64,000 nucleotides of DNA from Bifidobacterium breve. Its GTDB lineage: Bacteria; Actinomycetota; Acidimicrobiia; Acidimicrobiales; Acidimicrobilacustridaceae. The position numbers and the translations under genes are program-made. The notes under the pieces are model-generated. The model worked only from the letters and a program-made list of their open reading frames with translations. It was not told the origin of the DNA and did not search any database. Position 1 is the stretch's first letter; every line of letters begins with the position of its first letter. The stretch is taken from positions 1 through 64,000 of the forward strand of contig CAMAQM010000009.1 in assembly GCA_945860545.1 (NCBI GenBank), written 5' to 3'. Positions 1 through 64,000 of this stretch are shown here, piece after piece.

Positions 1-347
<347 letters not shown>

Positions 348-372
348 GCGAGGGACCGTCGGCCCCTCGGGG

Positions 373-1686
373 TCACCCCTTGGCTGCTGCGAACCCCTTA
401 TCAAGGTCGGCGATGATGTCCTCGACCGACTCGATGCCAACGCTGAGACGCACCAGACCCGGTTCCACACCGGTGCTGGCCTGCTCGTCGGGGGTGAGCT
501 GGGAGTGGGTGGTGGTGGCGGGGTGGATGGCGAGGCTGCGAACGTCACCGATGTTGGCCACGTGGCTGTGCAGCTCGAGGGCCTCGACGAACTTGCGACC
601 GGCGTCGGCCCCACCCTTGATGATGAACGCCGGCACCGACCCGGCACCCTTGCCGTTGGAGTAGCGCTGGGCCCGCTCGTTCCAACGGGACGACGGCAAC
701 CCGGCGTACTGCACCGACTCGACCTGGTCGTGGGCCTCGAGGTACGAGGCGACCACGAGGGCGTTGGCGTTGTGACGCTCCATGCGCAGGCTCAGAGTCT
801 CCACACCCTGGAGGAACAGGAAGGCGTTGAACGGGGTGATGGACGCACCGATGTCACGCAGCAACTGCACCCGGGCCTTCAGCGCGTACGAACCCGCACC
901 GAGTGCCGGCCAGTAGGCGAGGCCGTGGTACGAGGGATCAGGCTCGGTGAACATGGGGTGACGGCCCGACGCCCCGAAGTCGAACGTGCCGCCGTCGACG
1001 ATGACACCACCGATGGAGGTGCCGTGACCGCCGATGAACTTGGTGGCGGAGTGCACCACGATGTCGGCGCCCCACTCGAGGGGGCGGATGAGCCACGGGC
1101 TCGCAACGGTGTTGTCGACGATGAGCGGCACGTTGTTGTCGTGGGCCACGGCGGCAATGCCCTCGATGTCGAGCACGTCGTTGCGGGGGTTGCCGATGGT
1201 CTCCCCGTAGAACGCCTTGGTGTTGGGTCGCACCGCGGCACGCCATGCATCGAGGTCGTCAGGGTCGTCGATGAACGTGGTCTCGATCCCCATCTTGGGC
1301 AGCGTGTAGTGCAACAGGTTGTACGTGCCGCCATACAGCGCAGCCGAGGCGACGACGTGGTCGCCGGACTCGGCGAGGTTGAGGATCGCCAGCGTCTCCG
1401 CCGCCTGGCCAGACGACACCGCCAGGGTGCCGGGCAGGCCGATGGCGGTGGTGACCCCGCCCTCGAGGCTGTTGATGCGGGCCTCGAACACCCCCTGGGT
1501 GGGGTTCATGATGCGGGTGTAGATGTTGCCCACCTCGGCGAGGCCGAACAGGTTCGCGGCGTGTTGCGTGTCGCGGAACTGGTAAGAGGTGGTCTGGTAG
1601 ATCGGGACGGCGCGAGCCCCCGTGGTCGGGTCGGGCTCCTGGCCGGCGTGGATCTGTCGAGTCTCAAAACCCCAGGCGTCAGTCAT
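373..1686 (-). CDS. metY: O-acetylhomoserine sulfhydrylase
   Basis: A cytoplasmic PLP enzyme of the Cys/Met metabolism family that makes homocysteine from O-acetylhomoserine and sulfide. The 437-residue length fits the MetY subgroup, which is longer than MetB or MetC. The N-terminus GFETRQIHAGQEPDPTTGA, the cofactor-binding stretch near SSGQAAET (residues 91-98), and the PLP lysine in HSATKFIGG (K216) are all visible. The ATG at 1686 is supported by a -10 box 8 nt upstream that predicts a leaderless transcript. It lies 66 bases downstream of ilvC on the same strand and probably has its own promoter in that gap. No SAM riboswitch fits in the gap. A cystathionine synthase role is possible but less likely given length and N-terminus. 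Confidence 0.92.
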   Translation of the reverse strand: MTDAWGFETRQIHAGQEPDPTTGARAVPIYQTTSYQFRDTQHAANLFGLAEVGNIYTRIMNPTQGVFEARINSLEGGVTTAIGLPGTLAVSSGQAAETLAILNLAESGDHVVASAALYGGTYNLLHYTLPKMGIETTFIDDPDDLDAWRAAVRPNTKAFYGETIGNPRNDVLDIEGIAAVAHDNNVPLIVDNTVASPWLIRPLEWGADIVVHSATKFIGGHGTSIGGVIVDGGTFDFGASGRHPMFTEPDPSYHGLAYWPALGAGSYALKARVQLLRDIGASITPFNAFLFLQGVETLSLRMERHNANALVVASYLEAHDQVESVQYAGLPSSRWNERAQRYSNGKGAGSVPAFIIKGGADAGRKFVEALELHSHVANIGDVRSLAIHPATTTHSQLTPDEQASTGVEPGLVRLSVGIESVEDIIADLDKGFAAAKG

Positions 1687-1694
1687 GGGGCGAC

Positions 1695-1723
1695 ACCCTA
1701 GGCAGTAATTCCCGACCGATCAA
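1695..1723 (-). promoter_or_regulatory. metY promoter
   Basis: On the minus strand a -35-like TTGATC (1718-1723) is followed after exactly 17 bases by TAGGGT (1695-1700). The ATG of metY lies 8 bases beyond the -10 box, so transcription would start at or next to the start codon. Position and spacing are read from the sequence; activity is inferred. Confidence 0.55.
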
Positions 1724-1752
1724 GTCAGATTTAGGGGCGGGGCCCCCGGAGG

Positions 1753-2796
1753 TCAGGTGACCTCCATCCCCTGACCGCCCGAGGCGTCCTGGACACGCTC
1801 GCGACCCTCGGAGATGAACGGCATCATGTCGCGCAGCCGGGCACCGACCGCCTCGATGGGGTGGTCGTGACCGCGCTTTTCGAGCGTGCGGAACTCTTCA
1901 CGACCGGCCTCATCCTCGGCGATCCACTCGTCAGCGAACTGACCGGACCGGATCTCGTCGAGGATGGCCTTCATCTCGGCCTTGGTCCGCTCATCAATGA
2001 TGCGCGGGCCCCGGGTGAGATCCCCGTACTCGGCGGTGTCGGAGATCGAGTACCGCATGCCGGCGATGCCCTGTTCGTACATCAGGTCCACGATGAGCTT
2101 CAGCTCGTGCAGGCACTCGAAGTACGCAACCTCGGGCTGGTACCCGGCCTCGGTCAACGTCTCGAACCCGGCCTGGACCAGCGAGGTGGCCCCACCGCAC
2201 AACACCACCTGCTCACCGAAGAGGTCCGTCTCGGTCTCCTCGGCGAAGGTGGTCTCGATCACCCCGGCCTTGGTGCCACCAATGGCGTCGGCGTAGGCCA
2301 ACGCCAGAGCGAGCGCGTTCCCGGTGGCGTCCTGTTCCACCGCCACCAGACACGGGGTGCCGCCACCCTCGGTGTAGGTACGGCGCACCAGGTGGCCGGG
2401 GCCCTTGGGGGCGACCATGGCCACGTCAACTCCGGCGGGCGGGTGGATGCGACCGAAACGGATGTTGAACCCGTGGGCAAACAACAACATGTCCCCGTCA
2501 CTGAGGTTCGGGGCGATGTCCGCCTCGTACACGTGCTTCTGCGCCGTGTCGGGGATCAGGATCATCACCATGTCGGCCTCGGCCACCGCCTCGGCCACCG
2601 TGGTCACCGCCAGACCCGCAGCGCGGGCCTTTTCCACCGAGCGAGACGTCGCCGGCAAACCAACCCGGACGTCCACACCGGACTCCTGCAGGTTGAGCGC
2701 ATGGGCGTGGCCCTGGCTGCCGTAGCCGATCACCGCCACCTTGCGTGAAGCGAGCAGGCTCCGGTCGGCGTCAGCTGCGTAGTAGATCTTGGCCAT
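1753..2796 (-). CDS. ilvC: Ketol-acid reductoisomerase (NADP+)
   Basis: Catalyses the second common step of valine, leucine and isoleucine synthesis: alkyl migration and NADPH-dependent reduction of acetolactate or acetohydroxybutyrate. At 347 residues it is the short class I form. The Rossmann motif [13 protein letters not shown] starts at residue 25. The C-terminal knotted domain has the metal-binding acidic segments, including the [10 protein letters not shown] stretch. It is the third gene of the ilvB-ilvN-ilvC operon and starts 29 bases after ilvN. The C-terminus is a little longer than usual and ends in a Gly-rich tail. Confidence 0.96.
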
Positions 2797-2825
2797 CGTG
2801 GTCCTCCGTTGACGGGGTGGAAGGG

Positions 2826-3341
2826 TCAGTTTGGTGCGCCGAGGGCGGGCAGTGCCACCCGACCGGAGCGTTGGGCGGCAACGACGCCGAAACCGGCGAG
2901 CAGTACCTCGGCGTCATCGACCTGTTCGGGGGTGCCGAGCACCACCACCGTGGTGGACGACCCGGACGAGTCGAGCACCCGGGCGTCCAAGCCCGCCAGC
3001 AGTTCATCGAGCTCCGCAGCGTGGTCCGCACCGGTGGACACCGTGGCCAACAGCACCTCGCGTTCCACCGCCGCCGAGGGGGCCAACGCCGTGATCTCGA
3101 GCACGTTGATGAGCTTGTCGACCTGTTGGATCAACTGGGGCAGCGGGGTGTCGCCGAGGTCTACCACCATCGAGATCCGACTCACGCTCCCGTCGTTGGT
3201 GGGGGCCACCGCCAACGAGTGGATGTTGTACCCGCGGCGGGCAAACAGCCCGGCCACCCGGGTCAGCACACCGGGCCGGTTCTCCACGAGAACGCTGAGC
3301 AGATGATGGTTGGGCGCACCGGCCTCCGATGGCGGCACCAT
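2826..3341 (-). CDS. ilvN: Acetolactate synthase small (regulatory) subunit
   Basis: Regulatory partner of IlvB that usually confers valine feedback inhibition. The protein is 171 residues, normal for the family. It opens with an ACT domain ([18 protein letters not shown]), followed by RRGYNIHSL, and has the usual C-terminal domain. The ATG at 3341 overlaps the ilvB stop as TGATG, which argues for translational coupling and for this start rather than the GTG at 3353, four codons upstream. It ends 29 bases before ilvC. Confidence 0.94.
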
Positions 3342-5095
3342 CACCGGCTCCACGGAATGTCGAGGGCGGGCCGGGTGTGGTCGTCAGTCATGATCTCGTC
3401 GTTGGACGCACCGGCGGCCACCATGGGGAACACCTTCTCGCCCGAGTCGGTGCGGAACTCGATCACCACGGGCCGGTCGTTGATGGCGTTCGCCTTCTCA
3501 ATGGCGGGAGCCACCTCCTCGGGTGACTCGACCCGCATGCCCACGCAACCCATGGCCTCGGCCCACATCTTGTAATCCGGCAGATCCGGCGACAGGTACA
3601 CCTCGGAGTAGCGCTCCTCGTAGAACATCTCCTGCCACTGGCGCACCATGCCGAGATAGGCGTTGTTCAAGATGGCGATCTTGACGGGAATGCGTTCCGC
3701 TGCAGCCGTGACCAGTTCCTGGGCGGTCATCTGGAAACAGCCATCCCCGTCCACCGCCCACACCATCCGGTCGGGACGGCCGACCTTGGCGCCGATGGCG
3801 GCGGGCACCGAGAAGCCCATGGTGCCAAGACCACCGGAGTTCACCCACGTGTAGGGGTGGTTGAACCGCCAGTACTGACTGGTCCACATCTGGTGCTGGC
3901 CCACACCCGAGGCCACGATCGTGTCGTCGGGACACGCCGCGTGGAGCTGTTCGAGGACGTACTGGGGCTTGAGGAGACCACCGGGCTCGGACGGCTCGTA
4001 GGTGAGCGGGTACCGCTCCTGCCAACCCGAGATCGTCGACTTCCAGGTGCTCGAGTCCGCCAGCGTGTCGGGCGCACCGAGTTCACGCAACGCAACGATG
4101 AGTTCTTCGATGACCAGACGGCAGTCGCCAGCGATGCCGGCGTCGGGGACACGCACCTTGCCCAACTCGGCGGGGTCGATGTCGACGTGGATGACCTTGG
4201 CGTCAGGGGCGAAATCAGCCACCCGGCCCGTGACCCGGTCGTCGAACCGGCTGCCGAGGGCGATGAGCAGGTCGGACCGCTGGATGGCGGTCACCGCGGT
4301 GAAGTTGCCGTGCATGCCTGGCATGCCGAGAGCCAGCGGGTGGTCGTCGGGGAACGCGCCGCGGGCCATCAGCGTCGTGACGACACGAATGTCGGTCAGT
4401 TCGGCGAGGGTGCGCAGGGCCTCAGCGGCGCGGGCCTTGAGGATGCCACCGCCGGCGTAGATGACCGGGCGCTCCGACGCCAGGATCAGTTCAGCCGCCT
4501 TGCGGATCATGGCGGGGTCGCCGTTGCTGCGCGGGTTGTACCCCGGCAGATTCACCGACTCCGGCCAGTACCACTCCATGGCGCTGCGAGGGTTCCTGGG
4601 ATCGACGATGTCCTTGGGGATGTCGACGAGCACCGGGCCGGGACGGCCGGTGGTGGCGATGTGGAACGCCTCGCGGATCACCCGGGGAATATCGGCGGCT
4701 TCGGTGACGAGGAAATTGTGCTTCGTCACCGGCATGGTGATCCCGGTGGTGTCGCACTCCTGGAACGCGTCGGTCCCGAGTGCCGAGGTGGGCACCTGAC
4801 CGGTGATCATGACCATCGGGATCGAATCCATGTACGCGTCACACAGCGGGGTGACCACGTTCGTTGCGGCGGGCCCGCTGGTGACCATGGCCACACCGGG
4901 CCGGCCGGTGGCGTGGGCGTACCCTTCGGCCATGTGGCCGGCACCCTGCTCGTGACGCACGAGGATGTGCCGGATGGGTGAGTCGATGATCGGGTCGTAC
5001 ACCGGGAGGATGGCGCCTCCGGGCAGGCCGAAGATGACTTCGACCCCTTCCATTTCGAGCGCCTTGATGAGCGCCTGTCCACCGTTGAGTTGCAT
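3341..5095 (-). CDS. ilvB: Acetolactate synthase large (catalytic) subunit
   Basis: A thiamine-diphosphate and FAD enzyme that condenses two pyruvates to acetolactate, or pyruvate and 2-oxobutyrate to acetohydroxybutyrate. It is the first committed enzyme of branched-chain amino-acid synthesis. The catalytic glutamate is in VRHEQGAGHMAEGYA (E49), and the diphosphate/Mg site is the GDGCFQMT...LNN segment. The ATG at 5095 gives 584 residues, the usual length, and has GAGG 9 bases upstream. The frame stays open upstream to a GTG at 5272, but that stretch is the structured leader and does not look like protein. It heads the ilvBNC operon. Confidence 0.95.
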   Translation of the reverse strand: MQLNGGQALIKALEMEGVEVIFGLPGGAILPVYDPIIDSPIRHILVRHEQGAGHMAEGYAHATGRPGVAMVTSGPAATNVVTPLCDAYMDSIPMVMITGQVPTSALGTDAFQECDTTGITMPVTKHNFLVTEAADIPRVIREAFHIATTGRPGPVLVDIPKDIVDPRNPRSAMEWYWPESVNLPGYNPRSNGDPAMIRKAAELILASERPVIYAGGGILKARAAEALRTLAELTDIRVVTTLMARGAFPDDHPLALGMPGMHGNFTAVTAIQRSDLLIALGSRFDDRVTGRVADFAPDAKVIHVDIDPAELGKVRVPDAGIAGDCRLVIEELIVALRELGAPDTLADSSTWKSTISGWQERYPLTYEPSEPGGLLKPQYVLEQLHAACPDDTIVASGVGQHQMWTSQYWRFNHPYTWVNSGGLGTMGFSVPAAIGAKVGRPDRMVWAVDGDGCFQMTAQELVTAAAERIPVKIAILNNAYLGMVRQWQEMFYEERYSEVYLSPDLPDYKMWAEAMGCVGMRVESPEEVAPAIEKANAINDRPVVIEFRTDSGEKVFPMVAAGASNDEIMTDDHTRPALDIPWSR

Positions 5096-5153
5096 CGTGG
5101 GGTGTCCTCGCGTTGCGGTCCCTGTCAGGACCTGACCATTCGACCAGTTATCG

Positions 5154-5185
5154 CCACGACAGGGCCAATTCGGGCCTTGTCGTGG
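5154..5185 (+). other. Long hairpin in the ilvB leader region
   Basis: An inverted repeat with two 13-base arms and a 6-base loop. Read as plus-strand RNA every position pairs, with one G-U. Read as minus-strand RNA, which is the ilvB leader, the same position becomes an A-C mismatch. It lies 59 bases before the ilvB start. It could be the last stem of the ilv leader or belong to a transcript from the other strand. Confidence 0.5.
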
Positions 5186-5197
5186 TGGTGGCCAGCC

Positions 5198-5277
5198 GGC
5201 CAGTGTGTCGACGCCCCGGGGATGGGCCCGGAACGCAAACGACCTCCCCGCAGGGAGGTCGACGACGCACACTGGCC
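5198..5277 (-). promoter_or_regulatory. ilvB leader, outer pairing element
   Basis: Two 10-base arms, GGCCAGTGTG in RNA sense at 5277-5268 and CACACTGGCC at 5207-5198, can pair around the terminator-type hairpin at 5240-5261. The first arm lies just downstream of the leader peptide. Its sequence CAGTG can instead pair with CACTG at the peptide's last codon and stop. This gives the alternative pairings expected of an attenuator. The competition is inferred from base complementarity only. Confidence 0.45.
5240..5261 (-). terminator. Terminator-type hairpin in the ilvB leader
   Basis: On the minus strand a perfect 9-base-pair stem (CGACCTCCC / GGGAGGTCG) with a 4-base loop is followed by TTTGCGTT. 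It sits about 145 bases before the ilvB start and downstream of the leader peptide, where an attenuator would be. The T-run is weak. Confidence 0.5.
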
Positions 5278-5293
5278 CACCGGCCGGTGCGCG

Positions 5294-5341
5294 TCAGTGG
5301 ACTACTACGTCGCTGAGAAGGGCGGCGAGAAGTCGTGACAC
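5294..5341 (-). CDS. ilvBNC leader peptide
   Basis: A 15-codon frame starting with GTG and ending in TGA encodes VSRLLAALLSDVVVH. It contains two Leu-Leu pairs and three Val in a row, the composition expected of a branched-chain attenuation peptide, and it lies about 200 bases upstream of ilvB on the same strand. A CATAAT box lies 7 bases upstream of the GTG, so the mRNA would begin at or next to the start codon. An in-frame ATG at 5350 overlaps the -10 box and is less likely. Leader peptides rich in Val, Leu or Ile are known upstream of ilvBNC in other actinobacteria. No experimental evidence is available here, but the amino-acid content, position and following hairpins agree. Confidence 0.72.
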   Translation of the reverse strand: MSRLLAALLSDVVVH

Positions 5342-5348
5342 GCCGCCC

Positions 5349-5377
5349 ATTATGCCACCGCACACTCGCCGGGACAA
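5349..5377 (-). promoter_or_regulatory. ilvBNC promoter
   Basis: TTGTCC (5372-5377) and CATAAT (5349-5354), in minus-strand sense, are separated by exactly 17 bases. This is the most AT-rich -10 box noted in the window. It predicts a start near 5341, at the GTG of the leader peptide, and a leader of about 245 nt before ilvB. Confidence 0.6.
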
Positions 5378-5400
5378 CGCCGGCTCGGCGTTGCGGGCCG

Positions 5401-5406
5401 TAGGGT
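5401..5406 (+). promoter_or_regulatory. -10 box of the nucleotidyltransferase gene
   Basis: TAGGGT lies 7 bases before the ATG at 5414 and predicts a leaderless mRNA. Confidence 0.45.
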
Positions 5407-5413
5407 TGCAGCC

Positions 5414-5935
5414 ATGGGACCCATCGGCGTGTTCCCCGGCACCTTCAACCCCGTCACCGTCGGGCACCTCGCCGTCGCCGACGCCGCCCGCACGTCCCTC
5501 GGACTCGAGCGACTCGACCTGGTGCTGAGCGAAGCGCCCTTGACCAAACACGACCGGCCCGACCTCGCCCCGCTACGGGCACGTGTCGCAAAGCTCGAAC
5601 TCGCCCTCGGCGACCGCCCGTGGGCCACGGTGCGGGTCACCCCCCACCAACTCATCGTCGACATCGCCCGGGGCTACGACGTCGTGGTGCTCGGTGCCGA
5701 CAAGTGGGTTCAGGTCAACGACCCCGCCTTCTACGGAGGGGATACCGCCACACGGGACGCCGCCGTGGCGTCGCTCCCACGCTGCGCCGTCGCGCCCCGC
5801 GACGGTCTCCCCGTCCCGGCGCACCTCAAACTTGAGGTACCTGCGTGGGTGGGTGAGGTGTCGTCAACGGCGGTGCGTCACGGCCGCACCGACTGGCACG
5901 GCGCCACCGGCGATCAGCGCGCCACGAACCAGTAG
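5414..5935 (+). CDS. NadD-like nucleotidyltransferase
   Basis: A 173-residue protein of the cytidylyltransferase-like alpha/beta phosphodiesterase superfamily. The N-terminus GVFPGTFNPVTVGHLAVADAA has the T/HxGH nucleotide-binding motif (TVGH at residues 15-18), and a C-terminal SSTAVR matches the ISSTxIR motif. NadD, which adenylates nicotinate mononucleotide, is the closest named relative. However, the protein is shorter than normal NadD and is not beside proA, obg or rsfS, so the substrate is uncertain. It is divergent from the ilv operon, and its 3-prime end overlaps the next minus-strand gene by 22 bases. Confidence 0.75.
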   Translation: MGPIGVFPGTFNPVTVGHLAVADAARTSLGLERLDLVLSEAPLTKHDRPDLAPLRARVAKLELALGDRPWATVRVTPHQLIVDIARGYDVVVLGADKWVQVNDPAFYGGDTATRDAAVASLPRCAVAPRDGLPVPAHLKLEVPAWVGEVSSTAVRHGRTDWHGATGDQRATNQ

Positions 5936-6144
5936 AGCAGCACGCACACCATCACGATCACGAGTCCGAGCGCGGCCACCCCCTGCACCGGTGGTCGGGC
6001 CCGCACGGCCTCGTCGTGGGCCGGCGTCCACCAGCCGAACAGACAGCCTCTCGGACCGGTCGGCTGACCGTCACCCCCACCGGGTCCACCCCGGTTGAAG
6101 GCATGCCGACCAGAAGCTTCGAGGTGGTTCGCTGCGTCATCCAC
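5914..6144 (-). CDS. Small tail-anchored membrane protein, hypothetical
   Basis: A 76-residue frame from a GTG. The first 50 residues are Gly-rich and polar, and the last 22 form one hydrophobic helix (GVAALGLVIVMVCVLLYWF) ending in Val-Ala-Arg, so it would be a C-terminally anchored protein. The stop lies 22 bases inside the nucleotidyltransferase gene on the opposite strand. I recognise no family. The hydrophobic tail is the main reason to keep it; the exact start is unsure, and it could be a chance frame. Confidence 0.4.
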   Translation of the reverse strand: MDDAANHLEASGRHAFNRGGPGGGDGQPTGPRGCLFGWWTPAHDEAVRARPPVQGVAALGLVIVMVCVLLYWFVAR

Positions 6145-6211
6145 CCCTCAAGGATGCCAGAGGACGGCACCAACGCCACCGGACCTGACGCGCTGGTGGC
6201 ATCATCGGCCG

Positions 6212-6934
6212 GTGCCCGGTGTCGTGATCCTCCTCCCCCCCTCTGAGGGCAAGGCGCCCGAGGGTGGCCGCCCGCCGTGGAGCCCCGCCTCAGGACGGTT
6301 CGGTCGGAAACTCGCTGCGGGTCGACGCCAGGTCGCCGCCGCCCTCGGTGCCGTCGGCGGCGGCGACGCCAAGATGCTGGGTGTCAGCGGCGCACACCTC
6401 GAGCGGGCCCGGGCCGCCAACGTCGCCTGTGTCGGTGCTCCCACCCTGCCCGCCTGGCAGCGGTTCACCGGGGTGGTGTGGGACCACCTCGACGTCGGCA
6501 CGCTGTCCGCTGCGGCACGGCGCAACGCCACCGAACGCCTGGTCGTGGTCAACGGACTCGCCGGCCTCAGTGGTCTCGACGACCCGCTCCCCGACTTCCG
6601 CCTCAAGATGTCGGTGGCCCCTGGTGCGGTGGGCCGGGTGGCCAACCACTGGCGACCCCTCATCTCGCCGGTGCTCAACGACCTCGGCGCCGGTGGACTC
6701 GTCGTGGACCTGCTGCCCGCAGAGCACGCCGCGGCGTGGGATCCTGAACCCGGGCGATACGAACTGGTTCGCGTCGACCTCGTTGACGGGGCCGGACGCA
6801 AGGCGGGGCACGCCGCCAAAGCAGCCAAGGGGCTGCTCGCCCGCCAGCTCGTGTCGGCTTCGGGGGCCAAGGCGGTGCACGGCCTGCTCGACGGCGGTCA
6901 CACCGTCGGCGGGTTCACCGTCACGCCGAGGTGA
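6212..6934 (+). CDS. yaaA: YaaA family peroxide-stress protein (DUF328)
   Basis: About 240 residues beginning [14 protein letters not shown], which is the diagnostic N-terminus of YaaA (LLPPSExK). YaaA of E. coli lowers intracellular free iron during peroxide stress and binds DNA; that function is transferred from the family. The GTG at 6212 is chosen, and a GTG at 6224 would give the more typical start VILLPPSEG. No clear ribosome binding site separates the two. The 3-prime end overlaps the 3-prime end of ilvD by 14 bases. Confidence 0.85.
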
Positions 6935-8600
6935 CCGCTCCCCGGTCGGCGCCCTGGACCAGTCGGGCGAACTTGGCCAGCACACCGGTTGTGTAGCGCG
7001 GTTCGGGGTGCACCACCAGCGCCCGACGCCGATCGAGTTCGGCGTCGTCGACGAGCAAGTCAATGGAGTGTGAGTCGACGTCGATCACGATGCGGTCACC
7101 GTCATGCACCAACGAGATCGGGCCGCCTTCCACGGCTTCGGGGGCCACGTGACCGATGCAAAAGCCGTGGGTGCCGCCCGAGAACCGACCGTCGGTGATG
7201 AGCGCCGTGTCAGCACCGCGCCCGGCGCCCTTGAGCGCACCGGTCACCGCCAACATCTCACGCATGCCGGGACCGCCCTTGGGCCCCTCGTAACGGATGA
7301 CGAGGACGTCACCGGGTTTGATGGTGCCGGCCAGGATCTCGTCCATGGCGCCCTGCTCACCATCAAAGACCCGCGCCGTGCCCTCAAAGCGGGTGAAGTC
7401 GATGCCAGCCACCTTGACCACGCACCCCTTGGGGGCGAGTGAACCGGTGAGCACGGCGATCCCACCGACGGGGTGGATGGGGTCGGACACCGGGTGGACG
7501 ACTTCGCCGTCGGGGGCCGGGGGGTCGAGGGCGGCGAGGTTCTCGGCCATGGTGCGGCCCGTCACCGTCATGCAGTCCCCGTGGAGCAGACCGGCGTCGA
7601 GCAGGGCCTTCATCACCATGGGCACCCCGCCCACCCGGTCGAGGTCGATCATGTGGTACTTGCCGTGCGGCTTGGTGTCGGCGATGTGGGGCACCCGACC
7701 CGCCACCCGGTTGAAGTCGTCAAGGTCGAGCGCCACCCCCGCCTCGGTGGCGATGGCCAACAGGTGCAGCACGGCGTTGGTGGAACCACCGAGCGCGTTC
7801 ACCACGGCGATGGCGTTCTCGAACGCCTCCTTGGTCAGGATCTGGCGCGGGGTGATGCCGTTGCGCAGCAGGTCCACCACTGCGGTGCCGCTGGCGTACG
7901 CGTAGTCGTCACGGCGGCTGTCGGGGGCGGGGGCGGAGGCCGAGCCGGGCAGCGCCATGCCGAGCGCTTCGGCGACGGCGGCCATGGTGTTGGCGGTGAA
8001 CATGCCCGCACACGAGCCCTCGCTCGGACAGGCGCCACACTCGATGGCCCGCAGCTGCTCGTCGTCGATGGCACCGGTGGCGTGGGCGCCAACTGCTTCG
8101 AACACGCTCACGATGTCGAGGGCCTCACCGTCGAGTTCGCCGGGCAGGATCGACCCGCCGTAGAGGAACACACTTGGCAGGTCGAGGCGGGCGGCGGCCA
8201 TGAGCATGCCGGGCAGGCTCTTGTCACACCCGGCGAACGTGACGAGTGCGTCGAACCGCTCGGCGTGCATGACCGTCTCCACCGAGTCGGCAATGACCTC
8301 GCGACTCACCAGTGAGGCACGCATGCCCTCGTGACCCATGGAGATGCCGTCGCTCACGGCGATGGTGACGAACTCGATGGGGAACGCCCCGGCGGCACGC
8401 ACCCCCTCTTTCGCCCGCTTGGCGAGACGGTCGAGGGGCAGGTTGCAGGGGGTGACCTCGTTCCACGACGAGCACACCCCGACCTGGGCCTTGTCCCAGT
8501 CGTCATCACCCATGCCCACCGCTCGCAACATGGCGCGCGCCGGGGCGCGACCGGGTCCGTCGGTGACCTCATGGGAACGGGGCTTCATCGGGTTGGTCAT
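6921..8600 (-). CDS. ilvD: Dihydroxy-acid dehydratase
   Basis: An Fe-S dehydratase that converts 2,3-dihydroxyisovalerate or 2,3-dihydroxy-3-methylvalerate to the 2-oxo acid, the step after IlvC. It has 559 residues from the ATG at 8600. Cysteines at residues 52 (TPCN), 125 (GCDKSLPG) and 197 (EGSCAGM) occupy the three cluster-ligand positions, and the C-terminal [11 protein letters not shown] motif is present. The start is fixed by TAGGCT 7 bases upstream. It is on the same strand as ilvBNC but has its own promoter and is not part of that operon. Confidence 0.96.
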
Positions 8601-8607
8601 GGCCCAC

Positions 8608-8613
8608 AGCCTA
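8608..8613 (-). promoter_or_regulatory. -10 box of ilvD
   Basis: TAGGCT in minus-strand sense, 7 bases before the ATG. Confidence 0.45.
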
Positions 8614-8661
8614 AACGCCGACGCTCCGCTGCAAGGAAGCCGAATCCCCCGCCGCGGCCGG

Positions 8662-8814
8662 TCAGCGGAACAGTTTTCCGAGGGCCCGGCCGGTGGCACG
8701 CCCAGTGATTCGGCGGCCGACCCGCTTGCCGACGGTGCCGCGCTTCACGGCGTTGGCGTCACCGAGCGCACGGGACAGCTTGTACAGACCTGAACGGAAC
8801 TTCCCGATGGACAT
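8662..8814 (-). CDS. Small basic protein, conserved in actinobacteria
   Basis: Fifty residues from the ATG at 8814, which has a strong AGAGGT ribosome site 4 bases upstream. The protein is very basic and repeats a motif: [20 protein letters not shown], closing with GKLFR. It has no membrane segment. I recall closely similar short proteins of unknown function in other actinobacteria, so I treat it as real. Its charge would suit nucleic-acid or ribosome binding, which is a guess. It sits 61 bases upstream of ilvD on the same strand. Confidence 0.65.
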
Positions 8815-8922
8815 GGTGACCTCTGCGAGCCGGTGCTGGGTGTCCAACCATCATGACGCAAACCAGTGGGCGCCGGCGGGTTCGCTCGTCCGCGCCCCCG
8901 GAAGTCGACACGATGTGATCGA

Positions 8923-10161
8923 TCAGAAGTGGGTGGCGCAGAACGGCGCACGAGCGGAACCGAACGCCAACGCCAACGCTTCGACAGATCCCCTGCGGCG
9001 TTCGTCGATCCGTCCGGCGTCGGCGAGCACCGCGGCATCCACCCCACCGAGGTACAACGATCCGAGCACGTCCACCCCCATGACCACATCAGGGTTCGCA
9101 TCGGTGCGCTCACACGCAGCCCCATCCCCACCGGCCTCAAGACGGAACGTCCCTGCCGCGGCGCCGTCGGGCCGGAACGGGTCGACCACACCGATGGTCA
9201 CGTCGACGTCGCAGCGGTACCGGCGGCGGGACAGCGCAGCGGGAACGTCGAGAATGCGGGCGAAGAGGTAGTCGCCAGTGCCACGCGGGCCGAGCGCACG
9301 CGGGTCGCCAAGACGCCACAGCAACGGATCGTCGACGGGGACCGTGGCCTCCACCACGTCGACGAGATCGACGTCGAGCAGGTACCGCCACAGCGCTGCG
9401 TGCGTGTCGGGTGTGGCGGCCACGACCTCGCGCACCTCGAGGCGGATCTTCTCGCCGAACGGATCCTCACTGAGGTGCTTGGCTCGGTACAGCGCGTACC
9501 CACCGGGATCGTCGCCCTCAGGTTCGACGACCACCACCTCGTGATGCCCGCCCGCCTTCCAGTTCTCGGTCGGTCCGAGCAACATCTGCCACCACGCTTC
9601 ACTGCGGGTCACCGTGCCGGGCCGCACCAGCCGAGCCGCCTCGTACAACCCGGCCAGCACCCCGTGGGCGTCGGCGCTACGCCAAAGCGACAGGTTTCGC
9701 CCGGCGACGTCGCCCACGAAGGTTGCGCCACTGCGCACCCGCACGAGGGCATACCGTGACGCCATCCCGTACCCGATGCGGCCGTAGATGCGGGCGTCGG
9801 ACGCATTGAGGATGGCAATCGGCGTCCCGGCTGCCGACAGGTCGTCGTGCTGGCGCTGCATCAACTGTCGGAAGATCCCCCGGCGGCGATGGGTGGGCAG
9901 CACCCCGACGTTGGTCACCCCCGCCACCGGTACCGTCACCCCACCGGGCACGGTGAGATCGAAAGCGTACGAGCCGGTACTTCCCACCACACGGCCACCA
10001 GGACCACCTTCGGTGGCGACGATCACCCGATCGTCGGAGAGCACCGAGTGTTCGGCAGCGGCGTTCTCGGGTGACACCGAGTCACCGAAGACGATGCGAC
10101 CGATTTCGATCGACTGATCCCATGCCGCAGGGTCGAGGGGGCCAACGTGGATTTCGGTCAC
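8923..10161 (-). CDS. Eis-like GNAT N-acetyltransferase
   Basis: A protein of about 412 residues with the Eis architecture: an N-terminal GNAT domain with the acetyl-CoA loop THRRRGIFRQLM, a second degenerate GNAT domain, and a C-terminal SCP2-like region ending in Phe. In Eis the carboxyl group of the C-terminal Phe takes part in catalysis; this protein also ends THF. Eis enzymes acetylate amines, including aminoglycosides and lysines; the substrate here is unknown. The GTG at 10161 is chosen because TAGCGT lies 7 bases upstream and because the alternative start at 10215 lies inside the terminator of the previous gene. Confidence 0.85.
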   Translation of the reverse strand: MTEIHVGPLDPAAWDQSIEIGRIVFGDSVSPENAAAEHSVLSDDRVIVATEGGPGGRVVGSTGSYAFDLTVPGGVTVPVAGVTNVGVLPTHRRRGIFRQLMQRQHDDLSAAGTPIAILNASDARIYGRIGYGMASRYALVRVRSGATFVGDVAGRNLSLWRSADAHGVLAGLYEAARLVRPGTVTRSEAWWQMLLGPTENWKAGGHHEVVVVEPEGDDPGGYALYRAKHLSEDPFGEKIRLEVREVVAATPDTHAALWRYLLDVDLVDVVEATVPVDDPLLWRLGDPRALGPRGTGDYLFARILDVPAALSRRRYRCDVDVTIGVVDPFRPDGAAAGTFRLEAGGDGAACERTDANPDVVMGVDVLGSLYLGGVDAAVLADAGRIDERRRGSVEALALAFGSARAPFCATHF

Positions 10162-10168
10162 GGGTCCC

Positions 10169-10174
10169 ACGCTA
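10169..10174 (-). promoter_or_regulatory. -10 box of the Eis-like gene
   Basis: TAGCGT in minus-strand sense, 7 bases before the GTG at 10161 and just downstream of the preceding terminator. Confidence 0.5.
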
Positions 10175-10200
10175 CGACGTTGGGCACCCGGACGCGACAA

Positions 10201-10234
10201 GGGCGGGGCAGACACCGTGTGTCCCGCCCCGCCC
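10201..10234 (-). terminator. Terminator of the lipoprotein gene
   Basis: A perfect 9-base-pair GC stem (GGGCGGGGC / GCCCCGCCC) encloses a second small stem (GACAC / GTGTC), with TTGT after it in minus-strand sense. It begins 16 bases after the lipoprotein stop. Confidence 0.75.
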
Positions 10235-10249
10235 GTTCAACGTGTCGGT

Positions 10250-10744
10250 TCAGAAACCGAGATCTCCGAGACCGGTGATGTCGCTGAGACCCAGGTCGGA
10301 ACACTCCGTCTCGAGGAACGTCGAGATGTCGGTGAAGGCGGCGTCCACATCGGGGTCGTCGAAGGACACGCCGTTCTCATACGCGTCACGGATGGTGTTG
10401 AACTGCGACTCGAGTTCGGCGGGGATCTTGGCTTCCATTTCTGACAGGGCCCGCTCCGCCTCGTCGATGTCGGCCCCGGTCAGCCCCGTCGCGTCACCGA
10501 ACGACCCGGCCACGCCGAGCAACCCAACGGACGCCACCGAGACGCTGAGAGCCATGCAGTCCTCGAGCGACCCACTGAACGACCCGACCTCGACATTGCC
10601 GAGTTCGCGGTTGCCGCCCGACGAGTCGGCGCCCGAGCCGCCGGAACCGCCCTCGGCGGTCTCGTTGGAGCCGCCACCACAGGCGGCAACGACCAAAGCG
10701 AGAGACGCAACGATGGCTAGGACGTACTTGCGAGAACCCTGCAT
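10250..10744 (-). CDS. Putative lipoprotein, unknown function
   Basis: A 164-residue secreted lipoprotein: basic start MQGSRKY, a hydrophobic segment, then lipobox VAAC with the lipidated Cys at residue 22. A Gly/Ser-rich linker (residues 23-45) follows, then an acidic helical domain with two more cysteines (C63 and one in TECSDLG) that could form a disulfide. The ATG has GGGGGG 5 bases upstream. I recognise no domain. It is a single-gene unit between the gatB end and a strong terminator. Confidence 0.75.
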   Translation of the reverse strand: MQGSRKYVLAIVASLALVVAACGGGSNETAEGGSGGSGADSSGGNRELGNVEVGSFSGSLEDCMALSVSVASVGLLGVAGSFGDATGLTGADIDEAERALSEMEAKIPAELESQFNTIRDAYENGVSFDDPDVDAAFTDISTFLETECSDLGLSDITGLGDLGF

Positions 10745-10838
10745 GGGAACCCCCCGTGTCAGGACGGGACCGACCGGGCCCGTCAGTGACGAGATGGTAC
10801 GTCAGGTAGCGCCCGTGCGTCGGGTGGGTCGCGGGACC

Positions 10839-12329
10839 TCAGCCGGCGGCGCGTCGGGTCAGCGCCTCACCGACCGCCCGGCCGTCGGCGCGACCCTGGG
10901 TGGCGGCCATCACCTTGCCGGTAAAGAAACCGGTCAGTTTCTTTCGCTTGCCGGGGTCGTCGGCCGCACAGAACGCCGCCCAGTCATCAGCGAACTCGGC
11001 GATCACGGCGTCGAGCGCCGAATCAAGCTCGCTGGTGTCCATCGCCTCAAAACCTCGCTCCGAAGCGATGTCGCGTGCAGACCGGCCACTGGTCACCATG
11101 TCGGCGAGGACCTGTTTGGCCTGCGTGGCGGTCAGTTCCCCACCGGTCTCCATGGCCACGAGTTCGGCGAACGCACCCGCATCGAGATCGTGTGCCCCGT
11201 CGACGGCGAGGTTGTGCTCAACGTGGTTGAGCACCCGGGCGGGGTCGGCCCCTGCGGCCATGGCGGCGAGCGCCAAAGCGTCGAGACCACGTTCCACGTG
11301 GAGGGCAACGGCGGCGGGTGCCACACCCCCGGCGTCAGCCAACCGTCGACGACGCTCGGCGGGAAGCGGCGGAAGCGCGGCACGCACCGCCTCCACCCAC
11401 GCCGGGTCAGGATCGAGCGGCACCAGGTCGGGTTCAGGGAAGTAGCGGTAGTCCTCAGCCTGCTCCTTGGACCGACCGGAACGGGTGCGACCGTTGGCGT
11501 CGTCCCAGTGGCGGGTCTCCTGCGCCACCCGCTCCCCGGCTTCCAACAGGTCCACCTGTCGACGGGCTTCGTAGTCGATGGCCCGGCCCAGTGACCGCAA
11601 CGAATTCACGTTCTTGATCTCACAGCGGGTCCCCAACTCGGGGTCACCCAGCGGTCGCACCGACACGTTGGCGTCCACCCGCAGCGAGCCCTCCTCCATC
11701 TTCCCGTCGGATGCGCCCACCGCGACGAGGACGCTGCGCAACTCCGCCACGTACTGACGGGCCTGCTCGGCGCCACGGAGGTCGGGTCGACCGACGATCT
11801 CGATGAGGGGCACCCCGGCGCGGTTGTAATCCACCAGTGACGCCTCGGCCCCGTGGATGCGACCGTCCCCACCGACGTGCATGTTCTTGCCGGTGTCCTC
11901 CTCGAGGTGGGCGCGCTCGATGCCGGCGATCTGCCCCGAAGGCAACTCGAGCTGTCCGTCGACGTTGAGCGGCAGATCGAACTGGGAGATCTGAAAATCC
12001 TTGGGCATGTCGGGGTAGAAGTAGTTCTTGCGGGCGAACACGCAGGGACGCACCTCACACCCCAGCGCCAGGCCCACCCGCATGGCGAGTTCCACCGCCC
12101 GATGGTTGAGCACCGGCAAACTGCCGGGAAGCCCGAGACTGACAGGGTCGATGTTGCGGTTCGGTTCGCCGCCAAACACGTTGGGTGCGGCGCTGAACAA
12201 CTTGGTGGCCGTCGCCAGTTCGGCGTGCACCTCAAGACCGACGACGATCTCCCACACGTCCCCGGTGGTCGGCGACCGCAGCGTGGTGCCGTCACCCTCG
12301 ACCGATTCGCCAGAGCGTTCGTCGGTCAT
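10839..12329 (-). CDS. gatB: Asp/Glu-tRNA amidotransferase subunit B
   Basis: The tRNA-binding and kinase subunit of GatCAB, which converts Glu-tRNA(Gln) and/or Asp-tRNA(Asn) to the amidated form. The 496 residues include the GatB N-terminal core ([12 protein letters not shown], then [17 protein letters not shown]) and the C-terminal YqeY-like tail domain with [17 protein letters not shown]. Its ATG overlaps the gatA stop by four bases (ATGA). It is the last gene of gatC-gatA-gatB. Confidence 0.96.
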
Positions 12330-13768
12330 GACGCCACCCCCGAAGCCGCCTCAAGCACCGCAGCAGCCGACAACAGCGTCGTCTCGGCGAGTGCGGGAGC
12401 CATCAACTGCACCCCGACCGGCATTGCGTCGTCACCAGTGCCGAACGGCACCGAGATGGCGGGGTGCCCGGCAAGGTTCGACGGGATGGTGCACACGTCG
12501 TTGAGGTACATCGACAACGGGTCCGCCTTGGCCCCGAAGGCGAACGCCGTGGTCGGCGACGTGGGGGACACCAACACGTCGACGGTGTCGTAGGCGGCGG
12601 CGAAGTCGCGGGCGATGAGTGTGCGGACCCGCTGGGCTTTGCCGTAGTAGGCGTCGTAGTAGCCCGTGGAGAGGGCGTAGGTGCCCAACATGATGCGCCG
12701 CTTCACCTCGGCGCCGAACCCGGCGGTGCGGGTAGCGGTCATCATGGCGTCGGTGGTGGGGGCGTCGACCCGCAGGCCGAACCGCACCCCGTCGTAACGG
12801 GCCAGGTTCGACGACGCCTCGGCGGGGGCGATCAGGTAGTACGCCGACAACCCGTAGGTCACCGCCGGGACCGACACCTCAGTCACCTCCGCACCCGCCG
12901 CCGACAGGGCAGCAACGGCGGCGTTGACGCGGGCCGCCACGTCGGGAGCGATGCCTTCGCCGGTGAGTTCACGCACCACCCCGACCCGCAGACCCGCCAC
13001 CCCGGCACTCAACGACTCGGTGTACGACGGCACCGGTTCGGGGATCGAGGTCGAGTCGGCCGGGTCGTGGCCGGCGATGACCCCGAGCATCAGCGCGGCG
13101 TCGGCCACCGTGGCGCTGAACGGACCGATCTGGTCGAGCGAGGAGGCGAACGCCACGAGTCCGTAGCGCGACACCAGCCCGTAGGTGGGTTTGAGGCCCA
13201 CGACACCGCACAACGCGGCGGGCTGACGGATCGAACCGCCGGTGTCTGAACCCAACGCCACCGGGGTGAACCCGGCCGCCACCGCCGCCGCGCTCCCACC
13301 ACTTGAACCGCCCGGCACCCGGGAGGGGTCACGGGGGTTGCGGGTCGGGCCGAACGCCGAGTTCTCCGTCGACGATCCCATGGCGAACTCGTCGAGGTTC
13401 GTCTTGCCCACCGACACCGCACCCGCCGAAGCGAGCAACTGCACCACCGTGGCGTCATAGGGCGGGCGCCAACCCTCAAGGATCCGTGACGAACAGGTCG
13501 TGGGGATTCCCCGGGTGCACAGGTTGTCTTTCAACGCCACCGGCACCCCCGCCAGCGGGCCCGGGTCGCCACCTGCGGCGATGGTGGCGTCGACGGCGTC
13601 AGCTGATTGCCTCGCGGCGTCGGCGGTGACGAGGTTGAACGCGTTGATGGGTCCGTCCCCGGCGTCGATGACGGCGAGGTGCTCATCGACGACGCTGCGG
13701 GCGGTCACCTCACCGGAGCGGACCGCAGCGGCGATGTCGGCGGCGGAACGTCCCACCCAGTCCGTCAC
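12326..13768 (-). CDS. gatA: Asp/Glu-tRNA amidotransferase subunit A
   Basis: The amidase subunit that releases ammonia from glutamine for transamidation. At 480 residues it has the amidase-signature triad: K80 (VALKDN), the cis-Ser in PGGSSGGS (residues 153-159) and the nucleophile S179 in [10 protein letters not shown]. The GTG at 13768 overlaps the gatC stop as GTGA, so it is translationally coupled. The frame is open further upstream, but the extra residues are shadow sequence of gatC. Confidence 0.96.
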
Positions 13769-14067
13769 GGTTCGTCCCCCAAGATGGCGGGGACCCGGAA
13801 CTGGCCCTCTTCGGTGGCGGGCGCATGGGCCAACACCTCGTCGCGGTCGAGCGTGGCGCCGACCTCGTCGGGGCGCATGACGTTGCGCAGCGGCCACGGG
13901 TGGATCATCGGTGGCACGTCATCGATGCTGAGTGCCTCGACGTCGGCGGCGTGGTCCAACACGGCAGCGAGTTGGTCGGTGAACGTGGTCACCTCGTCGT
14001 CGGTGAGCGAGAGGCGGGCGAGTCGGGCCACGTGCACGACGTCGTCGGCGGTGATGCGGGAGGTCAC
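13765..14067 (-). CDS. gatC: Asp/Glu-tRNA amidotransferase subunit C
   Basis: A 100-residue subunit that holds GatA and GatB together. The N-terminus [21 protein letters not shown] and the motif [17 protein letters not shown] are typical. The GTG at 14067 is selected because the conserved domain starts right after it and a TAGGCT box lies 7 bases upstream. It is the first gene of the gat operon. Confidence 0.93.
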
Positions 14068-14074
14068 CCCGCTC

Positions 14075-14080
14075 AGCCTA
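14075..14080 (-). promoter_or_regulatory. -10 box of the gatCAB operon
   Basis: TAGGCT in minus-strand sense, 7 bases before the GTG of gatC. Confidence 0.45.
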
Positions 14081-14239
14081 GGGGTGCGCCCCTCACCCGC
14101 TCCAACCTTGACTGCGTGGTCAAGACGGGATTGCGAAAGTGGGATACAGTCCGAGCGCCCCAACCCTTTGGGTGGGGTCGGGAGTGCGGACCGAACGGCC
14201 GCAGCCGAACAGATGAATGCATCACAGGAGGAACGGCTG

Positions 14240-14659
14240 GTGGCCGATACATACGTGTTCTTGACCGACGAGTGGATTGATGCGGCACGCGCCCTGCGCG
14301 ACGAGGCCGGCGGCGCCGGTGGTCTGCCCCACGCAGTCAAGATGAACCTGGTGATCGTGGAAACCCCCGAGCACGCCGACTTTGCAGGTGGCGAGTTCAA
14401 GGGCCACATGGACAGCTCCGACGGCGACATGAAGATGGACAAGGGCCACATCGAGGGCGCCGACCTGACCGTGACCGTCGACTACGAGACGGCTCGGGCC
14501 ATCTTCGTGGACCAGAACCCCCAGGCCGGCATGCAGGCGTTCATGTCGGGCAAGATCAAGGTCGAGGGTGACATCACCAAGCTGATGGCCATGCAGAGCG
14601 TGTCACCGGATCCTGCTGCTGCGGAGATCGCCGGCAAGATCAAGGACATCACCGCCTGA
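14240..14659 (+). CDS. SCP2 sterol-transfer family protein
   Basis: A 139-residue cytoplasmic protein of the SCP2-like lipid-binding fold. The core has a charged stretch DGDMKMDKGHIEGADLTVTVDY and the C-terminal signature FMSGKIKVEGDITKLMAM. Members bind lipids or acyl chains in a hydrophobic tunnel; the ligand here is unknown. The GTG at 14240 has a perfect AGGAGG 8 bases upstream (14226-14231), which decides the start over an ATG at 14213. The gene stands alone, divergent from gatC. Confidence 0.88.
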   Translation: MADTYVFLTDEWIDAARALRDEAGGAGGLPHAVKMNLVIVETPEHADFAGGEFKGHMDSSDGDMKMDKGHIEGADLTVTVDYETARAIFVDQNPQAGMQAFMSGKIKVEGDITKLMAMQSVSPDPAAAEIAGKIKDITA

Positions 14660-14676
14660 GGGTGACCTTGGGTGCA

Positions 14677-14696
14677 CGGTGGTGCCGACACCACCG
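14677..14696 (+). terminator. Hairpin after the SCP2 gene
   Basis: A perfect 8-base-pair stem (CGGTGGTG / CACCACCG) with a 4-base loop, 17 bases after the SCP2 stop. It lies in tandem with a larger hairpin. Confidence 0.45.
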
Positions 14697-14706
14697 ACGC
14701 AGTGTC

Positions 14707-14740
14707 ACGATGGCCCGGGCCCAAAGGTCCGGGCCATCGT
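14707..14740. terminator. Bidirectional terminator
   Basis: A perfect 12-base-pair stem (ACGATGGCCCGG / CCGGGCCATCGT) with a 10-base loop, placed between the convergent SCP2 and MFS genes. There is no T-run, as is common in high-GC actinobacteria. Confidence 0.7.
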
Positions 14741-14778
14741 CATGAACGGGCACATGCGCACCCGCCTCACGCTCACCC

Positions 14779-16335
14779 CTACCGGGGTTGCAGCACCGAA
14801 CGATCCGTCGACACCGCACCCGTTTCGTGATTGGCGACGGGGACCCCACGATGCGAACGCCGCACGAACGTGGCGGCCAGCGTTCCCGCCAGGGCCGCCG
14901 CGGCACCCACGAGGTAGGCCCAGTGGTACGACGACTCGAGGGCGGCGGTGGTCTCGGGGCTGCGGGCCACCCCAGCCACCACCACCGGGGCCAGCGCCAA
15001 CTGCACGGTGAGCATCAACTGGGTGCCGACCACCGTGCCGACGTGGGAGCACATCTGTTGGAAGGCGCTCGCCACCCCGAGGTCGGCTTCGTCCACGGCG
15101 TTGGCCAGCGACGCCGTCATGGCCGGCCCGGCCATGCCCATGGCAACCCCTGACAGCGACAGGACGAACACGATCCACAACTCGCTCGAGTCGTTGGCCA
15201 CCACTGCCAAACCCAGCATCGACAACACCAGCGCTGCGCCACCCACCACGGCGTTGAACCGTTCACCTGTGCGCACCGCCAGGTAGCCGGCGGCGGGTCC
15301 GGCGAGGGTGAACGCCAACGGTCGGGCAATCGAGAGGAACCCGGTGCGGGCCTCGCCGAACCCGAGCACGTCCTGGAGCAACAACGGGGTGATGATGAAT
15401 CCGCCCATGTAGGCGAAGTTCAAAAAGAACTGGTTGATGACGGGGAACGTGAAGTTCCGCATCCGGACGTACCCCAAGGGGAGCAGCGGGTCCGCACGCC
15501 GACGTTCGACAACCACGAACCCCGCCAGCGCCGCCGGGACGAGAGCGAAACACACGAGCACCACCGGACTCGCCCACCCGTTCTCGGGTCCCCGGTTGAG
15601 ACCCACGAGCAGGCTCGACACCGTGACCGCCAACAGCACCGAACCGGCAACGTCGAACGAGACCCCCCGTCGACGTGCCACCTCGGGCAGCACCAACCAA
15701 CCAACCAGCACCGCCAACGCGGTGAGCGGCACCTGGGCCACGAAGATCCACCGCCACGAGAACGCCTCCACCACCGGGCCGCCGATCACGACCCCGATCA
15801 CCGGTCCACCAGCGGCGACCATGGACCAAAACCCGAGGGCGCGGGCTCGCTCAAAGGGCGGGAACAACCGGTTGATCATGGCGAGCGAGGCCGGGCCCAC
15901 AGCCGCCCCGACGGCAGCACCCAACGTCCGAAACGCCACCAGTGAGCCGCCGCTCCACGCCACCGCCGACAACGCCGCGAACGCCGCCACCGCCGCCAGG
16001 GACCACAGGTACACCCGTCGGGCACCCATGATGTCGGCGAGCTTGCCCGCCGACGGCCCGAACACGGCGTAGGCCAAAAGTGGCCCGGTGATCACCCAGG
16101 TGATGGTCGAACGGGGCGCGTCGAGGTCTGCGGCGATGGTCGGGATCGACACGGCCAACACGGTGATGGAGAACCCAACGGAGAACAGGCCGATGAGCGC
16201 CACCGTGAGCACCAACCACCGGTACCGTGGCGAGTCACCCCACCGTTCGAGCGTGGCGGCCCGCCAACGGCCGAGCGCCGAACGCTCCGGCGGTGACGCA
16301 TCCTCGTCCGCGTCACCCGCCACACCCCGGTCCAT
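14779..16335 (-). CDS. MFS drug/solute exporter, DHA2-type
   Basis: A 518-residue integral membrane protein with about 14 predicted helices, as in the DHA2 drug:H+ antiporters. The short cytoplasmic N-terminus is acidic. The first helix begins near residue 35 (LVLTVALIGLFSVGF). The loop motif LADIMGARRVYLW after helix 2 corresponds to MFS motif A, and motif C is GGPVIGVVIGGPVVEAF. The start at 16335 is supported by TAGCCT 7 bases upstream. The substrate is unknown. Confidence 0.85.
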   Translation of the reverse strand: MDRGVAGDADEDASPPERSALGRWRAATLERWGDSPRYRWLVLTVALIGLFSVGFSITVLAVSIPTIAADLDAPRSTITWVITGPLLAYAVFGPSAGKLADIMGARRVYLWSLAAVAAFAALSAVAWSGGSLVAFRTLGAAVGAAVGPASLAMINRLFPPFERARALGFWSMVAAGGPVIGVVIGGPVVEAFSWRWIFVAQVPLTALAVLVGWLVLPEVARRRGVSFDVAGSVLLAVTVSSLLVGLNRGPENGWASPVVLVCFALVPAALAGFVVVERRRADPLLPLGYVRMRNFTFPVINQFFLNFAYMGGFIITPLLLQDVLGFGEARTGFLSIARPLAFTLAGPAAGYLAVRTGERFNAVVGGAALVLSMLGLAVVANDSSELWIVFVLSLSGVAMGMAGPAMTASLANAVDEADLGVASAFQQMCSHVGTVVGTQLMLTVQLALAPVVVAGVARSPETTAALESSYHWAYLVGAAAALAGTLAATFVRRSHRGVPVANHETGAVSTDRSVLQPR

Positions 16336-16342
16336 GCCCCGC

Positions 16343-16348
16343 AGGCTA
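16343..16348 (-). promoter_or_regulatory. -10 box of the MFS gene
   Basis: TAGCCT in minus-strand sense, 7 bases before the ATG at 16335. Confidence 0.4.
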
Positions 16349-16393
16349 CCGGCGCACCGCGGCGGCACCGACCACGCCACAGCGGTCCACCAC

Positions 16394-17299
16394 TCAGTGC
16401 CCGACGGCACCCCCGGTGGTGCGGACCCACATCCCGCCCGTCTCCACCGGCGACGGGGGCAGACCGGCGACGACTCCCGCCCAGCGCTGCGGGTCATCGA
16501 TCTCAAGCGCAGCGTTCCACAACGCCACCTCGAGTCCGGCGTTACCGACCAACAGCGCCCGCAACGCGTACGCCTCGTTGACCGCCACCCCGCTGCGCAA
16601 CCACCGCCTCGGATAGCTGAACGCAGCGAACACGTCGTGGACGTGGATCCACACGCCACTGGCGAGCGTGGGGATCACCTCCAACAAGAGGTGATGGACG
16701 TCAGACCCGGCCCGCATCACGTGGCTGGAGTCGATGCACAACACGTCACCGGCACACAGATCGCCGAACACGGAAGCGTCGACGTCCTGGACCGGTTTGG
16801 GTTCGAGCCGGCCGGCGAGATCGGACGCAGCGACGAGCGAACGGAGCCGTTGGGGATCAGGGTCGATGAACGTCACGTCGCACGGTGCACCGGTGCGATC
16901 AATCACGTCCAACAGCAGCGCCGAGGAGTACCCGCAGCCGACCTCCACGATGCGCGCCGGGGTCAAGCGGGCGACGACCAACGCACACAGCAGTGCGTCC
17001 GAACCGGTGAACCACGTGTTGTCCAAGCGGTAGCGCACCGGGTCGTCCGAGGCGATCCACGCCACCATGTCGGGGAACGAGGACATGAGCTCGTCGACGA
17101 GCAACCACTGCCGGTCGAGTCGAAGGTCGATGCCGGGGAACGCATCGTTGGACACCGTGGCGCCACCCGGGTCCGCCTCAACACGGTCAAGGTCGTCGGG
17201 CGAGGGCAACGGCGAGTACGGGTGCCCCCGGGGCACGTGGAGGTAACGGCGATCGGTGAGGATCTGCCACGCCACACCGAGTCGTTCGGCGAACTTCAC
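16394..17299 (-). CDS. Class I SAM-dependent methyltransferase
   Basis: A 301-residue soluble protein. The SAM-binding motif I is IVEVGCGYSSALLLDVI, followed by an acidic strand (VTFIDPDPQRL) and IDSSHVMRAGSD, which resembles the Methyltransf_24 group that acts on small molecules or sugars. The last part contains a conserved-looking HVHDVFAAFSYP. It starts 24 bases after the kinase gene on the same strand, with a GAGGTC just before the GTG, so it is probably co-transcribed with it. The substrate cannot be named. Confidence 0.75.
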   Translation of the reverse strand: MKFAERLGVAWQILTDRRYLHVPRGHPYSPLPSPDDLDRVEADPGGATVSNDAFPGIDLRLDRQWLLVDELMSSFPDMVAWIASDDPVRYRLDNTWFTGSDALLCALVVARLTPARIVEVGCGYSSALLLDVIDRTGAPCDVTFIDPDPQRLRSLVAASDLAGRLEPKPVQDVDASVFGDLCAGDVLCIDSSHVMRAGSDVHHLLLEVIPTLASGVWIHVHDVFAAFSYPRRWLRSGVAVNEAYALRALLVGNAGLEVALWNAALEIDDPQRWAGVVAGLPPSPVETGGMWVRTTGGAVGH

Positions 17300-17323
17300 G
17301 ACCTCACCGCGATCTGTGACCGT

Positions 17324-19252
17324 TCAACGGGTCGTGATGGTGACACTCGAACCCCGACGCACACTGGTGCCCGCCGACGGGTTCGTCGACGCCACCGGAC
17401 GGGTCGGTGAGCCCGTGGTGGAGGTCACCACCAACCCGGCGTTCTCGAGAATCCCCGCCGCCTGCTGCACGGACAGACCCGTGACATCGGGAACGGTGAC
17501 GAGCGGTGGTCCGAGGGACACCTGTAGGTCCACCGGCGTGCCCCGATCCACTCTGGATCCGGCCCCGGCGACGCTGATGACCGACCCGGCCTGCACCGAC
17601 TCGCTGTAGGCCTCAGACACCGACCCGATGGGCAGACCCAACGCTTCAAGGGCGGAACGCACCTCGTCGAGCGCCCGACCGAACAGGTCCTGGGGCACGG
17701 TGCGCGGCTCGGGTCCGGCCGACACGACGAGATCGACTTGTTCCCCGAAGGGAACCTCGACACCCGGTTCGACCTCGGCGGACAGCACCACACCACGTTC
17801 GACGTCCTCGCTGTAGGTCTCGTTCACCACCCCGGTGGCGAGACCCACCTCAGCGAGACGCGCCTCGGCCTCGGCCAGCGGCACCCCGACGACCCCGTCG
17901 GGCAGCGGAACCGGTGGCGGCCCACGTGACACCACGACGGACAGCACCCCGCCCTCGGCGAGTTCGGTCCCCACTGTGGGATCCTGGGAGATGACACTGC
18001 CGGCGGGCACGGTCCCGTCGAACGATTCGCTGCGACGCAGATCCCAGCCGGCGTCGGCCGCCGCCGACTCGGCCACCGCCACCGCCACCCCTCCGAGGTC
18101 CGGGACGGGGGTGGTCACCACCCGCACCGACGTCCACCACCACGCCCCCAACCCCGCTGCGGCGAACAGCACCGCAACCAGGGCGAAGGGCCAACGACGA
18201 CGGCGACGCGATGCAACGAACGGCTCGGCGACGACCGCCTCGGAGCCGGACCCTCCGTCAACCGGAGGGACCCCGACGGGTGCCGCCACGTCGAGGCCGA
18301 CCTCGGTGTCGTCATGCACGCCTGGCCCGCCCGCGTTCGGTGACGCCCCGCCCGGCCCACTCACCGGGGTGGCGTCGGGCGCAACGAACGGAATCGGCGT
18401 CACCGGCAGCGGGTTCGGTGCCGGATAGTGCCGGGCGACGTCCAACAGTGCGGCGGCGAGTTCGTCGGCGTCGGGCCGATCCGAAGCGACGGGCGCCCCG
18501 GCGGCGGCGAGCACGTCCCCGAGCGGGCCGAGCCCGTCAGGCACGGGCAACTCGGCGTCAACGCGAGCCATGAGTGTGCCGAGCGTGGTGTCCGAAGCGA
18601 ACGGCACGGTGCCGGTGACGGCCTCCACGAGTACCACCGCAAGGGCATACACGTCACTACGGCCGTCAAGGGTCTCCCCACGCGCCTGTTCGGGTGAGGC
18701 GTAACGGGCGGTCCCCAACACCGCTCCCATCGGTTCGGTCCACGCCGCCTCCGCCAGAGCGCGCGCCAGACCGAAGTCGGCGATGCGGAGTCGGGCCTCG
18801 TCGTCAAACAACAGGTTCGCCGGCTTGATGTCGCGGTGCACGAGTTGGCGGCGGTGGGCGTACGCAAGTCCCCGGGCCGCCTCAAGGCCGACGAGCAGTG
18901 CCTGGGACGGTTGCAGCGGCCCGTTGCGGTCCAACATGGAGCGCAGGCTTCCACCGGCGAGGAACTCGGTCACGAGGTACGGGGTGACGCCGTCCTGACC
19001 CCAGTCGTGCACGGCGAGCACGCTGGGGTGGTTCAACGAGGCCGCCACCTGCGCTTCGGCGCGGAACCGACGCAGGAACGCCTCGTCGTCGGCGAGTGCA
19101 GGGTGAAGCACCTTGACGGCCACCCGGCGCTGCAAGGTGACGTCCTCACCGAGGTACACCGACGCCGAGGCGCCGGTCCCCACCAGGGTCACCAGCCGGT
19201 AGCGACCGCCCAGAACCTGACCGACACGGTCGGAAACCTGAGGGAACGCCAC
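17324..19252 (-). CDS. PASTA-domain serine/threonine protein kinase
   Basis: A 642-residue membrane kinase of the PknB/StkP type. The cytoplasmic kinase domain (residues 17-275) has the Gly loop GTGASASVYLG, the ATP lysine K47, HRDIKPANLL with catalytic D141, DFG at 159-161 and SPEQARG. A Pro/Gly-rich linker leads to one membrane helix (residues 354-373). Four PASTA repeats follow outside the membrane (380-642), which in relatives bind peptidoglycan fragments or lipid II. The GTG at 19252 fits a TACCCT box 7 bases upstream. The kinase is not next to division or penicillin-binding genes here, but is followed by a methyltransferase. Confidence 0.93.
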   Translation of the reverse strand: MAFPQVSDRVGQVLGGRYRLVTLVGTGASASVYLGEDVTLQRRVAVKVLHPALADDEAFLRRFRAEAQVAASLNHPSVLAVHDWGQDGVTPYLVTEFLAGGSLRSMLDRNGPLQPSQALLVGLEAARGLAYAHRRQLVHRDIKPANLLFDDEARLRIADFGLARALAEAAWTEPMGAVLGTARYASPEQARGETLDGRSDVYALAVVLVEAVTGTVPFASDTTLGTLMARVDAELPVPDGLGPLGDVLAAAGAPVASDRPDADELAAALLDVARHYPAPNPLPVTPIPFVAPDATPVSGPGGASPNAGGPGVHDDTEVGLDVAAPVGVPPVDGGSGSEAVVAEPFVASRRRRRWPFALVAVLFAAAGLGAWWWTSVRVVTTPVPDLGGVAVAVAESAAADAGWDLRRSESFDGTVPAGSVISQDPTVGTELAEGGVLSVVVSRGPPPVPLPDGVVGVPLAEAEARLAEVGLATGVVNETYSEDVERGVVLSAEVEPGVEVPFGEQVDLVVSAGPEPRTVPQDLFGRALDEVRSALEALGLPIGSVSEAYSESVQAGSVISVAGAGSRVDRGTPVDLQVSLGPPLVTVPDVTGLSVQQAAGILENAGLVVTSTTGSPTRPVASTNPSAGTSVRRGSSVTITTR

Positions 19253-19259
19253 GTGGTGA

Positions 19260-19265
19260 AGGGTA
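19260..19265 (-). promoter_or_regulatory. -10 box of the PASTA kinase
   Basis: TACCCT in minus-strand sense, 7 bases before the GTG at 19252. Confidence 0.4.
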
Positions 19266-19355
19266 GCGGTCGTTGGCTTGGTCGCCGGGTCAGCCACAGG
19301 AGAACACCCCGCCGCCGATGCCACGCCACCGGTCACCGGCGGGCAGACTTGGGCC

Positions 19356-19757
19356 GTGCCCCGCGTCGTGAAGTTCATCTTGTTGCCCGGCCTGCTCGTG
19401 GTGATCGTGGTGGCGATCGTCGCCGCCGTGCGGATCAGTGCCGACCGGCCCGAAACGGAAATTCCCGGTGTCGTGTCGCTCGTGCCCGGCCCGGGCGAAC
19501 AGGTCCTGTTGCAGAGCCCCATCGGGGTGGTGCTCGCCCCCGCCTACGACGCCAACCTGTCGGTGAACGGGGTCGCCATCCCCGAGGGTCAGATCAACGC
19601 CCCGCTCAACCCCGGTGAGGTGATCTTCCAACCCGGGCAAGGCAAGGTCATCACCGAACTGCTCCCCAACGTGAACTGCATGCAAGCCCAGGTGTGGCGA
19701 CGTGAACTCGGTCCGCAGACCGCCACCACCCGCGAGTGGTGCTTCCGCGCCAACTGA
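19356..19757 (+). CDS. Small membrane-anchored extracytoplasmic protein
   Basis: A 133-residue protein with a single N-terminal helix (LLPGLLVVIVVAIVAAV) and an extracytoplasmic domain with many Pro and Gly. There are two cysteines, in NVNCMQAQ and EWCFRAN, which could form a disulfide. The domain reads like a small beta-sandwich (VLLQSPIGVVLAPAYDANLSVNGVAIP). The family is not recognised. It is divergent from the PASTA kinase with about 100 bases between starts, so the two may be co-regulated. Confidence 0.65.
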   Translation: MPRVVKFILLPGLLVVIVVAIVAAVRISADRPETEIPGVVSLVPGPGEQVLLQSPIGVVLAPAYDANLSVNGVAIPEGQINAPLNPGEVIFQPGQGKVITELLPNVNCMQAQVWRRELGPQTATTREWCFRAN

Positions 19758-19766
19758 CCGGCGACC

Positions 19767-22519
<2,753 letters not shown>

Positions 22520-22565
22520 CCGACCGGCTTGGGACCCGCCCGGCCCGCCGCACCGTCGGTGAGCC

Positions 22566-23630
22566 TCAGGCACCCACGGAGTAGCGACTGGCAATGGCTT
22601 GGTCGTGGAGTCGTTCGGCGAGACGGTTGGTGAACCACACCACCTGTTCGGCCTGGGTGACGCCGTGCCGGGCCAATCCGCACGCCGGGGTGATCATGGC
22701 CTGGGTGCGCAACAGCACCGGGTCGCACCCACCGTCGGTGACCAGGTCGGACCACAACAGGTTCAACTGCCGCCACATGCGATCCACCGTGGTGCCGATG
22801 GGCCGGTCGGTGGGGACCGCCCCCCACGCCACCCACCCGCCGGCGTCGAGGAACGAGGCGAACGCCCCCGCCGCTCGCTGCAACCCACCGTCGGTCGGCA
22901 ACGACAGGATCTGCGGACCGGCCTGGAGGATGAGTCGCCAGTCGGCGTCGGTGGCGCAACAGTGCAGACCGGAGATGGCCCCGTGCTCCACGGCGGCGAG
23001 CGCACTCGACGCCAGATCGATGGCGTCGACTGGAGCGATCGGGAACCCGGTCTCCATGGCCGAACCGAGCACCGGCTCATCGACGAAACACACGATCTGC
23101 GCCTCGGGCACCCTGGCCCCGGCGTAATCGACGAGCGCGGCGGCACGTTGACGCACGGCGGAACCCGCCACCCGGAAAGCCACGTCGGCCGACACGCCCG
23201 CCGCGTGGAGCGCCACCCCGAGGGTGACCGGCCCGGTGACCGCCAACTTGATCGGTCCGCGCCGTTCACCGGCTGCGGTGAGGAACGCACGCAACCCGAC
23301 GAACGCGTCGGAGGAGAACCCCGGGTCCCACAGTGGGGCGTCAGGGTCGAGGGCACCATCATCGATGACCAACGAACCGTCGTCGGTGACCGAGATGCCG
23401 GCGACACCGTGGGCCGCCTGGGCCACCATGCCCTCGCGTCGTGACCTGCCCGGCAGCGACGGCGCAGCAGGAAGGCGTTGCTGGTTGCGCACGGCGAAGT
23501 CGACCGCCTCGGACGGATCGACGTGGGGCAGACTGCCAATGGAGGTGGCCAAACCCACCGGGAGACGGATGCGACCCGTGCCCGCGCCTGACGACGCCAC
23601 CACGCCGGCCACCGTCTCTCCGGCGACCAT
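22566..23630 (-). CDS. MetE/UROD-like protein (methionine synthase vitamin-B12-independent family)
   Basis: A 354-residue protein with the fold of the C-terminal half of cobalamin-independent methionine synthase. It opens with GLATSIGSLPHVD and contains GLHCCATDADW, where the first cysteine occupies the zinc-ligand region of MetE. It is far shorter than full MetE (about 750 residues), so it lacks the N-terminal half. A similar short gene lies next to ligA in mycobacteria (the Rv3015c type), and the arrangement is the same here. The biochemical role is unknown; methyl transfer is an inference from the fold. Confidence 0.75.
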   Translation of the reverse strand: MVAGETVAGVVASSGAGTGRIRLPVGLATSIGSLPHVDPSEAVDFAVRNQQRLPAAPSLPGRSRREGMVAQAAHGVAGISVTDDGSLVIDDGALDPDAPLWDPGFSSDAFVGLRAFLTAAGERRGPIKLAVTGPVTLGVALHAAGVSADVAFRVAGSAVRQRAAALVDYAGARVPEAQIVCFVDEPVLGSAMETGFPIAPVDAIDLASSALAAVEHGAISGLHCCATDADWRLILQAGPQILSLPTDGGLQRAAGAFASFLDAGGWVAWGAVPTDRPIGTTVDRMWRQLNLLWSDLVTDGGCDPVLLRTQAMITPACGLARHGVTQAEQVVWFTNRLAERLHDQAIASRYSVGA

Positions 23631-23703
23631 CAGGCCCCCCGCCCGATCAGGTCCACAGCGCACGGATTAGCCACCCGGACGGATCGCGCGCAAATCTTCG
23701 ACC

Positions 23704-24624
23704 GTGATTTCTCCGACCGTGGTGGTGCCGGTGGTGGTGGCTGTGTCGTGGCTGGTGCTGCCATTCACCGCCGGTGACGCCTTCGCCGCCGCCCTCGATG
23801 ACCGCTCCGGCACCGCCCAGTGGGTGATCGGGATCACGGCGTGGGCCGCCTGGGCGTTGGGAGTCGCCGTCATCGCCGTGGCGCGAACCTCAAGTTTGAC
23901 GGTGGCCCGCTACGTCGTTCCCGCCGGTCTCGTCGCCACCGTGGCCGCCGCCGCGGTGGCCACCACCGACGATCCCGCCACGGGACTCACCGGGGACGGT
24001 TTGCCCCTCACCGGCACCGTCGGCCTGGTGTGCGCAGCGCTCGCCGCTGCGCTGATCCTCACCGCCCTCTACGGCGACCGCAGCATCAACGGCTCGTCGT
24101 ACGGCGCCGAACGACGCTTCGCCCTGCGCCCTCCGGCGGCCACGGTCGTGTTGGTCCCTGCACTGTGGGTCGTGGCGGTGGCGGCCATGGCGGCAGGTCC
24201 GGTGGTGCTCGCCACCGGAGCGTGGGTCCCCGGCGCAGCGGCCACCGTTGCCGGCCTCGCGCTGGCCGCCGCCATCATGCGCCGCACCCACATCCTCACC
24301 CGCCGCTGGCTGGTGCTCGTCCCCGCCGGAGTGGTGGTGCACGACCCGTGGGTCCTCGCCGATTCGCTCCTCGTGCAACGCGCCAACCTCGTGGACATCG
24401 TCCCCGCCGCAGCCGACACCACCGCCACCGACCTCACCGCCGGGGCAGCAGGACTCGCTCTCGAGATTCGTCTGCGCGCACCGTCACCCATCGTGACCAC
24501 CGCCGCCCGGCGTCAGGCAGAGGGGTCGCTCACCGCTGCGTCGCTCGACGTCGACGCCGTGCTGGTGACTCCCACGCGACCCGGTGCGGTCATGCGCACC
24601 CTCGCCAACCGTTCAGCCCGCTGA
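23704..24624 (+). CDS. Multi-spanning membrane protein, unknown function
   Basis: A 306-residue protein with about six hydrophobic segments in the first 200 residues (e.g. VAVSWLVLPFTAG, ITAWAAWALGVAVIAVA). It then has a soluble domain of about 100 residues at the C-terminus, containing RRWLVLVPAGVVVHDPWVLADSLLVQR. That last pattern resembles PH-like domains found in other membrane proteins, but I cannot name the family. Its start is a GTG 73 bases from the metE-like gene on the opposite strand. Confidence 0.7.
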   Translation: MISPTVVVPVVVAVSWLVLPFTAGDAFAAALDDRSGTAQWVIGITAWAAWALGVAVIAVARTSSLTVARYVVPAGLVATVAAAAVATTDDPATGLTGDGLPLTGTVGLVCAALAAALILTALYGDRSINGSSYGAERRFALRPPAATVVLVPALWVVAVAAMAAGPVVLATGAWVPGAAATVAGLALAAAIMRRTHILTRRWLVLVPAGVVVHDPWVLADSLLVQRANLVDIVPAAADTTATDLTAGAAGLALEIRLRAPSPIVTTAARRQAEGSLTAASLDVDAVLVTPTRPGAVMRTLANRSAR

Positions 24625-24640
24625 GGACCCGACGGGCCGC

Positions 24641-25729
24641 TCAGACGGCGATGCCGCCTCCGACCACCAACTCGCCACGCGGCCCCGACTCGTAGAACAC
24701 CACGCTCTGGCCGGGGGCGATGCGACGCACAGGCGCATCCCAATGCACCACCACCTCGTCGGCTTCACCCGCGGTCACCACGGCGGCAACCGGGGTGCCG
24801 TGGGCACTGGCCTGCACCGCCAGCGCGCCCGTCACCGGCCGGTCCGCCCACTCGAGTTGGCGCACCGTGGTGGTGTCGACCTCGAGTTGGCGGCGGGTTC
24901 CGATGGTGACGGTGCGCGACGGCACGTCGACGTCGATGGCGTAGCGGTGCTCCCCCGCTCCGGACAGGCCGAGCCCGCGACGCTGACCGACGGTGACGAG
25001 TTCGACGGCGTCGACCGTGCCCAACTCAGCCCCCGAGGTGTCCACCATGCGGCCCGGGTGCAGCTCGACCCGCTGGGTGAGGAACCCCTCACGACCGGCG
25101 GTCGACGTGATGAAACACACGTCCTGACTGTCGGGCTTGGTCGCGGTCCGTAAACCGAGTTCGCTGGCGCGGGCGCGCACCTGTTGTTTGGTCATGGCCC
25201 CAACCGGGAACATCACCCGCCCCAGCACCTCCTGGCCGAGCATGTAGAGCACGTACGACTGGTCCTTGTTGGTGTCCGCCCCCCGGGTGAGGCGGCGGGT
25301 GCCGTCGTCGAGGGTGACCACGGCGGCGTGGTGCCCGGTGGCCACCTGTTCGAACCCGAGGGCGCGGGCCCGGCTCATCAACCGGTCGAACTTGAGGTGG
25401 CGGTTGCACTCGATACACGGATTGGGGGTGCGTCCGTGGGCGTGGTCGTCGACGTAGGGCGCCACGACGTGGCGGTCGAACTCGTCGGCGAGGTTGAACA
25501 CGTGGTGGTCGATGTCGAGTTGCTGGGCGACCCGGCGGGCGTCCTCCACGTCGGACACCGCGCAGCACCCGTTGTCGGACTCTCCGCCCCAAAGGCGCAG
25601 GGTCACCCCCACCACCTCGTACCCGGCCTCGACCAGCAACGCCGCAGCCACCGACGAGTCGACCCCTCCGGACATGGCCACCATGACCCTGCGGTTCGTC
25701 GGGTCGGTCGGGGCGATGGGCGACGTCAC
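24641..25729 (-). CDS. mnmA: tRNA 2-thiouridylase
   Basis: Thiolates U34 of tRNA for Lys, Glu and Gln, with sulfur delivered from a cysteine desulfurase. The 362 residues include the PP-loop ATP site (MSGGVDSSVAA), the first catalytic Cys in NPCIECNRHLKF and the second in SQDVCFI. Its ATG overlaps the iscS stop (ATGA), so desulfurase and thiolase are made together. Confidence 0.95.
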   Translation of the reverse strand: MTSPIAPTDPTNRRVMVAMSGGVDSSVAAALLVEAGYEVVGVTLRLWGGESDNGCCAVSDVEDARRVAQQLDIDHHVFNLADEFDRHVVAPYVDDHAHGRTPNPCIECNRHLKFDRLMSRARALGFEQVATGHHAAVVTLDDGTRRLTRGADTNKDQSYVLYMLGQEVLGRVMFPVGAMTKQQVRARASELGLRTATKPDSQDVCFITSTAGREGFLTQRVELHPGRMVDTSGAELGTVDAVELVTVGQRRGLGLSGAGEHRYAIDVDVPSRTVTIGTRRQLEVDTTTVRQLEWADRPVTGALAVQASAHGTPVAAVVTAGEADEVVVHWDAPVRRIAPGQSVVFYESGPRGELVVGGGIAV

Positions 25730-26919
25730 GGGCGCGCCCCCCGGGCGGGGACGTCGAGGAGGCGGAGGCGGGCCACGGCGTCGGGAAGCACAGCGGCCAC
25801 CCGGTCCACCACCACGTCGTCACTGGTCCACCCCAACGAGAACCGCAACGACCCGCGCGCCACCTCGGGGGGGACCCCCATGGCGGCGAGCACGTGGGAC
25901 GCCTCGGTGGCCCCACTGGCACACGACGACGCTGCGGACGCCGCGATGCCGGCGTCGTCGAGCAGGAACAACAGTGCCTCCGACGACACCCCCTCGACGC
26001 AGACGTGGCAGATGGTGGGGAGACGTTCGGGTGGTGACCCACCGCAACGGGTCAGCGTGGAGCGCACCCCCGCCACCGTGGTCACCGCCGTCTCGAGGGC
26101 GTCACGAAGGGTCAAGAGTCGGGCGGCGGCTGACGCTCGGTGGGTGAGCACCAGACTGGCGGCAACCCCGAGACCGACGATGCCGGCCACGTTGTGGGTG
26201 CCCGAACGACGACCCCGTTCCTGGCCTCCGCCACGCAACCGGGCGGCGACGGCCACCCCGGGTCGCACGGCGAGCGCCCCCACACCCTTGGGGCCCCCGA
26301 TCTTGTGACCGCTGAGTGACACCAGCGCCGCAGGGGCGGCCAGGACCGAAAGGTCGCACCACGCAGCGGCCTGCACGGCGTCGGTGTGCACCACAGCGTC
26401 GGGGGCGTGGCGCCCGACGACGTCGGCCACCTCGGCGAGAGGCTGGATGGTGCCAACCTCGTTGTTCGCTGCCATGACCGACACCAACGTGACCGGGGCG
26501 GACTCGGGTGCACTCAGTTGTCGGGCGAGGTCGCCAAGGTCCACCACGCCGGTGGCGTCAACCGCCACGGTGGACCCACCGCGGTGCAGGACCGGGTCGA
26601 GCACGGCGTGGTGTTCGACGGCGCTGCACAACGCTCGGCCCCCCACGGCGTCGAGGACCCCGTTGACCGCCAGGTCGTCGGCCTCGGTGCCCCCCGAGGT
26701 GAACACCACCTCACCGGGAGCGCAGCCGAGCAGTTCAGCGACCGGTTCCCGGGCTTCGTCCACGGCACGGCGAGCGGCGCGGGCACGGGCGTGACTGCCC
26801 GACGGGTTCCCGAAGTGCTCCGCCAGCCACGGGACCATGGCCTCGACCACCTCGGGGCGCGTCGGGGTGGACGCAGCGTGATCGAGGTACGCCTCGGGGG
26901 GTGCCAGACCCAGGTCCAT
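25726..26919 (-). CDS. iscS: Cysteine desulfurase
   Basis: A PLP enzyme that removes sulfur from cysteine as a persulfide. The 397 residues include YLDHAASTP, the PLP lysine in SLSGHKIGGPKG, and the catalytic cysteine in ASSCASGATEASHVL. The position directly upstream of mnmA suggests that tRNA thiolation is a main use. It begins at the ATG at 26919, with TACGCT 6 bases upstream. The IscS versus NifS-like subgroup is not resolved. Confidence 0.93.
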   Translation of the reverse strand: MDLGLAPPEAYLDHAASTPTRPEVVEAMVPWLAEHFGNPSGSHARARAARRAVDEAREPVAELLGCAPGEVVFTSGGTEADDLAVNGVLDAVGGRALCSAVEHHAVLDPVLHRGGSTVAVDATGVVDLGDLARQLSAPESAPVTLVSVMAANNEVGTIQPLAEVADVVGRHAPDAVVHTDAVQAAAWCDLSVLAAPAALVSLSGHKIGGPKGVGALAVRPGVAVAARLRGGGQERGRRSGTHNVAGIVGLGVAASLVLTHRASAAARLLTLRDALETAVTTVAGVRSTLTRCGGSPPERLPTICHVCVEGVSSEALLFLLDDAGIAASAASSCASGATEASHVLAAMGVPPEVARGSLRFSLGWTSDDVVVDRVAAVLPDAVARLRLLDVPARGARP

Positions 26920-26925
26920 GGACCA

Positions 26926-26931
26926 AGCGTA
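26926..26931 (-). promoter_or_regulatory. -10 box of iscS-mnmA
   Basis: TACGCT in minus-strand sense, 6 bases before the ATG. Confidence 0.4.
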
Positions 26932-26965
26932 GGACGCCGAGTCCCCGCTCGTGACAGGCGGACGC

Positions 26966-27856
26966 CTAGTTGAACAGGGACAGCACCGGGTCCTGCCACT
27001 GGGCGGCGGCCCACAGTCCACCCACGAAGAACACCGCCGACAGGCCGATCCCGATGCCAACCGCTGCAGACACGGTCGGGACCCTGCGGTCCACCGCCAC
27101 CATCGCCGCGCCGGTGGCCAACCCGCCCACCAACCCACCGATGTGACCGCCGATGGAGATTCCCGGCACGGTGAACGTGATGAGCAGGTTCACCACCACC
27201 AACGTGATCAGTCCGGAACTGCGCAGACTCACCCCGGCGGCACGCTGGAGCACGATGGCGGCCCCCATCAGTCCGAAGATGGCGCCCGACGCTCCCACCG
27301 TCATACCCACCGGGGACAACAGCATCACCCCGAACGCTCCGGCGAGCAGCGAGGCGACGTACAACACGACGTAGCGCTGCCACCCCAGCGCCCGTTCGAT
27401 CTGGGTGCCCAGCAACCACAGCATCACCATGTTGAACCCGAGGTGGAGCAGACCTCCGTGGAGGAACCCGCCGGTGACCAGACGCCACCACTCGCCGTCG
27501 GCGACCCCGAAGGCGTAGTTGAGTCGGTAGGGGGCGTGGCCGATGAGACCGAACTGTTCGACCAACGGTCCGCCACTGCCTTGGAGGACCTGCTGGGGGG
27601 CACCCGAGGAGACCACCAAGGCCAAAAACGCCGCCACGTTCAACCCGATGAGGATTTTGGTGGCGATCGGGTCGGCGGGAGCCAACGGGTTGCGCACCAC
27701 CTTCTGGGCGCCCGACGAGGTACACGCAGGACAGTGGAAACCGACCGAGGCGGGGATCATGCAGTCACCACAGATCGGGCGGCCGCAACGCTGGCAACTC
27801 ACACCGGCACGCCGGTCGGCGTGGCGGTAACAGGTGACGACCGGGGGGGTGTCCAC
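26966..27856 (-). CDS. Rhomboid intramembrane protease with N-terminal zinc finger
   Basis: A 296-residue protein. Residues 1-48 form a B-box-like zinc-binding module (C9-H12, CQRCG, CGDC and HCPAC). Six or seven helices follow. The catalytic serine lies in VGASGAIFGLMG and the histidine in SIGGHIGGLVGG; the L1-loop and HGG elements (FLHGGLLHLGFNMVMLWLLG) are intact, so it should be active. The GTG start at 27856 has TACGGT 6 bases upstream. Substrates are unknown. This zinc finger plus rhomboid layout is common in actinobacteria. Confidence 0.9.
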   Translation of the reverse strand: MDTPPVVTCYRHADRRAGVSCQRCGRPICGDCMIPASVGFHCPACTSSGAQKVVRNPLAPADPIATKILIGLNVAAFLALVVSSGAPQQVLQGSGGPLVEQFGLIGHAPYRLNYAFGVADGEWWRLVTGGFLHGGLLHLGFNMVMLWLLGTQIERALGWQRYVVLYVASLLAGAFGVMLLSPVGMTVGASGAIFGLMGAAIVLQRAAGVSLRSSGLITLVVVNLLITFTVPGISIGGHIGGLVGGLATGAAMVAVDRRVPTVSAAVGIGIGLSAVFFVGGLWAAAQWQDPVLSLFN

Positions 27857-27862
27857 CCCCTG

Positions 27863-27868
27863 ACCGTA
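27863..27868 (-). promoter_or_regulatory. -10 box of the rhomboid gene
   Basis: TACGGT in minus-strand sense, 6 bases before the GTG at 27856. Confidence 0.4.
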
Positions 27869-27873
27869 CCGCG

Positions 27874-28668
27874 CTACTCGCCGGTGAACGTCGCCTTGCC
27901 GGGACCGTCGGCGAGGAAACTCGCCACACCGATGGCGGCGTCCGTCGTGGCGAACACCTCGCCGAACAGTCGGCGTTCGAGCACCAGTCCGTCGGCGAGG
28001 GACATGTTGAGGCCGTCGTCGATGGCGGACTTGGCCAGGGCGTGGGCCCGGCGGGGGCCTGCAGCCAGCGTGGCGGCGAACGCCAACGCTTCGTCACGCA
28101 GGTCGTCGGCGGGCACCACCCGGTCGACGAGGCCCATGGCGAGCGCCTCCTCGGCCTTCACCTGACGACCGGTGAGGATGAGGTCCTTGGCCCGGGCGGG
28201 ACCCACGAGACGACTGAGCCGCTGGGTTCCCCCACCGCCGGGAATGATGCCAAGGAGGATTTCGGGCTGGCCGAGCACGGTGTTGTCCGCCGCGAACCGC
28301 AGGTCACACGCCAGCGCCAGTTCGCACCCCCCGCCGAGGGCGTAGCCGTTCACTGCGGCGATGACGACGGCGGGGATGGCGGCCACGGCGTCGAGCGCGG
28401 TGTGGAACGCCTCGGCGATCACCGCCGCCTCACTGCGTCCGCCGAACTCGCTGATCTCCGCGCCGGCGGCGAACATGCGGCCCCGGCCGGTGAGGACCAC
28501 CGCCCCCGGCGGCGTGGCCGTGAGCTCGGTGGCGACCGCCGCCAGCTCGGCGAGCACCGCCGTGGACAGGGTGTTGGCCTTGCCGTGGGCGATCTCGACG
28601 AGGGCGACCCCGCCGTCGAGACGGGTGAGTGCTACGAGCGGACCTGTGTCAGCGGTTTCGTCAGCCAT
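27874..28668 (-). CDS. Enoyl-CoA hydratase/isomerase family protein
   Basis: A 264-residue crotonase-fold enzyme. The oxyanion-hole segments AAGAEISEF and ALGGGCELALACD are present, and both catalytic-position glutamates are kept (GGGCELA and GQPEILLG), which favours a true hydratase. GIIPGGGGTQRL follows. It would act on acyl-CoA in fatty-acid or amino-acid breakdown; the exact substrate is unknown. TAGGGT lies 8 bases upstream of the ATG. It is divergent from mscL. Confidence 0.88.
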   Translation of the reverse strand: MADETADTGPLVALTRLDGGVALVEIAHGKANTLSTAVLAELAAVATELTATPPGAVVLTGRGRMFAAGAEISEFGGRSEAAVIAEAFHTALDAVAAIPAVVIAAVNGYALGGGCELALACDLRFAADNTVLGQPEILLGIIPGGGGTQRLSRLVGPARAKDLILTGRQVKAEEALAMGLVDRVVPADDLRDEALAFAATLAAGPRRAHALAKSAIDDGLNMSLADGLVLERRLFGEVFATTDAAIGVASFLADGPGKATFTGE

Positions 28669-28676
28669 GGGGCGTG

Positions 28677-28682
28677 ACCCTA
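28677..28682 (-). promoter_or_regulatory. -10 box of the crotonase gene
   Basis: TAGGGT in minus-strand sense, 8 bases before the ATG at 28668. Confidence 0.4.
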
Positions 28683-28810
28683 GCGGCGGGACCGGGCCGG
28701 GTGCGCCCGATGCGACCACCACTGCGACCGGGGCGCACCGGTCGGTAAGGTCACGAACTGCCGGGACGTCCGGCACCACCAGCACCCCACTTCAGGAGAG
28801 CACAGCGGCC

Positions 28811-29203
28811 ATGAAGAGCATCATCAACGAGTTCAAGGACTTCATCAACCGAGGCAACGTCATCGACCTCGCCGTCGCTGTCGTCATCGGCGCCGCGTTC
28901 GGCGCGGTGATCACCAGCTTCACCAACGACATCTTCGGCGGCATCCTCGGCGCCATCGGCGGCCAGCCGTCGGTCGGCGACCTCTCGTTCACCATCGGCC
29001 AAGGCGAGATCCGCTGGGGAGCGTTCCTCGACGCCGTCATCAACTTCCTCATCGTGGCCTTCGCCCTGTTCCTCGTCATCAAGGGCATCAACGCCGCCCA
29101 GAACCTCGCCAAGCGCAACGCCAGCGAGGAGGAAGCCGCCGAGGAGCAGACCGAACTCGAGTTGCTGCGTGAAATCCGCGACGCCCTGGTGCGTCGCGAC
29201 TGA
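28811..29203 (+). CDS. mscL: Large-conductance mechanosensitive channel
   Basis: A 131-residue inner-membrane channel that opens under hypo-osmotic stress. It has the amphipathic N-terminus (NEFKDFINRGNVIDLAVA), the pore helix with VVIGAAFGAVI, a second helix (VINFLIVAFALFLVIKGIN) and a charged C-terminal bundle (EEEAAEEQTELELLREIRD). The ATG at 28811 has AGGAG at a good distance. Length is typical. Confidence 0.95.
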   Translation: MKSIINEFKDFINRGNVIDLAVAVVIGAAFGAVITSFTNDIFGGILGAIGGQPSVGDLSFTIGQGEIRWGAFLDAVINFLIVAFALFLVIKGINAAQNLAKRNASEEEAAEEQTELELLREIRDALVRRD

Positions 29204-29220
29204 CCCGCGGGTCGGGTCAG
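29200..29220. terminator. Bidirectional terminator between mscL and meaB
   Basis: An 8-base-pair stem (CTGACCCG / CGGGTCAG) that spans the stop codons of both convergent genes. Confidence 0.5.
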
Positions 29221-30182
29221 GGTCCGGCGGCGTCGAGCAGTTCGTCAGTGGCTGACCACGGGTCGAGCTGACGAGCGGCGACGGCGTCGCGGACCCTCTC
29301 GTACCGGGCGCCCTCACCGAGAGCCACCGCCCGTTCCCGAAGTCGTTCCACCAGGATCCGGTGCAGTTCGGCGTCGAGACGTTCCCGACGTCGTCGAGCG
29401 AGGTCGCCGCTGGCGACGAGGTGTTCACGGTGCGCCTCGATTGCTTCGCACAACGCGCCGGCACCCTCGCCGGTTGTGGCGGTGGTGGATACCACCGAAG
29501 GTCGCCACGACGCGTTGGCGGCGGCGGGCGACAGGTCGAGCATCTGCTCAATGTCGTGTCGGGTCTCCGCCGCACCGGGACGGTCCGCCTTGTTCACCAC
29601 GAACACGTCGGCAATTTCCATGAGGCCGGCCTTGTTGGCCTGCACGCTGTCACCCCACCCGGGGTTGACGACCACTACGACGGTGTCGGCCGCACCGACC
29701 ACCTCGACCTCCACCTGCCCGACCCCGACGGTCTCAAGGATGATCCACGGGTACCCGACGGCGTCGAGTACCCGCACCGCCTCGGGCGCCGCCAGAGCCA
29801 ACCCACCGAGGTGCCCGCGGGTCGCCATGGAACGGATGAACACCTCGTCATCGAGCACGTGGTCTCCCATGCGGACCCGGTCACCGAGGATCGCCCCTCC
29901 GGTGAACGGCGACGACGGATCAACGGCCAGCACCGCCACCGGGTCGCCCGATGCGCGCAGCACCCCGACCATCGCACTCGTCAACGTCGACTTCCCCGCA
30001 CCAGGTGCCCCGGTGATGCCAACCACGTACCCCGATCCACCCCGCGGGAAGGTGAGTCGGCCCACGGAACGCGCGTCGGCGCCACCCTGTTCGACCGCCG
30101 ACAGCAGGCGGGCCAACGCGCCACGGTCGCCACTCACGGCACCCTCGACGAGGGCGGCGGGGTCACGGGTTCGTTCGGCCAC
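29217..30182 (-). CDS. meaB: Methylmalonyl-CoA mutase-associated GTPase
   Basis: A G3E-family GTPase that protects and loads B12-dependent acyl-CoA mutases. The 321 residues include the P-loop GAPGAGKST, the Mg/switch region around VDPSSPFTGGAILGDRVRM, and the base-recognition NKAD. This pattern is typical of MeaB/ArgK. The mutase itself is not in the window. TAGGCT lies 6 bases before the GTG start. Confidence 0.92.
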   Translation of the reverse strand: MAERTRDPAALVEGAVSGDRGALARLLSAVEQGGADARSVGRLTFPRGGSGYVVGITGAPGAGKSTLTSAMVGVLRASGDPVAVLAVDPSSPFTGGAILGDRVRMGDHVLDDEVFIRSMATRGHLGGLALAAPEAVRVLDAVGYPWIILETVGVGQVEVEVVGAADTVVVVVNPGWGDSVQANKAGLMEIADVFVVNKADRPGAAETRHDIEQMLDLSPAAANASWRPSVVSTTATTGEGAGALCEAIEAHREHLVASGDLARRRRERLDAELHRILVERLRERAVALGEGARYERVRDAVAARQLDPWSATDELLDAAGP

Positions 30183-30188
30183 GACGAG

Positions 30189-30194
30189 AGCCTA
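30189..30194 (-). promoter_or_regulatory. -10 box of meaB
   Basis: TAGGCT in minus-strand sense, 6 bases before the GTG at 30182. Confidence 0.4.
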
Positions 30195-30216
30195 CGACCC
30201 CGGCACAGCCGACGAC

Positions 30217-30483
30217 TCAGAGGGTGACGGGGCTCTCCCCGACCTCGGCTGCGGTGTCGCCCATGTTGCGCACCTCGGTCACCCCGGGCACCCGATCCTT
30301 GAGGATCCGTTCCACACCGGCCTTGAGGGTGACCGTTGACGCCGGGCAGGACACACACGCCCCGACGAGCTCCACCGTCACCAACCCGGAGGTCTCGTCC
30401 ACCTCGTGGAGGACGATGTCCCCGTTGTCGGCCTGGATGGCAGGCCGAATGGCCTCAATGACCTTCTCAACGGCGTCGCGCAT
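30217..30483 (-). CDS. NifU-like C-terminal domain Fe-S scaffold (Nfu)
   Basis: An 88-residue protein made only of the Nfu domain, which holds a [4Fe-4S] cluster between subunits through the CxxC in GACVSCPAS (cysteines near residues 43 and 46). It opens VEKVIEAIRPAIQADNGDI, typical of the family. It probably transfers clusters to client enzymes. It lies between murA and meaB on the same strand. The 100 bases to murA hold no other feature that I can see. Confidence 0.9.
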   Translation of the reverse strand: MRDAVEKVIEAIRPAIQADNGDIVLHEVDETSGLVTVELVGACVSCPASTVTLKAGVERILKDRVPGVTEVRNMGDTAAEVGESPVTL

Positions 30484-30583
30484 ACCCCTATCGTGCCCCG
30501 TCGCCGGGTCGTTTCACAACCACTGGACCCAATCCACGCCGCCCGAACCACCCCGACGGCGACGGTCGGTGCCGCGCCGGGAC

Positions 30584-31849
30584 TCAGTCCACGACGCTGA
30601 CGTCGGCGCCGAGGGCGACGAGTTTGCCGACGAAGTCGTCGTAGCCGCGAGCGATGTGGTCAGCGCCGGCGACCACCGTCTCACCGTCGGCGCGCAACGC
30701 CGCCACCACCAGCGCCGCCCCGGCGCGGATGTCAGGGGCGCGCACGGGGGCACCCGAGAGTCGGTCCCGGCCCCGTACGACGGCGTGGTGGCCTTCGGTG
30801 CGGATATCAGCACCCATGCGCACCAGTTCGTCGATGTAGCGGAACCGGCCGGCGAAAAGGTTCTCGGTGACGATGCTGACCCCGTCGGCGGTGGCCAACA
30901 TGGCGACCAGCAACGGCTTGTAGTCGGTGGCCACCCCCGGGTACGGCAGGGTGGCGACACTGTCGACGGCGCGGAGTCGCTCGGGAGCGTGCACGACAAG
31001 ACCGGGGAGTTGGCCTTCGGTGGCGGTGACCTCCACGCCCATCTCGGCGAGTTTCACGAGCACCATGTCCATGTGGTCGGCGCGTGCGCCCTCGATTTCG
31101 ATGTCGCCGCCGGCGACCCCGACCGCCGCCAACCATGTGGCGGCCTCGATGCGGTCGGGGATCACGGTGTGCTCGGCGGGGTGCAGTTCGCTGACCCCCT
31201 CGATGGTGACCGTTGAGGTGCCCGCCCCGAGGATGCGGGCACCCATGGCGTTGAGGAAGGCGGCGATGTCGGCGATCTCGGGTTCGCGTGCCGCGTTCTC
31301 GATGGTGGTGGTGCCCTTGGCCAGCACCCCGGCCATCATGGCGTTCTCGGTGGCGCCGACACTCGGGAACTCAAGGAGGATCCGGGTGCCGACGAGACCT
31401 GGGGTGGTTCCCTCCACGTACCCGTGGGCGGAGACGAACGTGCCGCCGAGATCCTCGAGGGCCCGCAGGTGCATGTCGATAGGGCGGGGACCGAAGTCGT
31501 CACCACCGGGGAGGGCCACGCGGGCACGACCTTCGACGGCGAGCAACGGGCCGAGCACCACGATGGAGGCCCGCATCCGTTCGACGAGTTCATAGGGCGC
31601 TTCGGGAACGATCGTCTCGGGGCGGACGATCTGCAGCGTCGAGTTGCCCACCCAGGTGACTCCGAGTCCCATGGACCTCAACAGGTCCGCCATGCAGTCG
31701 ACGTCGCTGATGCGCGGCACGTTGTGCAGCACGGTGGTGCCGCGGGCCATGACGGCGGCGGCCATGAGTTTCAGCGCCGAGTTCTTGGCTCCCGCCACCC
31801 GGACGCGGCCACTCAACGCGCCCACCGGCGCAATCCTCAGTCGTTGCAC
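30584..31849 (-). CDS. murA: UDP-N-acetylglucosamine 1-carboxyvinyltransferase
   Basis: Makes UDP-GlcNAc-enolpyruvate, the first committed step of peptidoglycan synthesis. It has 421 residues, with RVAGAKNSALKLMAAA near the N-terminus and the active-site loop ALPGGDDFGPRPIDMH. The loop has Asp (residue 117) where E. coli MurA has the PEP-binding, fosfomycin-reactive Cys115. Mycobacterial MurA also has Asp at this position. The GTG at 31849 starts the conserved domain; a CATACT box lies 6 bases upstream. Confidence 0.94.
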   Translation of the reverse strand: MQRLRIAPVGALSGRVRVAGAKNSALKLMAAAVMARGTTVLHNVPRISDVDCMADLLRSMGLGVTWVGNSTLQIVRPETIVPEAPYELVERMRASIVVLGPLLAVEGRARVALPGGDDFGPRPIDMHLRALEDLGGTFVSAHGYVEGTTPGLVGTRILLEFPSVGATENAMMAGVLAKGTTTIENAAREPEIADIAAFLNAMGARILGAGTSTVTIEGVSELHPAEHTVIPDRIEAATWLAAVGVAGGDIEIEGARADHMDMVLVKLAEMGVEVTATEGQLPGLVVHAPERLRAVDSVATLPYPGVATDYKPLLVAMLATADGVSIVTENLFAGRFRYIDELVRMGADIRTEGHHAVVRGRDRLSGAPVRAPDIRAGAALVVAALRADGETVVAGADHIARGYDDFVGKLVALGADVSVVD

Positions 31850-31911
31850 CTCCCAAGTATGCTCCGCCGCCGAAGCGGGCACCTGTCCGCCACCCACAAA
31901 GGGACCCCTCT

Positions 31912-33516
31912 GTGCCCACCGTCACGCGCACCACCGTCACCGACCAGGCGGGCACGACACGGCTGTGCGCGCCCCGTGACGACCTCGTGCTCGAATCACC
32001 CGCGCCCGCCGGGGACGGCGCCGGGGACCCGCTGCGTTTCGCGCTCGCCCAGGGACCGTTCGACCACTGGGAGCGCACCGTCACGGTGAGCCCCCAAGTA
32101 CCCGTCGAGGGGGTGGGTGGGGCGGAACCACGCGACCAGGTGGTGACCGAGACCATCACGTTCCGGCTCGCCCTACCGGTGTGGCGGGTGGTGTTCACCC
32201 CGCTGGTTCGCCGGGCGGTGGTGCGGCCGGCGTCCAAGCGCCGCAACCTGTGGTGGCTGTCGCCAGACCGCCTCGATGCGGACGTGGCCCGAACCCTGGC
32301 CCGGCTGTGTCTGCTGTCGATGGCGGCGGGGTACCTCGGCACCCTGCTGACCCAGACGAACACCTTCGCCAAAGCCCAGTTCGACAGTTCGGACACGGCG
32401 TTGAGCGCCATGCTCGCCACCGTGCGGGTCGCCGCCCTGCTGGCCCTCGTGGTGGTCGCCGTCGCCGACCGCCGTGGACGTCGTGCGGTGCTGTTGTGGT
32501 CGGCGGTGGCTGCGTGTGTGCTCGCCGCCACCGGCGCGCTCACCCCCGATCTGGCCTGGCTCGGCATCAGTCAGACGGCGGCGCGTACCGCGTCGACGTC
32601 GATGGCGATCATCATCGGCATCTTCGCCATTGAGGAGATGCCGGCCGGTTCGCGCGCCTATGCCGTGTCGGTGTTGGCCATGTGCGCGGCGCTCGGTGCC
32701 GGCGTGTGCGTCGCCGTGCTCCCTCTCGCCGACCTTGGGGTCGGGGGCTGGCGGTTCCTCTACGTCATCCCGCTGGCGTTCCTGCCCGCCGTTGCGTGGC
32801 AGGCCCGACACCTGCACGAGACCAGACGCTTCCTCGCCGCCGGACCCGCTGAGGCCGCCCAGAGCCACGTCGCAGCGCCCTCGGCCCCCGACGCGTCGCG
32901 CACCGCCCGTCGGGCCCAGCGTCGACGGTTCGCCCTGTTGGCCTCGAGCGCGCTGCTGCTGTCGCTGTTCACCACCCCGGCTTCACAGTTGCTCAACGAG
33001 TACCTGCGCACCGAACGGGGGTTCACCGCCGTGGGGATCACCCTGTTCACCATTCTCACCAACACCCCCGGCGGGATCGGGATCATCGTCGGGGGACGTC
33101 TCGCCGATCTGCGGGGCCGGCGCATCGTGGGGGCGGTGGCGGTCGGCGGTGGTGTCGGTTTCACGGTGGCCATGTTCGTGGCGTCGGGGCCGTGGATCTG
33201 GGTGTGGTCGGCGGTTGGGGCGATCGTGGGTGCCGCCGCGGTCCCCGCCCTCGGGGTGTACGGACCCGAGTTGTTTCCCACGGCGTCACGCGGGTCGGCC
33301 AACGGCGGCATCAACGTGGCGGCGGTGACCGGCGCGGTGGTGGGTCTGTTGACCGCCGGGTACCTCAGTGACCTGTTCGGCGGGTTGCCCGCCGCCATGG
33401 CCATCCTCGCCGTGGGACCCGCCATCGTCGTGCTGCTCGTCGTGTTCGCCTACCCCGAGACCGCCCACCGCGAACTCGAGGACATCAACCCCACCGATCA
33501 CCGTCCCACCGACTGA
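31912..33516 (+). CDS. MFS transporter with unusual N-terminal domain
   Basis: A 534-residue protein. Residues 1-125 are soluble: residues 40-105 (RFALAQGPFDHWERTVTV, then VTETITFRLALPVWRVVF) read like the C-terminal strands and helix of a START/polyketide-cyclase-type lipid-binding domain. About 12 helices follow, with the MFS motif-A-like loop VADRRGRRAVLLW and a repeat of it, LADLRGRRIVGA. A cytoplasmic loop after helix 6 is Ala/Arg-rich. The GTG at 31912 has AAGGGA at a suitable distance. It is divergent from murA with 62 bases between starts. The substrate is unknown. Confidence 0.8.
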   Translation: MPTVTRTTVTDQAGTTRLCAPRDDLVLESPAPAGDGAGDPLRFALAQGPFDHWERTVTVSPQVPVEGVGGAEPRDQVVTETITFRLALPVWRVVFTPLVRRAVVRPASKRRNLWWLSPDRLDADVARTLARLCLLSMAAGYLGTLLTQTNTFAKAQFDSSDTALSAMLATVRVAALLALVVVAVADRRGRRAVLLWSAVAACVLAATGALTPDLAWLGISQTAARTASTSMAIIIGIFAIEEMPAGSRAYAVSVLAMCAALGAGVCVAVLPLADLGVGGWRFLYVIPLAFLPAVAWQARHLHETRRFLAAGPAEAAQSHVAAPSAPDASRTARRAQRRRFALLASSALLLSLFTTPASQLLNEYLRTERGFTAVGITLFTILTNTPGGIGIIVGGRLADLRGRRIVGAVAVGGGVGFTVAMFVASGPWIWVWSAVGAIVGAAAVPALGVYGPELFPTASRGSANGGINVAAVTGAVVGLLTAGYLSDLFGGLPAAMAILAVGPAIVVLLVVFAYPETAHRELEDINPTDHRPTD

Positions 33517-33550
33517 TCCCGCAGCCCCAACCTCGCAGTCCCCCACTACG

Positions 33551-34375
33551 ATGCTGGCCGTGCCTGACCCCACGACCCGCCCGCACCGCAACCTGCTCAC
33601 CCTCCTCGTGGCCGTCGTGGCCGCCACCGGCCTGCTCGTCGGAGGGTGTGCCGCCGACCCGGCGAGCGAACCGGCGCTCAACACGTCGGTCACCCTGCCC
33701 GAAGGTGACGTCGCCGCCGAGCAGCCCGGCACGTCGTACGTGGCCCGGCCGGTCGCAGAGGGCGACATCGTGTTCCGGGCGGCGCCGAACACGGGCGCCG
33801 AGGTGGTCGCCACCCTCCCCAACCCCCGCCCGCTCGCCACCGACCCGCCGGTGTCGATCCCACTCGTGCTCCTCGTGGCCGAACGTGAGGGCGACTGGGC
33901 CAAGGTGTACCTCCCGATCCGGCCCAACGGGTCGACGGGTTGGATCCCCGCTGACGAACTCACCATCACCACCCACCCCTGGCGCATCGAGGCGCTCCTC
34001 GATGAGTTCAAGTTGAAGGTGTACAAGAACGACGAGGTCGTCTACGAGACCGCCATCGGGGTGTCACGCGAGAACGCCCCCACTCCCGGCGGGCTGTACT
34101 ACACGACCGAACTGCTCCAGCCGCCCGACCCCAACACCGTCTACGGCACCTACGCCTACGGCCTGTCGGGCTTTTCCGACACGTACCAGGAGTTCAACGG
34201 CGGTCCGGGCCAGTTGGGTTTGCACGGCACGAACGAACCGTGGGCCATTGGGACCCGGGTGTCGTCGGGATGCATCCGGCTCAACAACGAGGACATCAGC
34301 TACATCGTCGAGCAGTTGAAGCTGCCACTCGGCGTTCCCGTCGACATCGTCACCGGCACGGCACCCACCGGTTGA
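33551..34375 (+). CDS. Lipoprotein L,D-transpeptidase (YkuD domain)
   Basis: A 274-residue cell-wall enzyme. The N-terminal signal (LLTLLVAVVAATGLLVGGC) ends in a lipobox with the lipidated Cys. Residues of about 60-135 form an SH3-like domain. The C-terminal YkuD domain has the histidine in GLHGTNEPWAIG and the nucleophile Cys in SSGCIRLNN. Enzymes of this class make 3-3 cross-links in peptidoglycan or attach proteins. An alternative GTG start lies 9 bases inside. Confidence 0.9.
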   Translation: MLAVPDPTTRPHRNLLTLLVAVVAATGLLVGGCAADPASEPALNTSVTLPEGDVAAEQPGTSYVARPVAEGDIVFRAAPNTGAEVVATLPNPRPLATDPPVSIPLVLLVAEREGDWAKVYLPIRPNGSTGWIPADELTITTHPWRIEALLDEFKLKVYKNDEVVYETAIGVSRENAPTPGGLYYTTELLQPPDPNTVYGTYAYGLSGFSDTYQEFNGGPGQLGLHGTNEPWAIGTRVSSGCIRLNNEDISYIVEQLKLPLGVPVDIVTGTAPTG

Positions 34376-34401
34376 GACGCCGCGGCGGCGATTGACGACC
34401 C

Positions 34402-35001
34402 TCAGAACGAGGAGTCGAACGGCACGAACGTGCTGGTGAACACAAGGCAGACCGAGGTTTCCTGCGGGCTGTCACAGTCGACGTCGTCGATGAACAACGC
34501 CACCTCGCTGAGCTCGGCGGGGAGAGCCACCTCGTCGTCGTCCCCGATCAGCCGCAGCGCGAAGCCGAGCGAACCACCCTGTGCGGATTGGAGCGAGGCG
34601 ATCTCCACGGCGGTCTCGAACTGTTCGCCGTCGGGGCCCAGGCCGGTCACGACGGCGTTGGGGGGCGACGAGGCGAACAGCGACGGCCAGTCGGTCACGA
34701 GGGTTTCAGCGGGGAACCGCACCGCCCGGCGTTCGGGCCGGTCGGTGAACGCCACGACGTCAGCGGGGTCGGCCAGCACCAGTTCCGCCGGACCGTCGTC
34801 GTTGGCTGACGTGATCTGTGCCGACGACCCGGTCACCGAGAACAACCAGGTTGGCCTATCCGCCGCAGCCTCACCCGCAGTCGACGGTCAACCCGTGTCG
34901 GTGTCGCCGCAGGCGGCGACCACACTCACCAGCGCCGTCACGACGAGCGCGGCGCCGGCACGACGCATCGACGGACGGGGTGACGAGCGGTGGTGGGCCA
35001 T
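34402..35001 (-). pseudogene. Lipoprotein gene interrupted by an in-frame TGA
   Basis: A 200-codon frame starts at the ATG at 35001 with a clear lipoprotein signal peptide (GAALVVTALVSVVAAC) and is interrupted at codon 38 by TGA (34888-34890). After the stop the same frame continues without another stop for 161 codons to a normal end. That part (DRPERRAVRF, VTDWPSLFASSPPNAVV) looks like a family of secreted actinobacterial proteins of unknown function. TAGGGT lies 6 bases before the ATG. Explanations are a recent nonsense mutation, a sequencing error, or a real 37-residue lipoprotein followed by a remnant. The next possible start after the stop is a TTG at 34845. Confidence 0.65.
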
Positions 35002-35007
35002 GGCGAA

Positions 35008-35013
35008 ACCCTA
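35008..35013 (-). promoter_or_regulatory. -10 box of the interrupted lipoprotein gene
   Basis: TAGGGT in minus-strand sense, 6 bases before the ATG at 35001. The promoter and start have survived. Confidence 0.45.
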
Positions 35014-35075
35014 ACGGCGGGGGGCGAGCCGGTGACGGGCACAGCACCGCATGTCCCGCCGGGGAAACAACGAGG

Positions 35076-35660
35076 TCAGAGGGTGTCGAACCACTCGGCG
35101 ACGACCGCCGCCACCTCGTCGTCGGCGCGCGGGTCGTGTGCCCCGCTCACCCAGCGCTGGGTCAGCGGACCCCGCAGCGCACCAACCTCACGAGCGAACT
35201 CTTCGGGGGACCCGAACGGATCCGACGTGCCCGACACCATGAGGGTGGGCACCGTGATGGCGCTGAAATGTTCAGTGCGCAACCGGTCGGGCTTGCCGGG
35301 GGGGTGCAACGGGTAGCTCAGCAGCACGAGGCCGGCGACACCGAGACCCTCAGCCACCGCCATCGAACACATCCGGCCGCCGTAGGAGCGGCCACCGATG
35401 ACCACTCGGCCCGGGTCAACACCCCACACGTCCGCCTGGGCGGCCACGGCGTCGACCACCCCGGCGATGTCCACCGCCGCCTTGCCCGGCGACTTGCGCC
35501 CAGCGAGGCGGTAGGCGTGATCGACGCGAGCCACCGGCCGGGGGGCGAGCACGTCCGCCAGCGCGACGAGGGTGCGGTGGTCGCGGGTGGCACCGGCACC
35601 CGGCCACAGCAACAGACCGGCCGGACGGCCAACGGACGTCGAACGTGGGGCCATGGTCAA
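35076..35660 (-). CDS. Alpha/beta hydrolase, dienelactone-hydrolase/TEX30-like
   Basis: A 194-residue cytoplasmic hydrolase. The oxyanion strand is [14 protein letters not shown], the nucleophile elbow is [10 protein letters not shown], an Asp is in VSGTSDPFG, and the histidine is in [11 protein letters not shown]. This small fold with a GGRSxGGR elbow matches the KANL3/TEX30-like group. The substrate is unknown. The gene starts 4 bases inside the end of the J-domain gene, so the two are probably translated together. Confidence 0.82.
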
Positions 35661-36379
35661 CCCAACAGGATGCGACGCGCCTCGGTGAGATCGGCGATGC
35701 GCTGAGCGGCGTCCACGCTGTCCCCGCCGTGGTCGGGGTGGGCGTCACGCAACAGGTTGCGGAAACGACGTTGCACGTCGCTGCGCGACGGCCCCGACGC
35801 CCGGGCTGCGGCCCGTTCACCGTTGACGAACCCGAGCGTGTCGAGCGCCCACGCCACCGGGTCCCCGAACGCCCGGGCCGAAAGGGAACGTCCCCGTCCG
35901 AACCCGGCGAGCGTGGCGATCAGGTCCGGCCCCACCGGCCCGGTCCACCCGATGGCCCGCCGCACCGTGGCGAACACCGCCCGGCGCGACCCCACCGGCA
36001 ACTCCCCGGTGGCGTACACCGCACCGAGGACCTGCTGGGCGGGGTTGCCCTGCACGTCGTCGAAATCGAAACGGACGTCGTCGCCGTCGCCGACGAGACG
36101 GTGGGTGCTGAGTTGCAGCCCGACGTGGTCAACCTGGAGCCGGTGGCGAAGACGGGGCTGGACGATGCGGCGACCGTCCTCGAGTTCGTGGGTGAGTTTG
36201 ACGAGTTCGGGCACGAGGTCGGCGTCGATGCCCGACACGTTGGCGGCCACGATGCCACCGAGGAGGATGCCGCCGTATCCGGGTGCGGGATCCACCGGCA
36301 GGTGACGACGACCGAGCGCCACCCGACGGGTGGGCGCAATGGGTCGCGAATGATGGATCTCGAGTTCTGCCAGCACCAC
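35657..36379 (-). CDS. Protein with C-terminal J-domain-like segment
   Basis: A 240-residue protein with no membrane segment. Residues 1-160 form a domain I do not recognise. Residues 198-240 form a compact J-domain-like helix pair with the diagnostic HPD (214-216, in [10 protein letters not shown]) followed by [16 protein letters not shown] domains stimulate Hsp70 ATPase. Having it at the C-terminus with an unknown N-terminal domain suggests a client-specific co-chaperone. It starts at a GTG pair and overlaps the next gene by 4 bases. Confidence 0.7.
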
Positions 36380-36424
36380 CTGACCACGGTACCGGCAGCG
36401 GCCGAGGCGGTCCCTACCGGGCGG

Positions 36425-37210
36425 TCACACCCAGTGGCGCAACAGGTCACGCAGGCGACCCGCCGAGGCCTCCACGTCGTCGTCGGACGACTCGGTCTGA
36501 CCGAGCAACCCGGCGAGTTCACCCGAAGCGGCGACGAGCCGTTCCCACACCACTGTCTCGAACCCGAACGGCATGGCCCCCGCCGCCAGTTCGTCACCGA
36601 GCGAGATGGCGTCGAGGACCCCGTCAGGGTCGGTGGCGTTGCGGGCGAGGCGGTCCGCGGCGATGAACAGGCCGCCCAGCACCCGGTCGGGATCCACCTC
36701 GGGAAGTTCCTCACCGTCGTGGTCACCGTCGTCGGCAACGGCGAGCGCGTCAGGGAACTCGAGCGATTCGAGCACCCCGTCCACCGTGACCGAGTCCGCT
36801 GCACGCACCACCAACCCACCGTCGGCGTCGAGGAACCACTCGACGGCGAGGTTGTCGAGCGCTGCGGTCAACTGTTCAACGAGCGCATCGTCGAAATCGG
36901 CCACGTCGAACACGACGCGCGGGGTGTCGGGGTCGTCGACCGACCCGGCGAACGTCGCCGCCACCTGGTCCACGCAGGCGTCGGCGCGGTCCTCGAACTC
37001 CTCGGGGATGACGAGGCGACCGGCCTCCCACACGTGGGGGATGCCCTCACCGACGAGCAGTTGGCGGAGCATCTGACGGGACTCCACCGCCCAGTCGTCG
37101 AGCTCGTACTCAAGGCGGGACCCCGTGCCCGCGCTCCCCGTCACCGCCGTGTCGCCGGTGGTCGTCTCATCTGCGGTGCCCGTCCCGGGCTGTTCGTCGG
37201 TGTCGCTCAC
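36425..37210 (-). CDS. Acidic soluble protein, unknown function
   Basis: A 261-residue, strongly acidic protein with an N-terminal Thr/Gly-rich low-complexity tail (residues 1-32). Two similar-looking modules follow, with [30 protein letters not shown] and [17 protein letters not shown]. These resemble the alternating strand-helix pattern of DUF2007-type small domains, but the match is by eye only. The C-terminal half is helical. It is divergent from glpX, with 78 bases between starts, and immediately upstream of the J-domain gene on the same strand (45-base gap). Confidence 0.65.
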
Positions 37211-37275
37211 GTGGGCAGTCTTGCCCCCCCACCGCACCAGCGTCCACCTCCCCGCTGGGAAAGGCCGGAGCGCTG

Positions 37276-37281
37276 TAGGGT
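37276..37281 (+). promoter_or_regulatory. -10 box of glpX
   Basis: TAGGGT, 7 bases before the ATG at 37289. Confidence 0.45.
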
Positions 37282-37288
37282 CAGATCC

Positions 37289-38266
37289 ATGAGCGCAGAC
37301 CGCACCGCACCGGACCGCAACCTCGCCCTTGAACTGGTGAGGGTCACCGAAGCCGCCGCCCTCGCCGCTTCCCAATGGATGGGCCGGGGCGACAAGGAAG
37401 GGGCCGACGGCGCGGCGGTGGACGCCATGCGTCTCGTGCTCGGCACCGTGTCGATGGACGGGATCGTCGTCATCGGCGAGGGTGAGAAGGACGAAGCCCC
37501 GATGCTCTACAACGGCGAACGCATCGGTGACGGCAAGCCACCCGAGGTCGACATCGCTGTGGACCCCGTCGAAGGAACGACCCTCACCGCCAAGGGGCGC
37601 GGCAACGCCATCTCGGTCATCGCCCTGTCCGAGCGGGGCTCGATGTTTGATCCCGGGCCGTGCGTGTACATGGAAAAGATCGCCGTCGGTGCCGAGGCAC
37701 GGGGTGCGGTCGACATCACCGCCTCCGCCACCGACAACCTCAAGGCGGTGGCCAGCGCAACCGGTCGCCGGGTGCGGGACCTGACTGCGGTGATCCTCGA
37801 ACGTGACCGTCACGACGACCTCATCGGCGAGGTTCGCCAGGCCGGCGCCCGGGTGCGGCTCATCCCCGACGGGGATGTGGCCGGTGCCATGTCGACGGCC
37901 GCCCCCGAATCGGGCGCCGACATCCTCTTCGGGGTGGGTGGCACCCCCGAAGGGGTCATTGCCGCCGCCGCCCTCAAGTGCATGGGCGGGGAGATTCAGG
38001 CCCGTCTGTGGCCCCGCAACGACGACGAACGTCAGGCGGCCATTGCTGCGGGGTACGACCTCGACCGGGTGTTGCACACCGATGACCTCATCGCCGGGGA
38101 CAACGCCTTTTTCGCCGCCACCGGCATCACCGACGGCGACCTGCTCAAAGGGGTCACGTTCGGACGCAACCACGTGACCACCGAGTCGCTGGTGATGCGC
38201 AGCCGCTCAGGAACGGTCCGCATGGTGCGGGGACGTCACCGTCTGGAGAAGGCGCCCATCACCTGA
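37289..38266 (+). CDS. glpX: Class II fructose-1,6-bisphosphatase
   Basis: A gluconeogenic phosphatase of 325 residues, the normal length. Diagnostic segments are [14 protein letters not shown], the metal site [23 protein letters not shown], and the C-terminal region with [10 protein letters not shown]. In many actinobacteria GlpX is the only fructose-bisphosphatase. The frame is open far upstream, but the start at 37289 is fixed by homology and by the -10 box 7 bases before it. It converges on the P450 gene with only 16 bases between. Confidence 0.95.
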
Positions 38267-38282
38267 ACCGCTCGGCGTCGAC

Positions 38283-39566
38283 TCAGACGCTGACCCGCAA
38301 CTCTTCAAGGCCTCGCAACACGAAGTGGCCGCGCCGCTCCACGGGGTCGGTGACCACGGTCATGCGGTCCCCGAACCGTTCCGCCAACCGGCCGATGGCC
38401 ACCGCACCTTCGAGCCGGGCCAGAGACGCGCCCAGGCAGAAGTGCATGCCCTGGGAGAACGTGAGGTGCTGGTTGTCGGTGCGGGTGATGTCGAGATCGT
38501 CGGGCATTTCGAACCGGCGTGGGTCACGGTTGGCGGCGGCCAACAGCACGACGAGTTGTTCCCCGGCGGCGAACGAACGGCCAGCGATCTCGACGTCTTC
38601 GGTGGGGATACGCGCCGTGACGTGCACCGGTCCGTCGTGACGCAACAGTTCCTCGACCGCTGAGGGGGCCAACGACGGGTCGTCGCCGAGCAGGCGCATC
38701 TGGTCGGGATGGCACAGGAGGTCCCAGGTGCCGTTGCCGATGAGGTTCTGGGTGGTTTCGTGCCCGGCGATGAACAACAGCAGCGTGGTGCTGAACAGTT
38801 CGACCTCGCTGAGTCGTTCGCCGTCGGCTTCGGCTTCGAGCAGTGCCGAGATGAGGTCGTCACCGGGGTTCGCCCGTCGCTCGGGGAACAACTGGGCGAA
38901 GTACTGCACCAACTGTGCGGAGGCGGCCAACGCCCGGTTCATCTCCTCTGAGGTGAGCGAGAACCCGTCAAGAATGCGCGACGCGTCGGCGGACCAGCCG
39001 GCGAAGAGGTGGCGGTCGGCGGTGGGGACACCCATCATCTCGCAGATGACCGTGACCGGCACCGTGTACCCGAGGTCGCCCACCACGTCGAAACCGCCGT
39101 CACGTTCGGCGGTGTCGAGCACCTCGTCGACGATGACGGCGACACGTTGTCGGAGTTGCTCGACCCGGCGGGGGGTGAACGCCTTGGACACCAGTTTGCG
39201 GATCCGGGTGTGGTCAGGTGGATCGAGGAACAACAGGACGCTGGGACCCGTGTCGCTCGAGAACAGTCGGACTTCGGGTGGCGGTTCACCATCGGGCCAG
39301 CGACGGTGGGCACCGTTGGTCGAGAACCGCGGGTCCCGCAGCACGGCGAGCGCTTCGGCGTGTCCAGTGATGAGGGTCTCCCCGAGATCGGGGACGCTCA
39401 GCACCGGGGAGATGTTGCGCAGCGTGTGGTAGGCGGGGTGCGGGTCGGCCCGGAACGCCGGGTCGAGACTGGACACCCCGCAGTGTTCGTCGAGCAGTCG
39501 TTCGAGACCACGTTGCGGCCCGACGCGCTCGGCACGCGCTGACCCTGTCGGAAGGTCTGTGTCCAT
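38283..39566 (-). CDS. Cytochrome P450 (CYP107-like)
   Basis: A soluble haem monooxygenase of about 427 residues. The I-helix motif AGHETT, the K-helix ExxR in EELLRHDGP, and the haem loop FSQGMHFCLGASLARLE with the proximal Cys are all visible. The set of bacterial motifs is most like the CYP107/CYP105 type. The substrate is unknown, and no ferredoxin or reductase gene lies nearby. An ATG at 39566 has AGGTG 6 bases upstream; a GTG at 39575 would add three residues. Confidence 0.9.
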   Translation of the reverse strand: MDTDLPTGSARAERVGPQRGLERLLDEHCGVSSLDPAFRADPHPAYHTLRNISPVLSVPDLGETLITGHAEALAVLRDPRFSTNGAHRRWPDGEPPPEVRLFSSDTGPSVLLFLDPPDHTRIRKLVSKAFTPRRVEQLRQRVAVIVDEVLDTAERDGGFDVVGDLGYTVPVTVICEMMGVPTADRHLFAGWSADASRILDGFSLTSEEMNRALAASAQLVQYFAQLFPERRANPGDDLISALLEAEADGERLSEVELFSTTLLLFIAGHETTQNLIGNGTWDLLCHPDQMRLLGDDPSLAPSAVEELLRHDGPVHVTARIPTEDVEIAGRSFAAGEQLVVLLAAANRDPRRFEMPDDLDITRTDNQHLTFSQGMHFCLGASLARLEGAVAIGRLAERFGDRMTVVTDPVERRGHFVLRGLEELRVSV

Positions 39567-39628
39567 CTCCGTCACCTCTCCACCAACGCCCGTTCGTCCG
39601 GGCGTCCGATCGCTCAGACGCTAGGCGA

Positions 39629-40780
39629 TCAGTCGCTGGGGGCGGAGAGGGGGCGCTGGGCGAGACGGGAGGCGCGGGCCAACTGCTCAGCCGAATCGAG
39701 GGAGTGTCGGACGAACTCCTCGAGTTCCTCCTTGCGGTGGGTGAGACCGTCACCCACCTGGGCCCGGCGTTCCGCCAGGGTCTCAGCCGCGTGGTGGCCT
39801 GTCGCCGCCAGTCGCGTGCCGATACCGGTGCCCGTTGCGTGCACTGCCGCTCCGGCACGGGCGAGGTGAGCACGGAACGTGCCGATGTCGAACGCGCCGT
39901 TGCGGATGCGGTTGGCGGCACGCACCTGAGGTGAGGGCACCTTGAGGTCCGACACGATGCGCATCCACGACAACGCCCGCAGGATCCCGTAGGTGACGTC
40001 GAGTTCCCACCAGAAGAACCCCTGGCGGGCAGACGCCTGGTAGTAGTGGTGGTTGTTGTGCCAACCCTCACCGAGGGTCATGAGCGCAAGCATCGCCGAG
40101 TTCCTCGACGTGTCCTCGGTGGCGTAGCGACGTCGACCCATGACGTGTGCCAGCGAGTTGATGACGAACGTGCCGTGCCATAACAGCACCGTCGACAGGA
40201 AGAACCCGATGAGCAGACCCGACCACCCGGCGATGAAGTAGCAGGCGAACCCCAGCGCCCACGGGCCGATCCAGTCGAACCGGTTGAGGAACCGCAACTC
40301 GGGGAACTTGGCGAAGTCCTTGATGTTCTGCGTCGGAGTGTCGGCGTACTTGTCGCACAGGATCCAACCGACGTGACTCCACCAGAACCCCCGCAGCGGC
40401 GAATGCACGTCTTCGGGAGTGTCGGAGGTGCGGTGGTGGTGACGGTGGTGACCAGCCCACCACAGCGGGCCCTTCTGGGCGGCGGTGGTCCCGCCGAAGG
40501 CCATGAGGAACTGGGGGACGCGTGGCATCCGGTACGAACGGTGGGAGAAGTAGCGGTGGTACCCCGCCGTGATGAAGAACATCCGGCCCACGTAGGTCAC
40601 CACCCCAAGCACCACGGCCTCAATGGTGATCCCGGTGAACACCACCAACAGCGGGATGAGGTGCACGATGATGAACGGGATCGACGTCAGCTTGTTGACC
40701 CGTTCGTCAGCGGAGCGGGCGTACGCACTCTTAGGGTGGGCAGGCGTGGGTGACGCGGTGTCGTGACCAATGACCGACAT
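39629..40780 (-). CDS. Acyl-CoA/fatty-acid desaturase
   Basis: A 383-residue membrane di-iron enzyme. The three histidine boxes are HRYFSH, HHRHHH and HNNHH, in the order and spacing of Delta-9 acyl-CoA desaturases, with pairs of helices between them (IIVHLIPLLVVFTGITIEAVVLG, and others). The C-terminal 90 residues are an Ala/Arg-rich, probably helical tail not found in short relatives. The ATG has GAGG 4 bases upstream. It introduces double bonds into membrane fatty acids; position specificity is not known. Confidence 0.92.
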   Translation of the reverse strand: MSVIGHDTASPTPAHPKSAYARSADERVNKLTSIPFIIVHLIPLLVVFTGITIEAVVLGVVTYVGRMFFITAGYHRYFSHRSYRMPRVPQFLMAFGGTTAAQKGPLWWAGHHRHHHRTSDTPEDVHSPLRGFWWSHVGWILCDKYADTPTQNIKDFAKFPELRFLNRFDWIGPWALGFACYFIAGWSGLLIGFFLSTVLLWHGTFVINSLAHVMGRRRYATEDTSRNSAMLALMTLGEGWHNNHHYYQASARQGFFWWELDVTYGILRALSWMRIVSDLKVPSPQVRAANRIRNGAFDIGTFRAHLARAGAAVHATGTGIGTRLAATGHHAAETLAERRAQVGDGLTHRKEELEEFVRHSLDSAEQLARASRLAQRPLSAPSD

Positions 40781-40833
40781 GGAACCTCAGAAGTCGTGGG
40801 CGGGCGCTGGGGGGTTGGCGGCACGGTAGCCGA

Positions 40834-42585
40834 ATGGCACCCACCCCGTCGCCGGCCGCCACCCGGGGCGACTACCCACCACCGCCCCCGGCGTCACCGA
40901 ACCCGGTCCAATCCAGCCGTGCGGTGTTCAATGGAGGGGTGAACCCTCTGTTCGGGGATCCGACCTCGCCTGAGACCGACGGCACATCTGCGTCCGATGT
41001 CACGTCCATTCCCCGTCGGTGGCGGGCGTTGGCCGGCGCGGTGGCCGCCGGGTTGGCCGTCGCCGTCGCCGAGTTCGTCGGCGGTCTCACCGGCCTCGTG
41101 ACGGGCACCGGGGTCACGCTGGTGGGCGCGGTGGGTGACTGGTTCATCGACACAATCGGACGTCCACTCGCCGCCCCCGCCATCGATTCGCTCGGCGGGT
41201 GGTCCAAACCTCTCCTCGTCGTCGGCATCGTTGCCGTGTGCCTCGGTCTCGGCGCCCTCGTGGGGGTGGCGTCACACCGGCGACGCCACCTCGCCGCGCT
41301 GGCGTTCGGCGCCGCCGGACTGGCCGGGGCGGCGGCCGCCATCGGCGTTGAGGGTGCATCCGTTGCGGGCGCCGTGGTCGCCGCCGGCGGCGGCGCGCTC
41401 AGCGGCTGGTGGGCACTTGGCTGGCTGCTTGGTCTCGCTGGTGGACGGTCGGCGCTGCCCATGACCACCACCCGGTCACTTACCGCCGAGCCCATGACCG
41501 GGCCAGGGACCACCCGGCGGCGCTTCCTCGGCTTCGCCGGGCTGACCGCAGCGGTAGGGGTCGTCGCCGCCGTCGCCGGCCGGGCGTTGCAAGGGTCGTC
41601 GGTTGCCGAAACGGCACGCTCGTCGGTGCGCCTCCCCGCCGCCACCACGACCCCCGGCGTCAGTCGCATCGGTGCGGCGGGAACCGAGTTCACCACCCCG
41701 GGTCTCAGCCCCCTCATCACCCCCAACGCCGACTTCTACCGGATCGACACGGCGCTGGTACTTCCCGACGTGAACCCGACCGACTGGTCACTGACCATCG
41801 ACGGCATGGTCGACCGACCCGTGACCATCACCTTCGACGAGTTGTTGGCGATGCCGATGGTCGAGGAGGTTGTCACCCTCGCCTGCGTGTCCAACCCCGT
41901 TGGCGGGTCACTCGTGGGCACCGCCGTGTGGCAGGGCGTCCCACTGGCGACACTGCTCGCCCAAGCCGGGGTGCAACCCACCGCCCAACAACTCGTGGGC
42001 CGATCAGTCGACGGATTCACCGTCGGATTCCCTGTCGAGGCCGCCACGGACGGCCGGGTGGCGCTCGTCGCCGTCGGCATGAACGGCGAACCCCTACCGG
42101 TTCGTAACGGGTTCCCTGCACGACTGGTGGTTGCCGGACTGTACGGCTACGTGTCCGCCACCAAATGGCTGCGCCAGATCGAGCTGACCACCTGGGACGC
42201 GTTCGACCCGTACTGGATCCCTCGCGGATGGGCTCGGGAAGCACCGGTGCGCACCCAGTCCCGCATCGACGTCCCCACCAACGGATCCACGGTCCGCCCG
42301 GGGCCGGTCCCCATCGCCGGGGTGGCGTGGGCGCCCGACACCGGCATCGAGCGCGTCGAGGTCCGCGTCGACGACGGCCCGTGGGTGCCCGCCGAACTCA
42401 GCGAACCATTGTCCAACGACGCCTGGCGACAATGGGTGTGGACCTGGGACGCCACGGCGGGGTTGCACACCATCAGGGTCAGGGCCACCGACCGCACCGG
42501 GTTCACCCAGCCCGAAGGCCCCCGACCCGTCGCCCCCGACGGTGCTGAGGGTTGGCACACACGACGGGTGACGGTGGCCGACTAG
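40834..42585 (+). CDS. Sulfite-oxidase-type molybdoenzyme fused to a membrane domain
   Basis: A 583-residue protein in three parts. Residues 1-60 are Pro-rich. Residues 65-205 form about four hydrophobic helices. Residues 225-583 form a molybdopterin-dependent oxidoreductase domain and a C-terminal Mo-co dimerisation domain. The molybdenum-binding cysteine is C351 in TLACVSNPVGG, and SATKWLRQIELTTWD is typical of the family. A twin-arginine-like RRRFLGFAGL (228-237) sits directly before the catalytic domain, behind the membrane helices, so the enzyme should face outside. An alternative GTG start with GGAGG close by lies 35 codons inside. The substrate is unknown. Confidence 0.85.
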   Translation: MAPTPSPAATRGDYPPPPPASPNPVQSSRAVFNGGVNPLFGDPTSPETDGTSASDVTSIPRRWRALAGAVAAGLAVAVAEFVGGLTGLVTGTGVTLVGAVGDWFIDTIGRPLAAPAIDSLGGWSKPLLVVGIVAVCLGLGALVGVASHRRRHLAALAFGAAGLAGAAAAIGVEGASVAGAVVAAGGGALSGWWALGWLLGLAGGRSALPMTTTRSLTAEPMTGPGTTRRRFLGFAGLTAAVGVVAAVAGRALQGSSVAETARSSVRLPAATTTPGVSRIGAAGTEFTTPGLSPLITPNADFYRIDTALVLPDVNPTDWSLTIDGMVDRPVTITFDELLAMPMVEEVVTLACVSNPVGGSLVGTAVWQGVPLATLLAQAGVQPTAQQLVGRSVDGFTVGFPVEAATDGRVALVAVGMNGEPLPVRNGFPARLVVAGLYGYVSATKWLRQIELTTWDAFDPYWIPRGWAREAPVRTQSRIDVPTNGSTVRPGPVPIAGVAWAPDTGIERVEVRVDDGPWVPAELSEPLSNDAWRQWVWTWDATAGLHTIRVRATDRTGFTQPEGPRPVAPDGAEGWHTRRVTVAD

Positions 42586-42592
42586 CGGACCG

Positions 42593-43588
42593 TCACTCCC
42601 CGGCGGCGGCCCGGGTCAGACGGTCCCGCACCGCCACACCAATTCCTTCGGGCGGCGGCGCGACGACGATCACCGCCGCACAACCGAGCCGGTCCACCTG
42701 ACGGAGGCGGTCGTAGAGCTCATGGGCGAACCCGTCGGCGTCGCCGACCGGTTCGAGGTCCACGAGTCGGTCATCGAAGCCGGCCAACGCGGCACGCACC
42801 GCGTCGAGTTGGCCCGTGGTGGACGCCAGCACCGCCACCGCACCCACCTCGGGAATCCGCCGGGTCACAACACCGGCCGCCCCGATCTCATCGATGACCA
42901 GGACTGCGGCGTGAGGGGCATAGTGCGAGGCGAGCATCCCGGGGGCCCGGGCATCGCCGTCACCCGACCACGTCACCACCTCGGCGCCCAGCAACGACGA
43001 CAACTGGCTCGCCGAGACCGCCCCGGTGCGCAGCACCTCGGGGCGCGCACCACCCAGATCCACGATGGTGGACTCGACGCCGACTGCGCACGGACCGCCA
43101 TCGAGCACGAGATCGACGTCGTCACCGAGGTCGGCCACGACGTGGGCGGCGGTGGTCGGGCTCACCCCACCAAACCGGTTGGCCGAAGGTGCAGCCACCC
43201 CGTCGTCAAGACGCCCCAGCACCTCGAGCGCCAACGGATGCGCCGGAACCCGCAGCGCCACCGTGTCACGACCGCCGGTGATCTCGGCCATGACGTCGGG
43301 GCCGGCCCGCACCACCACAGTGAGCGGACCGGGCCACAGGGCGGCGGCCAACGGCCCGAGGGTGTCAGGAACCGTCGCCGCCCAGCGAGCCACGTGGCTG
43401 ACGTCGGGCAGGTGCACGATGAGCGGATGGGTCGGGGGGCGACCCTTGACGGTGAACACCCGACGAACCGCCTTGGGGTTGCGGGCGTGAGCAGCGAGGC
43501 CGTACACCGTCTCGGTCGGCAAACCGACGAGGCCACCGGCGCGCAGCACCGCCACGGCGGCGTCGACGTCACGGGTCACCTCGGGCAC
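42593..43588 (-). CDS. Threonylcarbamoyl-AMP synthase, Sua5 type
   Basis: Makes L-threonylcarbamoyladenylate for t6A37 in tRNAs that read ANN codons. The 331 residues consist of the YrdC domain (GLPTETVYGLAAHA, then KGRPPTHPLIVHL and SPTTAAHV) and a C-terminal Sua5 domain, so it is the long Sua5 form rather than TsaC. LASHYAPHA marks the domain linker. The GTG at 43588 begins the conserved domain. It is divergent from the epimerase gene. Confidence 0.92.
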   Translation of the reverse strand: MPEVTRDVDAAVAVLRAGGLVGLPTETVYGLAAHARNPKAVRRVFTVKGRPPTHPLIVHLPDVSHVARWAATVPDTLGPLAAALWPGPLTVVVRAGPDVMAEITGGRDTVALRVPAHPLALEVLGRLDDGVAAPSANRFGGVSPTTAAHVVADLGDDVDLVLDGGPCAVGVESTIVDLGGARPEVLRTGAVSASQLSSLLGAEVVTWSGDGDARAPGMLASHYAPHAAVLVIDEIGAAGVVTRRIPEVGAVAVLASTTGQLDAVRAALAGFDDRLVDLEPVGDADGFAHELYDRLRQVDRLGCAAVIVVAPPPEGIGVAVRDRLTRAAAGE

Positions 43589-43642
43589 CTGACCATCATG
43601 GCCGGTGGCGACCCTATGGCCGCCCCATGCGATGATGCGGCC

Positions 43643-44608
43643 ATGCCCATCACCCACTCCCCGGGCGGCGCCGTGGGCGTCACCGGAACCGGCTTCATCG
43701 GCACTGCCCTGGCCCGGCGATTGCGCAACGAAGGTCACGACGTGCGCGGCGTGGACCTCCACCCCGACCCAGACGGTGCATGGTCGGCCATGGGGGCGAC
43801 CACGACGGCGGGAGACATCACCGACATCGATGCCATGACGGAGTTCTGTGGAGGTCTCGACACCGTGTTCCACACGGCCGCGCTCGTCGCCGAATCAGGT
43901 GACCTCGACGTCTTCAGACGAGTGAACGTGCACGGCCCACTCACCGTGGCGAGCGCGGCGCGCAGCGCCGGAGTCCGCCGATTCGTCCACTTCTCATCGG
44001 TGATGGTCTACGGGTTCGACTTCCCCGACGGGGTCAGTGAGTCCGGTCCGCTCGACGGGGCGGGCAACCCGTACTGCACCACCAAGATCGAAGCGGAGCA
44101 CGCCCTCGCCCCCCTGCACGAGCCCGGAGTGTTCGACGTGTTCATCATCCGGCCCGGTGACGTCTACGGCCCGGGGTCGGTGCCCTGGGTGCTGAGGCCG
44201 TTCGAGGCGATGACCCACGGGTTGTGGGCGACGATCGGCGCCGATGAGCGCCCTCTCATCAACCACGTGTACGTCGACAACCTCCTCGACGGCATCTGGT
44301 GTGTGCTCAACGCCGGCCGCAGCGGCGAACCGTTCGTGATCACCGACCAGCGACGCACCACCAACGAGGAGTTCTACCGCCACCTGCTCGACATGCTCGG
44401 GGTCGGCGAGGTTCCTTCCATCAGCGCACACGACGCCCTCGGGTTCGGGCTCGACCCCGAAGCCGTCCGATACCTGATGCGTCGAGGCCAGTACTCGGCG
44501 GACAAGGTGGCATCGATCGGTTACGTCCCGGCCGTCGATCTCACCGAGGGCATGGCGCGGACCCGGGCCTGGCTGGCCACGCTCCCCGGCGTCACACTCG
44601 AGCCCTGA
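43643..44608 (+). CDS. NAD-dependent epimerase/dehydratase (extended SDR)
   Basis: A 321-residue cytoplasmic protein. The Rossmann motif is GVTGTGFIGTALARRL, DITDIDAM follows, and the catalytic Tyr-Lys pair is YCTTK. The segment FSSVMVYGF places Ser/Thr in the active site. It resembles 3-beta-hydroxysteroid or sugar-nucleotide dehydrogenases; which of these applies is not decided. The steroid alternative is interesting because a CYP125/142-like P450 follows 70 bases downstream on the same strand. Confidence 0.82.
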   Translation: MPITHSPGGAVGVTGTGFIGTALARRLRNEGHDVRGVDLHPDPDGAWSAMGATTTAGDITDIDAMTEFCGGLDTVFHTAALVAESGDLDVFRRVNVHGPLTVASAARSAGVRRFVHFSSVMVYGFDFPDGVSESGPLDGAGNPYCTTKIEAEHALAPLHEPGVFDVFIIRPGDVYGPGSVPWVLRPFEAMTHGLWATIGADERPLINHVYVDNLLDGIWCVLNAGRSGEPFVITDQRRTTNEEFYRHLLDMLGVGEVPSISAHDALGFGLDPEAVRYLMRRGQYSADKVASIGYVPAVDLTEGMARTRAWLATLPGVTLEP

Positions 44609-44678
44609 GTCAAGACACCCGCTGTGTCGGGTTGCCGATGCGTTGCCGGTGCTCACGGCGAGGTGCGACACTTCATCC

Positions 44679-45875
44679 ATGGCGCCACCGACTGCCCTGA
44701 CGACCCGACCTGACGTCGACCTGCTCGACCCGATGTTTTGGACCGGTGACTTCCACGCCCCGCTGCGGTGGATGCGTGAGAACGAACCCGTGTTCCGCGA
44801 CGAACGCAACAACCTTTGGGCGGTGACCCGGCACCACGACATCCAGGACGTCGAGGGGCGCAACGCCGTGTTCGTCTCAGGCCAGGGGTACCGCTCGTAC
44901 CACGCGCCCGACGAAACCAACATGATCGCCCTCGACGACCCCCGCCACGCCGAACAGCGACGACTGGTGTCGCGCCGATTCACCCCTCGAGCGGTCAAGG
45001 ATCACGACGAGTGGATCACCGGCGCCATCGACGAGATGGTCACAGCGTTCGTCGACGACGGCCACGTCGAGGTCATCGACGGGCTCGCAGGGCAGCTCCC
45101 CACCCGTCTGACGGCGCGACTGCTGGGCTGGCCGGAGGATCGTTGGCCGGACGTGAAGCGTTGGGCGGAACAGCTCATGGCCTACGACCAGGCGCCCGTG
45201 GACAACGAGGTGGCCACCGGCATGTTGACGGCCATCATGGAATTCGCTGGTGACCTCGGCCCCATGACCGAACAACGCCGTGGCTGCCCCATGGACGACC
45301 TGGTGTCGGTGTGGGCCAACGCCGAGGTGGATGGCACCCCCATCGACCCACACACCATGGTCCATGAGGTCGGTTTGTTCATTTCCGGTGGGGCGGAAAC
45401 CACACGCACCGTCATCAGCCGGGGCCTGCGCACCTTCTGTGACCACAACGACCAGTGGGAGCTGCTGCACACCAATCCGGAGTTCATCCCCTCGGCCGTC
45501 GACGAACTGGTGCGGTGGGTGACGCCGCTGAACAACATGTTCCGTGTTGCCGACACCGACACCGCCATCGGGGACGTGGGCATCAACGCAGGGGACCGGC
45601 TCATGTTGGTCTACCCGTCGGGCAACCGGGACGAGGCCGTGTTCGACGACCCGTACCGTTTCGACGTGACCCGCTCCCCCAACCCCCACGTCGGGTTCGG
45701 ATTCGGTACCCACTTCTGCCTGGGGGCGTCACTGGCCCGGTTGGTGCTGACGCGCATGCTTGAGGGCCTCGTTCCCCGGGTCACCAACCTGCGGGTCGTC
45801 AACGAGGTGGTGGACCGGCCCAACATGTTTGCCTGCATGGTCGACGAGTTCGACCTCGGGTTCGACCGGCGCTGA
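44679..45875 (+). CDS. Cytochrome P450 (CYP125/142-like)
   Basis: A 398-residue P450. The N-terminal part has DVDLLDPMFWTGDFHAPLRWMREN, the I-helix motif is SGGAETTR in place of AGHETT, the ExxR helix is DELVRWVTP, and the haem loop is FGFGTHFCLGASLARL. The I-helix GGAETTR and RWVTPLNNMFRVA resemble the steroid 26-hydroxylase-type P450s of mycobacteria, but the substrate is not shown. The start at 44679 gives the family length. It lies 3 bases upstream of the AMIN-type lipoprotein gene. Confidence 0.88.
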   Translation: MAPPTALTTRPDVDLLDPMFWTGDFHAPLRWMRENEPVFRDERNNLWAVTRHHDIQDVEGRNAVFVSGQGYRSYHAPDETNMIALDDPRHAEQRRLVSRRFTPRAVKDHDEWITGAIDEMVTAFVDDGHVEVIDGLAGQLPTRLTARLLGWPEDRWPDVKRWAEQLMAYDQAPVDNEVATGMLTAIMEFAGDLGPMTEQRRGCPMDDLVSVWANAEVDGTPIDPHTMVHEVGLFISGGAETTRTVISRGLRTFCDHNDQWELLHTNPEFIPSAVDELVRWVTPLNNMFRVADTDTAIGDVGINAGDRLMLVYPSGNRDEAVFDDPYRFDVTRSPNPHVGFGFGTHFCLGASLARLVLTRMLEGLVPRVTNLRVVNEVVDRPNMFACMVDEFDLGFDRR

Positions 45876-45878
45876 ACA

Positions 45879-46547
45879 GTGCCTCGCCTCGCCGCAGCGT
45901 TGACGGCATGTGTCGTCGTTCTTACTGCTGCGTGCACCAATACCGACACAACGACCACCGACCCGCCGTCCTCTGACGTCTCAGCGCCAGCGACGACCGG
46001 GACCTCAGGCGGCCCACCCCTCACCGGCGCCCCCGCCGAACCCGATGGAGGCTCGTCGACGACCATCCTCCCGACCTCCCCGTTGGGCCCGTGGACCCTG
46101 GCTGCCACCCGCGGCAACGGGTTCGGTGACTCGTCGGGTCGATTCGCGCCACTGATCGACGTGCGCACCGGCGACAACGGCACCTACCAACGCATCGTGT
46201 TCACCTTCGACGGTCCCGTTCCCGGTTTCGAGGTTGGCTACGCCGATGGGCCCGTCACCGTTGACCCAACCGGCGAGTTGGCGGATCTCGACGCGGCGAC
46301 GGTGCTTGTGATCCGCATGTCCCCAACCGGCACCGCCGCCCCCACCGACGACGGGTTCGTGACCACCTATGACGGCCCTCGACGCCTCGCCGTGGACGGC
46401 GACGGTCCAGCCACCGAGGCGGTGCTCACCGGGGACTTCGAAGCGCTGATGACCTGGGCGTTGGGTTCGAGCGAGCGGGTCCCGTTCGTGGCGGGCACGT
46501 TGTCGGACCCGTCCCGACTCGTCGTGGACCTCCTCGCCACCTCCTAG
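45879..46547 (+). CDS. Lipoprotein with AMIN-like domain
   Basis: A 222-residue lipoprotein. A lipobox (LTAAC, Cys at 19) is followed by a Thr/Ser/Pro-rich linker (residues 20-70). A beta-rich AMIN-like domain follows, with IDVRTGDNGTYQRIVFTFDGPVPGFEVGYADG and a closing DPSRLVVDLLA. AMIN-type domains bind cell-wall glycan. It starts at a GTG only 3 bases after the P450 stop, so the two genes are probably co-transcribed. The link to the P450 is not obvious. Confidence 0.8.
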   Translation: MPRLAAALTACVVVLTAACTNTDTTTTDPPSSDVSAPATTGTSGGPPLTGAPAEPDGGSSTTILPTSPLGPWTLAATRGNGFGDSSGRFAPLIDVRTGDNGTYQRIVFTFDGPVPGFEVGYADGPVTVDPTGELADLDAATVLVIRMSPTGTAAPTDDGFVTTYDGPRRLAVDGDGPATEAVLTGDFEALMTWALGSSERVPFVAGTLSDPSRLVVDLLATS

Positions 46548-46562
46548 GCAGCGAGGCCCGTT

Positions 46563-47915
46563 TCAGAACGGGAGGGCGGCGGCCTGCAGGCTGCGCAACT
46601 CGTCGAACATGGCCCGACACGCGGCGGCGTCCGCCGGTGAGTTCGGATCCTCGGTCAGTGCCTGCAACGCCAGATCAGGGTCCCCACGCAGGGCGGACTC
46701 CACGATGAGGTCCTGCAACGCCACCTGCGGGGCGATCCACCCGGCGATCGGGTCACCGACGGGACCCATGGTGTCGGGGTGAATCCCGTCGCCGTCGACG
46801 GTTGCCCCTACCTCGACGATGGCGCCCTCGGCCACGTCGGGGAGGTACCCCTCGTTGGGCACGTTGACGGCCATGAGTCGACGCGAGGCCCCCGTCCACA
46901 TCGAGGTGACGATCGGGATGACCTCCTCGGGGCTGTGACCGATCCGGTGCAGCGGCAACGGCACCCGGGTGGTGCTCACCCACGTGGCCAGTCGCTCGGC
47001 GCGCCGATCGAGCGACGCGAAGAACTCGACGGCGTTGGGGTGGAACTCCCCGACGTCCATGGCGAACGGCAGGTACTCGCCGATGTGGCTGTCGACGCTG
47101 CACGGCACCACACCCCAGGTGCGCACCACGTGGGCCACCACCGGCGAGTACAACTGTTCGGCCAGCGCACCGGTCGGGACGAAACGGAACGCCAGTTTGG
47201 TGGCGGCCACCGTCGAGGACGGGAAGTCGTAGATGCGCCGGGAGAACAGTTCGCGGATGCGAGGCAGGAGGTCTTCGCCCGTGGACCGCTGACGAAACTC
47301 GGTGAAGAACGTGAAGTGGTTGATTCCCGACGCACGGGCCTCAATGTCTGACGACTTGACCCGAAGGAGTTTCGACAGTCTCGTCACCCCTGTTGGCATC
47401 TCGTGGCACATGCCGACGTTGCGCACCTTGGTGGCCCGGTTGATGGCGAGCGACACGCGGCTCATCGGGTTGGTGAGGTTCACGAGGAAGGCGTCGGGTG
47501 AGTACTTCTCGATGTTGGCGCAGATCCCCAGGGTGTTGTTGATGCTGCGCAACGAGTGGAACACGGCCCCGGGCCCACCGTTCTCACCGTGGATCTGGCG
47601 GGCGCCGTAACGGTTGGGGATCTCGTAGTCCTGCCGCCAGTGTTCGAACCGTCCGAACTCGGCACTCGAGATGACGAAGTCGGCCCCGTCGAGCGCCTCG
47701 GCGGGGTCGGTGGACCGATCAAGGACGACCGGTGCGCCGTTGGCGGTATTCAACTTGTTGGCGAAACGCCAGGCGCGTTCGAGGCGTGCCTCGTTGACGT
47801 CGTGGAGCACGAGACGCGCCCCGGCGAGTTCGGGGGTGTGGATGACGTCGTTGGCCATCACCGGCCCGAACGACATGCCACCAGCACCCACCATCGTGAT
47901 CTTCGGACCCTGCAC
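46563..47915 (-). CDS. Family 4 glycoside hydrolase (alpha-glucosidase/galactosidase)
   Basis: A 450-residue NAD+- and Mn2+-dependent enzyme of the GH4 family. The nucleotide-binding motif is ITMVGAGGMSFGPVM. The Mn ligands are the cysteine and histidine in GMCHEMP (the Cys-His pair typical of GH4) and a later His in GINHFTFF. LVNLTNPMSRV is characteristic. GH4 enzymes cleave glycosides by an oxidation-elimination mechanism; alpha or beta specificity cannot be told here. The GTG at 47915 has AAGGAG 6 bases upstream, preferred over the ATG at 47936. No transporter genes adjoin. Confidence 0.88.
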   Translation of the reverse strand: MQGPKITMVGAGGMSFGPVMANDVIHTPELAGARLVLHDVNEARLERAWRFANKLNTANGAPVVLDRSTDPAEALDGADFVISSAEFGRFEHWRQDYEIPNRYGARQIHGENGGPGAVFHSLRSINNTLGICANIEKYSPDAFLVNLTNPMSRVSLAINRATKVRNVGMCHEMPTGVTRLSKLLRVKSSDIEARASGINHFTFFTEFRQRSTGEDLLPRIRELFSRRIYDFPSSTVAATKLAFRFVPTGALAEQLYSPVVAHVVRTWGVVPCSVDSHIGEYLPFAMDVGEFHPNAVEFFASLDRRAERLATWVSTTRVPLPLHRIGHSPEEVIPIVTSMWTGASRRLMAVNVPNEGYLPDVAEGAIVEVGATVDGDGIHPDTMGPVGDPIAGWIAPQVALQDLIVESALRGDPDLALQALTEDPNSPADAAACRAMFDELRSLQAAALPF

Positions 47916-48017
47916 GCCGCGCTCCTTGTCCCGCATTCCGTCGTGTGTAGTGCGGATCCTACGACGCCAACGGATGGAGGTGCATCGGTGACCTGCGAGC
48001 AGTCGATGCGAGTCGGT

Positions 48018-49304
48018 TCAGTGCAGGTAGCCGAGTGACCGGGCCGCGACGGTCAGGTCGTCACGGTGCTCGGGAGCGGCGATGGCGATGAGCGCCCGAA
48101 CCCGATCGGCAACGGTGCGGTCCCTCAGCTCAGCGACCCCAAACTCGGTGACGATCTTGTCCACCCGGTTCTTGTGGGCGGTCACCACCGCACCGGGCCG
48201 CAGGGTGGGCACGATCCGGCTCACCACCTCGCCGGTCGCAGCGTCGTGAGCGGTGGCTCGGGTGACGATGAACCCCTGACCACCGGGCGCCTCAAAGGTC
48301 GCCCGCACGAAATCGGCCTGACCACCCGAGGAGGAGATGTAGTGGGTCCCAAGTGACTCCGACGCGCACTGACCCAACAGGTCGACCTCCATGGTCGAGT
48401 TCACCGCCACCATGTTGTGCTGGGCGACGATGTTGGCGAACGCGTTGGTGGAGTCCACCGGCCGGACCCGCACCATGGGGTGATGATCGAGCGCCCGATA
48501 GAGCGCGGTGTCCCCCAGTATCGACGTGGCCACGGCAAGGCCAGGGTCGACCGTCTTGCGTGACCCATCCGCCACCCCGGACGCAACAAGCCCAAACAAG
48601 CCCTCGGCCATCAACTCGGTGTGGACCCCGAGGTGGCGATGATCCGAGAGGTGGGCACATACGGCATTGGGGACGTTGCCGATCCCTATCTGCAACGTGG
48701 CGCCGTTGGGGATCCGTTCCGCCACCAACGCACTGATCGTCAGGTCGGCGTCGTTGGGCTCGAGCGTGAGCGACTCGGGCAGGGCCATGTCGGTCCGACA
48801 CCAGCCAACGACCTCGTCGACGTGGATTCGATGGTCGCCAAGGGTGTGAGGCATGTTGGGTGTCGCCTCGGCAAACACTCTCGCCTCCCCCAGCAACGAT
48901 GCGCAGTAGTCGCCGTTGGTCCCCATGGACAACCACCCGTCGCCGTCGGGCAGGGAAGTGGCGATGAGGACCAGCGGGTCGGTCGTGGTCCGGCGCATGG
49001 TCCCCGGCACCATCGAGTAGTCGTTCGGGACGAGATCGACGTGTCCTGCCTCGAACGGCTCGCGGAGGAACGCTGCGAGAAAATAGGAGACGTGCCGCAA
49101 ACCCGGGATCTTCCCGTGATGATGCGGCCGCTCTCGAAACGGCAGCATCTGATGCACCCGGACGTTGCGCAGTCTGCCTTCCCGACCGGCCTCCTCAATG
49201 ACGTCGAGCACGGTGACGGGTTCCCCCGGCCCGAGGGTGACGACGAGATCGGTGCCTTCGGTGATGTGAGCGAGGACATCGGTGGCCATACCCGGGGAAC
49301 GCAC
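48018..49304 (-). CDS. Acetyl-CoA hydrolase/transferase family protein
   Basis: A 428-residue CoA-transferase of the 4-hydroxybutyrate/acetate CoA-transferase type. The catalytic glutamate is in GVHTELMAEGLF, and the Gly-rich SSSGGQADFVRAT is part of the CoA site. It could move CoA between acetyl-CoA and other acids. The GTG at 49304 is chosen because TAGGGT lies 6 bases upstream; an ATG at 49289 is the alternative. It is divergent from the esterase gene. Confidence 0.85.
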   Translation of the reverse strand: MRSPGMATDVLAHITEGTDLVVTLGPGEPVTVLDVIEEAGREGRLRNVRVHQMLPFRERPHHHGKIPGLRHVSYFLAAFLREPFEAGHVDLVPNDYSMVPGTMRRTTTDPLVLIATSLPDGDGWLSMGTNGDYCASLLGEARVFAEATPNMPHTLGDHRIHVDEVVGWCRTDMALPESLTLEPNDADLTISALVAERIPNGATLQIGIGNVPNAVCAHLSDHRHLGVHTELMAEGLFGLVASGVADGSRKTVDPGLAVATSILGDTALYRALDHHPMVRVRPVDSTNAFANIVAQHNMVAVNSTMEVDLLGQCASESLGTHYISSSGGQADFVRATFEAPGGQGFIVTRATAHDAATGEVVSRIVPTLRPGAVVTAHKNRVDKIVTEFGVAELRDRTVADRVRALIAIAAPEHRDDLTVAARSLGYLH

Positions 49305-49310
49305 CTCGGC

Positions 49311-49316
49311 ACCCTA
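49311..49316 (-). promoter_or_regulatory. -10 box of the CoA-transferase gene
   Basis: TAGGGT in minus-strand sense, 6 bases before the GTG at 49304. Confidence 0.45.
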
Positions 49317-49375
49317 CCGAGCCGCCGACCCCAGCGGCCGGGATGACGGTCGTAACATGCCAGGTGAGGTACGCC

Positions 49376-50440
49376 ATGAGAGAACGACTCATCACCACAC
49401 TCGCCATTGGGGTTGTGACCTTCGTTGCCGCCTGTGGCACCGAGGCCCCACCGATCGACCCGATCGAATCGGGTGTGGGTTCCAGCCCTCCCGCCACCGT
49501 GAGTCCCGACCCGACGCCGAGTCCACTGTCCGCTGCGTTCCCCGATGGTCTGAGCGACCAGACGCTCACCGTTGATGGGGTCGCGCGACGGTACCGGGTC
49601 TACGTTCCCGCGAACCTCACGACGCCGACAGCGCTCGTGGTCGTCCTCCATGGTGGCGGCGGGGATGGGGCTGCGGTCGCCGACGATCCCCGCGATCCCC
49701 TTCGGGTGTTCAGCGATGTGGCGAGTCGTGAGGGCGCCATCGCCGTGTATCCCGAGGGCCTGCCCGCCCTCGACCGGGCCGGGGACCGCGCCGGATGGGA
49801 CGACTGTCGTGCCGACAACCGGGTTGCGAGTGGTGCTGACGACACGGCATTCCTCGTCTCGCTCATCACATTGATCAACGACGCCTACAGACTTGACCCG
49901 TCGCGAACACTGGTGGCGGGAACGTCCAACGGCGCCCAGATGGCACAAACTCTGGCGTTCACCCGACCGGATGTGATCGGTGCGCTCGCCATCTCAGCGG
50001 GGAACCTGCCCGCTGTTCCCAAAGCCGGACCATGCAGCACCGGGCCCGACAGACCCGTACCCATTCTCATGACCCATGGAACCGCCGACGAGATGATGCC
50101 CTTCGCTGGAGGGTGCGTCGCCAACCTCACTGGCGAGTGCAACCGGGGAACGGTGGTGTCTGCCGAGGTGACACTCGACCGATGGTTGGCGATCAACGGT
50201 GTGACCTCGAACGACCCGAGCCCCGAGGTCATTGATCTCGCGACCGATGACAGCGGACCGGCGAACCGCTTCGACTTCGTCGGCACCGCCCCCGTGCAGT
50301 GGTGGCGACTCGACGGCGCCGGTCACCCCATTCCAAGTCAGCTTCCCGGACTCACCAGCCCGCGCGTTGTGGGACCCCGGAACACCGACGTGGAGTTCGC
50401 CGAGATCGCTTGGGACTTCTTCACCCAGACCAGGCCTTGA
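49376..50440 (+). CDS. Lipoprotein esterase, PHB-depolymerase/LpqC-like
   Basis: A 354-residue lipoprotein of the esterase_PHB type. The signal ends in a lipobox (TFVAAC, Cys at 20), followed by a Pro/Ser linker. The oxyanion HGGGGDG, the nucleophile Ser in AGTSNGAQMAQ, the Asp in THGTADEMMP, and the His in GAGHPIP form the triad. Several extra cysteines suggest disulfides. The ATG at 49376 has AGGTGAGG just upstream. Similar enzymes degrade ester polymers or feruloyl esters; the substrate is unknown. Confidence 0.85.
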   Translation: MRERLITTLAIGVVTFVAACGTEAPPIDPIESGVGSSPPATVSPDPTPSPLSAAFPDGLSDQTLTVDGVARRYRVYVPANLTTPTALVVVLHGGGGDGAAVADDPRDPLRVFSDVASREGAIAVYPEGLPALDRAGDRAGWDDCRADNRVASGADDTAFLVSLITLINDAYRLDPSRTLVAGTSNGAQMAQTLAFTRPDVIGALAISAGNLPAVPKAGPCSTGPDRPVPILMTHGTADEMMPFAGGCVANLTGECNRGTVVSAEVTLDRWLAINGVTSNDPSPEVIDLATDDSGPANRFDFVGTAPVQWWRLDGAGHPIPSQLPGLTSPRVVGPRNTDVEFAEIAWDFFTQTRP

Positions 50441-50606
50441 CCACTCGCTGCGATTCCCGCTCAGAGCCCAACAGGCGCAGGTGATCGTGAACGAGACAGT
50501 CGCGAGGTTCGTCAAGCGGCACTGGGTCGGGCGACCCGTAGCGCCCGCTTCAACGGAGCGCGTCGCCCCGCCCCACCTGACTGCGCTACACCCGACAAGG
50601 AACGTC

Positions 50607-51077
50607 TCAACCACCAGACCGTGCCCGCTTGGCGATCAGCCGCTGATACTTCACGACGGCAGCGTCATAGGCCTCAGCGAACAGTGGCTGCATCTCCTTG
50701 AACGTCGCCTCCGAGGGCGAAAGCACCTGCACCCACCCCATCCATGAGTAGATCGGGTGCGGCATCAGTACGTCCGTTGCAGCGAACTCGTTCCCGGTCC
50801 GCACGACACCGCCCTTGGGTGGGCGCGCCGGTCGTGGCCCGAACAACTGCTCGTAGCGCTCCCGGGGTAGGCCGAGCGCAACCCGGAACACGTCAGGGCG
50901 GTCAAGCTGTGACGTCGTGTCGTTGGCGCCGTCGTGGTCTTTGATGGTGCAGAAGTAGACGCCGTTGGGGAGCACCGCATCAGGGTTATAGAACAGCGAC
51001 GTCTCGCCCCAGGTTGCCTTCGGAGCCAGACCAGCGAACCTTGTCGTGAGTGCATCAACCACACCGTCAGGCGTCAC
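50607..51077 (-). CDS. DUF6194 family protein
   Basis: A 156-residue soluble protein of a family found in many actinobacteria. Family-like segments are WGETSLFYNPDAVLPNG, LDRPDVFRVALGLPRE, LMPHPIYSWMGWVQVLSPSE and the C-terminal AEAYDAAVVKYQRL. I know of no assigned function. The base composition here is noticeably less GC-rich than in neighbouring genes. The gene lies between the esterase and a tRNA-like repeat. The start at 51077 is a GTG; the frame is open a little further upstream. Confidence 0.75.
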   Translation of the reverse strand: MTPDGVVDALTTRFAGLAPKATWGETSLFYNPDAVLPNGVYFCTIKDHDGANDTTSQLDRPDVFRVALGLPRERYEQLFGPRPARPPKGGVVRTGNEFAATDVLMPHPIYSWMGWVQVLSPSEATFKEMQPLFAEAYDAAVVKYQRLIAKRARSGG

Positions 51078-51122
51078 AATCGAGACGATACCGCCACGCT
51101 CCCGAAGGGTGAGAAAGACAAC

Positions 51123-51223
51123 AGCCCCACCACCAAACCTGCCGGAGGGGCTTCAGCTGTCAGACGCAGACATCTAGGTGCTCACCTCGTGGTGGGGTAG
51201 GTACCCAGGTCCGAACCCCACTG
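51123..51223 (-). repeat. Degenerate copy of the tRNA-Ala 3-prime region and terminator
   Basis: A diverged direct repeat of 51685-51780. At 51174-51193, 16 of 20 bases match 51738-51757, which covers the CCA end and 3-prime flank of tRNA-Ala; all four differences are transitions. At 51139-51156 the sequence matches 51701-51720, part of the tRNA terminator, apart from small gaps. A T-arm-like GGGGTTCGGACC remains near 51205-51220, but no complete cloverleaf can be drawn. It may be the scar of an element that integrated at the tRNA gene, or a decayed tandem tRNA. Confidence 0.55.
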
Positions 51224-51303
51224 GCGGCGGGCGTTCTCGTGGGTGCCGCAAGACACGATCCAGCGATCAGCGCGATCCCACTCGGTGTTCCGGAACCGAT
51301 ACG

Positions 51304-51648
51304 TCACAGGACGAGCAGCAGACCCACAACCAATTCAATAACAAGGCCGGCGAGATTCTCCCGTGACGCTGACTTATCGACCGCCACCGACAGAAGTCTC
51401 GCAGCAAACGCCCCCAGCCACGCCAAGCCCAACACCAGTGCGGCTTCGTGCGTCCCGATAGCCAACACGGCAACGCCCGCTCCGATAAACAGACCCCCGT
51501 AGGTCGCCCGAAACTCGGAGAGCCCCAGAGGAGTGGGCAGCGACACGCCAACGACCCGACTCACCCGGGTTGGAAACACAAGCCCGAGGAGTCCCGCTGC
51601 GACGGAGATTGAGGCACCCACATACGCGGTCCACGTCATCTCGGGCAT
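51304..51648 (-). CDS. DUF4345 family membrane protein
   Basis: A 114-residue protein with about four helices. It contains FRATYGGLFIGAGVAVLAIG and ends NLAGLVIELVVGLLLVL, the pattern of the DUF4345 family, whose function is unknown. It lies between tRNA-Ala and the degenerate copy of the tRNA end, on the same strand as the tRNA. It could be cargo of a small integrated element. Confidence 0.7.
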   Translation of the reverse strand: MPEMTWTAYVGASISVAAGLLGLVFPTRVSRVVGVSLPTPLGLSEFRATYGGLFIGAGVAVLAIGTHEAALVLGLAWLGAFAARLLSVAVDKSASRENLAGLVIELVVGLLLVL

Positions 51649-51684
51649 TGTACGGAAAGCCAAGGCGGTGGCCCATGAACAACA

Positions 51685-51717
51685 AAGTCCCCGCCAGCGA
51701 CTGCCGGACGGGGACTT
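51685..51717 (-). terminator. Terminator after tRNA-Ala
   Basis: A perfect 9-base-pair stem (AAGTCCCCG / CGGGGACTT) followed by TGTTGTT in minus-strand sense. It ends 37 bases after the CCA. Confidence 0.75.
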
Positions 51718-51753
51718 CAGTAGGTAAGTCCCGAATCCTGGGTACTTACCCCG

Positions 51754-51830
51754 TGGTGGAGGTGAGGGGATTCGAACCCCTGGCCTCTTCGATGCGACCG
51801 AAGCGCTCTAGCCAACTGAGCTACACCCCC
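51754..51830 (-). tRNA. tRNA-Ala (anticodon CGC)
   Basis: A full cloverleaf: 7-base-pair acceptor stem GGGGGTG / CACCTCC with the G3-U70 pair that identifies alanine tRNAs, D-arm GCTC...GAGC, anticodon stem CTTCG / CGAAG with loop GTCGCAT (anticodon CGC, reads GCG), 5-base variable loop, and T-arm AGGGG-TTCGAAT-CCCCT. The discriminator base is A and the CCA end is encoded. Confidence 0.97.
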
Positions 51831-51853
51831 GAAGGGATCGTCACGATACCGCA

Positions 51854-51880
51854 GGGTCGGGGCCTTGCCCCAACGGACCC
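51854..51880 (-). terminator. Hairpin after the SepX-like gene
   Basis: A GC stem GGGGC / GCCCC with outer pairs GGGTC / GACCC. It ends at the SepX stop and lies 23 bases upstream of tRNA-Ala, separating the two transcripts. A TATCGT sequence at 51843-51848 could be the tRNA -10 box. Confidence 0.45.
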
Positions 51881-52552
51881 TCAGTCGAGGTCGTCGTAGG
51901 ACCCTACGGCCACCAGGCGGCGGCCGTAGGAGGCGTCCCGGTAACCCGATGCCGGTTCGCTCGGACCGTGGTAACCAACGGCGAGGTCTTCCACCTCTTC
52001 GTAGCTGTCACCCAGCACGTCAAGATCCTCGGCGTTGCGGCTGATCGTGCGCACCTTGAGTGCCCGCTCGATTTCCACGCTGCGGGCACGCAACAGCAGT
52101 CCGACGTAGGCGACGAAGGCTGCGCCGACGATGACGGCGAGAGGTACGAAGATCCCACGGGCGACGAGGGCAAGCAGCAGAGCGGTTGCCGTGGCTGTGG
52201 CGAGTCCGAACACGAAACGGCGTCGACGCTGCTGGGCTTCGCTCAATCGCAACGTCCGATCGAGCCGCGCAGCGATTGGGTTGTTGACCGACGGGAGCGG
52301 ACGGCCGGTGGCGAGCACACTCAGTCGTTCGGCCGGGCCGAGTTCGGCACCCGAGGAAATCGGGTTCAGCGACGAGTAGGCGTCGTGCCGGGTTCGCCAC
52401 GACGGGGTCGCACGCTCGAGCACGGAGAGGTGACGGTTGAACGAGGCAATCGAATTGGCTCCGCGGCCGGTGGTGTTGCGACGGTCCCGCCACGTGACCC
52501 AGCCGAACCAGGTCCACGCCACCACCAGTACGACCACTACGAGCAATGTCAC
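51881..52552 (-). CDS. SepX/GlpR-like divisome membrane protein
   Basis: A 223-residue protein with one N-terminal helix (residues 3-21), a cytoplasmic part with SIASFNRHLSVLERATP, two further helices (112-131 and 133-154) after a RRRRFVFG stretch, and an acidic C-terminal tail. This layout and the position downstream of galU and a MoeA/Glp gene match SepX of Streptomyces and GlpR of Corynebacterium. In those organisms the protein is the membrane partner of the gephyrin-like protein Glp in cell division. The function is inferred from that family. A TTCGGAGC precedes the GTG. Confidence 0.7.
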   Translation of the reverse strand: MTLLVVVVLVVAWTWFGWVTWRDRRNTTGRGANSIASFNRHLSVLERATPSWRTRHDAYSSLNPISSGAELGPAERLSVLATGRPLPSVNNPIAARLDRTLRLSEAQQRRRRFVFGLATATATALLLALVARGIFVPLAVIVGAAFVAYVGLLLRARSVEIERALKVRTISRNAEDLDVLGDSYEEVEDLAVGYHGPSEPASGYRDASYGRRLVAVGSYDDLD

Positions 52553-52682
52553 GCTCCGAAGCCTGCCTTTACGTATTTGTGACCTTACCGATACCGGATG
52601 GTCACCGGGTGGATACCTGAAAGCCGATCATTGCAGGCTTTACGGGACGTCGCTCGGGCGCGATTTCCGACCTCCGGCAACA

Positions 52683-52703
52683 TTACGAAAGCGTTACGAA
52701 CGC
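52683..52703. repeat. Tandem 11-base direct repeat upstream of the SepX-like gene
   Basis: Two tandem copies of TTACGAA(A/C)GC(G) with an 11-base period in an otherwise featureless 223-base gap between moaC and the SepX-like gene. The spacing is about one DNA turn, so it could be an operator. No binding protein is known. Confidence 0.35.
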
Positions 52704-52775
52704 AATGTCTAGCAGGGGCCGGCCCGTCGTTCCACCCGAGGCCGGCAGCACTCCGCCGGCGACCGACCGACGCCG

Positions 52776-53294
52776 TCAGGCGCCGAGACCGTCCCCGCCG
52801 TCGCCACCGAGATCCCGCGGGTCCCGACGCCACACACCCGAACGCCCGCCGGTCTTCTCCCACAGGGCGACGTCGCCGATGACCATGGCCCGATCAGCGG
52901 ACTTGCACATGTCGTACACGGTGAGAAGCGCCGTGGTGCACGCCATGAGCGCCTCCATCTCCACCCCGGTGCGATCAAAGGTCTCCACCTGGGCTTCGAC
53001 CTCGATGAACGTGTCCTCGATACGGAAGTTCACGAGCACCGAACCGACGAGCAGCGGGTGGCACAACGGGATGAGGTCGGGGGTGCGCTTGGCCGCCTGG
53101 ATGCCGGCGACCCTCGCCACGGCGAGCACGTCGCCCTTTGCCACCGCCCCGCGGGCCACGAGGGCGGTGGTCTCCGGCGACATGAACACCCGACCACGTG
53201 CCACTGCTCGGCGATGGGACGGATCCTTTGGGGTCACGTCCACCATCCGGGCACGTCCAAGTGGATCAAGGTGGGTGAGACGCCGGTCGGGCAT
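52776..53294 (-). CDS. moaC: Cyclic pyranopterin monophosphate synthase
   Basis: Acts with MoaA to make cPMP, the first intermediate of molybdenum cofactor. The 172 residues have the typical PLCHPL active-site motif (IPLCHPLLV), the ETFDRTGVEMEALMA core, and CKSADRAMVIGDVALWEKTGGRSG at the C-terminus. The tail after that is longer and Gly/Asp-rich. TAGAGT lies 6 bases before the ATG. Confidence 0.94.
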   Translation of the reverse strand: MPDRRLTHLDPLGRARMVDVTPKDPSHRRAVARGRVFMSPETTALVARGAVAKGDVLAVARVAGIQAAKRTPDLIPLCHPLLVGSVLVNFRIEDTFIEVEAQVETFDRTGVEMEALMACTTALLTVYDMCKSADRAMVIGDVALWEKTGGRSGVWRRDPRDLGGDGGDGLGA

Positions 53295-53300
53295 GGCCCC

Positions 53301-53306
53301 ACTCTA
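53301..53306 (-). promoter_or_regulatory. -10 box of moaC
   Basis: TAGAGT in minus-strand sense, 6 bases before the ATG at 53294; it lies in the 22-base gap after moaA. Confidence 0.4.
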
Positions 53307-53316
53307 GGCGAGAGGC

Positions 53317-54312
53317 TCAGCCACCGATCTGGCTCATGGACCGCGACGGCCGGATGAAGTGCACCTGGCCGATCTGGTGCCCCGCCCACTTGCGCGACAC
53401 CGCCGACGTCATGACCGAGGCGAGCTCATCATCGGAGGCGCCACCGCGCATGAAGCCACGCAGGTCGTACTCGTCAGTGGCGAACAGGCAGGTACGGAAC
53501 TGTCCGTCGGCGGTGAGCCGCACCCGGTCGCACGTGGTGCAGAACGACTCGGTCACGGTGGGGATCACGCCAATGGATCCGCCGCCGTCGCGGTAGCGCC
53601 ACCGCTGGGCGGGGGCCGATGACGTCCGCGGTTCACCCTCGAGCGGGAAGACGGCATCGATGGCGGCGACGATGTCAGCGGCGGCCACGACGTCGCTCGA
53701 AGCCCACGCCTGCTGGGCGTCGAGCGGCATGAACTCGATAAAACGGACCTCGACACCTTGGCGTCGACCAAACTCGGCCATGTCGACCACTTCGTCGTCG
53801 TTCACCCCCGCCATGACGACCATGTTGATCTTCACCGGCGCAAGTCCCACAGACACCGCTGCGCCGATCCCCTCGAGTACCCGGTCAAGACCGTCCCGGC
53901 CGGTGATGGCGGCGAAACGGTCGGGACGCAGCGAGTCGAGTGACACGTTGATGCGCGACAGACCCGCCGCGGCGAGATCCTCGGCGAGCAGAGACAACGA
54001 TGCGCCGTTGGTGGTGAGGGCCAGATCCACCCCGAGCGCGGCGAGACGGGCGATGAGGACGGGCAGGTGGGCGCGCACCGTCGGCTCCCCACCGGTGAGG
54101 CGCACCGATCGGACGCCGAACCGTTGCACCGCCACGCGTACGACGCGCTCGATCTCCTCGAACGTGAGGATCTCGTCGCGGGGTTGCCACACCATTCCTT
54201 CGGTGGGCATGCAGTAGCGGCAGCGGAAGTTGCACCGATCGGTGATCGACACCCGCAGGTCGCGGTGCACACGCCCGTAGGAGTCAACGAGTTCAGTGGG
54301 CACGACCGCCAT
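53317..54312 (-). CDS. moaA: GTP 3-prime,8-cyclase
   Basis: A radical-SAM enzyme that rearranges GTP, the first step of cofactor synthesis. The N-terminal cluster motif is CNFRCRYC (CxxxCxxC) and the C-terminal cluster is CTTCDRVR with a later Cys in RTCLFA. The protein ends in the Gly-Gly that MoaA needs for activity. The 331-residue length is normal. TAGCCT lies 6 bases before the ATG. Confidence 0.96.
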   Translation of the reverse strand: MAVVPTELVDSYGRVHRDLRVSITDRCNFRCRYCMPTEGMVWQPRDEILTFEEIERVVRVAVQRFGVRSVRLTGGEPTVRAHLPVLIARLAALGVDLALTTNGASLSLLAEDLAAAGLSRINVSLDSLRPDRFAAITGRDGLDRVLEGIGAAVSVGLAPVKINMVVMAGVNDDEVVDMAEFGRRQGVEVRFIEFMPLDAQQAWASSDVVAAADIVAAIDAVFPLEGEPRTSSAPAQRWRYRDGGGSIGVIPTVTESFCTTCDRVRLTADGQFRTCLFATDEYDLRGFMRGGASDDELASVMTSAVSRKWAGHQIGQVHFIRPSRSMSQIGG

Positions 54313-54318
54313 GGGCCA

Positions 54319-54324
54319 AGGCTA
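54319..54324 (-). promoter_or_regulatory. -10 box of moaA
   Basis: TAGCCT in minus-strand sense, 6 bases before the ATG. Confidence 0.4.
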
Positions 54325-54354
54325 GGCGGACCGCCGCCGGTGCCGCCGATCTCG

Positions 54355-55641
54355 TCAACTCAGGATCGTCGCATCGAACGGGATCACCTCAACGAGTTCA
54401 CCGTCGTTTGCACCGTCGCCGTCGGGCAGTACCGCCAGGGCGTTGGCCGCAGCAAGCGCTGAGAGCTGGTGGGATCCCTGCCCGCCGGCGGAACGCACAA
54501 CCCAACCCGACTCGGGGTCGGCGCTGAGCATGACCCGGGCGTAGTGCACCTTGCCGTCCGGGCGTCGGGAGAGTGCGCCGAGCACCCGTGCTCGCACCGG
54601 GGGGCGCACCAGCTCGTGCTCGGCGAAACCCGCCAATCTGCGCAACCCGGGCCGGGCCAGCAGTTCGAACGAGATGGCCGAGGACACCGGGTTGCCCGGC
54701 AGTCCGAACACCGGCACCGGCCGGCCACCCCGACCCCGACGGACGACGCCGAAGGCGAAGGGCTTCGCCGGCTTGATGGCCACCTGCATCCAGGTCATGT
54801 CACCGAGCTCATCGAGAACCACGCGTACGAGATCGACCTGCCCCATGCTGACCCCGCCGGTGGTGACCAACGCATCGCAACTCCGCACACCCGATTTCAC
54901 CGCTGCGGTGAGGGCACCACGGTCGTCGGGTATCCGGCCCAGGTCAACGGGATCGAACCCCTCCCGGGCGAGCAACGCCAACAGCACCGTCCGGTTCGTG
55001 TCACGAATTTGGCCCGGCGCAAGCGGCCACGGTGCGGCCACGAGCTCGTCGCCGGTGGTGAACACCCCGACGCGGGGCCGAGGGTGCACGAGCACCGTGG
55101 CTCGGCCGGCTCCCGCCAGCACACCGAGCCGGGCGGGGTTCAGCACCACCGACCGACCCACCACCTCATCCCCCCGCTGCACGTCCTCTCCGGCGCGGCG
55201 CACGTGCGCACCGACATCCACCGCCTGAAACACCCCGACGATCCCGTCGTCACCGCCACTCGACGCCGGGTCCCATGACCCGGTGGTGGTCTGCTCCACG
55301 GGAACGACGGCGTCGACGCCTGCGGGCAGCGGGGCACCGGTCATGATCCGGGCACACTGACCCGGGCCGATCGCCAGGTCACACGGGTGCCCGGCGAGAA
55401 CCGTGGCCACCACCACCAACGACACTGGGGCGTCGGGTCCGGCCGACCGCACGTCGTCGGCACGCACGGCGTACCCATCCATGGCGCTGTTGTCGAACGG
55501 CGGGACCGCACCGGGGGAACTGACCGACTCGGCGGTCACACACCTGTCGGCGACGCCGAGCGGCCAACGCACCGGTGACAACGGCCGGCAGCCGTCGAGC
55601 ACGACCCGGCGGGCTTCGTCGAGGGACACCATGGCGCTCAC
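54355..55641 (-). CDS. Molybdopterin molybdotransferase / gephyrin-like protein (MoeA/Glp)
   Basis: A 428-residue MoeA-family protein. The N-terminal VPPFDNSAMDGYAVRA, the G-domain motif TTGGVSMGQVD and the C-terminal FGLPGNPVSS are present. MoeA inserts molybdate into molybdopterin. In actinobacteria a MoeA homolog next to galU and sepX/glpR (Glp) has been recruited to cell division and binds FtsZ. Here the gene sits between galU and moaA, with the SepX-like gene further down, so both roles are open. The GTG at 55641 overlaps the galU stop (GTGA), which couples it to galU. Confidence 0.88.
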   Translation of the reverse strand: MSAMVSLDEARRVVLDGCRPLSPVRWPLGVADRCVTAESVSSPGAVPPFDNSAMDGYAVRADDVRSAGPDAPVSLVVVATVLAGHPCDLAIGPGQCARIMTGAPLPAGVDAVVPVEQTTTGSWDPASSGGDDGIVGVFQAVDVGAHVRRAGEDVQRGDEVVGRSVVLNPARLGVLAGAGRATVLVHPRPRVGVFTTGDELVAAPWPLAPGQIRDTNRTVLLALLAREGFDPVDLGRIPDDRGALTAAVKSGVRSCDALVTTGGVSMGQVDLVRVVLDELGDMTWMQVAIKPAKPFAFGVVRRGRGGRPVPVFGLPGNPVSSAISFELLARPGLRRLAGFAEHELVRPPVRARVLGALSRRPDGKVHYARVMLSADPESGWVVRSAGGQGSHQLSALAAANALAVLPDGDGANDGELVEVIPFDATILS

Positions 55642-56552
55642 CGGTTGTCGAGCAGACCCCGGTCGGTCACCAGCCGCACCAGGAAGTCGCGGAACGCCGG
55701 ACCGAGGTCGTCACGTTCCAGTGCGAGTTGCACCGTCGCCTCGAGGTAGTCGAGCTTGCGACCGATGTCGTAGCGGCCCTCGGTGAAGCAGTAGGCGAGG
55801 ACGTCCTGGCGGCCGATCAGCACGCCGATGGCGTCGGTGAGCTGGATCTCCCCACCCACTCCGGCGGTCACCTCCTCGAGTGCGTCGAAGATCTCGGGGG
55901 TGAGTACGTAACGTCCCATCACCGCGAGGTCAGAGGGCGCGTCCACGGGGTCGGGTTTTTCCACGATGTCGAGAATTTTGACCAGTTCGGGGGCGCCCCC
56001 CTCGAGCGGTTCAGGCCGAATGCACCCATAGGAGCTGATCTCGCTCTCGGCCACCTGCTGAACGGCCACCACCGACGAGCCGGTGGCCACATGGGCGTCG
56101 ATCATCCGTTCAAGGACCCGCGACCGGGCGTCCATCAGGTCGTCACCGAGCAGGACGGCGAAGGGGTGGTCACCCACGTGTTTGCGCGCCACCGACACGG
56201 CGTGACCGAGACCGAGAGGTTCTCCCTGGCGGACGAAGTGGATGTCAGCGAGTTCGGCCAACGACTGCACGGCCTCGAGTTCTTCTTTCTTGCCGCGCTC
56301 GGCGAGGTAGTACTCGAGTTCGAAGTTGCGGTCGAAGTGATCCTCAAGTGACCGTTTGGCCCGACCAGTGATGATGAGGATGTCGTCGATGCCCGCTCGC
56401 ACCGCCTCTTCCACCACGTACTGGATGGCCGGTTTGTCCACGACGGGCAACATCTCTTTGGGCTGCGCCTTGGTGGCGGGCAGGAACCGGGTGCCAAGAC
56501 CGGCGGCGGGGATAACCGCCTTGGTCACCGCTCGTGGTGGTGTCAACGTCAT
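55638..56552 (-). CDS. galU: UTP-glucose-1-phosphate uridylyltransferase
   Basis: Makes UDP-glucose for glycans and trehalose. The 304 residues include the nucleotide-binding GLGTRFLPATKAQPKEMLP, VDKPAIQYVVEEA, and the later ILDIVEKPDP. The ATG at 56552 has GAGGA 6 bases upstream and gives the standard length. It is the first gene of galU-moeA/glp and is divergent from the FmdB gene. Confidence 0.95.
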   Translation of the reverse strand: MTLTPPRAVTKAVIPAAGLGTRFLPATKAQPKEMLPVVDKPAIQYVVEEAVRAGIDDILIITGRAKRSLEDHFDRNFELEYYLAERGKKEELEAVQSLAELADIHFVRQGEPLGLGHAVSVARKHVGDHPFAVLLGDDLMDARSRVLERMIDAHVATGSSVVAVQQVAESEISSYGCIRPEPLEGGAPELVKILDIVEKPDPVDAPSDLAVMGRYVLTPEIFDALEEVTAGVGGEIQLTDAIGVLIGRQDVLAYCFTEGRYDIGRKLDYLEATVQLALERDDLGPAFRDFLVRLVTDRGLLDNR

Positions 56553-56744
56553 GTGCTTCCTCAGTGCTCGCCAGAAGGGTGGCCTCGCCCCCCACGAGCG
56601 ACTTCCACCGGTGTGGGGAACCCCGACTCTACGGCGCCGACCGACATTCGTAGGGTTCTGGGGCCCGGGTGCGGGTCGTGTGCCCACGAGCGACCCCGGT
56701 ATGCTGGCAGTCGACCTATTCGAGTGCCAGCCGGGAATTGCGCC

Positions 56745-57113
56745 ATGCCAACCTACGACTACCGCTGCAAGGAATGTGGACACGAGCTCGAGGCCCAGCA
56801 GGCCTTCACCGATGACCCACTGACCGTGTGTCCCGCCTGCGGCGCATCGGCCCTGCGCAAGAAGTTCGGGTCGGTCGGCATCTCGTTCAAAGGCAGCGGT
56901 TTCTACAAGACCGACAGTCGCTCGGGCGGATCGTCTGGATCGTCTGGATCCTCAGGTTCGTCGTCGAACTCGTCGAGTTCGACCACCTCGACGTCGTCGT
57001 CGTCGACCTCGACGTCGGAGAGTTCGAGTTCGTCGACGCCTCCAGCGTCCCCGGCGGCGTCCACCTCGAGTTCGTCGAGCTCGTCGAGTTCAGGCTCGTC
57101 AACCCCCGCCTGA
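56745..57113 (+). CDS. FmdB zinc-ribbon protein, Ruc-like, with serine-rich tail
   Basis: A 122-residue protein. Residues 1-56 form the FmdB zinc ribbon, opening MPTYDYRCKECGHELEAQQA, with CxxC pairs in CKEC and CPAC, followed by KKFGSVGISFKGSGFYKTDSR. This is very close to Rv0991c (Ruc) of M. tuberculosis, a redox-regulated chaperone. Residues 62-122 are almost only Ser with Gly, Thr and Pro and should be disordered. The galU-side position matches the mycobacterial order. The chaperone function is inferred. Confidence 0.82.
   Translation: MPTYDYRCKECGHELEAQQAFTDDPLTVCPACGASALRKKFGSVGISFKGSGFYKTDSRSGGSSGSSGSSGSSSNSSSSTTSTSSSSTSTSESSSSSTPPASPAASTSSSSSSSSSGSSTPA
56927..57111 (+). repeat. Low-complexity TCG/TCC-rich repeat tract
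   Basis: Many imperfect copies of TCGTCG, TCGAGT and TCTGGA units encoding the serine-rich tail of the FmdB protein. This is the longest low-complexity tract noted in the window and is likely to vary in length between strains. Confidence 0.8.
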
Positions 57114-57185
57114 TCCCAACCCACCCCCGGGACGACGCAGCCCACCCCGGGTGGTCAGCGGCCGGGAACCCGGGCCTCGTCTGCC

Positions 57186-57191
57186 TACCCT
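57186..57191 (+). promoter_or_regulatory. -10 box of the SAF-domain gene
   Basis: TACCCT, 6 bases before the ATG at 57198. Confidence 0.4.
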
Positions 57192-57197
57192 GCGACC

Positions 57198-57926
57198 ATG
57201 CGGGGGACCCGGGCAGCGGAGCGGAAGCCACCCCTGTCCGCAGCGGGGTGGAACCACCGTCCCCGACGCAGCCTCGATGACGTGATGGACGGCCGTTCGG
57301 GTGCGGTCCGCCTCAACCAGATCATGGGGCGGCGCCGACTCAGCCAGCACCGGTGGCGACTCGTGGCCGCAGCCGCGATGTTGGTACTGATCGGCGTGAC
57401 GTGGACCACCGTGCGCAACGCCGAGTCGGCGCGCTCGGCGTGGGTCGACCAACTCACCGTCGCCATCGCAGCGAGAGACCTCGCCACCGGAGAGGTCATT
57501 GGCAACGACGACGTCCGCGATCTCTCGTTGCCCCGCGCCGCCGTTCCCCGCGGCGCCACGCCGCTGGCGGCTGCGGAACTCGTCGGTCAACGAGTTCGTT
57601 CGGCGATCATGGAAGGCGAAGCCGTGGTCACCAATCGACTCGGTGCCGCCGGTCTCAGCCCACTCGCCGCCCGGGTGGGGCCGACCCACCGGGCAGTCGC
57701 CGTCCCGCTCGGGGACGCCCGCCCTCCGCTGCAGCCCGGCGACCGCGTTGACCTCATCGCCGCCGGCACCCGCGGCGCCACCGGCGAGCGCACCGTGGCA
57801 CGACTCGCCGAGGTCCTTGACGTCGCCGAGCAGGCAGTCACCGTTGCCGTGCCGGTGGGCCAGGTCCCCGACGTGGTGGCCGCCGCCGTGGACGGCGTGG
57901 TCGTGCCGGTCCTCGCCGGCAACTGA
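57198..57926 (+). CDS. SAF-domain protein, CpaB/RcpC-like
   Basis: A 242-residue membrane-anchored protein. A basic cytoplasmic N-terminus (about 52 residues) is followed by one helix (WRLVAAAAMLVLIGVTW). A SAF domain (DLATGEVIGNDDVRDLSLP) and a RcpC/CpaB-type C-terminal domain (HRAVAVPLGDARPPLQPGDRVDLIAAG) follow. CpaB proteins help assemble Flp/Tad pili; no other pilus gene is in the window, so this may be one of the orphan SAF proteins common in actinobacteria. It converges on the tldE gene. Confidence 0.78.
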   Translation: MRGTRAAERKPPLSAAGWNHRPRRSLDDVMDGRSGAVRLNQIMGRRRLSQHRWRLVAAAAMLVLIGVTWTTVRNAESARSAWVDQLTVAIAARDLATGEVIGNDDVRDLSLPRAAVPRGATPLAAAELVGQRVRSAIMEGEAVVTNRLGAAGLSPLAARVGPTHRAVAVPLGDARPPLQPGDRVDLIAAGTRGATGERTVARLAEVLDVAEQAVTVAVPVGQVPDVVAAAVDGVVVPVLAGN

Positions 57927-57941
57927 CCCCCAAGCCTGGGT

Positions 57942-59309
57942 TCAGCGTCCGCCGAGGGCCATCTCACCGACGACGATGGTCGGCACCGCCATCCCACCCG
58001 GCAACCACTCGACGTCAGCCCCCACCGCACTGATCCCGAGCAGCATCCGCTGCAACGTCGACGCCAGCGTGACCTCGCGCACGGGTGGCCCGATCTCGCC
58101 ATCGGTGATGAGCAAGCCCTCGACGCCGACCGAGACGTCGCCACTCACCATGTTCACGCCCGAGTGGACCCCGCTGATCGACTGCACCAGCAACCCGTGG
58201 GTCACCCCGGCAATGAGTTCGTCTCGGGTGCCCGATCCCGCAGCGGTCACCACCGCGCCAGAACTGACGCCGGGTGTGGAGCGGTAGCCGCGCGACGCCG
58301 AGGCGGTCGACGCCGTGCCCAGTCGACGGGCGGTCCAGGTGTTGTGCAGGAAACCTTGCAACACCCCTCCCTCCACCAACGCCGTGGGTCGACAGGCCAG
58401 ACCCTCACCGTCGTGGGAATCGGCCGCCAGCGAACGAGGGTCGGTGGGGTCGTCGATGAGGGTCAACAGCGGGGAGGCAATGGTCTCCCCCACCCGATCG
58501 GCGAACAGCGACCGACCCTTGACGACGGCGATCCCACTGAGGGTGCCGACGAGAAGGTTGAGCAGCGTCGTCGCCTGTCGGGGTTCGAACACCACGGCGA
58601 GTCGCGTCGAGGGGATCGGCCCGGCACCGAGCATGCGGACCGCCCGATCCACGGCGACACCGGCCACAGCGTCGACGTCGAGGTCCCGTGGGTCCCGGGC
58701 GGCGTCACCCCAGCCACCCACCGTGGTCATGGTGTCGTCGTTGGCGAGCGCCGAAACCGACAGGCCGGCGCTGGCGTCGCGGGACAGGGCCTCGATGCCG
58801 GTGGTCGACACGATGGCCACCTCCCCCACATGGTCGGCGTAGGCGGCGACCCGCACGCCGGTCACCCGCGGGTCGGCGCTGGAGGCGGCCCGCTCGAGTG
58901 CGACGGCCATCGCCACCTTGTCATCGACACCCAGCGCACCGATGGCCTCGGGGTTGAACGGCGGCATGACCGGTGACACCCCGTCGGGTTCAGCGAGTCC
59001 GGCCCAGGGGTCCACCTCGGCGAAACGGGCGTTGTCGCGGGCCTCGGCGAGCGTGGCCCGCACCGACGCCTCATCGAGGGTGCCGCAATGGGCGAACCCC
59101 TGCCGACCGTCCACGATGCACCGGACCCCGACCCCGGCGGACTCGGCCACAGACAGCGACTCCACGGCACCGCCGTGGGCGTCCACCCGCACCGAACGGG
59201 ACCTCGCCGCAAACACCTCGACCTGTTCACCGCCGCCGGCGTCACCGAGCACCCGGCGCGCCAGCGCCAGCAGTTCGTCACCGCCACCGATGGGGGGCAG
59301 GTCGCTCAC
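57942..59309 (-). CDS. TldD/PmbA (TldE) family protein, copy 2
   Basis: A 455-residue protein of the TldD/PmbA superfamily. It lacks the HExxxH zinc site and so belongs to the TldE (PmbA) side. It contains family-like segments HGGAVESLSVAESAGVGVRC, GVSSGAVVTAAG and GVHSGVNMVSGDVSVGVEG. TldE pairs with TldD to form a protease that trims peptides such as microcin B17 and CcdA. Its GTG overlaps the stop of the adjacent tldE-like gene (GTGA). The two TldE-like proteins share layout but are clearly diverged. Confidence 0.85.
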   Translation of the reverse strand: MSDLPPIGGGDELLALARRVLGDAGGGEQVEVFAARSRSVRVDAHGGAVESLSVAESAGVGVRCIVDGRQGFAHCGTLDEASVRATLAEARDNARFAEVDPWAGLAEPDGVSPVMPPFNPEAIGALGVDDKVAMAVALERAASSADPRVTGVRVAAYADHVGEVAIVSTTGIEALSRDASAGLSVSALANDDTMTTVGGWGDAARDPRDLDVDAVAGVAVDRAVRMLGAGPIPSTRLAVVFEPRQATTLLNLLVGTLSGIAVVKGRSLFADRVGETIASPLLTLIDDPTDPRSLAADSHDGEGLACRPTALVEGGVLQGFLHNTWTARRLGTASTASASRGYRSTPGVSSGAVVTAAGSGTRDELIAGVTHGLLVQSISGVHSGVNMVSGDVSVGVEGLLITDGEIGPPVREVTLASTLQRMLLGISAVGADVEWLPGGMAVPTIVVGEMALGGR

Positions 59310-60685
59310 TCCCCTGAGACCGTGACGTCGCGCACCACGAGAGACACCCCGGCCGCACCCATCGGCAACCACTCGAGGTCGTTGCCCACGGCCTCGATGT
59401 CGGTGAGGATGCGCTGAAGGGTGGAGGCGATGGTGAACTCGCGCAACGGCTCGGCGGGCGCCCCGTCACGGATGCGCAACCCCTCAGCCCCCACCGACAG
59501 GTCCCCGCTGACCGGGTTGACCCCCGAGTGCAGACCGGCCACGTCGGCAATGAGGATGGCGTCGTCGAGCGCACCGACCAACTCGGCCTGCGACGACGTT
59601 CCCGGCCGCAGGGCCAGCGCCTGACATCCCACCCCCGGCACACCGCGGAATCCCCGCCGCACCGCCGAACCGGTGGTCGACACGCCGGCACGTCGGGCCG
59701 AGGTGGCGTTGTGGACGAACATCTTGAGGACGCCCTCGTCAATCAGTGCGTTGCGACGGGTGGCGATGCCCTCGGCGTCGGCAGCCGAGGCGCTGAAGGC
59801 GTCGGGGTTGGTGGGATCGTCGACGAGGGTGACCATCGGCGAAGCAATCGATTCCCCGAGGCGTGCGGCGAACGGGGACCGGCCCTTGGCCACCGCCTCA
59901 CCGCTCAACATCGACCCGACCACCTCGAGGACCTGTGCGGTCACCCACGGGTCGAGCACCAGGGTGGTGCGACCGGTGGACGGCCGGACCGCCCCCAACA
60001 TCCGGGTGGCGCGTCGGGCGGCGTCTGCCGCCGCCACCGACGGATCGAGCACCCCCGGGTGCCGACCGAGGGAGAACCCGAACCCGGTCTGGGTGGTGTC
60101 GGCGTCCCCGGCAAGGGAGTACACCGACAGCCAGCAGGCACTCTCCGCCGATGACGCCCGGATGCCGGTGGTGGACACCACCGCCGCGGCCACCACCGAA
60201 TCGGCGTACTCGGCACTCTCGATACCGGTCATGCGCCGGTCCGCAGCCAACGTGGCGCGCTCGAGCTCGAGGGCGAGCGCCACCTTGTCGGCGGTGGGCA
60301 TCGCCGCCACCTCGGACCGATACAACTCGAGCGACGCCGGGACGACGCCGTCGGGTTCGGCGAGGCCGGCGTACTCGTCGACCGAGGCGAACCGCAGGTT
60401 GTCTCGCGCCTCGGCGAGGACGGCCTCGACGGCGTCGGGGTCGAGCGTGCCGGCCCAGGCGAACCCCTGACGGCCACCGTCGATGACCCGCACCCCAATC
60501 CCGGCGGTGTCAGCCGACGACAACGACTCCACCTCACCGTCGTAGACCCGGACCTCACAACCCCGGTCGGCGACCACCACAGCTTCCACCTGTTCGGTCG
60601 AGGAGGCGCGACCCACCACGGCATCGGCGATGTCGAGCAGCCGTTGGGTGTCGGCGGGGTCGATGGGTTCAGGCACGGGAGGCAC
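59306..60685 (-). CDS. TldD/PmbA (TldE) family protein, copy 1
   Basis: A 459-residue TldE-type protein without HExxxH. It opens with a helix of the TldE kind and has YDGEVESLSSADTAGIGVRV and GLHSGVNPVSGDLSVGAEGL, parallel to the next gene. It lies directly after the DHA2 exporter and overlaps its end by 17 bases if the GTG at 60685 is used; a second GTG nine bases later would reduce the overlap. Two TldE paralogs side by side suggest one may form a different complex with TldD. Confidence 0.85.
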   Translation of the reverse strand: MPPVPEPIDPADTQRLLDIADAVVGRASSTEQVEAVVVADRGCEVRVYDGEVESLSSADTAGIGVRVIDGGRQGFAWAGTLDPDAVEAVLAEARDNLRFASVDEYAGLAEPDGVVPASLELYRSEVAAMPTADKVALALELERATLAADRRMTGIESAEYADSVVAAAVVSTTGIRASSAESACWLSVYSLAGDADTTQTGFGFSLGRHPGVLDPSVAAADAARRATRMLGAVRPSTGRTTLVLDPWVTAQVLEVVGSMLSGEAVAKGRSPFAARLGESIASPMVTLVDDPTNPDAFSASAADAEGIATRRNALIDEGVLKMFVHNATSARRAGVSTTGSAVRRGFRGVPGVGCQALALRPGTSSQAELVGALDDAILIADVAGLHSGVNPVSGDLSVGAEGLRIRDGAPAEPLREFTIASTLQRILTDIEAVGNDLEWLPMGAAGVSLVVRDVTVSGE

Positions 60686-62357
60686 CTCCGGCGAGGTCGG
60701 GGGTCGTGGGTGGGGGAACGTCAGCGGTGGGGTCGTCGGGCCGGAGCGGACGGTCGGGGAGTCGACCGGTGACCATCAACGAGCCGAGCGCAATGGCGAG
60801 CGCGAGGAGCAACCCGGCCTTGAGTGCGGTGAGTTGGGCGGCGGAATAGTTCTCGGTGATGGCCCCCGCCGACGCCTCGTCCACACCGGCGGCGAGAAGG
60901 GCTTCGTTCACCTGTTCGTCGGGGACGAACGTGGCGTTACCGGTGACCGCCACCGAGAACCGTTCGGCGAGGCCGTCCTCGACGCGGTCGTCGGCGTTGA
61001 CGAGATTGATCGACGCCGACGCCAACGCAGCGACGAGCACGGTGCCGATCAACGCCGTGCCGAGCGAGGAACCGAGTTGCTGGGCCGTGAACTGGAGGCC
61101 GCCCGCCTCGCTGCGGCGCTCGGGGCCCACTGACCCTTGAATGACGTTGCCCACCTGGGAGGCGATGAGTCCCATACCGGCACCGAGCAGTGTCAGTCCC
61201 ACACCGAACACGAACCCGCGCAGGTCCGTCTCGATGGTCCCCATCATGATCGCGACGGCGAAACTGAGGGCGACGAACCCGACGCGCACGATCGTCCGGG
61301 GCGAGAAGCGACGCACCAGTCGTGGACCGCTTGCTGACAGCACGAACATCGCCACCGAGATGGGGAGCATGCGGATGCCGGTATCGAGGGCGTCGAACCC
61401 GAGCACCACCTGGAGGTAGAGGGGGAGGGTGAAGAACACGCCGAGCAGGATCGTGTTCATCGACAACATGGTCATCAGGCCGGCACGCAACGGCGCCACC
61501 GAGAACAGTGAGAGGTCCACGAGTGGATCAAGACCGCGTGCGGTGCGGTGACGCTCCCAGCGGACGAACCCGGCGAGAACGGCGAACCCGCCTCCGACCA
61601 CGAACGGCGTGAGGGAGAACCCAAAGGGCGTGATCGGCGACGACCGGGGGGCGAGCCACCCCCATTCCCCGGCCTGCAGCACGCCGAGGACCACCATGCC
61701 GAGTCCGACCACCGTCAGGATCGAACCGACCCAGTCGAGCGACGGCACGACGCGGTCGCGTCGGTCTGCGGGAAGCAACCGGGAGGTGGCGAGGATGACG
61801 AGGACGAGGACGACCTCCCCGACGAACACCCACCGCCACGACAGCTCCGTGGTGAACCAGCCACCGATGATGGGGCCTGCCGCGATGCCCGCCCCCGACA
61901 CGCCACCGATCACGCCGAATGCGGCGACTCGGGCGGGTCCTTCGTAGGTGGTTGCGATGAGGGCCACGAGGGCGGGGAGCACCAGCGCGGCGCCGATGCC
62001 CTCGAGCACCGACCAGCCCGCCACCAGCGCACCCACGCTCCACGCCCCGGCCGTGAGCGCTGAACCCACGGCGTAGATGGCGAGGCCGATGACGAAGGCG
62101 CGTCGCCGACCAAGCAGGTCCCCGACCTTGCCGCCGGTGAGCATGAGGGTGGCCATCACCAGCGAGTACAGGGTGATGACCCCTTGGATCACGGTCACCG
62201 AGGTGTCGAAGTCCTCCACGAGCTGGCTGATCGACACGTTCATCACCGACTGGTCGAGCACCATGACGAACTGGGCGATGGACAGCACCACGAGTGGCCC
62301 CCAGCCGGGGCCTGACCGGTCAGGGGGAGCGGTGGCGACGTCTTGGGGTTGGGTCAC
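60669..62357 (-). CDS. MFS exporter, DHA2 (EmrB/QacA) family
   Basis: A 562-residue membrane protein with about 14 helices. The first helix has FVMVLDQSVMNVSISQLVEDF (motif D1), the loop GGKVGDLLGRRRAFVIG is motif A, and GPIIGGWFTTELSWRWVF is motif C, all typical of the 14-helix drug antiporters. A long extracytoplasmic loop before the last helix is acidic. It starts 4 bases after the tldD stop and is followed by two tldE-like genes, so it probably belongs to a tldD-exporter-tldE operon. The substrate is unknown. Confidence 0.88.
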   Translation of the reverse strand: MTQPQDVATAPPDRSGPGWGPLVVLSIAQFVMVLDQSVMNVSISQLVEDFDTSVTVIQGVITLYSLVMATLMLTGGKVGDLLGRRRAFVIGLAIYAVGSALTAGAWSVGALVAGWSVLEGIGAALVLPALVALIATTYEGPARVAAFGVIGGVSGAGIAAGPIIGGWFTTELSWRWVFVGEVVLVLVILATSRLLPADRRDRVVPSLDWVGSILTVVGLGMVVLGVLQAGEWGWLAPRSSPITPFGFSLTPFVVGGGFAVLAGFVRWERHRTARGLDPLVDLSLFSVAPLRAGLMTMLSMNTILLGVFFTLPLYLQVVLGFDALDTGIRMLPISVAMFVLSASGPRLVRRFSPRTIVRVGFVALSFAVAIMMGTIETDLRGFVFGVGLTLLGAGMGLIASQVGNVIQGSVGPERRSEAGGLQFTAQQLGSSLGTALIGTVLVAALASASINLVNADDRVEDGLAERFSVAVTGNATFVPDEQVNEALLAAGVDEASAGAITENYSAAQLTALKAGLLLALAIALGSLMVTGRLPDRPLRPDDPTADVPPPTTPDLAGGASRA

Positions 62358-62361
62358 GGGA

Positions 62362-63795
62362 TCAGGCCGCCGTGCCGCCGATGGTCAGCGCCTCGACACG
62401 CAGGGTGGGCACCCCGTCGCCGACGGGGACCCCCTGACCGTCCTTGCCGCAGGTCCCCGGTGGGCCCATGGCGAAGTCGTTTGCCACGGCATCGATACGG
62501 GCGAGCACCTCGGGGCCGTTGCCGATCAGGTTGCCTTCTCGCAACGGCTCGGTGATCTGGCCGTCCTCAATGAGGTACGCCTCGCTCATACCGAACACGA
62601 AGTCCCCCGTGGCGGTGTTGACCTGCCCGCCTCCGAGATGGGCGACGTACACGCCGTGGGGCGTCGAGGAAATGATGTCGTTGGGGTCGCCGTCGCCGGC
62701 GAGCAGGTACGTGTTGGTCATCCGCACCATGGGAAGGTGCTGGTAGCTCTGTCGGCGGCCGTTTCCCGACCTGCGGCGCCCCTCCTTGCGGGCACGCAGA
62801 ACGTCCCACATGTAGTCGGTGAGCACACCGTCCTCGATCAGCACGTTGCGCTGGGCGGGGTTGCCCTCATCGTCGATGCCGAAGTTCCCCCACTCCCCCG
62901 CCATCGTCCCGTCGTCAACGAGCGTGACGAGCGGGCTGGCGACGAGTTCACCGGTCCGGCCGGCGAACACCGAAGCCCCTTTGGCCACCAGGTCGGCCTC
63001 GAGGCCGTGACCGCACGCCTCGTGGAACAGCACGCCACCACCGCCGGAGCCGATCACCACCGGCAGCTGACCCGACGGAGCGGGCCGCGCCGCCAGTTTG
63101 GTCAGTGCCCGCTCGGCAGCGCGCTCGGCGAGCTCGGCCACGTCGTAGCGGTCGAAGAGTTCGAAACCGATGGTGTGTCCGATGCTCTCCCGACCGGTCT
63201 GCATGCCCGTGTCACCCGAGGCCACACACGACACGTTGAACATGGTGCGCACCACCTCGTCGGTGGCGAAGTTGCCGTCGCTGTTGGCCACGAGGATGCG
63301 ACGGCGACTGTCGGCGTACCCGGCGGAGACCTGGGTGATGCTTCCCGAACGGGACCGCGCCACCTCGTCGGCATGACGGAGCAGCGCCACCTTGTCGGCC
63401 TTGTCGACACCGGAAGGGTCGATACGTACCGGTCGCAACGACCGGTAGGGAGTATCGGGCATGGCCACGGTTCGCACCCCGCCACCCCCACTGCGGGCGG
63501 CTGCCGCAGCGGCCCGGGCCGCCGTGGCGAGACCCTCGGGGGTGAGGTCCGCCGTGTGGGCGAAACCGGTGGTCTCACCGACCACCACGCGGATGCCTGC
63601 GCCCCGGTCCCGGCCCGAGGTGAGTTCCTCCACCCGGCCGTCGTCAAGGTACGCCGAGGAGGACGCCTTGTCCTCAACGAACACCTCGGCGAACTCGCCA
63701 CCGGTCGACAGCGCCTCCCGCAGGGTGTCGTTGACGACGCTGGCGTGGACCACCTCGGTGAGGTCGGCTCCCGGACTGGTGTTGGACTGGCTCAT
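62362..63795 (-). CDS. tldD: Metalloprotease TldD
   Basis: The catalytic subunit of the TldD/TldE protease, 477 residues. The zinc site HEACGHGLEAD (HExxxH, residues 258-263) and the C-terminal Cys in GTCGKDGQG (about residue 449) match the ligand set of E. coli TldD. The ATG at 63795 has GGAGGAG upstream, which decides it over an earlier GTG. It is the first gene of the tldD-MFS-tldE-tldE run. Confidence 0.93.
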   Translation of the reverse strand: MSQSNTSPGADLTEVVHASVVNDTLREALSTGGEFAEVFVEDKASSSAYLDDGRVEELTSGRDRGAGIRVVVGETTGFAHTADLTPEGLATAARAAAAAARSGGGGVRTVAMPDTPYRSLRPVRIDPSGVDKADKVALLRHADEVARSRSGSITQVSAGYADSRRRILVANSDGNFATDEVVRTMFNVSCVASGDTGMQTGRESIGHTIGFELFDRYDVAELAERAAERALTKLAARPAPSGQLPVVIGSGGGGVLFHEACGHGLEADLVAKGASVFAGRTGELVASPLVTLVDDGTMAGEWGNFGIDDEGNPAQRNVLIEDGVLTDYMWDVLRARKEGRRRSGNGRRQSYQHLPMVRMTNTYLLAGDGDPNDIISSTPHGVYVAHLGGGQVNTATGDFVFGMSEAYLIEDGQITEPLREGNLIGNGPEVLARIDAVANDFAMGPPGTCGKDGQGVPVGDGVPTLRVEALTIGGTAA

Positions 63796-63902
63796 GGCGG
63801 GCTCTCCTCCGTCGCGATCACCGCAGTGCCCTGTCACGGTACCCCGGTGGCGTGACCTTCAATGATGTGCGCCCGTGGTTGGCCCGACCCCCTCGGGAGC
63901 CA

Positions 63903-63908
63903 TAGGGT
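63903..63908 (+). promoter_or_regulatory. -10 box of the thioesterase gene
   Basis: TAGGGT, 6 bases before the GTG at 63915. Confidence 0.4.
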
Positions 63909-63914
63909 GAGTTC

Positions 63915-64000
63915 GTGCCAGTGAGCGTCGGTCAGACCGCATCCCTCGAACTTGAGGTCACCGAGAACGACACCGCCATCGCCCTGCGCTCGGGGTCCTT
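63915..64000 (+). CDS. Thioesterase family protein, N-terminal fragment
   Basis: The first 28 codons of a gene cut by the window edge. VGQTASLELEVTENDTAIALRSGS matches the N-terminus of FlK-like hotdog thioesterases, which hydrolyse short acyl-CoAs. It is divergent from tldD. The identity rests on 28 residues only. Confidence 0.5.
   Translation, partial: MPVSVGQTASLELEVTENDTAIALRSGS

Follow-up and report, generated by a model that had tools for sequence, protein, structure and literature searches.

A 559 bp stretch of the window, the 64,000-nucleotide length of DNA analysed here, has the look of a transposon copy. This unit (positions 51194–51752) contains one gene and is framed by 16 bp inverted ends (15/16 identical), with ACCAC on both outer sides, one of the two copies lying inside the end of a tRNA-Ala gene (Table 1). 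We lean towards the interpretation that it is a non-autonomous member of a family of transposons whose insertion sites lie directly behind tRNA and tmRNA genes, a family that looks undescribed. The observations behind this reading are both ends and the direct repeat, the homology of the ends, the protein folds, the conservation of residues and the proximity of RNA genes; from these we infer which protein cuts, which one aims and that gene-only units are mobilised in trans. A search of the 64 kb with up to three mismatches produced no third match to the 16 bp inverted end, and no far end belonging to the older DUF6194 unit was found in the window. A bare-site genome that fixes the boundaries of the unit was not found, which counts against the transposon reading; in genus g207 tRNA-Leu genes without an element are seen, but they share no common far flank with which to place boundaries. 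The gene upstream of the tRNA (51881–52552) shows a weak likeness to the divisome protein SepX/GlpR (27–29 bits, below the cut-offs).

Table 1. Features of the tRNA-Ala locus in the window.
Feature	Positions	Strand	Basis or remark
tRNA-Ala(CGC), target gene	51754–51830	−	ARAGORN
First copy of the direct repeat, ACCAC (CCACCAC when taken as 7 bp), which overlaps the CCA end of the tRNA	51753–51757	−	Duplication length approximate
RNA-proximal terminal inverted repeat (right end) of the unit	51737–51752	−	15/16 versus 51194–51209
Terminator-like hairpin within the right end	51684–51717	−	By eye; conserved behind tRNA-Ala in G001 and G002 (alignment)
DUF4345 gene, sole cargo of the unit	51304–51663	−	Pfam
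Far (left) end: arm of ∼90 bp and terminal inverted repeat (51194–51209)	51194–51300	−	Matches G001 and G279 left ends
Direct repeat copy 2, ACCAC	51189–51193	−	Sequence
Degenerate right end of the older neighbouring unit, with its own hairpin	51110–51188	−	Aligned with tRNA-adjacent right ends
DUF6194 gene, first gene of the older unit	50607–51077	−	Pfam

The initial annotation had described a diverged repeat of the tRNA-Ala end some 563 bases away and interpreted it as a possible integration scar. The recurrence itself is real: the tRNA-Ala end and terminator (51640–51860, minus strand) align with 51080–51300 with a local score of 63, compared with 41 at the highest-scoring unrelated site scanned in the window and a maximum of 49 among 1000 mononucleotide shuffles, and the core matches (51212–51151 and 51773–51715) give an offset of about 561–564 bases, in agreement with the distance proposed. 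As a repeat of the tRNA, however, the description holds only for the last few bases of the gene. On the tRNA strand the part common to both copies runs from the CCA end downstream through the hairpin, and the left part of the second copy (51194–51300) consists of ∼90 bp of element-specific, non-tRNA sequence; the 'second copy' is the far end of the 559 bp unit together with the near end of an older unit that precedes DUF6194. An old tandem tRNA at this position was rejected, as a tRNA scan, suggested along with the annotation and run with ARAGORN, calls one tRNA only and none at the second copy, and the left part matches the left ends in G001 and G279.

Both neighbouring genes were correctly recognized, with Pfam scores of 45.5 bits for DUF4345 between the copies (cut-off 26.5) and 160 bits for DUF6194 next to it (cut-off 27.1). 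The region is also GC-poor, as had been noted: the unit has a GC content of 62.8% against a mean of 68.8% for the window (s.d. 2.6), ranking 12th among 1269 overlapping windows, and the DUF6194 stretch ranks sixth with 62.5%. A profile search of the window frames of 30 residues or more gave no remnant of either of the mobility proteins described below at E 1 or better, consistent with the remark that no integrase is left. The arrangement is not universal among relatives, since the repeat models match none of the tRNA-Ala loci from outside the genus (L009–L035, with ∼1.5 kb of flank each). Relatives carry fuller elements at tRNA 3′ ends, which supports the interpretation as an insertion scar; the kind of element differs from the one first envisaged, as the relatives encode a DDE transposase and a recombinase-fold protein mostly without catalytic residues. 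The repeat in the window is an insertion scar for which an ordinary integrase origin is unlikely.

Two congeners, G001 and G002, were at hand. At the tRNA-Ala of G001 a right end of the same kind is followed by ∼6 kb of other genes and then by a left end and an older right end. Beyond these are a broken DUF6194 gene, a second left-end/right-end junction interrupted by an IS481-type insertion sequence, and finally another DUF6194 gene, this one open, with a partial left arm behind it. The insertion sequence occupies L036:11811–12895 and has CCTAGA on both sides. The element next to the tRNA contains a broken transposase gene, a broken recombinase-fold gene, a broken EcoRI-type methylase gene and an open GmrSD/HNH gene, in the same order as their homologues in the G144 element. 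The DUF6194 protein of the window is 75% identical to the second G001 copy and a right end precedes both; the two G001 copies are 93% alike over 635 bp, one of them being broken, and may be a plain tandem duplication. G002 has a right end behind its tRNA-Ala, where the contig stops ∼700 bp past the tRNA, and no match to DUF6194 was obtained in this genome. A neighbour-gene search of genome contigs for syntenic loci confirmed none. Most simply, DUF6194 lay beside tRNA-Ala before the window species and G001 parted, and the units between them inserted later; these later insertions would be that of DUF4345 in the window and that of a larger restriction–modification element in G001. Elsewhere in the G001 locus (L036:17849–18055), the start of a neighbouring gene is present in duplicate and joined to the portion of tRNA-Ala that contains the anticodon arm, with another left end next to it, indicating a further old insertion and rearrangement there.

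A sequence model of the left and right ends was scanned over 248 genomes of the order and produced matches at E 0.01 or better in seven, the genome of the window included. Those in G144 and G266 were convincing on inspection, and four with E values of 0.007–0.009 were dropped. G001 was evidently outside the draw of 248 genomes, since a match would have been expected. In G144 the element lies at a tRNA-Ser and encodes a 530-residue DDE-type protein, a 329-residue protein that has no match in Pfam, NCBIfam or PADLOC, an EcoRI-type methylase, a GmrSD/HNH nuclease and AbiD. The mobility genes of this element are open, as are those of the G279 element (12.2 kb, at a tRNA-Met), which has ACCAA on both sides. 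The G279 and G144 proteins are sisters with full support in both protein trees.

The left end of the window unit aligns with that of G279 with a score of 47 (maximum of 1000 shuffles 33), with G266 at 41 (shuffle maximum 35) and with the three G001 copies at 69, 54 and 41 (shuffle maxima 37, 37 and 38, respectively). Several features of the ends speak against the transposon reading. The score against the G144 left end (31, shuffle maximum 32) is not significant alone, the flanking repeat in G144 is imperfect, and the left ends are, judged by eye, similar to the T-arm of a tRNA (GGTTCGGA), a resemblance shown by integrase sites too. A further such feature is found in G279, where 15 bases identical to the 3′ end of tRNA-Met recur ∼90 bp past the left end (L101, oriented position 16421; score 30, control maximum 22), next to their own hairpin; this copy looks like the displaced tRNA fragment of a classical integrase island, although an older unit would fit as well. 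Motif and HMM searches did not locate the left ends of the remaining elements, except for a weak candidate in L120.

A search with the 329-residue protein located the recombinase-fold gene at 23 places in 19 of 298 genomes of the order, and a profile search found the protein in 14 of 396 genomes of the phylum, some genomes being present in both draws. Neither this protein nor the DDE protein was found in the genome of the window. The transposase gene adjoins the recombinase-fold gene in 17 of the 22 non-self loci by tblastn, and an 18th was detected by profile. A tRNA or tmRNA 3′ end faces the pair at ∼80–250 bp from the end of the transposase gene in 15 of 23 assessable pairs (9/13 in the order and 6/10 in the later phylum set, four of these six from outside the order), at most 14 of the 15 being independent because L146 and L147 represent a single insertion shared by two species. 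The targets are tRNAs for Ser, Met, Cys, Leu, Val and Gly and, three times, tmRNA, and target type shows no clear sorting on the recombinase-fold tree. Before this count 11 of 34 places were dropped, either because the contig ends at or near the transposase end (L102, L105, L107, L111, L112, L115 and L119) or because the transposase is absent or cut (L110, L117, L154 and L155); L116 and L118, with no more than 578 and 520 bp of sequence beyond, were nevertheless counted as misses.

The eight pairs not beside an RNA gene count against the transposon reading, as does the lack of clear sorting by target type; they are the first pair of L103, L114, L116, L118, L144, L145, L148 and L149. Rfam revealed no other RNA gene in L103, L114, L116 or L118 beyond the known tRNA, and in L144 a tmRNA lies 1613 bp away. 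The modules at L144, L145, L148 and L149 (family f75) have two successive recombinase-fold genes ahead of the transposase gene; these modules have no RNA gene at the usual distance, so that this branch may use another target. The insertion shared by L146 and L147 (G553 and G425) is at the same tRNA-Leu, although in G425 the right end is missing its first 127 bp.

The right ends carry a signature of two direct repeats 22–23 bp apart, which is present in 13 of 17 right ends and in two of 31 control tRNAs (Fisher p = 1e-6). The 17 ends include the three congeneric tRNA-Ala ends, and L147 was left out because its right end is deleted. The right end of the window does not have this signature (7/11 matches at a spacing of 18), which weighs against the transposon reading; it is missing also from G116, the tRNA-Met end of G279 and G494, and is present in G001 and G002. 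Behind the tRNA-Leu(GAG) of G712 (L178) is a right end like those of G553 and G692, with neither mobility gene in the 19 kb stretch; this is perhaps another scar of the window type.

The model of the DDE protein (pLDDT 83.6) has Tn5 transposase as its nearest fold (Z-score 18.7 over 297 residues, rmsd 4.8 Å), compared with Z-scores of 9.8–10.0 for chains of Tn7-type transpososomes. Asp134, Asp237 and Glu411 are invariant in 16 of 16 sequences, and we take them for the catalytic triad. As modelled, the protein has an RNase H-like DDE core closest to Tn5, placing it in the IS4/Tn5 superfamily. The model of the partner protein (pLDDT 82.4) has a tyrosine-recombinase fold (XerA, Z-score 14.7 over 164 residues, 3.5 Å) and also resembles the MrpR/YopR and SroF proteins. 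In an alignment of 22 recombinase-fold proteins (excluding G144; columns read by eye) the first catalytic Arg is kept in one and the Tyr in seven, while the second Arg (RLRATW) is kept in 21. Arg...Arg...Tyr competence, judged from these columns, appears mostly lacking across the family and mixed in the clade of the window: the G279 and G144 proteins retain the Tyr and not the first Arg, and the broken G001 frames have both in place (CGLRAGE and LDGYRAY). The closest relatives of the window have the least dead recombinase-fold proteins, which counts against the transposon reading. Among the five members scanned with PF00589, the best E value was 0.029, for L109 only.

These residues bear on the main alternative, which we consider less likely than the transposon reading yet plausible, namely that the window holds the remnant of a tRNA-targeted island in which, at least in this clade, the recombinase-fold protein itself recombined its attP with the tRNA-Ala 3′ end. 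The attL would then be on the tRNA side and the attR at 51.1–51.3 kb, with the recombinase lost, the units accreted in tandem and the DDE protein an accessory or a passenger. The 3′ ends of tRNA and tmRNA genes are the classic target of integrases and the fold of the partner protein fits such a role, as do the resemblance of the two ends and spacer to paired core-type arms, the T-arm-like box of the left ends, the Tyr kept in G279, G144 and the broken G001 protein, the first Arg kept in the last of these and the displaced-looking tRNA-Met 3′ end near the far end in G279. The genome of the window contains two PF00589 loci (C44 and C38) as candidates for an integrase acting in trans, with no tRNA in the stretches read. 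Against this explanation, 21 of the 22 aligned proteins lack the first Arg and 15 lack the Tyr, including those of the tmRNA-adjacent loci L104 and L108, and the DDE gene is a constant downstream neighbour with an invariant D-D-E, which makes it unlike a passenger.

Within either mechanism there is the further question of whether the window unit ever moved alone. The chances appear evenly balanced that it did not, being instead a larger autonomous element that lost its mobility genes by internal deletion and retained its last cargo gene, or that it was a single-gene unit mobilised in trans. Cargo genes lie beside the left end in tRNA orientation in both G144 and the window, and decay is common, as in the broken genes of G001 and the truncated right end of G425, all of which is in line with deletion. 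Two congeners nevertheless have one-gene units with complete or partial ends (that of DUF4345 in the window, the two DUF6194 copies in G001), and DUF6194 directly follows a right end in both genomes. A tandem duplication around the tRNA-Ala terminator, produced by unequal crossing-over and since decayed, would require no mobile element and would explain why the alike stretch extends from the CCA end through the hairpin. It is very improbable, since the second copy has in its left part non-tRNA sequence that resembles the left end found beside a tRNA-Met in another genus, the unit is framed by inverted ends and a direct repeat, and a different insertion is present at the same tRNA in G001.

Under the transposon reading, the Tn5-fold DDE transposase of autonomous members should cut and join at the inverted ends, and its tyrosine-recombinase-fold partner, mostly without catalytic residues, probably recognizes the RNA-gene end or the element ends. 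As a derivative of enzymes that recognize tRNA ends, the partner would probably bring the complex to the RNA gene, for which TnsF of Tn6022 offers a precedent. Insertion would duplicate the CCA end as a short direct repeat and keep the tRNA intact, so that the site would be reusable, older units would be pushed outward and units would stack. The order of events in the window would most simply be DUF6194 first and DUF4345 later, the DUF4345 unit having lost, or never had, the two mobility genes, either as a deletion remnant or as a single-gene mini-element. We propose only tentatively that Actinomycetota harbor an undescribed class of elements in which a mostly defunct tyrosine recombinase steers a Tn5-fold transposase to tRNA and tmRNA 3′ ends. 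If so, every insertion would restore a site fit for reuse, and the tRNA would serve as a port where defence modules, and single-gene units too, accumulate one behind another in the manner of cassettes; the unit of the window, a lone gene with an end on either side, would be the most reduced form encountered in this analysis.

Restriction–modification genes are present in all three cargos examined (G001, G144 and G279), the G279 element carrying a type I set. DUF4345 shows a weak match to the NCBIfam 'phage infection protein' family NF051484 (53 bits, cut-off 120), which serves only as a lead, and neither DUF4345 nor DUF6194 has a match in PADLOC. A second DUF4345 gene in the genome of the window (L002:1292–1799, G000:C21) encodes a protein 58% identical to the first and ends beside a tRNA-Leu(TAA), convergent with it. 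This locus was considered as a sister insertion and rejected on account of the convergent orientation and the lack of a match to the repeat models; L002 showed no transposon end. Beside the paralogue an inverted repeat of ∼35 bp (89%; L002:1744–1778 and 2389–2424) surrounds a 141-residue open reading frame, and in G036 (L077, G036:C115) a DUF4345 gene lies a few hundred bases from a tRNA-Leu(TAA). Should the proposal be correct, this would be the second case after TnsF of a tyrosine-recombinase derivative acting as a transposon guide, here paired with a Tn5-like transposase and using RNA genes as safe harbours, and the pair would be a candidate of compact size for inserting DNA at chosen sites, as well as a simple means by which restriction–modification genes spread in Actinomycetota. 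It would also be a warning that not every island at a tRNA gene is the work of an integrase, and the inverted ends, the repeats 22–23 bp apart and the T-arm-like left end would provide a signature for finding single-gene units that carry no mobility gene.

Islands of tyrosine integrases and cis-mobilisable elements stack in tandem at tRNA 3′ ends, and integrase-less units flanked by both ends are known. Insertion at a tRNA or tmRNA 3′ end with a flanking direct repeat is found here too; the catalytic residues, however, are mostly absent across the family and a DDE transposase is the conserved neighbour. The likeness to the Tn5/IS4 superfamily and IS1182 lies in the fold, the invariant D-D-E with its R...E motif and weak matches to NF033551 (IS1182; 21.4 bits for the G144 DDE protein, cut-off 270) and PF13751 (19.3–23.4 bits for the DDE proteins, cut-off 25.1). 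It differs in these scores, all below their cut-offs, and in the fixed partner gene, the cargo and the site preference. The Dada DNA transposons of fish are reported to insert in tRNA and other small-RNA genes (PMC8869645). They are like the present family in this choice of site but are eukaryotic, and we know of no recombinase-fold partner of theirs. In the MrpR/YopR protein of phage SPbeta, a prophage repressor, a tyrosine-recombinase fold binds DNA without recombinase activity (PMC10516654), another instance of a recombinase fold turned DNA-binding protein, although not as part of a transposon.

Parallels in targeting come from elements related to Tn7. CAST I-D homes to a tRNA-Leu gene via TnsD (PMC10293859), and thus resembles the present family in programmed insertion at a tRNA gene with cargo, but differs in its TnsABCD machinery and CRISPR effectors. 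Tn6022 is a Tn7-like element with a short TniQ and TnsF, the latter having N-terminal zinc fingers and a partial catalytic domain; its inactivated tyrosine-recombinase domain directs the element to comM (PMC10293859). By contrast, the elements considered here have a Tn5-fold transposase, the G144 element has no Tn7 parts, and the sites lie beside tRNA and tmRNA genes; TnsA, the AAA ATPase TnsC and TniQ are absent from the five frames that fill the G144 element and from the eight G279 frames scanned. As to a target selector of the TnsF kind, the partner protein here has the tyrosine-recombinase fold with the catalytic residues mostly lost across the family, and a selector role would be assumed by analogy. 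No account of a DDE transposase paired with a recombinase-fold protein was found in open-access PMC full text, subscription papers and preprints lying outside this scope. The logic is known from Tn7-like elements; the parts and the sites differ here.
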